A stretch of 35,318 nt of DNA. Source: Bacillota bacterium. Lineage in GTDB: Bacteria > Bacillota > Sulfobacillia > Sulfobacillales > Sulfobacillaceae. Below, one piece after another: positions 1 through 35,318 of the stretch; within the stretch, counting starts at the first letter, position 1; each line of letters begins with the position of its first letter. The notes beneath the pieces are model-generated. The model was not told the DNA's origin. It worked only from the letters and a program-made list of their open reading frames with translations, and did not search any database. Both the position numbers and the translations under genes were made by a program. Location of the stretch: positions 1 through 35,318 of the forward strand of contig JAKBWA010000077.1 of assembly GCA_021841025.1 (NCBI GenBank), written 5' to 3'.

Positions 1-232
1 GCGGGCGTCCATTTTATGGACGGAAGATTTGAACGCTGGCCAACGTGTGGGGAATCTTGCCATTCGTAATCCGTTTTCAGCCCCAGCGTAAACCGATGGT
101 TATCTCCGGTGCCCTGAAGTATACCCACGTTTATTATCTGACTAGAGCGCATACACAGTCTATGACGCCTGAGCGAATGCGCAGCGAAAATGGCCCCTTC
201 TGCAGCCCGATTTATGGTAGGTATAACCGGCT
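1..232. other. left edge, no gene recognised
   Basis: I find no convincing gene here. Open frames exist on both strands, but none has a clear ribosome binding site together with a recognisable family. The stretch continues the decayed accessory DNA to its right and may hold debris of further small genes of that cluster. Confidence 0.4.
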
Positions 233-385
233 TCAACCCAGAATGAACCGATAGAGAGATCCTCCATGCCGTCCCATAACACCTGACCAATAAAGCCGCC
301 ATCCTTCATGCACACAAAAATCCCCCGTCTTCGTTGCGAGGAGGATGCGGTGAACAGGGCGACCGTGCCACACAACGGGATTCAT
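233..385 (-). CDS. possible third gene of the left-edge cluster, 50 aa, probably broken
   Basis: The ATG overlaps the TGA of the HEPN-like gene as ATGA, the usual sign of translational coupling. The frame gives 50 residues starting MNPVVWHGRPVHRILLATKT and then ends. A different frame over 160-375 has a more protein-like composition (for example GSFWVEAGYTYHKSG), so the original gene may have crossed frames and be frameshifted like its neighbour. I do not recognise a family. The overlap is the main support. Confidence 0.25.
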   Translation of the reverse strand: MNPVVWHGRPVHRILLATKTGDFCVHEGWRLYWSGVMGRHGGSLYRFILG

Positions 386-935
386 GCCGAATAGATGGCA
401 TCAATAAAGTTAATGCGGGATTCAACGGCTTCGCAGATGGTAAACACTGAGAAGAAATCATAGGCGCGGGCCAACTTCGGAACCCAATATCTTCCGTGAG
501 CCAGCCAGTGTTGAAATTTCAGGGCACCCTTGAATTCCCCTACCGCGCTTTTGGTGCGAGGGTCCACCTCTTTCCATGCTTCGAGGATATGTTCATCGAG
601 TGACGCACGATGACCGTGCTCGGCATAGACGTTCCGTAACCGGCGACTCAGTGGGTCCTTCTTACGGTTGTAGACTCTTTCCAAGTAATCTTTGTGAAAT
701 CTGGCCTCAACGGCGGCGATAAGATTGAGGCACATCGTTCTATTCAGTTCTTCCCCCTGTTTGTCGAAATGGGCTGCCAATTCAGGGTGTGAGTAACCAA
801 TGAATGCGTCGGGCACGTCAATACCGCGGAAATATCGTGGCGAACACGTTCGAGTGCCATGGTCATCAGGTTGTGGAATTCCGCAATCTCATCAAGGTTT
901 TGATTGGCATGAGAAAACGTGATCCTGTCACTCAT
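382..935 (-). pseudogene. frameshifted HEPN-like protein
   Basis: The start ATG (935) overlaps the stop of the upstream gene by eight bases. The first frame reads MSDRITFSHANQNLDEIAEF and on to LERVRHDIS, then loses sense. A second frame, open from about 890 and protein-like from about 830, carries the rest (VPDAFIGYSHPELAAHF to the stop at 382). A single one-base shift near 820-850 would join them into about 180 residues. The C-terminal half holds FQHWLAHGRYWVPKL, which resembles the R-x4-H signature of HEPN RNase-like proteins, with Gln (CAA) where the catalytic Arg (for example CGA) is expected. HEPN proteins are often toxins or abortive-infection effectors. The family call is from memory of the motif. 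The frameshift, and perhaps the Gln, suggest an inactive copy. Confidence 0.5.
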
Positions 936-1470
936 GCAGGACACTCATCAACGCATCGGAGAACGACTCGGGATTCAAATCGATAAACCGTATGTCAGGG
1001 GGCGGTGTGGCGATTTTCCACGCTCGCTCCGCAGGCGGAACGCCTTTAGGAGATGGCGACTGTGGCAAACGTTGGTCTCCGGCGGCCATAGTCAGGATGG
1101 CCCTGGGTCGATCCGCACTTCTGGGAACCCATAAGAACGTGACACGCCCATTGTCCCCCCGCATATCAATTCGTCCATACGCTCCAATTACGGCCGAGCC
1201 AACCGGAAAAATAGTCACCCTTTGGTTGCCGGACTTAATCAGCATGGTCCGCATATCATACGTCCCGACGTAATCCGCTGTGATCGATGAGTTCACGAAG
1301 TCGACAGCAAGCAATCCTTCATCAACGAGCGGAATGAGGAAGTCCTGAACCCGAGAATAAAAAGCAGCGGTTGCATGAATGAAGTTCTCCTTCTGCAGAT
1401 CCCCATTGACTTTTTGCTCCGTGTCTTTTTGGCGACGGAGAAACTCCTCGAGTTCTTTGAAATTGCTCAT
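928..1470 (-). CDS. uncharacterised 180-residue protein, partner of the HEPN-like gene
   Basis: Intact frame with a GAGG ribosome binding site eight bases before the ATG. The N-terminal 35 residues are charged and look helical (KELEEFLRRQKDTEQKV). The middle (residues about 50-125) alternates short hydrophobic stretches typical of a beta-rich fold. The C-terminal third is proline-rich and polar. There is no signal peptide or membrane segment. The stop overlaps the start of the HEPN-like gene, so the two were made together. In known HEPN pairs such a partner is often the antitoxin or regulator, but nothing in this sequence proves that role. I do not recognise the family. Confidence 0.6.
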   Translation of the reverse strand: MSNFKELEEFLRRQKDTEQKVNGDLQKENFIHATAAFYSRVQDFLIPLVDEGLLAVDFVNSSITADYVGTYDMRTMLIKSGNQRVTIFPVGSAVIGAYGRIDMRGDNGRVTFLWVPRSADRPRAILTMAAGDQRLPQSPSPKGVPPAERAWKIATPPPDIRFIDLNPESFSDALMSVLHE

Positions 1471-1591
1471 ATCACAGTCCTCTTTCCTGTGTTCACTATT
1501 TCGTCATGCTCTCATGACGCTGGTAGCCCGCTGAGTACATATGAACCCTTCCTCCCCTCCCGTTCGGCACCTCGGGTCAGAATCTCTTCAT

Positions 1592-1972
1592 TTACCACTT
1601 TATTCCGCAACCTCCTGTTACAAGCAACTCGTTTTCTATGCACCGTGCACAATAAGTTGCGAGCCTCGTGCCTTTCGCTTGATTAAATGTGTCAACACCC
1701 TTGATTAATCCAATGGCCCCGATACTTATCAAATCATCCGATTCCGTTCCCTTATTGGCATATTTTTTTACCACATGTGCTACGAGTCTCAGATTATGTT
1801 CTATGAGTCGCTGACGGGCTTGTTTATCACCTTTCTGCATGGCTTCCAAGGCTTCCTTTTCTTCCGTTTCAGACAAGGGTTGAGGAAAGGCATTTCCACC
1901 AATATACCCCGCTAACCATATGGCACCTTGCGCTGCCACCATAGCTATTAAAACCATTAAACTGACGCTCAT
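1592..1972 (-). CDS. sigK: sporulation sigma-K, N-terminal half only, interrupted
   Basis: Sigma-K directs late mother-cell transcription during sporulation. The frame starts at the ATG with GGAGG nine bases upstream. A hydrophobic pro-sequence (about residues 1-25, MSVSLMVLIAMVAAQGAIWL) as in pro-sigma-K is followed by NAFPQPLS and region 2 (LIEHNLRLVAHVVKK, DLISIGAIGLIKGVDTF, GTRLATYCARCIENE). After IENELL the frame reads VTGGCGIKW and stops, where an intact protein would continue through regions 3 and 4. No sigma-70 sequence follows in any frame. In B. subtilis the 5' half (spoIVCB) is split from the 3' half (spoIIIC) by the skin element at this same I-E-N-E site. A 5' extension of the frame to 2035 exists but lacks this binding site. 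Whether it is a rearranging gene or a dead remnant cannot be told here. Confidence 0.85.
   Translation of the reverse strand: MSVSLMVLIAMVAAQGAIWLAGYIGGNAFPQPLSETEEKEALEAMQKGDKQARQRLIEHNLRLVAHVVKKYANKGTESDDLISIGAIGLIKGVDTFNQAKGTRLATYCARCIENELLVTGGCGIKW
1616..1636. other. putative sigK-element junction
   Basis: Sigma-K similarity ends inside this short stretch, at the codons for E-N-E-L-L on the minus strand. The skin excision crossover of B. subtilis lies in the equivalent codons. The partner junction, the recombinase gene and the 3' half of sigK would all lie to the left of this window. The exact crossover bases cannot be defined from one end. Confidence 0.5.
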
Positions 1973-2035
1973 CTGCCATCCCTCCGATCCTTCAGAATTG
2001 GCGCGAAAGCTCTGCCTCACGATCTTATGAATCAT

Positions 2036-2605
2036 TGACTCTAACCGTGCATGGACACATCAAAAAATCCAAAAGCATGGGCATGTAAATTCGGACGACA
2101 GAGGATGGACAAATCGAACCCCAAGCCTTGTTAAAATTGATTAAGATCCGTCTTGGGCATCATCTGGCAATGAGATAGATACAATCACTGGTCATGTTCA
2201 CGGATCCTTCCGTTAAGACTCATGAGCCCATACAACAAACCTGTGTTACGAAATACTATCGCCCTAGATGCTGTCTATTAACCCCAAGACGCGGCTAATC
2301 ATCGAGGATTTATTGCCTGACCTTCCGCGTTAGATTCCGGTGATTCGCCATGGGTACAACTACGGTTCCAAGATCATCACGTTTTGGTGAGAAAAAAACT
2401 CTTATGTCCTCCCCATAAATCATAATCAAAAAATTTCTCGTTTTTATGCCACTTTTACACTTCATAGAGATTTTTTATAGCGTTTTTTATGAGGTTCGAT
2501 GCACACTGTGATTCAAGCGGGGATATGCGCAATCAATAAGGCCGGAGTGTGGGCCAACCAAGCCATAAATATTGATGGCACAGAATTAGAAAAGGAGCAA
2601 AGTGA
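2036..2605. other. 570-base intergenic region, divergent upstream of sigK and the permease
   Basis: No open frame of substance and no known riboswitch or T-box pattern was recognised. It must carry the promoters of the minus-strand sigK gene and the plus-strand permease. A plausible plus-strand promoter is listed separately. For sigK I saw only a weak sigma-E-like -10 (CATAAGAT) near 2012-2019, too poor to call. The right part, about 2390-2490, is rich in A/T runs. Confidence 0.5.
2454..2481 (+). promoter_or_regulatory. possible sigma-A promoter of the permease gene
   Basis: TTTACA, a 16-base spacer and TATAGC lie about 125 bases before the permease start, in an A/T-rich stretch. Spacing and hexamers fit a vegetative promoter moderately well. 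No operator was recognised. Confidence 0.35.
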
Positions 2606-4045
2606 ATGAACACAGTCAATTCATCTCGTTCTTTTCGACCGCGGTTGACACAAGGCGCGTTGTCGCCATCCGAGGTCGTCGCTGCATCTTTGGCCAATGT
2701 TGCCCCAGCTATGAGCTTCATGTTTTCTTTTGCCGTTGTTGAGCAAGGAGCAGGATTAGCCAGTGGACTAACCATCGCTTTGGTAGCGCTTGCTATCTTG
2801 TTTCATGCTAACAGCATATCCCAACTTTCAAAGAAATTACCGTCTAGCGGCTCTTACATTACCTATGTTGGCAAGACGTTTGGGCCGACAGCTGGTGTTG
2901 TCATAGCTATATTAGCCGCTTTTGGCTACATCATCTCAACAGCAGGATTGATGGCAATTCTCGGTGGATGGACAGCGGTCATCTTGCAAAAATTTGCCCA
3001 CATTTTTATTCCGTGGCAATTAATTACCCTCTTCGGTGTTTTGGGCCTGGGTTATCTCATGATAAAAGGCGTCAAAATATCGACGCGGTGGCTAGTCATG
3101 GGCTTTTTCTTTGAAGTTGCAGCCTTGGTTCTTGTCTCCGTCCTCGTATTGTTTAGTCCTCATACCGCCTTTTCTCTCGACGCGTTCAATCCAGCAAAGC
3201 TCAAAGGCGGGCTCAGCGGAATTTCACTAGGTTTCCCTATCGCCATTTGGATGTTCACAGGAGTGGGAAACTCGATGGGACTGGCCGAGGACACACGCAA
3301 TCCCCGCCGGGTAATTCCCCGCTCCATCTTTATAAGTTTATTCTTCGCCAGCGTCATTTACATTTTTTTGAGTTGGGTTACAACCATTGGCTTTCATAAC
3401 AACGGGTCTTTGATTTCCCATTTATCAGTGCCGTTCGTAACATTAGGAGCCAGTGTATTGGGTCCCGTAGCGATAATCGTCTATTTAGCCGGTTTTACTT
3501 CGACCTTTGCCGAAATTATTGGCGCGACCAATGGACAGTCCCGTATGCTCTTTAGTGCAGGACGCGACCGGCTCTTGCCTTCCTTTTTATCGCAAATCAA
3601 TCGCTACCGTGCCCCCTGGGCGGCTTTAGTCTTTTATTTGGGAATCGCCTTGACGATCACACTGATTTGGGGAATGCATGTCGGGCCCATGACGTTGTTT
3701 GGCTACTTGGGAACTTTGGCTGGGATTCCCATTGCGTTGATTTATCTGATCGTTAATCTCGTCGTTCCTGTATATTACCGGCGCCACTATCCTCGCGAAT
3801 TCCGGGCCGGGGTCCACCTTTGGATTCCGTTACTTGGAGTCCTCACGATGATCTTTCCCTTAGCTGGACTCTTGGGACCTGGGCAAAAGCCGCCCTTCAG
3901 TATTTTCCCCTGGATTGTTTTGGGGATAATAGCGCTGAGCTTGCTTTATGCCCGGTTCTCCGTATCCCGTCGCCAAATATCAGTGGGTGAAATATTGGCA
4001 GATACCATGGCCGACGCAGACGAAAACGCGTCAAACGCTCTGTAA
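2606..4045 (+). CDS. APC-superfamily amino-acid permease
   Basis: Likely imports an amino acid or amine by proton-coupled transport across the cytoplasmic membrane. The 479 residues hold about twelve hydrophobic segments. The early motif SEVVAASLANVAPAMSFMFS resembles the first transmembrane helix of APC permeases (GxxxAxxxVAPA type), and GNSMGLAEDTRNPRRVIPRS is the usual loop after TM6 (AEE-T-NP-R-IPR). The C-terminus is short, polar and cytoplasmic (ADTMADADENASNAL). A good AAGGAG site precedes the ATG. The gene stands alone on the plus strand between divergent sigK and convergent mutY, with its own terminator. The substrate cannot be read from the sequence. Confidence 0.88.
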   Translation: MNTVNSSRSFRPRLTQGALSPSEVVAASLANVAPAMSFMFSFAVVEQGAGLASGLTIALVALAILFHANSISQLSKKLPSSGSYITYVGKTFGPTAGVVIAILAAFGYIISTAGLMAILGGWTAVILQKFAHIFIPWQLITLFGVLGLGYLMIKGVKISTRWLVMGFFFEVAALVLVSVLVLFSPHTAFSLDAFNPAKLKGGLSGISLGFPIAIWMFTGVGNSMGLAEDTRNPRRVIPRSIFISLFFASVIYIFLSWVTTIGFHNNGSLISHLSVPFVTLGASVLGPVAIIVYLAGFTSTFAEIIGATNGQSRMLFSAGRDRLLPSFLSQINRYRAPWAALVFYLGIALTITLIWGMHVGPMTLFGYLGTLAGIPIALIYLIVNLVVPVYYRRHYPREFRAGVHLWIPLLGVLTMIFPLAGLLGPGQKPPFSIFPWIVLGIIALSLLYARFSVSRRQISVGEILADTMADADENASNAL

Positions 4046-4179
4046 ATAAACCCAAACCATCCCCCAATGATAAGGGCTAAGCGGCTATCGAACTTTGGCA
4101 TTACGAAACAAGGCGGCAGCGGTCTAATCTGGATACGAGAAAGCGTGCCAAGAGAATGAATCACCTAGTAAGGATAGGA

Positions 4180-4220
4180 TAGAAGGGGACCAGTTCAATG
4201 GCCTCCTTCTATATTTTTTC
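4180..4220 (+). terminator. intrinsic terminator of the permease gene
   Basis: A 13-base stem (TAGAAGGGGACCA with TGGCCTCCTTCTA, one G-U pair and one mismatch) around a six-base loop is followed by TATTTTTTC. It lies 135 bases after the permease stop and faces the convergent mutY gene. Confidence 0.8.
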
Positions 4221-4284
4221 ACGGATCAGAAGAGCGTCTTGCAATTAAAGAGGGGTATCGCACTTACCTTCAATCCTTCTATTG

Positions 4285-5022
4285 CTATTCTGATCGTCTC
4301 CGGTATTGAACGCGTTCCTCGGCCACGTGACAGGAATTTTTTTCATTAGGCACCGCTAATGTCGCACACGCATTCGCAACCGGGCATAGCAAACATCTAG
4401 GCTTGCGGGCGGTGCAGACCAGTGCACCCATATCCATAAGAGCATTATTAAATTCTCTGGCATTCCCCGGAGGAACAACCGCTTCCGCAATAGACCAGAG
4501 TTGATGTTTGGTGTCCGCCTGTGGATCTTTGTAATCAACGCCAAAATACCGTCCTAAAAGTCGGTTAACGTTGGTGTCCAAAATGGGTGCGTCATATCCA
4601 AATGCGAAGGATAAAATAGCCCCTGCCGTATACCGTCCCACCCCCGGAAGTCGTAATAGCCCTTCTAATGTGTTGGGAAAAACTCCGTCAAATTCGCGGA
4701 CCACAACCTGCGCTATGTCATGAAGCCATTGGCCACGAATTTTATAACCGAGGGGATCGGTGATGGCTTTAGCTTCGTCGAGGGCCGCCTGCGCTAAATC
4801 TTCTAGCGTGGGAAAACGTTCAAGGAACTGGCGATATACCGGTTCGACAGTTTTGACAGTAGTTTGGTGCAACAAAATTTCGGATACTAAAATGTGATAA
4901 GGATCGGTAGTATGCCGCCATGGCAAATCCCGTCCCTCTCGACGATACCACTCTTGAATGCCAGATTGAAAAGTGTGCAGCAGAGTCTTCTCCACAGCGG
5001 CATGATATTTAATCCGTTTCAT
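4285..5022 (-). CDS. mutY: MutY-type DNA glycosylase lacking the C-terminal domain
   Basis: MutY removes adenine mispaired with 8-oxoguanine. The helix-hairpin-helix glycosylase core is complete: catalytic Glu48 in SEILLHQTT, the hairpin LPGVGRYTAGA at about 125-135, catalytic Asp149 in PILDTNVNRLL, and the [4Fe-4S] cysteines C-x6-C-x2-C-x5-C in CTARKPRCLLCPVANAC. The protein ends about 20 residues later, at 245, where usual MutY (about 350) carries a NUDIX-like domain that reads 8-oxoG. It could thus be a short MutY or a mismatch glycosylase of the MIG type. The QQT motif of most MutY is HQT here. No clear ribosome binding site precedes the ATG. It is a single gene convergent with the permease. 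Confidence 0.82.
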   Translation of the reverse strand: MKRIKYHAAVEKTLLHTFQSGIQEWYRREGRDLPWRHTTDPYHILVSEILLHQTTVKTVEPVYRQFLERFPTLEDLAQAALDEAKAITDPLGYKIRGQWLHDIAQVVVREFDGVFPNTLEGLLRLPGVGRYTAGAILSFAFGYDAPILDTNVNRLLGRYFGVDYKDPQADTKHQLWSIAEAVVPPGNAREFNNALMDMGALVCTARKPRCLLCPVANACATLAVPNEKNSCHVAEERVQYRRRSE

Positions 5023-5101
5023 ATGAACACTCTAAGAGACTGTTAGTGAAATGACAAGATTCCTGATCTTTATCAAATGCGCGAAACTGTCACCAAGAGA
5101 T

Positions 5102-6316
5102 CTAACTATTATGTGCCCATAAGGCTACTTGTTGCGCGATACTCAAGGTATGGAGGGTTGCCGAACCCTGGATGACTATCACGATGCCCCCCTTGGCATG
5201 CGTATACGCTACGGACATCTGATTGTCTGGCCGCCACACATAGAACCGAGTGTTGTCCGCCAATTCTTGTGGAAGCACGTGTTCCACTTTGCGTACGGCT
5301 TCCCGAGTCGTTATAGGCTTTAAGGACGAGCGTGCACTAGCCGCATTCCATCTTAGATGAGGCGCTTCCTTGCCCAAATTCGCCAGTACCAGGTAGGCTC
5401 TGGCAACCTCGTCGTTAGTGACCCATAGATTGGTGGCGTGAGAAAATACATTCACAGGACTTGGGGGCAATGGCGGATCAGAAAATGGTTGCCCACGGAT
5501 GGCCGTGCCTTTTCCGAATCTCAGCGATTTTAACGTGCCGCGTATAGATGATTGTCCCCACCGGCGACTGATGACATTCAGTAAATCCGATTGGGTTGGC
5601 CTCAGCTTGGCAAACAATTGAGGATGCTGAAGAGCCGTCGCCAATAATACGGGCGACAAAATTTCTCCAGCGGGATGTGGTTGCCAACTAAGCCCACGGC
5701 TTATCGGATTTGCCACTTGAGCAAGCAGTGATCCTTGGCGATTGATTACGCTGACCGAACTTCCCGGTGGAATCCACGGGGACAGAATCTGCATCAACGA
5801 TGGACTCATTGTCACATGTACTGTTTTTAGAGGAGGCCCAAACCCCTGGTGATGCCAAATCCAGGCTTGCCTCGTCCAATCGTTATGCTCGCGAGCAATG
5901 ACTCTGATTAATTCCTCCGACACGCCTTTCACAGGAACAACGATATGAATATGCACGGGATGTAAACCGGACACGTTCCATTGCAATGCTTTTTTGAAGA
6001 AGGAAGAATGCCCGTTCCATAAGAACTGCCTCTTTGAAGCCATGGCCTTAGGATCACGACGGTGCAATTCTTGAAGGGCCCAAGTGGGCAGTTGAGATGG
6101 ATCTACAACCAACGCGTCTTGACTCACTATCCGTGTCAATGGTTGGCCTTGGAATCCCGCCACCATCGCCGTTGCCGCAGGATGAAGCGGCATTAACGGT
6201 TGAGTGGAAAAGAATGGAGATTTACCGGAATTCCAAAACCAAAAAAACATAGCCCCCATTATCCCGCTGACTGCCACCGCAGAGTAGTTAACCCAACTTC
6301 GGCGAAACCACTGCAC
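5102..6316 (-). CDS. membrane-anchored protein with a degenerate transpeptidase-like domain
   Basis: About 404 residues: a short basic N-terminus, one membrane anchor (YSAVAVSGIMGAMFFWFW), then an extracytoplasmic domain. Parts align by eye with penicillin-binding transpeptidases: HPAGEILSPVLLATAL sits where the active-site helix xPGSTFKxxxALAAL belongs, and RFGKGTAI, LPPSP, NDEVARAYLVLANLGK match the later core. The S-x-x-K nucleophile reads E-I-L-S and no K-T-G triad is visible, so I infer a non-catalytic, perhaps structural or regulatory, relative acting in the cell wall. The GTG at 6316 is chosen because AAGGGAG lies nine bases before it. A TTG at 6337 would add seven residues. The gene follows mltG, which fits a cell-wall role. 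No named family is certain. Confidence 0.6.
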   Translation of the reverse strand: MQWFRRSWVNYSAVAVSGIMGAMFFWFWNSGKSPFFSTQPLMPLHPAATAMVAGFQGQPLTRIVSQDALVVDPSQLPTWALQELHRRDPKAMASKRQFLWNGHSSFFKKALQWNVSGLHPVHIHIVVPVKGVSEELIRVIAREHNDWTRQAWIWHHQGFGPPLKTVHVTMSPSLMQILSPWIPPGSSVSVINRQGSLLAQVANPISRGLSWQPHPAGEILSPVLLATALQHPQLFAKLRPTQSDLLNVISRRWGQSSIRGTLKSLRFGKGTAIRGQPFSDPPLPPSPVNVFSHATNLWVTNDEVARAYLVLANLGKEAPHLRWNAASARSSLKPITTREAVRKVEHVLPQELADNTRFYVWRPDNQMSVAYTHAKGGIVIVIQGSATLHTLSIAQQVALWAHNS

Positions 6317-6320
6317 CTTA

Positions 6321-6358
6321 AAAAACTCCCTTCGCAACTGTCTCTACAGGGAGTTTTT
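6321..6358 (-). terminator. perfect 11-base hairpin between mltG and the next gene, holding the ribosome binding site
   Basis: On the minus strand AAAAACTCCCT and AGGGAGTTTTT pair perfectly around a 16-base loop and end in a T-run, the form of an intrinsic terminator for mltG. The 3' arm also contains the AAGGGAG binding site of the following gene, so the hairpin would both reduce read-through and hide that site. It is palindromic with T-runs on both strands and could act in either direction. Confidence 0.7.
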
Positions 6359-6397
6359 CCATTTTCTCACATTTTATACAACATTATACTAACGGTT

Positions 6398-7438
6398 TTA
6401 AAAGTGTTGATGAGCATAACGAATGTTCGCTAATTGTTGTGCATAAGTCGTGGCAAATAACGTATGGCCATTAGGCAACGCAAGAAAATATAGATAGGGA
6501 ACCTTCGCTGGTCTGAGAGCGGCTTTTAGAGCTAGCGTCCCAGGACTGCAAATAGGGCCAGGAGGCAGTCCCTTATGTAAATAAGTATTGTAGGGCGAGT
6601 TAACACGAAGATTGGCCAAGGTTAAAGAGCCCTTCAGTGCATGGCCTATGGCATAACGTACAGTCGCGTCACTTTGCAAGGGCATTTGCTTGCGCAAGCG
6701 ATTGACAAATACCCCCGAGATTTTGGGTGCATCCGAAGGATTCTTGTTCTCTTGTTGAATAATTGAAGCCATCGTGACCCACTGTTGGAGGCTCAAAGGT
6801 GAGTGACTGTGGCGATAGAGCACGAGTGCGCGGGATTTAAATGTCTGCCACATCGTCGCCAATGCCGCTTTCGCAGAAATTCCGTATGGAAACTGATACG
6901 TTGCCGGAAACAGATAACCTTCATACGGATCCCTCGTCCCCTTGCGGGCTTGAGGCATACCAGGCAAAGGACGGGCAAGCAACGTTCGAAATACTGTCTT
7001 GCTTCCAATGTGATGCTCGATCAGCCGCTGAACAATTTGTTGTACGGTAAACCCCTCAGGAATGCTGACCCGTATCGTGACGACGTCTCCGCGCTCCATC
7101 ATGGCTAAGATACGACCAGGACTATCCCCAGGCGTTATGCGGTACACACCACTTTGCAACGCCCGTGACTGGCTGCTGATATCGCTCAAAAAACGGAAAG
7201 CTAAGGGTGAACGTACCAATCCTTTTCTGTATAAAGAGTACCCTATTTGCCCCGCCGACTGACCGGGCACCACTCTAAAATATGTGGGCCGGTGAATGCT
7301 CGGATTTAAGGGTTGAAACTGCAGCCATAGCCATATCCCCAGAGAAAGGACGGCTCCCAATAAAGCCGTCCCTGCCCACCATACCATTCGCCTGTTGCGA
7401 AGCGAGGAACTTTCTTTGGTCCTACGCCCAGTCATCAA
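6398..7438 (-). CDS. mltG: endolytic murein transglycosylase MltG
   Basis: MltG cuts nascent peptidoglycan strands at the outer face of the membrane. A basic N-terminus and one transmembrane helix (about residues 18-40) lead to a LysM-like part (RVVPGQSAGQIGYSLYRKGL) and the YceG catalytic domain. The catalytic Glu is in MASIIQQENK, followed by GVFVNRLRKQMPLQSDATVRY, YNTYLHKGLPPGPICSPG and the terminal YLYFLALPNGHTLFATTY, all family signatures. 346 residues is normal. The frame opens with TTG then ATG (7435); an AGGAG lies 10 and 13 bases before them, so either may start. It is the last gene of the alaS-ireB-ruvX block, as in Bacillus (yrrL). Confidence 0.93.
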   Translation of the reverse strand: MMTGRRTKESSSLRNRRMVWWAGTALLGAVLSLGIWLWLQFQPLNPSIHRPTYFRVVPGQSAGQIGYSLYRKGLVRSPLAFRFLSDISSQSRALQSGVYRITPGDSPGRILAMMERGDVVTIRVSIPEGFTVQQIVQRLIEHHIGSKTVFRTLLARPLPGMPQARKGTRDPYEGYLFPATYQFPYGISAKAALATMWQTFKSRALVLYRHSHSPLSLQQWVTMASIIQQENKNPSDAPKISGVFVNRLRKQMPLQSDATVRYAIGHALKGSLTLANLRVNSPYNTYLHKGLPPGPICSPGTLALKAALRPAKVPYLYFLALPNGHTLFATTYAQQLANIRYAHQHF

Positions 7439-7465
7439 TGGGAACTCGCTCCTGTTCTCCCATGC

Positions 7466-7765
7466 TTATTCGTCGTCATCCAACAATTCTTCATAGGACT
7501 GGGCTACCTTTTCCCATTCTTCTTCTGATTCGATATCCACCAAAATGTCATCGCCATCATCATCTTTCTCAAGTCGCAAGATTACGGCCTCAGCCTCGTC
7601 TTCCTCGCTGGTATCGATAGGAAGCAAAATGGCATAATCTTGTTCTTCAACCTCAATCACATCAACCACTACAAACTCATGCTCATTACCATCTTCATCA
7701 GTCAGGGTAATAATTTCGTCTTCTTCCTCAGGCCCATGTCCTACCAAGTTTTTGTCGTCATCCAT
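7466..7765 (-). CDS. DUF1292 (YrzB-like) acidic protein from an internal start
   Basis: An AGGGAGGAC site seven bases before the internal ATG (codon 148 of the fused frame) marks an independent start giving 99 residues. The product is very acidic with runs of D and E (EEEDEIITLTDEDGNEHEF, ending EELLDDDE) and has the beta-strand pattern of the DUF1292 family, whose function is unknown. In other Firmicutes it always follows ruvX and precedes mltG or nearby genes. The fusion could be real, or could be tolerated read-through because the ruvX stop codon was lost. Confidence 0.8.
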   Translation of the reverse strand: MDDDKNLVGHGPEEEDEIITLTDEDGNEHEFVVVDVIEVEEQDYAILLPIDTSEEDEAEAVILRLEKDDDGDDILVDIESEEEWEKVAQSYEELLDDDE

Positions 7766-8206
7766 GAAAATGTCCTCCCTTGAATTGGTGTGTTGTTTAT
7801 GGTCGAGATACCCTTGCAGGATTAATGCGGCAGCTAGACCATCCACCACCTTTTTTCTTTTACCGCGGCGAACGTTTTGTTCAATCAACAACCGCTCAGC
7901 CCACCGAGTGGTGAGTCGTTCATCCCACGTCGTCACATCGCAAGGGGCCTCAGCTTTCAGGTCCTCAACAAACTTTAAGGTTTTTTCGGCCTGAGGACCG
8001 ACCGTTGCATTCATGTTCAATGGTAACCCTACCACAATTTGTGCAACATCCCAAGTCGTGGTCAAGTCTAAAATACTCTGAAGATCCTCGCAATGAGAAT
8101 GCCTCTTAACTGGTGGTTTTGCCGAAGCGAATAATGCCAGTTCATCACTGATGGCGACCCCAATCCATTTATCCCCAAGGTCGAGTGCCATTATGCGTTT
8201 TGTCAT
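7466..8206 (-). CDS. ruvX: RuvX/YqgF Holliday-junction resolvase family, reading in frame into a DUF1292 protein
   Basis: Residues 1 to about 140 are RuvX (YqgF), an RNase H-fold nuclease linked to 16S rRNA maturation and proposed as a Holliday-junction resolvase. ALDLGDKWIGVAISD carries the first catalytic Asp, then IVVGLPLNMNATVGPQA, TTWDERLTTRWAERLL and KKVVDGLAAALILQGYLD. There is no stop afterwards: the frame runs through HTNSREDIF into an acidic DUF1292 (YrzB-like) protein of 99 residues. In Bacillus these are two separate genes, yrrK and yrzB, in the same order. A strong internal ribosome binding site (see the next entry) suggests the short product is also made. The stop lies 27 bases before mltG. 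Confidence 0.9.
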   Translation of the reverse strand: MTKRIMALDLGDKWIGVAISDELALFASAKPPVKRHSHCEDLQSILDLTTTWDVAQIVVGLPLNMNATVGPQAEKTLKFVEDLKAEAPCDVTTWDERLTTRWAERLLIEQNVRRGKRKKVVDGLAAALILQGYLDHKQHTNSREDIFMDDDKNLVGHGPEEEDEIITLTDEDGNEHEFVVVDVIEVEEQDYAILLPIDTSEEDEAEAVILRLEKDDDGDDILVDIESEEEWEKVAQSYEELLDDDE

Positions 8207-8209
8207 GTT

Positions 8210-8485
8210 CTAGGGCATTTTCTCCACTTGAGCTACATATTGGCGCAAAAGTTCTTCCAGTAATTCGTCGCGTTCCACACGGCGAATAAGGTTCCTGGCC
8301 CCTTGGTGACTGGTGATGTAGGCAGGATCACCAGATAACAAATATCCCACTAGCTGACTAATCGGGTTATAGCCTTTATCCTTGAGGGCGCTATAGACTT
8401 CACGCAAAATTGCATCAGCCTGATTGACCGCTTCTTGATGCCCCCACAACCTGCGAGTCTCATCCGTCGGCCCCATACTCCACAT
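8210..8485 (-). CDS. ireB: IreB-family regulatory phosphoprotein (DUF965)
   Basis: IreB is a small cytoplasmic protein phosphorylated by the PASTA Ser/Thr kinase IreK in Enterococcus, where it tunes cephalosporin resistance; the B. subtilis counterpart is YrzL. The hallmark [20 protein letters not shown], then [20 protein letters not shown] and [12 protein letters not shown], covers nearly the whole protein. The Thr-rich phosphorylated N-terminus is reduced here to [11 protein letters not shown], where Thr is the candidate site. The second ATG (8476) has GGA-type sequence before it and is a good alternative start. It lies between alaS and ruvX, as in most Firmicutes. Confidence 0.92.
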
Positions 8486-8496
8486 CCTTTCCCAAT

Positions 8497-11115
8497 TTAT
8501 CCAGCAGCAGCCAATTTTTCGGAAAGAAGATGATGCGCCTGTTTTAGTACAGACTCAATGCCCGTAACATCCTTGCCACCAGCCTGGGCAAGATCAACTC
8601 GCCCGCCTCCTCCGCCCCGGATATGTCTTGCCAGTATCTTAACAAGGTCCCTGGCATCAAGTCCGCGAGCAACTAAGTCTTTTCCTAAATATACAACTAT
8701 TGACGCGCGCTCACCATGGTTCGCCGCTAAAATGGCTCCTGATACTAGACCCTTAATTCCGTCGAGAACCTCACGAAGTTCTTCCACTGAATCAGACTCC
8801 ACTTCGCGCACAACCACCTTCATTCCGCTATAATTCTCGGCATCTGCCACCAGTCTGCGGCCCCGTTCCTGGCGGTTAGCACGCAGCAATTCGGCCAGTT
8901 CTGTCTCAAAACGCTTAGTATCCTCCATCAAATTCTTTACCTTCTCTGGCAAAGATTCCACCGGGGTATGCAATTGTGCACAGAGGCTGTCTAATGTACG
9001 CTGATACCGGCGAAAAGCCGTCAAGACGTTTCGGCCAGTGACCGCTTCGATACGGCGCGATCCGGTTCCGATCGAAGTTTCCTCAGTAATCGCAAACGAC
9101 CCAATTTGCCCGGTTCTCTCGCAATGTGTCCCTCCACAAAGTTCCTGACTAGCACCAGGAACTTTCACTACGCGCACCACTTCTCCATATTTGTCACCAA
9201 AGAATGCCAGCGAACCTTCAGCTAATGCCTCATCCTTGTTCATTTCACGGATATCCACAGGAATATCCGCCAATATCCATTGGTTGACGAGATCTTCTAT
9301 GGCCTCCTTTTGCTCCTCTGACAGAGGCGTGGCATAAGAGAAATCGAACCGTAGTCGATTCGGCGCAACCAAAGAACCGGTCTGATGCACTTCGGTGCCC
9401 AACACAAATCTGAGCGCAGCATGTAAAAGGTGCGTGCCAGTATGGTTGCGCATAGTGTCTTCCCGCGTATCTCGATCCACCGCAAGATTGACCCGTTCTC
9501 CAATCGCAAGAGGTCCCTTACTCACGGTTCCATAATGCCAAATATGACCATTGAACTTGAAAACGTCCTCGACGTCTAATGTCCCCCGAGGCCCTTGAAT
9601 CACACCCACGTCGCCCACTTGGCCGCCACCCTCGGGATAAAAAGGAGTCTCGGGCGTAGAAACCCAACCGGCTTCTCCTGCGGTCAATTGTTGCACACTG
9701 TCTGTGCCAATATACAACTGATCTATAGGAACATCTTGAACCGTTAACTGGTGGTAGCCGACAAAAAGGTTAGGGGGCAACATCGGAAGCCTTTCTGCTT
9801 CCCGCCGCTGATTTCTTGCCTGTCTTGCCCTTTCCCTTTGTTCATGCATTGCTTTATTAAACCCATTATGATCGACTGTGATTCCGCGTTCTGCCGCGGC
9901 ATCCATCGTCAGGTCCAAAGGAAACCCATATGTGTCATACAACACGAAAGCGTCTTCGCCAGAAAGCACGCCACCTTCAGAGACACTCTCCAACTTGGAT
10001 TCAAGCACCTTCATTCCCGATTCCAAGGTCGAGCGAAATCGTTCTTCCTCGTCCCGAATAAGTTGTTGAATCAACTTTTCTCCAACCAAAACCTCGGGAT
10101 AAGCTTCGCCCATAATTTCTGCCACTGTGGGTACTAGTTCATGCAAAAAAGACCGGTGGAATCCCAATAATAAGCCAAAGCGCACGGCTCGCCGTAAAAT
10201 CCTGCGCAACACGTATCCCCGGTCCGAATTACTAAACGAGACCCCTTCTGCCAACAAAAATGTAATCGCACGGACATGATCAGCAATTACCCGAAAGGGC
10301 ATGCCTTCGGAACCGCTGTCGTACTGTACCCCGGACAACTCTTCTACACGTTGAATGATGGGCCGGAGCAAATCCGTATCGAAATTCGAGTTGACTCCTT
10401 GCAAGTATGCCGTAATGCGTTCCAGTCCCATTCCTGTGTCAATAGACGGTCTCGGCAAAGGAGTTAACTGTCCGCTGTCATCCCGGTTATATTGCATAAA
10501 CACCAAGTTCCAAATTTCCTGGACACGATCACACTCACACCGTCCCAGACCGCAATGCTCCCCGCAAGCATATTCAACACCACGATCAACAAAAATTTCA
10601 GAACAAGGACCACAAGGACCCGTATCGCCCATACTCCAAAAATTGTCCTTTTCCCCCATACGGACAATTCGCTCCTGGGGAACCCCCGCCACGTCTTGCC
10701 AAAGCTGATACGCTTCATCATCGTTTTCAAACACGCTGATCCACAAAGCATCCGGATTCAAGCCCAACACGTCCGTAAGAAATTCCCAAGCATAGCGAAT
10801 CGCGTCCCGCTTAAAGTAATCTCCGAAAGAAAAATTTCCCAGCATTTCAAAAAAAGTCTGGTGTCGGGCCGTCTTTCCTACTTGCTCCAAATCATTATGT
10901 TTTCCGCCGGCACGCATACATTTTTGCACCGATACCGCACGCGAATACGAACGGACATCATTGCCCAAAAACACATCCTTAAATTGCACCATTCCAGCAT
11001 TAGTAAACAGCAAAGTAGGATCTTGGGCAGGCACCAATGGAGAACTTGGCACTCTGTGGTGTCCGTTTGCTTTAAAGTAATCGAGAAATTTTTTTCGAAT
11101 TTCGGCAGAACGCAT
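8497..11115 (-). CDS. alaS: alanyl-tRNA synthetase
   Basis: Charges tRNA-Ala and edits mischarged Ser/Gly. 872 residues is full length. The class II aminoacylation domain opens with [19 protein letters not shown] and has motif 2 around [13 protein letters not shown]. The editing domain has the zinc ligands [13 protein letters not shown] (about 565) and [17 protein letters not shown] (about 665). The C-terminal part ends in the glycine-rich DHHA1 signature [17 protein letters not shown]. The AAGGAGG seven bases before the ATG fixes the start. I saw no T-box leader in the 88 bases upstream, so it is probably co-transcribed with the AI-2E family gene. Confidence 0.97.
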
Positions 11116-11203
11116 GCATAGTCCTCCTTGCCTGAGCGACCAGGCTTTGACTAATCCTATACATTGTACTTGGCTCCTTTTAGAACGGTCAAGTCGCAGA
11201 TTG

Positions 11204-12256
11204 TCAAACGATCAAACGACGGTACAAATGCCCAAAAATTACTTTGATAACAGCAGCCCCCGGAACAGCCAGCAACAACCCCGCAAGTCCGCCCATTTCG
11301 CCACCAGCCAAAATGGCGAAGATGACAACCAAAGGATGAAGGCCCACGTAATCACCCATAATTTTCGGTCCAATCACCGTACCCTCGAGTTGATGAATCG
11401 CCACAAATCCCAATACCGCGTATAAGGCTGTAACCGGAGAGCGTTCCAGCCCTAACATCACAGCAGGTATTGCACCAGCTATCGGCCCAACATAAGGTAT
11501 TACGTCCGTGACTCCCGCTATAGCGCCAATTAATAAGGACAACGGAATCCCCAGAAACGCTACCCATAATCCCGACAAAATTCCTACTAATAAAGCAACC
11601 AGAAGCTGACCACGTATGAATGCACTAAGAGTGCGATCAACTTCCAAGGCCAGAATATACACCGGAGGATGCCAATCAATCGGAATCACTTGCCAAAACC
11701 GTTCTCGTATTCGATCCATATCCTTAAGGAGATAGAACGCCAAGATAGGCGAGATAATCACACTTAAGATTCCTGGCAACACTCCAAAAATGGTAGACAC
11801 CAACTGTTTCGTTAAGGAAAACAAAGTGTTCTCCCACCGGACACCTGCCTCGTCAATGGCCGTTCTAACCGATTTTGGAATAGGTGCCTGATGAAAACGC
11901 TGAAGCCAGTAATTCCAGCTCAGTTGAATTTGCTTGGTTAACGAAGGAATAACGTGGATCATCTTCACCAGTTCCTGCATCCAAAGCGGAACCATATAAA
12001 CCACCATGGCAGCGAGAACTAAACTCACCAACGCATACGACAAGAGGATTGCCGGCACACGTTGAATACGGTATTTAATAAACAGATCAACTAAAGGGGC
12101 CAAAATGTAGGCCAAAATGATTGCAAAGATGAAAGGTAAAAGAACCGCACGGGCTGCAAAGAGAACGATTACAATACCCGTAACAAAAACCGCCAAAAGG
12201 CCCAAACGGTAGAACTTTCGTGAACCGGGGTCTTCGGCGATATTCGAATGCCTCAC
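11204..12256 (-). CDS. AI-2E family transporter (YrrI-like)
   Basis: A 350-residue polytopic membrane protein with about eight hydrophobic segments, including the paired helices near residues 18-60 (LAVFVTGIVIVLFAARAVLL, FAIILAYILAPLVDLFIKY) and the family signature ITDVIPYVGPI-like sequence VTDVIPYVGPIAGAIPAVML. PKIMGDYVGLHPLVVIFAIL and GGLAGLLLAVPGAAVIKVI close the fold. Members export small molecules or ions; AI-2 itself is established only for a few. The start is GTG with GGGG five to nine bases upstream. B. subtilis has yrrI at the same place before alaS. Confidence 0.9.
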   Translation of the reverse strand: MRHSNIAEDPGSRKFYRLGLLAVFVTGIVIVLFAARAVLLPFIFAIILAYILAPLVDLFIKYRIQRVPAILLSYALVSLVLAAMVVYMVPLWMQELVKMIHVIPSLTKQIQLSWNYWLQRFHQAPIPKSVRTAIDEAGVRWENTLFSLTKQLVSTIFGVLPGILSVIISPILAFYLLKDMDRIRERFWQVIPIDWHPPVYILALEVDRTLSAFIRGQLLVALLVGILSGLWVAFLGIPLSLLIGAIAGVTDVIPYVGPIAGAIPAVMLGLERSPVTALYAVLGFVAIHQLEGTVIGPKIMGDYVGLHPLVVIFAILAGGEMGGLAGLLLAVPGAAVIKVIFGHLYRRLIV

Positions 12257-12283
12257 ATTACTCCCCTCATTCGCAAATTGCAG

Positions 12284-12490
12284 CTAACCAAGGCGCCGTT
12301 TCGCCATGTGAAAAACCTCCCGGCCCCGTGCTTTAGCAACTCGCCACGCTTTCGGGGCCATTAGGGTAGCGCTCCGCCAAGCTAATCCATAGAGATTGCG
12401 GGAGGTGGGTTTTCGCAACAGCCAGACACCAGTCATTACGGCGCCGACTAATGCCCCCGTGATCATGCCACTAACATATTTCATTTTCAT
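12284..12490 (-). CDS. small membrane protein, 68 aa
   Basis: One glycine- and alanine-rich hydrophobic helix (YVSGMITGALVGAVMTGVWL) is followed by a basic tail with many Arg and Lys, so it is probably a single-pass protein with a cytoplasmic tail (YtxH-like in general form). The ATG overlaps the TGA of the zinc-ribbon gene as ATGA, and AGAGGTGAT lies just before it. Function unknown. Confidence 0.72.
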   Translation of the reverse strand: MKMKYVSGMITGALVGAVMTGVWLLRKPTSRNLYGLAWRSATLMAPKAWRVAKARGREVFHMAKRRLG

Positions 12491-12675
12491 GACATCACCT
12501 CTTCCGACCCAAATTCGTCCAGACGCGACAGTTCTCCATCGGCTTCAACACGAAACATTCGGACACCCCGAGGGCTTAATGCAAACTCAATGAAGCAGTC
12601 CCAGCAATAATATTGGACGGTACCGACACGACCCACATTGCGGCCCCCACAAGCAGGGCATAAAGGATCTTTCAT
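12487..12675 (-). CDS. small zinc-ribbon protein, 62 aa
   Basis: Two zinc knuckles, CPAC near residue 6 and CWDC near residue 24, form a zinc ribbon, followed by an acidic C-terminal half. An AAGGGGA binding site precedes the ATG. It is coupled to the following small membrane gene and lies between the PRC-barrel gene and the AI-2E family gene. It could bind nucleic acid or a protein partner. No specific family was recognised. Confidence 0.75.
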   Translation of the reverse strand: MKDPLCPACGGRNVGRVGTVQYYCWDCFIEFALSPRGVRMFRVEADGELSRLDEFGSEEVMS

Positions 12676-12703
12676 GTTCTATTCCCCTTTTGGCGTGATA
12701 CCG

Positions 12704-13174
12704 CTATACTGCCCGATTCGAGATAATTTTAATCCTACCGTCAAAGTCAATTACCAACTCGCGCGTCGACACGATTAAGGCGCCATGAAGAAGGTCTTCC
12801 AATACCCCTTGGCTAACGACGATATCATGCACCGCTAAACTCACTTCATCAATCATGAAATCCTTGACTCGCCCTACCAGTTCCCCAGTTTTACTCCAAA
12901 TGGGTTGATTCATAATTACCTTTTGCTGGTGCCGTGCGTTCCACCACAAGCGTGAGTGCTTTTCCACAGATTTCCTTTGTCGTATATGAATTCCCATGGC
13001 ACTGATGGCTATGTCTGCAGCAGGAACATAATACCGGTTTACGTTTGCATGAACGCCGATCCCTTCAATCACGCCTTCTGGCCAGCGAACTAAGACGTCT
13101 TCAACCCATCCCCAACGTCCTGTTTTTCCTTGCAAACTGACCGGCAAATGTAATAAATGCCATCTAGTGACCAC
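12704..13174 (-). CDS. PRC-barrel domain protein (YrrD-like)
   Basis: The 156 residues contain two PRC-barrel-like halves: residues about 8-55 (LPVSLQGKTGRWGWVEDVLV, ending YYVPAADI) and about 88-145 (MNQPIWSKTGELVGRVKDFM, ending STRELVIDFDGRIKII). PRC barrels are small beta-domains found in photosynthetic reaction centres, RimM and many unassigned soluble proteins. The start is GTG with AGGGGA upstream. B. subtilis yrrD, also a PRC-barrel protein, sits in the same interval between mnmA and alaS. Function unknown. Confidence 0.78.
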   Translation of the reverse strand: MVTRWHLLHLPVSLQGKTGRWGWVEDVLVRWPEGVIEGIGVHANVNRYYVPAADIAISAMGIHIRQRKSVEKHSRLWWNARHQQKVIMNQPIWSKTGELVGRVKDFMIDEVSLAVHDIVVSQGVLEDLLHGALIVSTRELVIDFDGRIKIISNRAV

Positions 13175-13195
13175 GTATTACCATCCCCTAAGGAA

Positions 13196-14251
13196 TTACG
13201 GTTGCTTTTGAATTCTGCCCCCGGCGATCAAAGCATCATTTTGATACATTGCCGCAATTTGTCCTGGTGATATCGCCCATTGCGGAGTGAGAAAAGCAAT
13301 ATCGGATTCCCTTCCGTCTCCAATCCATTGAGCAGGTTCCGGTTCCATATTATACCGAATCTTGGCATGACCCGTGATTGTCTTCCCATGGACAGGCACA
13401 ACATAATTGACGTGTTCGACATGCACCGTTTCTTGAAACACTTCGTCCTTAGTCCCGACTACGACCTGATTCGTTACGCTGTCCAGTTTAACAACGTAGC
13501 GAGGCTCATGAGAACTGATCCCGAGCCCTCGCCTTTGTCCAATAGTGTAAAAAGCGATACCACGATGCGTGCCCAGAATGTTTCCTTTTGTGTCCACCAC
13601 ATTTCCGGGGCAGACAACTTCCGGACGATTTGTTTCCAAGTAGCCTTGATAGTCATTTTTCGGCACAAAACACAGCTCCTGACTCTCAGCTTTGTGCGCA
13701 GTAATTAGTCCATAACGCTCTGCAATGGCCCGGGAATCGTTTTTATAGTATTCTCCCAGAGGAAACAATAAATGCGCCAAATCCTTTTGCGTCATCGTAT
13801 AAAGCAGATAACTTTGGTCTTTGCTTCTGTCCACACTCCGCATGATATAAATCAAACCATCTTCTTCCCTTAATCGGACATAATGGCCAGTAGCTAAAAA
13901 ATCCGCACCATTTTGACGCGCCCATTCCCACATCGCGCCGAATTTAATGTAACGGTTGCACATTGCACACGGATTAGGGGTCGTTCCAGCCAGATATGCT
14001 TCTTGAAAGGGTAAAATCACCCGCTCAAAAAATGGCTGTTCGACATCAACAAGAAAATGGGGAATACCCAGCTTTTTTGCCACTCTCCTAGCATCGACGA
14101 TGGCTTCAAGAGAGCAGCAGCTATTCGTAGTTTCAGCGGGCAAATGCCGCATTGTCACCCCGATGACTTCATATCCCTGCTCCAAAAGTAAAGCGGCCGC
14201 TGCCGATGAATCGACGCCGCCGCTTAAACCTACAACTACGGTTCGAGCCAC
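13196..14251 (-). CDS. mnmA: tRNA-specific 2-thiouridylase MnmA
   Basis: MnmA activates the wobble U34 of Lys, Glu and Gln tRNAs with ATP and inserts sulfur. The PP-loop is VGLSGGVDSSAAAAL. The two catalytic cysteines lie in NPCAMCNRYIKF and SQELCFVPKNDY. ATGHYVRL, YLLYTMTQ and FYTIGQRRGLGI complete the family pattern. I choose the GTG at 14251, with GAGGGTGGGGG upstream, giving MARTVVVGLSGG. An earlier GTG at 14263 lies inside that G-run. The stop of the Rrf2 gene precedes this start by one base. The cysteine desulfurase that supplies its sulfur, usually encoded next door, is not here. Confidence 0.94.
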   Translation of the reverse strand: MARTVVVGLSGGVDSSAAAALLLEQGYEVIGVTMRHLPAETTNSCCSLEAIVDARRVAKKLGIPHFLVDVEQPFFERVILPFQEAYLAGTTPNPCAMCNRYIKFGAMWEWARQNGADFLATGHYVRLREEDGLIYIMRSVDRSKDQSYLLYTMTQKDLAHLLFPLGEYYKNDSRAIAERYGLITAHKAESQELCFVPKNDYQGYLETNRPEVVCPGNVVDTKGNILGTHRGIAFYTIGQRRGLGISSHEPRYVVKLDSVTNQVVVGTKDEVFQETVHVEHVNYVVPVHGKTITGHAKIRYNMEPEPAQWIGDGRESDIAFLTPQWAISPGQIAAMYQNDALIAGGRIQKQP

Positions 14252-14252
14252 G

Positions 14253-14711
14253 TTATCCCCCACCCTCTAGCAAGGTTGCCACATTCTGTTTGAAGTGTTC
14301 GCGCTGCAAATCAATCAACATTTGAAAGCTCATGGACGACATGGTCTCGATCAGCGCTTCTTGTACACGACTCCAGACATCCGGGCCGACACAATAGTCG
14401 ATCTCTGGACAGCCTTGTCCCTCAAAAGAACTGCAATCAGTTAGAACGATGGGCCCTTCCACGGCATCCACCACATCACTAACCGAAATCTGAGCTGGGG
14501 GCTTCGCTAACATGTACCCACCTTGGGCTCCGCGCAGTCCACGTACCAGTCCCCCTCTTTTCAAAGGGCCCATCAACTGCTCTAAATACTGTTCCGAAAT
14601 GTTCTGTGCCTTCGCGATCCAATTCACGGCAACGGGCCCTTGACCATAGTGCAAAGCCAATTCGTAGACGGCTTTCACTCCATAACGGCCCTTGCTTGAG
14701 ATCTTGATCAT
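14253..14711 (-). CDS. Rrf2-family transcriptional regulator with a cysteine triad
   Basis: The 152 residues start with the Rrf2 winged helix (MIKISSKGRYGVKAVYELAL, NISEQYLEQLMGPLKRGGLV, RGAQGGYMLAKPP). Residues about 94-108 carry three cysteines (TDCSSFEGQGCPEIDYC followed by VW), spaced much like the [2Fe-2S] ligands of IscR. In this chromosomal place Bacillus has cymR, the cysteine-metabolism repressor, which lacks these cysteines. So it may sense Fe-S or redox state rather than act as a CymR partner of CysK. It is the first gene of the mnmA-alaS-mltG block, with a promoter directly upstream, and may control itself. Confidence 0.88.
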   Translation of the reverse strand: MIKISSKGRYGVKAVYELALHYGQGPVAVNWIAKAQNISEQYLEQLMGPLKRGGLVRGLRGAQGGYMLAKPPAQISVSDVVDAVEGPIVLTDCSSFEGQGCPEIDYCVGPDVWSRVQEALIETMSSMSFQMLIDLQREHFKQNVATLLEGGG

Positions 14712-14749
14712 AAGATGCCCACCGTCCTTACACTCTCTTCCGTAATTTT

Positions 14750-14778
14750 AAGGTAGCATTGCCAGGTCGTTCGGTCAA
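14750..14778 (-). promoter_or_regulatory. sigma-A-like promoter of the rrf2-mnmA operon
   Basis: On the minus strand TTGACC, a 17-base spacer and TACCTT end 39 bases before the rrf2 start. The -35 is strong and the -10 weak, as is common for activated or repressed promoters. Confidence 0.5.
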
Positions 14779-14926
14779 TGGTTATCACCGCAAGCTTTAG
14801 GGGGAAGTGTTACGTGAGTAAACGAAAATTGCATGCGGTGATCTTCTAAATGACTAGTCTTAGGTGCAGTACCAATTAATCTCTACCTATTTCAATGTGG
14901 AAAATTTTGTACGGGCATCAAATATT
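14779..14926. other. intergenic part of the 430-base gap before sdhB
   Basis: No gene seen in this piece. A perfect 9-base inverted repeat, GTGCAGTAC at 14864-14872 and GTACTGCAC at 14978-14986, spans its end and the following small frame. The arms are 105 bases apart and no other pairing supports a structured RNA, so its meaning is open. Confidence 0.4.
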
Positions 14927-15028
14927 TTATCCCCCAAGGAGTTTATTAGAACGACCGGTCATACTACGACCACTCATGTACTGCACAGTCCCACTGAGAA
15001 AGTTGAACCAATCTTCATCGCAAAACAT
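14927..15028 (-). CDS. possible 33-residue small protein downstream of sdhB
   Basis: An ATG with AAGG seven bases upstream opens a 33-codon frame starting MFCDEDWFNFLSGTVQYMSG and ending SNKLLGG. Codon use and residue mix look protein-like, with an aromatic amphipathic front and a basic, serine-rich end. It lies 112 bases after the sdhB stop on the same strand, beyond a hairpin. No family recognised; support is only frame, binding site and composition. Confidence 0.3.
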   Translation of the reverse strand: MFCDEDWFNFLSGTVQYMSGRSMTGRSNKLLGG

Positions 15029-15050
15029 GGTTTGCCTTGAGGATACGGCT

Positions 15051-15074
15051 AGGACAGCCTATCAAGGCTGTCCT
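15051..15074. terminator. 9-base hairpin downstream of sdhB
   Basis: AGGACAGCC and GGCTGTCCT pair perfectly around a TATCAA loop. The T-rich tail (TTTATCTCTCTTT) follows only on the plus strand, so as an intrinsic terminator it would stop antisense transcripts entering sdh. On the minus strand it is a stable 3' hairpin for the sdh message without a T-run. Confidence 0.45.
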
Positions 15075-15140
15075 TTATCTCTCTTTACTTAACTCAAAAT
15101 ATTCACGAGGAAACCCAGCCCTCAACAGGTCTTATCTTCT

Positions 15141-15914
15141 TCACACTTTGGAAGGCACGGTGGATGACGAGGACTCTTCCTTTTTATTTTTATTAAGCCG
15201 CCGAAAGAATTTGCGAATGGGGTCATAATAACGGTCCGCTACGCGTTCTTTCAAAGGAATAATCGCGTTGTCAGTAATATGAATGTGTTGCGGACATACT
15301 TCTGTGCAGCATTTAGTAACATTGCACATGCCAATTCCGCCTTCATTCTTTAATTGCGGGACACGGTCAGCCCCATCCACAGGATGCATCTCGAACTCTG
15401 CCATCTTAACCATGAAACGCGGACCGAAATATTGGTCTTGGGCGTCATGCTCCCGCAAGACATGACATACATCCTGACACAGAAAACATTCAATGCAATG
15501 ATGAAACTCTTGAACCCTGTCTACGTCCCATTGCTGCATTCGAAAAGGTGCTGCGTTCACTGGGGCAAACGCCTCAATTTTCTTAGCTACCTCGTAATTC
15601 CAAGAAACATCGGCGACCAGGTCTTTCACGATAGGAAAGGTTCTCATCGGTTGGATATGAACCACCTGACCCTGATAGTCATCCAGTCGCGTCTTACACA
15701 TAAGTTTGGGCATCCCATTTATTTCTGCCGAGCAGGAACCGCAATGCGCCGCTTTGCAATTCCAGCGCACTCCTAGGTCGGGTGCGTCATGCGCTTGCAC
15801 GTAATGGACCGCATCTAACACTACCATGCCAGGAATAGCGGGCACTTGGTAGGTCTTTTCTTCCCCTTCGTTTTGATCTCCACGAAAGATACTTAACACA
15901 TATTGATCACTCAT
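15141..15914 (-). CDS. sdhB: succinate dehydrogenase iron-sulfur subunit
   Basis: SdhB relays electrons from FAD to the quinone site. The [2Fe-2S] ferredoxin domain has CKAAHCGSCSAEINGMPKLM then C (about residues 53-75). The C-terminal [4Fe-4S] and [3Fe-4S] ligands are in CIECFLCQDVCHV and CNVTKCCTEVCPQHI. The 257 residues end in a basic, lysine- and serine-rich tail. The ATG overlaps the sdhA stop as ATGA. It is the last gene of sdhC-sdhA-sdhB. The family resembles actinobacterial and acidophile Sdh more than B. subtilis SdhB, judging by its partner SdhC. Confidence 0.95.
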   Translation of the reverse strand: MSDQYVLSIFRGDQNEGEEKTYQVPAIPGMVVLDAVHYVQAHDAPDLGVRWNCKAAHCGSCSAEINGMPKLMCKTRLDDYQGQVVHIQPMRTFPIVKDLVADVSWNYEVAKKIEAFAPVNAAPFRMQQWDVDRVQEFHHCIECFLCQDVCHVLREHDAQDQYFGPRFMVKMAEFEMHPVDGADRVPQLKNEGGIGMCNVTKCCTEVCPQHIHITDNAIIPLKERVADRYYDPIRKFFRRLNKNKKEESSSSTVPSKV

Positions 15915-17692
15915 GACGATGCCCCCTTCCGCTGGTCTACGTTCGGCGATGGCTCTTTACCTGGAGCCACAGGCCGAGAACATATCTCCTGAAGAGCTGG
16001 AGGCATAACCGGTACCCGCTCTTTCTTAATACGGTCTCCATTTGGTGAAATTTCGTGCACGAAATTCCACTGTCCCATTTCTTCAAGCTCTTCGGGATAA
16101 TCGCTCCGCCAATGCCCTCCCCGGCTCTCTTTCCGCTCGAGGGCGCCGCGGATGATTAATTCCGAAAGCAATAACATATTTTCCACGTCGAATACGGCAT
16201 GCCAACCCGGGTTATAAGTCCGGCCGCCCTTGGCCCCCATATTTTTGGCCCGCTCCTGAAGTTTTAAGATCTGTTCCAGACCGTCTTCCAATAACTTCTG
16301 ATCCCGAACAATTCCCACGTGCTTCGACATGGTTTCTTGCAATTCAGCATGAATAGCATAGGGATTCTCGCCATCGGGACGGCTGAATGGTTTCAAAATC
16401 CGCTCCGCTTCGGCCTCGATCTCCTTTTCTGATACCGCTACATCGTCTGTTCGGGATCCCGCATAGTCCCGAGCAGCTATTCCAGCACGTCTCCCAAAGA
16501 CGAGAATATCCGCTAACGAATTTCCTCCCAGACGATTCGCTCCGTGAAGTCCACAGGCCACTTCTCCCGCTGCAAATAGCCCTGGAATATTGGTGGCACA
16601 AGTTTCAGCATGGGCCTTGACGCCACCCATAGTATAGTGGCAAGTTGGCGCGACTTCGAACGGAGACTTGGTAATATCAATGTCTCCCAGAGTCAATAAC
16701 TGCTCGTACATTCCTGGCAGCTTCTTCTTGATGAAATCGGCGCCTTTATTGCTAATATCGAGCCATGCTCCGCCGTGAGGCGTTCCGCGGCCTTCTTGAA
16801 CTTCACGGAAGATAGAACGCGCCACGACATCACGAGTGGACAGTTCCTGACGTTCCGGATCATAACGCAGCATAAAACGATCTTTTTCGGAATTATAGAG
16901 AATCCCGCCTTCTCCGCGCACCCCCTCGGTCACAAGAAGTCCGGCAACACCTGGCGGCCATACCATCCCGGTTGGATGGAACTGCACCATTTCCATATCT
17001 TGTAGTTCAGCCCCCTGCCGATAGGCCATGGCGGCTCCGTCCCCTGTGCTCTCCCAGGAGTTGGATGTGACCTTAAAAACTTTTCCCCAGCCGCCTGTGG
17101 CAAGAACCAAGGCTTTAGTTTTAAACAAGACAAAATGACCATCAGACCGATGATATCCGAACACGCCCGCAATGCGGCTTCCATCCATCAATAGCCTGGT
17201 AATAGTCACTTCCTGGAAAATCTCGATATTCATCGAGATAGCCCGGTATTGCAAAGTTCTCAGTAATTCCATGCCAGTCCTGTCGCCAATGTGGGCTAAT
17301 CGCCGAAAGCTGTGTCCGCCAAAAGCCCTTTGCATTATCATTCCTTCCGGAGTACGGTCAAAAACCGCTCCCCATTGCTCCAGTTCCAAAACACGAGCCG
17401 GAGCTTCCTTGGCAAACACTTCTACCGTTCGAAAGTTATTAATGTAATGGCCGCTTTTCATCGTGTCATAAAAGTGGGTTTGCCAGCTGTCGTGACCATC
17501 TACATTACCAATCGACGCTGCCGCACCACCCTCGGCCATCACGGTGTGAGCCTTTCCCAGTAAGGATTTTCCGATTATTCCTACCGACATCCCGCCACCT
17601 GAAGCCGCTTCAACCGCAGCCCTGAGCCCCGCGCCTCCGGAGCCGAGTACCAAAATATCAAATGAGTGAGTTTCCATTGTTTCTATGTTCAT
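15911..17692 (-). CDS. sdhA: succinate dehydrogenase flavoprotein subunit
   Basis: SdhA oxidises succinate to fumarate with covalently bound FAD. The N-terminal Rossmann motif is VLGSGGAGLRAAVEA. GKAHTVMAEGGAAASIGNVD, the capping-domain motif GGHSFRRLAHIGDRTG, the catalytic region HPTGMVWPPGVAGLLVTEG with VRGEGG, and the STRDVVARSIFREV stretch follow. PTCHYTMGGVKAH and GLFAAGEVACGLHGANRLGG complete the FAD site. 593 residues is normal. GAGGT lies eight bases before the ATG, which overlaps the sdhC stop by one base (TGATG). The C-terminus beyond the helical domain is short and polar. Confidence 0.97.
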   Translation of the reverse strand: MNIETMETHSFDILVLGSGGAGLRAAVEAASGGGMSVGIIGKSLLGKAHTVMAEGGAAASIGNVDGHDSWQTHFYDTMKSGHYINNFRTVEVFAKEAPARVLELEQWGAVFDRTPEGMIMQRAFGGHSFRRLAHIGDRTGMELLRTLQYRAISMNIEIFQEVTITRLLMDGSRIAGVFGYHRSDGHFVLFKTKALVLATGGWGKVFKVTSNSWESTGDGAAMAYRQGAELQDMEMVQFHPTGMVWPPGVAGLLVTEGVRGEGGILYNSEKDRFMLRYDPERQELSTRDVVARSIFREVQEGRGTPHGGAWLDISNKGADFIKKKLPGMYEQLLTLGDIDITKSPFEVAPTCHYTMGGVKAHAETCATNIPGLFAAGEVACGLHGANRLGGNSLADILVFGRRAGIAARDYAGSRTDDVAVSEKEIEAEAERILKPFSRPDGENPYAIHAELQETMSKHVGIVRDQKLLEDGLEQILKLQERAKNMGAKGGRTYNPGWHAVFDVENMLLLSELIIRGALERKESRGGHWRSDYPEELEEMGQWNFVHEISPNGDRIKKERVPVMPPALQEICSRPVAPGKEPSPNVDQRKGASS

Positions 17693-18447
17693 CAGAATAA
17701 CCTCACATCATGAATTACGCCCATTATTAGCAGGCGAATATAAAGATCCGCGATCCACACGGAAAACAGTGAAGCCCATGCCCATGCTCCGTGATAAACA
17801 TTGGCTTCGGAAATTCGGTGCCACAATTTGTAGCTAGTGGTCTTCTTTCCGTGAGCAGTGCAAGAAAAGCAATCTTTGCGGCCCCCAATCATGTTGCGAA
17901 AAGCGTGGCAAGAAAAGGTATATCCTGTCAATAAAATCGCATTGACCAACAGAATCAAGGAGCCTACGCCCACCCCGAAACCATTAGGAAAAATGAAAGC
18001 CTGAACGACATCTTTCCAAAGAAAAATGAGCACGATTACGGCCAAGAACCAAGCATAACGGTGCAAATTATTGATTTTCCATTCACCTTTATAAGGACGG
18101 CTACGGTTCGCTTTAGGTTCTGCAACCGCGCACCCGAACGGGTGAAAAGAAAAGGCACGGTAATATTCCCTTCGGTAATAATAACATGAGAACCGAAAAA
18201 GAAAGGGCACCCACACCACATAGAGTGCACTTAGCACGTGAAACCCAAACCACCCAGCAACACCGGGAGAGAAAAACGGAGAAACATAATTATGATAAGT
18301 TCCCGTATTATGGAAAAAAACTTCCCACAATGAATAAATCACAAACCCACCAAACGCCACAATGGTGAAGACCGGTTCCACCCAATATGGGAGTTTCCCT
18401 GACGGCTTTATCGGCCGGCCCACGCCGGGCTGACTCGCCTGCGCCAT
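17692..18447 (-). CDS. sdhC: succinate dehydrogenase membrane anchor, actinobacterial type
   Basis: Five or so hydrophobic segments span about 250 residues (VEPVFTIVAFGGFVIYSLWE, GWFGFHVLSALYVVWVPFLF, YAWFLAVIVLIFLWKDVVQA, LILLVNAILLTGYTFSCHAF, WASLFSVWIADLYIRLLIMG). FSCYYYRREYYRAFSFHPFG and CHAFRNMIGGRKDCFSC match the single large anchor seen beside sdhAB in Mycobacterium (Sdh1 type) and not the short B. subtilis cytochrome b558. Conserved His (NLHRYAW, SCHAF, AHGKK) could bind haem or quinone. The ATG at 18447 is chosen because AGAGGGGG lies six bases before it; the frame opens at 18474. Confidence 0.85.
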   Translation of the reverse strand: MAQASQPGVGRPIKPSGKLPYWVEPVFTIVAFGGFVIYSLWEVFFHNTGTYHNYVSPFFSPGVAGWFGFHVLSALYVVWVPFLFRFSCYYYRREYYRAFSFHPFGCAVAEPKANRSRPYKGEWKINNLHRYAWFLAVIVLIFLWKDVVQAFIFPNGFGVGVGSLILLVNAILLTGYTFSCHAFRNMIGGRKDCFSCTAHGKKTTSYKLWHRISEANVYHGAWAWASLFSVWIADLYIRLLIMGVIHDVRLF

Positions 18448-18584
18448 TCGCATCCCCCTCTTTACAGCAACCATAATGATGCTGCATCAATTTCATAAAG
18501 CTACATGGACTAACTACATGCTCAAGTATAGCGCACCCCAATAGACACCCATTACACGACTATTGTAGACACAACATTCAGACT

Positions 18585-19898
18585 TCAGTCCGATACCTTG
18601 CGGTGCAAGAACTGCAGATATTCCTTAACGTCCCTTTCGAGACCTTGATCGGTAGCGCGATACAGCGTAAGGTCACCCACGTCACTAGGAAGATATGCCT
18701 GGGCCACATAATGGCCGGGGTAAGCATGGGGATAGAGGTAAGGAGTTTTCGAGGACTCAGAGCGATAATGCGAGTCCCGCAAATAAGACGGCACTTCACT
18801 TTGGGGATATTTTTCCAATGCTTCGTCTAGTTTTGCCAGGGCTTGAACCACACTGTTGGATTTTGGAGACGAAGCTATATATAAGACGGCTTCTGCCATC
18901 GGAATACGCGCTTCTGGGAAGCCCACTGATTCCAGGGCTGTCCAAGCAGCCTGCGCTACAACAAGGGCCATTGGATTCGCCAAGCCCACATCTTCTGCCG
19001 CATGCACTAGGATGCGTCGCATCACATAACGCGGATCCGTTCCTCCTTTTAACAACCGCCCAAACCAATACAAGGCCGCGTCTGGATCAGATCCCCGCAT
19101 ACTCTTGATAAAAGCCGACGTAATGTCGTAATGCATGTCCCCCATCCGATCGTGATAATGACGACTGCTATTGATAACTTGATTCAACAAAGACAAATCT
19201 AATATTCTTTCGCCTTTCGCATCGGCCAAAAGTGTCATTTGCTCCAAAAGAGCCAACGCAAACCGTCCATCCCCGCCAACTTGCGCAGATATCTGCTCAA
19301 AAACCCCTTCCTCAACACGCCCCTCTTCACGCCACCAAATTTCTCGCCTTTCCCAAGCGCTATCTAAAATGGCTTTGATAGCCGCTCGGTTTAGTACTTT
19401 TACTTCAAGCAAAAGACAACGGGAAAGTAGCGCACGATTAATGGATATCCATGGATTTTCTGTGGTAGCTCCAAACAACACCAGCGTACCGTTTTCGACG
19501 AACGGGAGCAAAACATCTTGCTGAGCCCGGTTAAAACGGTGAATTTCGTCTAAGAACAACAGGGTACCGCGCCCGTGTAAATTCCATTGCTCACGGGCAC
19601 GTTCAGCAACTGCACGCACTTCCTTTACCCCGCTGTCTATCGCCGACAATTCTATAAATGACAAACTCGCCTTATCCGCGACAATCCTGGCCAATGTTGT
19701 CTTACCCGTTCCGGCCGGCCCGTGCAAAATAATTGAGCGGACCTTTCCCTTCAACATTGCGCGAATTACGCCATGATCTCCCGTTAAATGCTCCTGGCCA
19801 ACTACCTCGTCCAGATTCCTGGGCCTAAGTTTCCATGCCAATGGCGCATGTTGTTCGCGGTTAACATCGCCAGCATTGGTAAATAAATCATGGGGCAC
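18585..19898 (-). CDS. rarA: replication-associated recombination ATPase RarA
   Basis: RarA (MgsA, YrvN) is an AAA+ clamp-loader-like ATPase acting at stalled replication forks. It opens with APLAWKLRPRNLDEVVGQEH. Walker A is GPAGTGKTTLARIVAD, Walker B is LLFLDEIHRFNRAQQD, sensor 1 is FGATTENPWISINRALLSRC. The C-terminal MgsA domain has DPDAALYWFGRLLKGGTDPR and RRILVHAAEDVGLANPMAL. 437 residues is typical. GTG start with AAAGGA nine bases upstream. Next to the Rrf2 gene in Bacillus; here sdhCAB separates the two. Confidence 0.96.
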   Translation of the reverse strand: MPHDLFTNAGDVNREQHAPLAWKLRPRNLDEVVGQEHLTGDHGVIRAMLKGKVRSIILHGPAGTGKTTLARIVADKASLSFIELSAIDSGVKEVRAVAERAREQWNLHGRGTLLFLDEIHRFNRAQQDVLLPFVENGTLVLFGATTENPWISINRALLSRCLLLEVKVLNRAAIKAILDSAWERREIWWREEGRVEEGVFEQISAQVGGDGRFALALLEQMTLLADAKGERILDLSLLNQVINSSRHYHDRMGDMHYDITSAFIKSMRGSDPDAALYWFGRLLKGGTDPRYVMRRILVHAAEDVGLANPMALVVAQAAWTALESVGFPEARIPMAEAVLYIASSPKSNSVVQALAKLDEALEKYPQSEVPSYLRDSHYRSESSKTPYLYPHAYPGHYVAQAYLPSDVGDLTLYRATDQGLERDVKEYLQFLHRKVSD

Positions 19899-19912
19899 CT
19901 GGAATCATCCTT

Positions 19913-20950
19913 TCAAAGTGAGAGAAGCTGTGAAAAACTCTCAATTGTCCGTTCTACTCCCTCGTCATTCACATCGAGATGCGTGACCAGCCTTAAGCGG
20001 TTTGGACCCATAGCTCCTGCTAACACACCTTTGGATTTGAGTGCAACGGCAAATTTTTCGGCCGCCACGTCAAGGTCTACCATCACCATGTTTGTGGCAA
20101 TTGATGGGATATCAACACGGTATCCCAAAGATTGGAGCCCTTGCGCGAGCTTGTGTGCTCGCAAATGATCATCTGCAAGGCGCTCGATATGATGATCCAA
20201 AGCATATATTCCTGCCGCTGCAATGATTCCCGCTTGACGCATACCTCCTCCGAGCCATTTCCGGTAAATCCGAGCTTGCTCAACATACTCCCGTGTCCCC
20301 GCCAACACCGATCCCACCGGAGCACCCAGCCCCTTCGACAAACACATGGAAACCGAGTCAACATCCTCGGCCAGGTCCCGAATATCCACCTTTAAGGCCA
20401 CTGCTGCATTGGCAATGCGTGCTCCGTCTAGATGCACCCGCAAATTATGCTGACGGGCAACGTGGATAAGAGGCAGCAAACGTTCACGCGAGAGAGCAAC
20501 TCCTCCCGCCCGGTTATGGGTGTTTTCCAGCGCCAGTAGCCGGGGATTGGGGTGGTGTATGTTACGGGGCCGAATGCTGGCTTCCAGTTCATCTACGCTC
20601 ATTAGCCCTTCGGGCCCCTGCAATTGATTAAACGTAGCTTGAGCCCACATTGCCGCCGCTCCGCCTTCATAATAGAAAATATGGTTATCACGATGAATGA
20701 AAATTTCGTCACCACGCTGAGTATGAGTCAATATGGCAATTTGATTGGCCATCGTTCCGGAGGGAACAAACAGACTTGCCTCTTTTCCGAGTATGTGCGC
20801 TGCATACTCTTCAAGCTGATTGACAGTCGGGTCTTCCCCATAGACATCATCGCCAACCTCTGCACGGTACATGGTTTCGCGCATGGCTGGCGTTGGACGC
20901 GTAACGGTATCTGAACGCAAGTCGACGTAAGTCGGGCTGAATTCCGTCAT
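19913..20950 (-). CDS. ltaE: low-specificity L-threonine aldolase
   Basis: A PLP enzyme that splits L-threonine or L-allo-threonine to glycine and acetaldehyde. DLRSDTVTRPTPAMRETMYR and VGDDVYGEDPTVNQLEEYAA open the fold; the PLP lysine is in MCLSKGLGAPVGSVLAG; the PLP-ring Asp is in RVHLDGARIANAAVAL. 345 residues is normal. The ATG overlaps the trxA stop (ATGA), so the two are coupled. It ends 15 bases before rarA. Confidence 0.94.
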   Translation of the reverse strand: MTEFSPTYVDLRSDTVTRPTPAMRETMYRAEVGDDVYGEDPTVNQLEEYAAHILGKEASLFVPSGTMANQIAILTHTQRGDEIFIHRDNHIFYYEGGAAAMWAQATFNQLQGPEGLMSVDELEASIRPRNIHHPNPRLLALENTHNRAGGVALSRERLLPLIHVARQHNLRVHLDGARIANAAVALKVDIRDLAEDVDSVSMCLSKGLGAPVGSVLAGTREYVEQARIYRKWLGGGMRQAGIIAAAGIYALDHHIERLADDHLRAHKLAQGLQSLGYRVDIPSIATNMVMVDLDVAAEKFAVALKSKGVLAGAMGPNRLRLVTHLDVNDEGVERTIESFSQLLSL

Positions 20951-21267
20951 AGTCCCAGCTTCTTGAGCAATTGAGCCTTAGGCAGCGCACCTACGACACG
21001 GGCCGTTTCTTGCCCATTTTGGAATTTTATTAAAGTCGGTATACTCATGACCCCGTATTCCGCAGCAATCGTGGGGTTCTCATCGACGTTCAGCTTAGCT
21101 ATGGTGATAGCCCCCTGCCGTTCTTGTGCTACTTCTTCTAAAATCGGACTAATCATCCGACATGGCACACACCATGTCGCCCAAAAATCCACCAACACAG
21201 GATTCGCAGAGTCTTCAATAGTCCTCTGAAAATTTTCCTGAGTGACTACAACCACATTGTCTGTCAA
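20947..21267 (-). CDS. trxA: thioredoxin with a WCVPC active site
   Basis: Reduces protein disulfides in the cytoplasm. With the TTG at 21267, which has GGAGG eight bases upstream, the protein is 106 residues, the standard thioredoxin length; an upstream ATG at 21288 lies before that site and would add seven residues. Trp32-Cys33-Val34-Pro35-Cys36 replaces the common W-C-G-P-C. The cis-Pro loop SIPTLIKFQNGQ and the end GALPKAQLLKKLGL are normal. Valine in the motif should shift the redox potential. It is the first gene of trxA-ltaE, directly after the 6S-like RNA terminator. Confidence 0.92.
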   Translation of the reverse strand: MTDNVVVVTQENFQRTIEDSANPVLVDFWATWCVPCRMISPILEEVAQERQGAITIAKLNVDENPTIAAEYGVMSIPTLIKFQNGQETARVVGALPKAQLLKKLGL

Positions 21268-21305
21268 AGAATTCGCCTCCAATTTCACCCTCGATATTAC
21301 CAGGG

Positions 21306-21346
21306 AAACGAAAGAAAGAGAAGATAGTTAACCCATCTTCTCTTTC
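21306..21346 (-). terminator. terminator of the 6S-like RNA
   Basis: GAAAGAGAAGAT and ATCTTCTCTTTC pair over 12 perfect bases around a nine-base loop, followed on the minus strand by TTTCGTTT. It separates the RNA from trxA. Confidence 0.75.
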
Positions 21347-21531
21347 ATCCCCCGCCATGCCGTGCAAACCCGACGTTTTGAACCTGCTGATAAGCAGGTG
21401 GGTACCTCCCGTTAACTTTCGCAGTCCCCAATATTAGGGGCAGGACGGCCATTAACTGAGGATCAGGTTCCCTATGTTCTGGTGTTGGCTCAAAACATAT
21501 CGGTCGCCTTCACGCACACAGCCGGATTGGT
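21306..21531 (-). ncRNA. ssrS: probable 6S RNA
   Basis: 6S RNA binds sigma-A RNA polymerase by mimicking an open promoter. A good promoter and an intrinsic terminator bracket about 225 nt with no open frame. The ends pair: GTTTTGAGCC (about 21488-21497) with GGTTCAAAAC (about 21373-21382) gives ten consecutive pairs (one G-U), flanked outward by CGAC with GTCG and a weaker outer stem. Inside, CCTGCT-TATC-AGCAGG forms the small hairpin seen on the 3' side of many 6S bubbles, and a CCCC/GGGG hairpin closes the terminal arm. B. subtilis bsrA lies in the matching place, after aspS and before rarA. The identity rests on structure and context; no covariance search was possible. Confidence 0.68.
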
Positions 21532-21538
21532 AAGACTC

Positions 21539-21567
21539 ATTATAGTGATCAAGAGGTCTGTACGCAA
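21539..21567 (-). promoter_or_regulatory. sigma-A promoter of the 6S-like RNA
   Basis: On the minus strand TTGCGT, exactly 17 bases, then a perfect TATAAT. The predicted first base is about 21531, which fits the start of the closing stem. Confidence 0.75.
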
Positions 21568-21577
21568 CTATACAGAA

Positions 21578-21611
21578 TTCCCGCCTCAGCAATAATTTGC
21601 CTTGGCGGGAA
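21578..21611 (-). terminator. hairpin after the 83-residue gene
   Basis: TTCCCGCC and GGCGGGAA pair, with an inner GCAA-ATTA-TTGC stem. Only a weak T-tract (TTCTGT) follows on the minus strand. It probably ends the message of the upstream small gene just before the promoter of the 6S-like RNA. Confidence 0.6.
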
Positions 21612-21623
21612 CTGAAAAGGAGG

Positions 21624-21875
21624 TTATGACTGTTCGTTGTCATCCTTGGCCATATTGGTGACCATATGGGCCAGGGTTTCTTTCTCTGGTCGTCCGCTGT
21701 TTTTCCACATCCGTTTTGCTACACGGTCCTGCGGACTTTTAGGTTTCACCCCGGACTGGAGCATAGAATTTCCCATGTCCACGACATCCTCGGGAACATC
21801 ATATTCCCCTTTGCGAAGCTTCTCAGCTGCACGGGACTTCAATTCTCGAAACGACTGCGGAACACCCTTAGCCAA
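21624..21875 (-). CDS. unknown 83-residue basic protein
   Basis: TTG start with AAGGAGGG six bases upstream, a strong signal. The product is hydrophilic and rich in Lys, Glu, Asp, Ser and Met, with no membrane segment: FRELKSRAAEKLRKGEYDVP, then VDMGNSMLQSGVKPKSPQDR. It may be helical and bind nucleic acid, but no family was recognised. It stands alone, divergent from the holin-like gene, and a 15-base palindrome lies between the two. Confidence 0.7.
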   Translation of the reverse strand: MAKGVPQSFRELKSRAAEKLRKGEYDVPEDVVDMGNSMLQSGVKPKSPQDRVAKRMWKNSGRPEKETLAHMVTNMAKDDNEQS

Positions 21876-21903
21876 AGGAATCCCTCCTTGGTGTGTCAGT
21901 TTG

Positions 21904-21918
21904 TGGAGCCAGGCTCCA
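21904..21918. promoter_or_regulatory. 15-base perfect palindrome between divergent genes
   Basis: TGGAGCC-A-GGCTCCA lies 29 bases upstream of the 83-residue gene and 93 bases upstream of the holin-like gene. Its place and symmetry suit an operator for a dimeric regulator; no known binding site was matched. Confidence 0.35.
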
Positions 21919-22010
21919 TGGCTAGTCTGTGCTTTTCTAAGAGAACTATGAGAGGAATAATTCGGACTCAGCTAAGCCACACTAAATCGCAGGATAAGGA
22001 GGTGAACGAA

Positions 22011-22343
22011 ATGAGCTGGATAGGGATGATTGTTCGGTTCATCGTTGCAGCACTCGTGCTAATGGTAATGGGCTACGTTGTACCCGGATTTTCTCCCATA
22101 GGATTTTGGTCGGCATTACTAGCAGCACTGGTTATTGCCTTAGTGGGATATATCATTGAAGCGATGTTTGGTAAATCGGTTTCACCCTACGGCCGTGGTT
22201 TGGTAGGATTTTTAGTCTCAGCGGTGGTTATATATTTTACCCAGTTTCTAGTACCTGGTATGCATGTCTCTATTCTGGGCGCATTAATAGCAGCCTTCCT
22301 GATCGGATTGGTTGATTTGTTTATTCCAACCGCAGTCAGGTAG
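22011..22343 (+). CDS. small membrane protein of the phage-holin superfamily IV type
   Basis: 110 residues with three or four hydrophobic helices (MIVRFIVAALVLMVMGYVV, FWSALLAALVIALVGYIIEA, GLVGFLVSAVVIYFTQFLVP, LGALIAAFLIGLVDLFIP). This glycine-rich pattern matches small chromosomal proteins labelled phage holin family (YvlD/superfamily IV) found in many Firmicutes, where they are not part of a prophage. Function is unknown; a role in envelope stress is possible. AAGGAGGTGAACGAA directly before the ATG is a near-perfect ribosome binding site. A longer frame upstream lacks such a site. The gene ends in a strong shared terminator. Confidence 0.8.
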   Translation: MSWIGMIVRFIVAALVLMVMGYVVPGFSPIGFWSALLAALVIALVGYIIEAMFGKSVSPYGRGLVGFLVSAVVIYFTQFLVPGMHVSILGALIAAFLIGLVDLFIPTAVR

Positions 22344-22357
22344 CCATCAATCACGAA

Positions 22358-22391
22358 AAAGCCGCCCGATCCATATAGACCGGGCGGCTTT
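22358..22391. terminator. bidirectional terminator between convergent genes
   Basis: AAAGCCGCCCG and CGGGCGGCTTT pair perfectly over 11 bases, with A and T runs on the outer sides, so it can stop both the holin-like gene and the convergent 570-residue gene. Confidence 0.88.
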
Positions 22392-22403
22392 CTTATAGTC
22401 AGT

Positions 22404-24116
22404 CTATTTAATGCGTAAAGACGGTTTCGAGACATTCTTGACAATGATATAATCCCACATTCCCGAACTGGACTGGCCGTCAGGAACGGCACTAATGACA
22501 GCATAGCGCCCCTTATGAGCCGCCACGAAATGAAAATGCTGAACCACCCCGTGTCCCACCCCCTGGGTTGGATTGGGAGTGAATGCGTTATGGAAAGCGG
22601 GCGTGAAAGGTCCTCCTTTTCGCAGCTGCGAAATAGGGACAATCATAGCACTGTTTTTTAAGATAACCTGATCGTTTGTAAAAGTCGCGTCCACGGTCCA
22701 CCCTTGAGGGATGATAATGGTGAGAAAGCCATTGGCATAGCCATCAAAAGCCAGGGAGCCAAATTGGTTGACAGATGCTGTTAAGAATAAATGCACTTGA
22801 TGCCTGGATGCATTATATTGCAGCCACTTATTCGGAGACGGAGCCGGTTTTTTTGTCCGACTGGATTCTTGGGACGAAACAGATGAAGCCTTCTGGACAG
22901 CGGGGTGGTGTCCAGAAGGGGCAGGACTATCACCTTGGGCTACTACGGCTTGAGGAATGGCAAACCCTAAAAATAGGAGCAGGCTGGTAACAAGCCCAGT
23001 GGATGCGAGTACGTAAGCAGTCATTCTCTTAGTGTTCAACTCACGGTGAGCTTTATGGGCAGAACCCTCCTCAAATTGATCGGCATAGTACCAGCCTCCC
23101 ACCATAAAGAGCAGAGCTAAAGGCGCAGACTGTGGGTCTGTCCCCACTCCTCCGACAATCCCAAAATCCTGCCCTAACCACCAGCTTGCCACAAGCCACA
23201 GAATAGTGACTATCCAAAACGATTTCCCTGCTTTGTTGAATAATAAAGCCAACCCCAAATATGCCATGATGGCCACCATGAGCCCGTTGTAAAACAACGG
23301 GTGAAGACTCGACTGATGCATCATCCAGGCAATCGGTGCCACCAGCACGTGTGGTTGAGGCATAAGAGTGTTATTGCGGAAAATATTGTGCAGTCCTGCG
23401 GACGACCAATATCCGGGCATCGCTTGAAACCCTGCCAAAAGCAGCCAAATTCCTCCCATGACGTACCGTGACCACTGTTTTACCTGTCCTGATTTCCAGA
23501 ACTTAGGTGGCAACAACAGCCAAACTGCTCCCAAAATGTAAAACACTACGGCTCCTGGGGTTCCTGTTAACCACGAAGCCCCAGACGAAAACAAATTCCC
23601 TAGTCCTTCACCATAGATCCATACGGGAAGACTCCAAGCCAGTGACACATACAGACCAATACGGCCTAAAGGACGCCCGTATCCCAACAAAATTGCGGCG
23701 CCGATAAATACCTGAATAAGCACAGCAAATATCGCTGAAGCTATCTGGTGAGTGGTCCAAGCTTGAATACCGGCTCCTAATAGGGCAATGAGCCAATGCG
23801 GTTGAGAGGACAAATTTGTCGCTACATCCATGTCAACAAACATGCTCGTCGCCATGGGAGGCTGGGCCTGCAACAAACCATCAATTAGCCACAGTACTCC
23901 TAACCCCCACCACAAAATACGATATCCTCGAGGATAATCAAGTCTCTTTTTCTCAGGCTGGTTTGAGGATGAGTTCGGATGACTCTCGTAGCGAATATGC
24001 GTAAAAAACCATCCCAATAGAACGAGCAACAAAAGAACACCGCTAACCTGAAACAAGGAGACATAAAACACGTGCAAGGTCGCCGGATTGATATGATTCA
24101 ATAGAGAATAAGGCAT
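22404..24116 (-). CDS. polytopic membrane protein fused to a sulfocyanin-like domain without most copper ligands
   Basis: Residues 1 to about 400 hold ten or so membrane helices, including RILWWGLGVLWLIDGLLQAQ and VWIYGEGLGNLF; similar integral proteins of unknown role occur in Actinobacteria. After a Pro/Ser-rich linker (about 405-435), residues about 440-565 align by eye with sulfocyanin, an acid-stable blue-copper protein: FDGYANGFLTIIIPQGWTVD, FTNDQVILKNSAMIVP, AFTPNPTQGVGHG, and YAVISAVPDGQSSSGMWDYI. Sulfocyanin has His before S-A-V-I-V, then Cys, His and Met near the end. Here the first His is Asn, Cys is Ser, the second His is missing and only Met remains. It probably cannot hold type-1 copper. 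The domain should face outside. Start ATG with AGGAG 10 bases upstream; single gene. Confidence 0.65.
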   Translation of the reverse strand: MPYSLLNHINPATLHVFYVSLFQVSGVLLLLVLLGWFFTHIRYESHPNSSSNQPEKKRLDYPRGYRILWWGLGVLWLIDGLLQAQPPMATSMFVDMDVATNLSSQPHWLIALLGAGIQAWTTHQIASAIFAVLIQVFIGAAILLGYGRPLGRIGLYVSLAWSLPVWIYGEGLGNLFSSGASWLTGTPGAVVFYILGAVWLLLPPKFWKSGQVKQWSRYVMGGIWLLLAGFQAMPGYWSSAGLHNIFRNNTLMPQPHVLVAPIAWMMHQSSLHPLFYNGLMVAIMAYLGLALLFNKAGKSFWIVTILWLVASWWLGQDFGIVGGVGTDPQSAPLALLFMVGGWYYADQFEEGSAHKAHRELNTKRMTAYVLASTGLVTSLLLFLGFAIPQAVVAQGDSPAPSGHHPAVQKASSVSSQESSRTKKPAPSPNKWLQYNASRHQVHLFLTASVNQFGSLAFDGYANGFLTIIIPQGWTVDATFTNDQVILKNSAMIVPISQLRKGGPFTPAFHNAFTPNPTQGVGHGVVQHFHFVAAHKGRYAVISAVPDGQSSSGMWDYIIVKNVSKPSLRIK

Positions 24117-24275
24117 TATCCATATCTCCTAGTTCAAATTATGTCCATAAACATATTGTGATTGTAATACAAGTTCACCGCAGTTTACATAAGAATTTGG
24201 TCTGCTACTTGTAATTCCTCATCTACGTCTATAAACAAGCGAAAGACAAGTCTTTCTGGGTGCTGCGAATCCCAC

Positions 24276-24305
24276 AAAAAAGAGCCTTCTCTCGAAGAAG
24301 ACCCT
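24276..24305 (-). terminator. terminator after aspS
   Basis: On the minus strand AGGGTCTTCT and AGAAGGCTCT pair over ten bases (two G-U) around TCGAG, followed by six T. It closes the recJ-to-aspS gene run 27 bases after the aspS stop. Confidence 0.85.
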
Positions 24306-24331
24306 GTTTTTGTCAGCACTCTTCATTAGGC

Positions 24332-26071
24332 TTATTTCTTAATTCGTATTCCCACTTCTTCCAATTGACTAGGATGCACAGGACTGGGCGAATTCATCAA
24401 GGGATCAACCCCCCGTGCTGTTTTGGGAAAAGCAATGACTTCTCGCAAGCTTTTGGCCCCCGCCATTAGCATCACCATGCGGTCTAAGCCGAAGGCAATT
24501 CCACCATGCGGAGGCGCTCCATATTGGAATGCGTCGATGAGAAAGCCAAACTTTTCCTGAACCTCATCGGGTTGCAATCCTAAAGCGGAAAATATCCGAG
24601 ATTGCAATTGCGGCTGAAAGATTCTCAAACTTCCCGAAGCGAGCTCAGTGCCATTGAGGACCACATCATAAGCCTGGGAACGAACAGACAAAGGTGCCGT
24701 TTCGATAAGGTCCATGTCCTCTGGATGCGGCATTGTAAAGGGATGATGCGCAGACACGAGACGATTTTCTTCCTCGGAGAACTCGAACAACGGGAAGTCG
24801 GTCACCCAAAGAAACCGCCATCCTTCATCAAGCCGATTCTCCCGTCTGGCAAATTCCAGGCGCAATTGCCCTAACACATTGAGACTCGGATATTTATCAC
24901 CCGCAACTACCAATAATACGTCGCCAGGCCGTAACCCCACTTTTTCGGATAACTTACGCACTTCCTCCGTGCTCAGCCATTTGCCCGCTGACGACCGAGT
25001 CTGTTCGGGAGACTTCACCAGCCAAATCAGTCCGCCAGCTCCGAGCGCCTTAGCCATCTCCCCCCATGTATCGAGTTGCTTGCGTGAAGGCTGATAGTTG
25101 CGAAGAACCACCGCTCCTACAAAAGGTGCATCACGAAGGACAGGCCAAGACACATGTGCCTTGACTGTATCCGTTAAATTCCACAGTTTTTCTCCCGCCC
25201 GCAAATCCGGTTTGTCCGAGCCGTATCCTTCCATGGCCTCTTCCCAGGTTATCCGTAAAAAGGGGTCCAAAGACACGTTCAACGCTTCTTGGAAAACAAA
25301 ACGGAGCATGGCCTCCATCATATTGAGAATGTGAGCCTGGGTCATGAAGGACATTTCCACATCAATTTGGGTGAATTCTGGCTGTCGGTCTGCCCGAAGA
25401 TCCTCGTCGCGAAAAACTTTTGCAATTTGATAATAGCGATCAATGCCTGCCACCATTAACAATTGCTTAAAAATCTGGGGACTTTGAGGAAGCGCATAAA
25501 ACGTTCCTGGTTGTAAGCGGCTGGGCACCAAAAAGTCTCGTGCTCCTTCCGGAGTAGAACGCGCCAACGATGGAGTCTCCACATCCAAGAAACCATGATC
25601 ATGAAAAAATCGGCGGACGGCCATTAAAACCCGGTCCCGCAGAATAAAATTCTGCAATAGTCCCCTACGTCTTAAATCAATATAGCGATATTTAAGACGA
25701 AGAATCTCATCGACTGACTCGGCATCTTCCGGCATAAAGGGAGGAGTTTTGGCTTCAGACAAAATCTCTACGATTTGTGGTTCAATCTCAATGGCTCCTG
25801 AAGGCAGATCGGGATTTTCCATTCCCTCTGGCCGTCTCTTCACTATTCCCTTGACTGCCAGCACAAACTCCGGTCGCACATGATCCAGTTTGTGAAAATT
25901 TTCGTCTTGGACAGGTTCAGCGACGATCTGCACCAATCCGGTACGGTCCCGTAGATCAATAAAGATAACTCCGCCGTGATCGCGGCGACGATGTACCCAC
26001 CCGGCGACACTCACGATTTCTCCCTCGAGTTTTTCGTCAATCTCCGCGGCATAATGTGTGCGGCCTAACAT
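24332..26071 (-). CDS. aspS: aspartyl-tRNA synthetase, non-discriminating type
   Basis: Charges tRNA-Asp and, if non-discriminating, also tRNA-Asn. The N-terminal OB domain (1-110), the class II core (motif 2 FRDEDLRADRQPEFTQID; motif 3 GIAFGLDRMVMLMAG) and the inserted GAD domain of bacterial AspRS (about 280-420) are all present; 579 residues. His32 (in RRRDHGG) and Gly83 (in RRPEGM) match the His31/Gly82 pair of the non-discriminating Pseudomonas enzyme, whereas E. coli has Leu and Lys. So the cell probably makes Asn-tRNA by GatCAB amidation. GGAGG lies 13 bases before the ATG. Last gene of its run, 33 bases after hisS. Confidence 0.96.
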   Translation of the reverse strand: MLGRTHYAAEIDEKLEGEIVSVAGWVHRRRDHGGVIFIDLRDRTGLVQIVAEPVQDENFHKLDHVRPEFVLAVKGIVKRRPEGMENPDLPSGAIEIEPQIVEILSEAKTPPFMPEDAESVDEILRLKYRYIDLRRRGLLQNFILRDRVLMAVRRFFHDHGFLDVETPSLARSTPEGARDFLVPSRLQPGTFYALPQSPQIFKQLLMVAGIDRYYQIAKVFRDEDLRADRQPEFTQIDVEMSFMTQAHILNMMEAMLRFVFQEALNVSLDPFLRITWEEAMEGYGSDKPDLRAGEKLWNLTDTVKAHVSWPVLRDAPFVGAVVLRNYQPSRKQLDTWGEMAKALGAGGLIWLVKSPEQTRSSAGKWLSTEEVRKLSEKVGLRPGDVLLVVAGDKYPSLNVLGQLRLEFARRENRLDEGWRFLWVTDFPLFEFSEEENRLVSAHHPFTMPHPEDMDLIETAPLSVRSQAYDVVLNGTELASGSLRIFQPQLQSRIFSALGLQPDEVQEKFGFLIDAFQYGAPPHGGIAFGLDRMVMLMAGAKSLREVIAFPKTARGVDPLMNSPSPVHPSQLEEVGIRIKK

Positions 26072-26104
26072 AATAAATCCGTGTCCTCCTCAACAACTGA
26101 TCTC

Positions 26105-27361
26105 TCAACTGTTTATTTTAAATTGCTGGTGAAGCAAGTCGCTCAATTGGTCACGCTTGACAGTCATTTGAACCCCGTCTTGCAACGATTTTACATTGAC
26201 TTCGTCCATTTCCCATTCGTGCCCCCCGACAAACACCACGATTTGGCTTCGTCGCCCTGCATCGCGCAACTGGGCTTTCAGACTTCGCCCCATGAGATCT
26301 GATTCGGCGGCAAACCCTTCCCGGCGCAGTTGTTCCGCCAGCAGGAGGGAAGGCCCCTCGAATCCGGGGAGGTGAGCCACATAGATCCGGGTCACAGACG
26401 GGATTCCCAAATTTTGTTCAACAGCAGACAATATCCGCTCGATTCCCATGCCAAAGCCTACTGCCGGCGTAGATTCGGGACCATCCAAAGTCGTCGCCAA
26501 CCCATCATACCGTCCTCCTCCAAACAAGGCTGCTTGGCTCCCCATACTGGGATGGCCAATTTCAAAGACAGTCCGAGTATAATAATCCAGTCCTCTCACT
26601 AAAAAGGGGTCTCGCCTGACTTGCCGCCCAGACGCACTCAACAAGTCTGTCAACTTCCCGTAATGAGTGGCGCAGTCTTCACACCAAAATTCCTCGATAT
26701 CGGGTGCTTGTTCCCGGATTGCCACATCAATTTTGCAATCTAGCAAACGCAGAGGGTTGCTATTTAGCCTGGTTTGGCAATCCCGACACAGATGATTACG
26801 CTGTTCATGATAATAGCGAATGAGAGCTTCCCGGTAACGAGGCCGACACTCAGAACATCCTATCGAATTGAGCCGAATCATGGGATCGGGCAGTCCTGCC
26901 CGTTCAACCACTGCACAGGCTAGTAAAATAACTTCAGCATCAGCTTCAGGATAAACCGAACCATATAATTCCGCCCCAAACTGTGTATGTTGACGGTACC
27001 GCAACGCCTGTGGGCGCTCTCTACGAAACATGGGCCCATAATAGCACATTCTCACCGGCTGAGGCTGGTTAAACATACCATTTTCGACGTAAGCTCGGGC
27101 AATGGCTGCTGTTCCCTCCGGACGCAGAGTCAATTCCACGCCTCCAGCATCCGTAAATGAATATCTCTCGTGTTGAACAATGTCTGTAGATTCGCCTACC
27201 CGCAAAAACACCGGAGTTTGCTCAAATACCGGTGTTTCTACCGGCAAGTACCCGAAAGTTTGGGCACAATCGAGGGCAATGCGCCGCATTTGTTCCATTT
27301 TTAAAGACATCGGCGGCAGAATATCTTGGGTACCCCGAGGCTTTTGAAATTCCGCACGCAT
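26105..27361 (-). CDS. hisS: histidyl-tRNA synthetase
   Basis: Charges tRNA-His. Motif 1 lies in the N-terminal FQKPRGTQDILPPMSLKMEQ stretch onward, motif 2 in MFRRERPQALRYRQHTQFG, the histidine-A site is RGLDYYTRTVFEI, and GGGRYDGL with the motif 3 stretch AVGFGMGIERIL follow. The anticodon-binding domain fills the last 95 residues. A CxxC pair set (SECRPR, CRDCQTR, CEDC) in the insertion domain could bind zinc, a feature of some HisRS. 418 residues. AAAGGAG before the ATG. No T-box is seen in the short gap to dtd, so it is transcribed with the upstream genes. Confidence 0.95.
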   Translation of the reverse strand: MRAEFQKPRGTQDILPPMSLKMEQMRRIALDCAQTFGYLPVETPVFEQTPVFLRVGESTDIVQHERYSFTDAGGVELTLRPEGTAAIARAYVENGMFNQPQPVRMCYYGPMFRRERPQALRYRQHTQFGAELYGSVYPEADAEVILLACAVVERAGLPDPMIRLNSIGCSECRPRYREALIRYYHEQRNHLCRDCQTRLNSNPLRLLDCKIDVAIREQAPDIEEFWCEDCATHYGKLTDLLSASGRQVRRDPFLVRGLDYYTRTVFEIGHPSMGSQAALFGGGRYDGLATTLDGPESTPAVGFGMGIERILSAVEQNLGIPSVTRIYVAHLPGFEGPSLLLAEQLRREGFAAESDLMGRSLKAQLRDAGRRSQIVVFVGGHEWEMDEVNVKSLQDGVQMTVKRDQLSDLLHQQFKINS

Positions 27362-27375
27362 GTAGAAACTCCTTT

Positions 27376-27840
27376 CTAATCGGAATGACTCGGGTTTTTC
27401 ATCCTACTGTCGAGCCATATTGTCACGGGACCCCAATTAACCAATTGAATGTCCATGTCAGCTCCAAACCGACCTGTTTGCACCACCGAAACAGATTGTC
27501 GGCACATTCTAATAAATTCATTATAGAGAGGCTCAGCTATCTCCCGGGAAGCAGCCTTTGTGAAACTGGGCCGTCTACCTTTCGCCACGTCCGCATAAAG
27601 TGTGAACTGGGAAATAACGAGCAATTCCCCGCCCACATCACACACACTTTTATTCATCTTGCCATGATCATCCGCAAAAATTCGCAAGGACGTAATCTTG
27701 TCCGCCATCCAAGAAACAATCCCGGACTCATCGCCACGAGCGATCCCTAACAAGACAACCAGCCCATGGTGAATCTCGGCAATCGTCTGATTGTCCACGG
27801 ACACCGATGCCCGTTTCACACGCTGAATGACTGACCGCAT
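27376..27840 (-). CDS. dtd: D-aminoacyl-tRNA deacylase
   Basis: Dtd removes D-amino acids, and glycine from tRNA-Ala, by RNA-assisted hydrolysis. MRSVIQRVKRASVSVDN opens the protein. The active site S-Q-F-T-L is in VISQFTLYADVAKGRRPSF and the Gly-cisPro motif is in NWGPVTIWLDSR. 154 residues is standard. Start and rsh stop overlap by one base (TGATG), so it is coupled to rsh, the arrangement seen in Bacillus (relA-dtd). Confidence 0.95.
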   Translation of the reverse strand: MRSVIQRVKRASVSVDNQTIAEIHHGLVVLLGIARGDESGIVSWMADKITSLRIFADDHGKMNKSVCDVGGELLVISQFTLYADVAKGRRPSFTKAASREIAEPLYNEFIRMCRQSVSVVQTGRFGADMDIQLVNWGPVTIWLDSRMKNPSHSD

Positions 27841-30002
27841 CAGGGCTTCTCATGGCTCACACGCTCTACCCTCTCGACAAAAGGAAGAGCTTCCAGCCGC
27901 CCGATAATTCTCATAAGTTGAGTCAAATTTTTCACTTCCAATCGCACATTGACAACAGCTGTTCGGTCTTTGAAACCTCGTGCTTTGGCGGATATGATGT
28001 TGGCATCTGCAACAACATTGGCCACATCGGCTAAAAGACCCGCACGGTCCCAAGCAAACACCGCCAATTCCACCGGATGGGGAGCCAGTTCTGCTTCCTT
28101 AATGTCCCAACTCACCTCTATTAACCGTTCAGGATCTTTACTCAGTTCTTTCTCGTTGGGACACCCCAGCCGATGCACTGAGACCCCCCGTCCACGAGTC
28201 AAATATCCGATAATCGGATCCCCTGGAACAGGTTGGCAACACCGAGCCAAACGGGTTAGCAACCGTGATTGTCCGCGAACCAGAATCTGTTGCCCCGTCT
28301 GTGCCGAACCCGCATCTGATCTCACAGGGCGCTTCAGTGGTAAGATTGACGTGACAACCGGTTCAATTTCCTTGGTCAGTTCGTCTTTGATCCGATTCAC
28401 AGCCTGAACCGGATTAATCATGCCATCACTGATACCGACAGCCAACTCGTCTACTGTACCATATCCAACTTTCTTCACCAATTCCTGTAGCCGTTCATGG
28501 TGCAACGACAAACTCGCTCGTTTCAGCTCGCGTTCCAAAATTTCATGACCTCTGGATAAATGCTCCTGGCGCCGTTCTTTACGAATCCACTGACGAATTC
28601 GGTTTTTCGCCTGTGAAGTCTGAACAATGTTCAGCCAGTCCACACTCGGACCGGCGCTTTTACGATTGACCAGTACTTCAACAATGTCGCCGTTCTCCAG
28701 TGCCGTTGTCAAAGGAACGATACGTCCATTAATTTTCGCTCCCACGCAGTGATTGCCGACATCAGTGTGAATCCGGTAGGCAAAGTCTATGGGAGTCGAA
28801 CCAGCGGGCAAATCCAGCACATCGCCCTTGGGAGTAAAAACAAACACTTCGTCGCTAAACAAGTCGACTTTTAACGTATCCATGAATTCACGGGCGTCAC
28901 GCATATCTCTTTGCCACTCCAAAAGCTGACGCAGCCAAGAGAGCTTTTGTTCGAATTCTCGGTCTTCTTTACTTCCTTCTTTATATCGCCAATGGGCTGC
29001 AATTCCATATTCTGCCGTGTGATGCATCTCAAAGGTGCGAATTTGTACCTCAAGAGGTTCCCCTTCGGGCCCCATGACCGTTGTATGCAGACTTTGGTAC
29101 AAATTAGATTTTGGCATGGCAATATAATCTTTAAATCGCCCAGGAACCGGTTTCCATAGGCTGTGAACCAATCCCAGAACCGCATAACAGTCTTTCACCG
29201 TTTCCACCATGACGCGGATGGCTACTAAATCAAAAATTTGGGAGAAATCCTTACCTTGTTTGTACATTTTCTGATAGATGCTATACAAATGTTTGGCTCG
29301 GCCTGAGAGTTCCGCGACCATGCCCATTTGTTCCAGACGTCTCGTCAACTCCTGGGTTACGGCTTCCACCGCGGCTTCTCGTTCTTTTCGCTTTTTTGCA
29401 ACAAGTTCTTTCATCGTTCGAAAAGCTTCCGGGTGCAAATGTTGAAAAGCCAAATCTTCCAGTTCCCATTTAATTCGATATATCCCTAAACGATGTGCTA
29501 ACGGCGCATAAATTTCCATCGTTTCTTTGGCAATTCTCTGAACCCTATGGGGGTCGAGGTGTTTGAGGGTCCTCATGTTGTGCAGCCGATCCGCTAACTT
29601 GATGAGAATGACACGAATATCTTTAGCCATGGCGAGAAGCATTTTGCGCAAGTTTTCTGCTTGTTCTTCTTCTCTGGTCCGCACTTCCAAGCGGTCTAAC
29701 TTGGTCACTCCGTCAACCAGTTGCGCCACTTCCGAACCAAAGCTCTGTTCCACATCTTCGAGGGTATAAGGCGTATCCTCTACAACGTCGTGGAGCAATG
29801 CAGCGATAATCGTAGGCACATCCATTTTAAGGTCGGCCAAAATGGACGCCACGGCCAAAGGATGCTCAATATAGGGGTCGCCTGAGGCACGGCTCTGACC
29901 GGCATGAGCTTGGCGGGCAAAATCAATCGCTTGGGCGATTTGCTCGGCCTCCGGAGAATCTTCGGTAAATCCAAGCTTTTCCGCCATACTTACTTGCTCC
30001 AC
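27840..30002 (-). CDS. relA: bifunctional (p)ppGpp synthetase/hydrolase, Rel/Rsh
   Basis: Makes and breaks the stringent-response alarmone. The HD hydrolase domain (about 30-180) has ARQAHAGQSRASGDPYIEHP, LLHDVVEDTPY and ADRLHNMRTL. The synthetase domain (about 240-350) has RFKDYIAMPKSNLYQSLHTT and EVQIRTFEMH. The TGS domain starts at DEVFVFTPKGDVLDLPAGST. A zinc-finger-like helical part (LARCCQPVPGDPIIGY) and the C-terminal ACT domain follow. 720 residues, with both catalytic sites intact by eye. GTG start with AGAGGGGGG upstream. Lies between apt and dtd as in most Firmicutes. Confidence 0.96.
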   Translation of the reverse strand: MEQVSMAEKLGFTEDSPEAEQIAQAIDFARQAHAGQSRASGDPYIEHPLAVASILADLKMDVPTIIAALLHDVVEDTPYTLEDVEQSFGSEVAQLVDGVTKLDRLEVRTREEEQAENLRKMLLAMAKDIRVILIKLADRLHNMRTLKHLDPHRVQRIAKETMEIYAPLAHRLGIYRIKWELEDLAFQHLHPEAFRTMKELVAKKRKEREAAVEAVTQELTRRLEQMGMVAELSGRAKHLYSIYQKMYKQGKDFSQIFDLVAIRVMVETVKDCYAVLGLVHSLWKPVPGRFKDYIAMPKSNLYQSLHTTVMGPEGEPLEVQIRTFEMHHTAEYGIAAHWRYKEGSKEDREFEQKLSWLRQLLEWQRDMRDAREFMDTLKVDLFSDEVFVFTPKGDVLDLPAGSTPIDFAYRIHTDVGNHCVGAKINGRIVPLTTALENGDIVEVLVNRKSAGPSVDWLNIVQTSQAKNRIRQWIRKERRQEHLSRGHEILERELKRASLSLHHERLQELVKKVGYGTVDELAVGISDGMINPVQAVNRIKDELTKEIEPVVTSILPLKRPVRSDAGSAQTGQQILVRGQSRLLTRLARCCQPVPGDPIIGYLTRGRGVSVHRLGCPNEKELSKDPERLIEVSWDIKEAELAPHPVELAVFAWDRAGLLADVANVVADANIISAKARGFKDRTAVVNVRLEVKNLTQLMRIIGRLEALPFVERVERVSHEKP

Positions 30003-30024
30003 GTTGCTCCCCCCTCTTTCTTGT

Positions 30025-30540
30025 TTACAGTGACAGTAAACTTATTACATTGGTCCGCGAATCCAACCGGGACCGTCCTCCCAAATCTGTCAGCTCAATT
30101 AAAAAACCGAAGCCGACTACCTGCGCCGAAGCCCTGGTTGCGAGTCGAGCCACCGCCTCGACTGTTCCACCCGTAGCTAATACATCATCCACAATAATCA
30201 CACGCTTTAGAGCCAAATTCGAATCCAGCTCCAGATTCAGTTGGTTTTCTCCATATTCTAGCGAATATGATTCCGATATAACAGGGTCTGGCAATTTTCC
30301 AGCTTTGCGGACGGGCACTAACCCTACGTTTAACCGGTCAGCCAGTGGGGCTGCAATGAGAAATCCTCTTGCCTCCGGCGCCAATATGGCGTCAGCATTC
30401 AATGGTCTCAGACGGTCTTCCAGCTCATCCAACACTTCTTTCCATGCCTCCGGGCGCGCCATTATTGGCAAAACATCCCGAAACAAAATGCCTGGCTGGG
30501 GAAAGTCCGGAATTTCTCGCAACCATTTTACCCATCGCAC
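30025..30540 (-). CDS. apt: adenine phosphoribosyltransferase
   Basis: Salvages adenine with PRPP to AMP. The N-terminal REIPDFPQPGILFRDVLPIM is the adenine-side signature; APEARGFLIAAPLADRLNVG and VPVRKAGKLP follow; the PRPP loop is VIIVDDVLATGGTVEA. 171 residues is normal. GTG start with GAGGT about nine bases upstream. Between recJ and rsh, so purine salvage and alarmone metabolism are encoded together. Confidence 0.95.
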   Translation of the reverse strand: MRWVKWLREIPDFPQPGILFRDVLPIMARPEAWKEVLDELEDRLRPLNADAILAPEARGFLIAAPLADRLNVGLVPVRKAGKLPDPVISESYSLEYGENQLNLELDSNLALKRVIIVDDVLATGGTVEAVARLATRASAQVVGFGFLIELTDLGGRSRLDSRTNVISLLSL

Positions 30541-30592
30541 AATAATGCAACCTCCTCATATTCCCGCAATGATGTAAGTCAAAACCTGAGTT

Positions 30593-32821
30593 TTATTCCC
30601 TCCATCGGGACAAGGGATTTTGGTAACTGGCTCGGACTTCCCGCATAAGTTTGTGTGCTCTTTCATAGGACGGGCTATCCGAAAGCCGGCGACGAACATG
30701 ATGCTGACCTCGAGGGTCGAGTTCCAGCTCTTCAAATATACGGCGTCCAACAATTAAAGGATGTCGGCCAACCTGACCTTGTCGCCACAAACGAGCCAAA
30801 GTGTCCCGTTTTGGCACCAATCTAGCCACCTTCTTCAATATCCTTTGATAATTTTCTTGCGGATTAATCCATATAATCCCCTCTTCATCCAAGATAGAAC
30901 CAGCCATGGCTACACATTGTCGGCTCAAAGGGGCCGTGAGCCAGATTATGTGCTGGGCCCAACCATGCAAAGATGGCCATGTACCCCATTGATTAACAAT
31001 GACTGACACAGAGGATGACCGTTTAAGATCCTCTTCATGCGCCGCTCTCTGTCCGTAATCCCAATGTCGGTCGAAGAACATGGCATGGAGTTCTTTGGCC
31101 AGATGACGCTGATCACGAGTTGATCCCACCACATATACAATCCGGCCATAAACTTCAGACGGTGGCTCTTCCCAGCGTATCACCCTGATCCAATCACTTC
31201 GTCCCGGACGGATGTCGATAAATTTATCGATGCGCCATTGATAGCTTTCCTGTCCTCGATAAAAATTGGGCATCAATTGGCCAACAAACTCGATGGAATC
31301 ACCAAGCTCAATCCCTGACGCGTGGTTGCCTTGATTAAACGCCACAGCTCGCAGTTCACTGTGCTTGAGATTCAATGCCAAATGTTGTTGGTCACGTCCC
31401 ATCCTTCGCCACGATTGTGCAATCCCTGTAACCGCGAAACGCGGACGCTCAAAGCCGTGGCCAAAAGGCTCCAAACTCCGCAATTCATCCAACACCACAG
31501 AAGTCACGTCTTCAGCTTTGATGCGCACATCGACTGTATTCGCCCTGTAGCGTTCTTCCCATATCTCCCGGGGCAAAGATGCAGAAAGTGTCATCGACAG
31601 TTCATAGACATCTTGCTTTATGAGGCTAAAGCCGCAAGCTCCCCGGTGTCCTCCTAGTTTCAGAAACATACTTCGGTGTTTCGCCATGTGCTCAAGCAAA
31701 TTCAAGCCGGGAACACCCCGGGCAGACCCCTTTCCTTCATCGTCCTCCCATCCAATGACGGCTACTGGACGCTTTAGCATCTCCCGTATTCGGGAGGCAA
31801 CAATACCAATAACCCCATGATGCCAGTTATCTTGAGCTAACACGACAAAAGGCGGCAACTCGACTCGACTATATTCCGCCACTTGTACGAGCGCCTGATC
31901 CACGATATCACGCTCGAGTTGCCGGCGCTTCTCATTTTGTTCTTGCAATACCCGTACATAGGGCTCGGCTTCCTCGGCTGTCGATGACAATAACACCTGG
32001 ACAGCCGGTTTGGCATCCCCCATTCGACCCGCAGCATTAAGATGGGGCCCCACATAAAATCCCAGATCGTCAACGTTGAGTTCTTCGGACGTCTCCACGC
32101 GCTCTTTGAGCAAAACTTCCACTCCCGGAACACTTCCTGATCTTAAGGCCTGTAATCCACGTTGTACGATACGGCGGTTATCTCCGGTTAAAGGGACGAC
32201 ATCCGCCACCGTTCCTATCGCCGCCACCCCATAAGCCCACTGCGGCAATGACTCGCGCAACAATGCCCGCAGCACTTGCAAAGCCACGCCAGTACCCGAA
32301 AGACGATTAGGATTTTTCATCCGTTCGGGATTGACCACAGCCTCAGCTGGAGGAAGAATTGAGGGCAACCCATGGTGGTCTGTAATGATCAGGCGAAGTC
32401 CCAGGCGGCTGGCTGTTTGCGCGGCCTCCAAAGAACTCGACCCACAATCAACCGTGACAAGAAGACTGACGCCGTCCTGGTGTGCCTGTATCACCGCATC
32501 CGTATTCAACCCATAGCCTTCGTCAAAGCGATTAGGGATGTAATAGTCCACATGTTCAAACCCTGCCCACAATAGCCCCTGATACATGAGTGATGTGGCG
32601 CTCACACCGTCGGCGTCGTAGTCGCCATACACTCTGATGGCCCGGTGACTTTGGCCAAATTCCTGCAACAGAGCCACGGCCTTCTCCATATCAGGAAGCA
32701 ATAAAGGGTCGGATGGTTCTTCACCATCTAGTTGCAACTGTCTAAAGTCTAAGAGTGAGCGAATATTTCGTGCCCACAGAACCTTCATCGTCACATCTGA
32801 TACGCCAATTTGTTCCTTCAT
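30593..32821 (-). CDS. recJ: single-stranded-DNA exonuclease RecJ
   Basis: RecJ degrades single-stranded DNA 5' to 3' in recombination and repair. The DHH metal site is in RVYGDYDADGVSATSLMY, LLVTVDCGSSSLEAA and LIITDHHGLP; HLNAAGRMGDAKPAVQ is the next motif. The DHHA1 domain has LGGHRGACGFSL, then an OB fold and a C-terminal extension of about 190 residues typical of the Firmicute form (742 residues in all). No clear ribosome binding site precedes the ATG; an internal ATG at 32788 is possible. First gene of the recJ-apt-rsh-dtd-hisS-aspS run. I saw only a weak promoter in the 106 bases upstream. Confidence 0.94.
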   Translation of the reverse strand: MKEQIGVSDVTMKVLWARNIRSLLDFRQLQLDGEEPSDPLLLPDMEKAVALLQEFGQSHRAIRVYGDYDADGVSATSLMYQGLLWAGFEHVDYYIPNRFDEGYGLNTDAVIQAHQDGVSLLVTVDCGSSSLEAAQTASRLGLRLIITDHHGLPSILPPAEAVVNPERMKNPNRLSGTGVALQVLRALLRESLPQWAYGVAAIGTVADVVPLTGDNRRIVQRGLQALRSGSVPGVEVLLKERVETSEELNVDDLGFYVGPHLNAAGRMGDAKPAVQVLLSSTAEEAEPYVRVLQEQNEKRRQLERDIVDQALVQVAEYSRVELPPFVVLAQDNWHHGVIGIVASRIREMLKRPVAVIGWEDDEGKGSARGVPGLNLLEHMAKHRSMFLKLGGHRGACGFSLIKQDVYELSMTLSASLPREIWEERYRANTVDVRIKAEDVTSVVLDELRSLEPFGHGFERPRFAVTGIAQSWRRMGRDQQHLALNLKHSELRAVAFNQGNHASGIELGDSIEFVGQLMPNFYRGQESYQWRIDKFIDIRPGRSDWIRVIRWEEPPSEVYGRIVYVVGSTRDQRHLAKELHAMFFDRHWDYGQRAAHEEDLKRSSSVSVIVNQWGTWPSLHGWAQHIIWLTAPLSRQCVAMAGSILDEEGIIWINPQENYQRILKKVARLVPKRDTLARLWRQGQVGRHPLIVGRRIFEELELDPRGQHHVRRRLSDSPSYERAHKLMREVRASYQNPLSRWRE

Positions 32822-32927
32822 GGAAAGAAATCGTTTTTCATCCTCATCGTGTATTGAAGAGGTCAGTATATAGGGACGATTGAGATACCGCGTCTGTCTT
32901 CACCAATCCATTTCTGTCACATGATCG

Positions 32928-33845
32928 TTAATCCGGATTGACATGCACCATCACATCTTGAATGCGGGGCAGCTCCATGACCCCGTTTTTCACTTGATGT
33001 GCAATATGGTGAGCTTCCAGTAATGATAAACTATGATCTACAACAATTTTCAAATCCACGAGTACCTGAGTGCCTGCCACTCTCGTGCGAATTTCGTCAA
33101 TCGTCTTGACACCTTTGACATTGAGACACACGTTGCGTATCGCCTCAACAATTTCACTGTCGGCTGCGCGGTCCATTAGGTCCGATGCGGCTTGCGAAAA
33201 AATATCCACTCCGAGCCAAACAATCAATACCGCCACACCTAAAGCTCCGTACGAGTCGCAATGGGGGATCCCCCATTGGGCTCCCAAAATTGCAGCTGTG
33301 GTAATTCCAGACGAAATGACATCCATTCGATTATCCAGAGCAGAAGCCATCAAAGCATGACTGCCTGTTCTTTCAGCCATTCTCTTTTGCCGAATATACA
33401 TGACCCACTTTATCAGCATAACCCCCGCTGAGACAATAAGGGTCAACAAATCCGGATGCAGGCTGTGAGTTCTTTGTAAAGAGTGTATAGCGCTGTTTCC
33501 TACTTCAAATCCCGCTAAAATCAGAATAAGGGCCACAACTTTTTGAGCCACGGCCTCCGCTTTGCCATGACCGTAATTATGACCTTCATCCGGCGGTATC
33601 CGGGAAACTTTCAAGCCGATAATAACGGCAATGGAGGATCCCAAATCGGCACCCGAGTGGATGCCGTCTGCGATCAACGCGCGGGAATTGCCGAGAACAC
33701 CCACGACCAGCTTAATCACCATGAGAAAAAAATTTCCCACAGCACCCCACCAGGCACTGGCCGCACTGTTTCGTAGTTGTCCGTCCACATCAATCAATGT
33801 TTTCACCTGTTTGCTTATGCAGTCGTTATCATTGTACCATGACAA
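32928..33845 (-). CDS. cation diffusion facilitator, Fe/Zn-type
   Basis: A CDF protein exports divalent metals in exchange for protons. About six membrane helices (VGNFFLMVIKLVVGVLG, SSIAVIIGLKV and on) are followed by a cytoplasmic C-terminal domain of about 80 residues (IRTRVAGTQVLVDLKIVVDH, VMVHVNPD). The transport site has H-x-x-x-D in the second helix (GIHSGADLGSS) and D-x-x-x-D in the fifth (ALDNRMDVISSG), the pattern assigned to the Fe/Zn subgroup. That fits an iron-rich acidic habitat. The frame starts at TTG with AGAAGG eight bases upstream; a GTG some 15 codons later is a possible alternative. Same strand as recJ but 106 bases apart. Confidence 0.87.
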   Translation of the reverse strand: MSWYNDNDCISKQVKTLIDVDGQLRNSAASAWWGAVGNFFLMVIKLVVGVLGNSRALIADGIHSGADLGSSIAVIIGLKVSRIPPDEGHNYGHGKAEAVAQKVVALILILAGFEVGNSAIHSLQRTHSLHPDLLTLIVSAGVMLIKWVMYIRQKRMAERTGSHALMASALDNRMDVISSGITTAAILGAQWGIPHCDSYGALGVAVLIVWLGVDIFSQAASDLMDRAADSEIVEAIRNVCLNVKGVKTIDEIRTRVAGTQVLVDLKIVVDHSLSLLEAHHIAHQVKNGVMELPRIQDVMVHVNPD

Positions 33846-33955
33846 CCCCTCGCCCTTCTCTCAGGCGCATCGAGCGCTGCACTGACAGATCAGACCTGGG
33901 CGCTTGCCAACACAAACAAGGGAGATGAGATTCGTAAGATGGCCGCGGGCATGGG
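33846..33955. other. intergenic region before the decayed right edge
   Basis: No gene or clear terminator seen. It should hold the promoter of the cation facilitator on the minus strand; a TACAAT hexamer near its start has no matching -35. Confidence 0.3.
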
Positions 33956-34213
33956 CTAAACTTTCCCTGGCGCCTTTAGCCACGGAGTTTCGCGATTGGG
34001 AAATCGTGCTCGATAATCAAGCGCTTCCATTGAGCATTTTCTTCGTCTAAGGACATCCCCCCCATTTTCTCGGTCCTGGTGCCGCGCAACCCAAACCCAG
34101 CGCCGACTAGGATGGAGTGAGTGTCGATGCGCCACCAATGTGGCCTGTTGGGTCTCTTGCACCGCGCGAATGATCTGATCGTTAAATTTGGACGAATAGG
34201 GTGGAGTACTCAT
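33956..34213 (-). pseudogene. transposase OrfA-like fragment, frameshifted
   Basis: Starts at an ATG with GGAGAAGG seven bases upstream. YSSKFNDQIIRAVQETQQAT then LVAHRHSLHP is the helix-turn-helix of IS3-like OrfA proteins. After ENGG the frame breaks at a run of seven G on the minus strand (34057-34063). Removing one G gives MSLDEENAQWKRLIIEHDFP and then IAKLRG, the expected leucine-zipper side. A second shift occurs near 33978. The sequence between HSLHP and the G-run is also shortened. No OrfB, terminal inverted repeats or target duplication were found, so it is a remnant. Confidence 0.62.
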
Positions 34214-34248
34214 CACGCGACCTTCTCCATACAATTCTTTTGCCATTT

Positions 34249-34731
34249 TTACCCTACCAAACAAAGGCCGCAGATGTCGTGTTTTAAGAGGATAAACCAC
34301 CGGGCCGACCCGGTTGTCGGGAGATAGCTGGATTGAAACCTATTGGAACTGGAACCATTGTCAACGACTGAAAGGGCAAAAAACATCGGGACTCTTGGCT
34401 CAATGGACGCGGCTGGATACCAGAAGCCCATGTCCTGAGTGCAGGGCACCCACACGAAGGAAAAATGGAGGCCTTTATGGGTCAGGAACCGTCTATATTT
34501 AGATCCACGAACGATTTTGTCCTGCCCGATGTTGCATGAGTAGTCTTTTTCCCAGGGAGAAAATTCGGCAATGACGTTGAAAGTAACCGCTACGGTCCAC
34601 TCTGGCCAACACCTGGATATTCCATCCAAGAAAGCCCCGCTCATTTCGAGAAATGGGCGCAGTTCTCGGTCTTCCGGGCAAATTCGCAAATCGATTGGAG
34701 TCAAGTCTGAGCGCTGTATCAACCCAGGCAT
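34249..34731 (-). CDS. uncharacterised 160-residue frame
   Basis: Open over 160 codons with a fairly protein-like composition in the first 130 (DLRICPEDRELRPFLEMSGA, FSFVWVPCTQDMGFWYPA) and several Cys and Trp. No ribosome binding site precedes the ATG, and no family or membrane segment is recognised. It ends 36 bases before the transposase remnant, whose insertion may have replaced the original C-terminus. It may be a truncated or dead gene. Confidence 0.3.
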   Translation of the reverse strand: MPGLIQRSDLTPIDLRICPEDRELRPFLEMSGAFLDGISRCWPEWTVAVTFNVIAEFSPWEKDYSCNIGQDKIVRGSKYRRFLTHKGLHFSFVWVPCTQDMGFWYPAASIEPRVPMFFALSVVDNGSSSNRFQSSYLPTTGSARWFILLKHDICGLCLVG

Positions 34732-34735
34732 CTGA

Positions 34736-34949
34736 ACTTATGACGGAACCGATGTCCTCACCACCGCCTTAATCTATGGCCGCTATCCAGAACACCGGGA
34801 AGGGTAGATGCCACACGTTTGAACAGTCAGTCCGATCCTGGCTGGATGCCCAATCGGATCCAGCCTGGGCTGCCTTTGAAGCAATCTGGCACCCGCGATC
34901 CGTTGTCATCAGTCGTACGCCGCAAAGTGACGGTGCCGAGGAAAGCTGA
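34736..34949 (+). pseudogene. broken plus-strand gene of unknown function
   Basis: One frame reads TYDGTDVLTTALIYGRYPEH then REG and a stop at 34805-34807. A second frame, from about 34776, gives TFEQSVRSWLDAQSDPAWAA then FEAIWHPRSVVISRTPQ and a stop at 34949. Deleting one G near 34804 joins them as REGRCHTFEQ. An in-frame TGA lies just before the first part. The joined product is about 70 residues of normal-looking protein end, so the gene is probably decayed. Family not recognised. Confidence 0.35.
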
Positions 34950-35027
34950 TCTTACCATGAATACAGTAAGGTCATGGAGGATTCCCTTGCGAGGTCTGCT
35001 CAACAGACCACCCGACTATATACCTAA

Positions 35028-35288
35028 TCAAGAGAGCTCTTCACGTCGCAACGTGATTCCCGCGCTAACCACTGTTTCTCGAATGGCTCGAACCGTTTGT
35101 CCAGAATTTAGCAAAACAACTTGAGAATCCTGTAATGAAGTGTCACGGGGTCTGATGAGAGTTGAACAGAGAAAGACCTCTCTGATAGGGTTCTTAGCTT
35201 TACCCATAGCGAGGAATATTTTACCACACGGACACCAGGCCATGCCGGCTAACCAAAGGTCGTAATGGGTTATGGGGAAAGAGAGCAC
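35028..35288 (-). CDS. uncharacterised 86-residue frame
   Basis: The first residues (YDLWLAGMAWCPCGKIFLAM) contain a CPCG pair, and the end (SGQTVRAIRETVVSAGITLR) could be a helix-turn-helix-like or helical tail. No clear ribosome binding site. The region is surrounded by broken genes, so it may be a fragment. The gap 34950-35027 to its left contains nothing I recognise. Confidence 0.25.
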   Translation of the reverse strand: MLSFPITHYDLWLAGMAWCPCGKIFLAMGKAKNPIREVFLCSTLIRPRDTSLQDSQVVLLNSGQTVRAIRETVVSAGITLRREELS

Positions 35289-35318
35289 TTTCTTCGTGTC
35301 GTCGAGAGTGGAGCGAGG

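Follow-up and report, generated by a model that had tools for sequence, protein, structure and literature searches.

The question raised by this locus is why a sulfocyanin domain should be joined to a multi-helix membrane protein when most of the residues that bind copper in its relatives are absent. The gene lies in a window (the whole stretch of DNA analysed here) of 35,318 nucleotides, and its features are as follows:

22404-24116 (-), fusion coding sequence, 570 amino acids with an ATG start; membrane domain plus ligand-free sulfocyanin domain, orthologs known
24126-24130 (-), ribosome-binding site AGGAG, read from the sequence
23493-23939 (-), membrane domain, first repeat half, residues 60-208, with E170 and the GxPG motif
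23061-23489 (-), membrane domain, second repeat half, residues 210-352, with N277 and WWLGQDFG..GTDP
22929-23027 (-), last transmembrane segment, residues 364-396, ending in V-x-A-Q-G-D, conserved in the alignment
22827-22928 (-), variable linker, residues 397-430
22407-22826 (-), SoxE/sulfocyanin domain, residues 431-570, from profile matches
22653-22655 (-), Asn488, at the first His ligand position in alignments
22491-22493 (-), Ser542, at the Cys ligand position in alignments
22473-22475 (-), Gln548, at the second His ligand position in alignments, preceded by a one-residue insertion
22458-22460 (-), Met553, at the axial ligand position in alignments, retained
22356-22391 (no strand), terminator-like hairpin with a T-run between convergent genes, read from the sequence

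With AGGAG upstream and, on inspection of the sequence, a GC-rich hairpin followed by a T-run 3' of it, the fusion gene looks monocistronic. The terminator is common to this gene and a convergent open reading frame at 21666-22343 (+), which has a small holin-like membrane protein as its C-terminal part and which adjoins the fusion in S. benefaciens as well. The nearest named orthologs of the fusion are those of S. benefaciens AMDSBA1 and of a Bacillota MAG; comparison of the fusion loci found no conserved neighbours, the gene context varying between species.

The C-terminal domain is a true member of the sulfocyanin family, as the earlier note had supposed: PF06525 (SoxE) matches residues 431-565 with E=1.1e-9 and 38.5 bits, above the Pfam cut-off of 21. 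The sulfocyanin model TIGR03094 also matches (9.3e-11, 41.5 bits), below its equivalog cut-off of 168.4, a strict one, since the copper-intact sulfocyanin of L084 falls short of it too with 62.5 bits. The rusticyanin model TIGR03095 gives 13.6 bits (cut-off 146.7), and there is no match to COX2 (PF00116) in the fusion up to E=10. Twelve relatives from the same class all carry the ligands H, C, H and M; at these positions the fused domain has N488, S542, Q548 and M553, and its ligand loop is one residue longer (PDGQSSSGM, versus PGHAAMGM in the relatives). The profile-profile alignment of the fusion set with the copper-competent set is unambiguous (99.9%, 1e-36), and alignment to rusticyanin 1RCY, whose ligands are His85, His143, Cys138 and Met148 (PMC10654088), agrees on the changes of H to N, C to S and H to Q. 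Thus three of the four ligands are lost and the axial Met is kept, which corrects the earlier note's heading of a domain without its copper ligands.

Asn, Ser, Gln and Met are found in all eight fusion copies. Seven of these copies have no cysteine at all and the eighth has one, within a membrane helix, so that no copy has an extramembrane Cys from which a type-1 copper site could be rebuilt; supply of the ligands from shifted positions, which the earlier note had raised against its own proposal, is thereby ruled out for this type of site. On these sequence grounds the fused domain is almost certainly not a blue-copper protein. That it might bind another metal, or copper weakly, by way of non-classical ligands (Met553 and His527, for example) draws on the invariance of both residues across the fusion clade. 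We consider this improbable, given that Cys is absent, that Asn, Ser and Gln bind copper poorly, and that His527 should, by strand alternation, face away from the pocket.

The absence of three ligands could also be read as the mark of a decaying or mis-assembled gene. This is refuted by the identical residues at the ligand positions in eight copies from seven genomes and by the low dN/dS of the sulfocyanin domain, about 0.04-0.11 in five pairs, and the reading retains next to no probability. The most reliable of these pairs is L067/L068 (0.046/0.62, ratio 0.07), because dS is near saturation in most of them. Identity of the orthologs to the window protein is 59-85% across the sulfocyanin domain but falls to 21-52% in the linker, which drifts. 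The sulfocyanin domain is therefore under purifying selection, and the gene is neither a pseudogene nor an artefact.

Where did such a domain come from? In the main tree, which was built without the ligand columns, the fusion clade (support 100/99) and copper-intact sulfocyanins are sister groups, with support of 99/93. A more widely sampled tree joins the fusion clade first to L205, an HCDM protein on a long branch, and splits up the copper-intact sisters, which leaves the identity of the sister group less certain than the main tree would suggest. Four of the five nearest copper-intact relatives are encoded directly beside a gene for a NirK-like multicopper oxidase. Descent from a copper sulfocyanin, the first part of the note's proposed origin in an iron-oxidation electron carrier, is accordingly what the main tree supports. 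A specific tie to iron oxidation is not supported: those relatives adjoin the NirK-like oxidase, and relatives of the membrane domain have links to genes for SCO1/SenC, rusticyanin-like and cytochrome c-sulfocyanin proteins (below). Among 154 genomes of the class that were searched, the fusion is present in six of the eight species of Sulfobacillus, and it is absent from one complete genome of 3,317,203 bp. A further copy, in genome G030 of another genus, is identical to one in G002; it lies at a contig end in a 63%-complete genome, so it is probably mis-binned and was excluded as evidence of a second genus. Setting this copy aside, the fusion is confined, among these genomes, to the acid-loving genus Sulfobacillus.

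Loss of the copper site is widespread among the sulfocyanins of this genus. Of 34 classified SoxE-domain proteins in Sulfobacillus, 29 are without copper ligands and five are intact; the former fall into the NSQM class of the fusion (7), a lipoprotein-like NSHM class (7) and a second lipoprotein-like group, E-[DN]-[DNG]-x (15; here "E class"). No intact sulfocyanin was found in the window's genome or in the genome that carries the S. benefaciens AMDSBA1 ortholog. Both lipoprotein-like groups extend to other genera of the class, alongside partial losses such as HCQM and SCQM. Proteins that keep the Cys (HCQM, NCQM and SCQM, at L233, L216, L210, L211, L213 and L215) are all in one other genus, and they may represent intermediate stages in the loss of copper. 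On the best trees the ligand losses take three changes, and five under wider sampling; an AU test does not reject a single clade for all of the ligand losses (p 0.07-0.16).

Members of the E class are encoded upstream of oxidase subunits II, I and III; at L098:7142-12203 and L099:1696-6416, for example, the gene in this position is a fully ligand-free sulfocyanin-like lipoprotein. These loci match the published gene order Sulth_0453, 0451, 0450, 0449, a cluster described as an iron-oxidation candidate that includes a 'SoxE' (PMC6315122), and from this gene order we infer that Sulth_0453 is itself ligand-free. Iron oxidation in Sulfobacillus is unresolved, sulfocyanin being the usual candidate carrier (PMC4062416, PMC6315122, PMC6803676). 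As most Sulfobacillus sulfocyanins have no copper site, the role of electron carrier assumed for them in iron oxidation needs re-testing, and with the ligand-free type beside the terminal oxidase in the Sulth_0449-0453 order, an expression signal taken for that of a copper carrier may reflect a non-copper protein.

The other half of the fusion is an undescribed, internally duplicated family. Neither residues 1 to about 400 nor the standalone relatives of the domain that were tested have a family match in Pfam or NCBIfam, and phmmer of the whole fusion protein against the PDB returned a chance match only. The two halves of the membrane domain are homologous to each other (98.7% probability, E 3e-16 by profile-profile comparison). 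The ten or so helices first counted are consistent with four in each of the homologous halves and two more that flank them, although a hydropathy scan alone shows fewer. AlphaFold2 models made with three sequences each were too poor to use and were discarded (mean pLDDT 35 for the whole protein and 29 for the domain alone). In the family alignment E170, N277 and a G-x-P-G motif are among the invariant or near-invariant residues, and no His or Cys is conserved, so that binding of heme or copper by this domain is unlikely. The family is rare, occurring in 8 of 398 genomes across the phylum. DoxX was considered as a possible assignment and found no support in Pfam (E=4.9, 8.3 bits, cut-off 23.6); the standalone relatives have no DoxX match in Pfam, and hhalign of the membrane domain against DoxX/DoxD gave no significant score, in a comparison in which the DoxX-versus-DoxD positive control likewise failed.

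The V-x-A-Q-G-D after the last transmembrane segment is a possible signal-peptidase site. It occurs as V-[VE]-A-Q-G-D in all eight copies, at the head of an otherwise variable linker, and cleavage there would free a soluble, metal-free sulfocyanin, the fusion then being only a device for co-expression. A long multi-helix domain ahead of the last helix is unlike a normal signal peptide, and we think such processing rather unlikely.

The relatives of the membrane domain point to its associations. We tallied the partners of 20 loci (L126-L145) that had been fetched solely for carrying this domain, leaving out loci chosen through a SoxE gene. In eight of them a SCO1, rusticyanin-like or SoxE gene is fused to the membrane domain or lies no more than 3 kb away, and the partner genes in the tally are mostly on the same strand, several overlapping. 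With 0-4 SCO1 and few cupredoxin genes per genome, chance would, by rough estimate, account for such proximity in only a few percent of cases. On the membrane-domain tree these partnerships appear repeatedly, in separate branches. At L019/L133:6155-8134 (+) the domain is fused to a SCO1/SenC domain in which the CxxxC and His are present. Five loci (L047, L049, L053, L078 and L038) encode cytochrome c fused to a copper-intact sulfocyanin, and in the first four of these a membrane-domain gene follows immediately. At L237:3539-5170 (-) a single 544-amino-acid open reading frame combines SCO1/SenC, a thioredoxin-like part and a ligand-free (NSHM) sulfocyanin; Pfam recognises only the first (as SCO1/redoxin) and the last (as SoxE), and the thioredoxin-like middle was judged by eye. 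There are thus three fusion pairings, membrane domain with SCO1 (L019), membrane domain with sulfocyanin (the window) and SCO1-thioredoxin-like with sulfocyanin (L237).

The reading we prefer, and to which we would give an even chance, is that these proteins are membrane-tethered, metal-free cupredoxins that dock proteins which normally partner copper carriers, probably as part of copper/thiol assembly linked to SCO1. The binding or scaffold role put forward in the earlier note is plausible. A gene for a membrane protein, of a family that elsewhere adjoins SCO1/SenC and copper carriers and that may serve extracytoplasmic copper and thiol proteins, would have been fused with one for a sulfocyanin, the copper ligands giving way to near-isosteric polar residues (Asn for His, Ser for Cys, Gln for His) whose similar size would preserve the sulfocyanin shape while abolishing the redox centre. 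The sulfocyanin domain, presumably outside the membrane, would then dock proteins that recognise copper carriers, such as a SCO-type chaperone, an oxidase or another carrier, without transferring electrons, and the membrane part would hold the docked partners together for assembly or delivery. The SCO1 link is a property of the relatives of each half and not of the fusion gene, so the argument for docking is in part one of analogy. More tentatively, sulfocyanins of this class may have lost copper repeatedly and under selection, in this way yielding a metal-free docking module that serves SCO1-linked copper/thiol assembly and is built in the three fusion combinations above.

The principal competitor, for which we see perhaps half the likelihood of docking, places the activity in the membrane domain (binding of a quinone or other small molecule, for example) and makes the ligand-free cupredoxin an extracytoplasmic cap that stabilises or gates it. 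The invariant polar residues E170 and N277 and the G-x-P-G motif would suit such an activity, 33 of the 62 members of the membrane family (many with short flanks) have no cupredoxin or SCO1 gene in view nearby, and the cupredoxin domain of quinol oxidase subunit II, which lacks CuA, is a precedent. The cupredoxin of the fusion, however, is conserved about equally with the membrane domain, beyond what a mere cap would need, and the relatives pair repeatedly with copper or thiol proteins.

Copper-free cupredoxins as such are generally familiar from quinol oxidase subunit II and the plant nodulin-like proteins. Subunit II (CyoA) has a membrane-tethered cupredoxin domain without a copper site, as the fusion does, but the fusion has no COX2 match, a different membrane part and no oxidase operon. 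Plant early nodulin-like proteins are likewise membrane-anchored cupredoxins, considered to have given up copper while retaining a binding role, but they are eukaryotic, GPI-anchored and of the unrelated phytocyanin family. They form a phytocyanin subfamily defined partly by the ligand residues (PMC10048054). Rusticyanin resembles the fused domain over 124 positions of the profile alignment and differs in its intact ligands and, as above, in the score of its model. Sulfocyanin SoxE itself shares family membership by profile, a blue-copper ancestry and the axial Met, and the fusion departs from it in the replacement of Cys and both His, in its place behind about ten helices and in falling far under the TIGR03094 cut-off. 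Our literature search found no report of a copper-free sulfocyanin, of its fusion to this unnamed membrane family or of its prevalence in Sulfobacillus. Should the reading given here be correct, models of electron transport in bioleaching are misled where proteins are annotated by PF06525 alone, and a new use of the cupredoxin fold, one outside redox chemistry, can be put to the test.

Sulfocyanins joined to membrane proteins, an arrangement that had struck the earlier note as unusual, are indeed uncommon, but this is not the sole example. At L238:2935-4485 (-) and L239:408-1994 (+), in another genus of the same class, cytochrome b is fused to a sulfocyanin domain that likewise lies C-terminal to the multi-helix membrane protein, differing from the fusion in its intact copper ligands and in the nature of the membrane part. 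These proteins possibly provide a direct route from quinol to cupredoxin.
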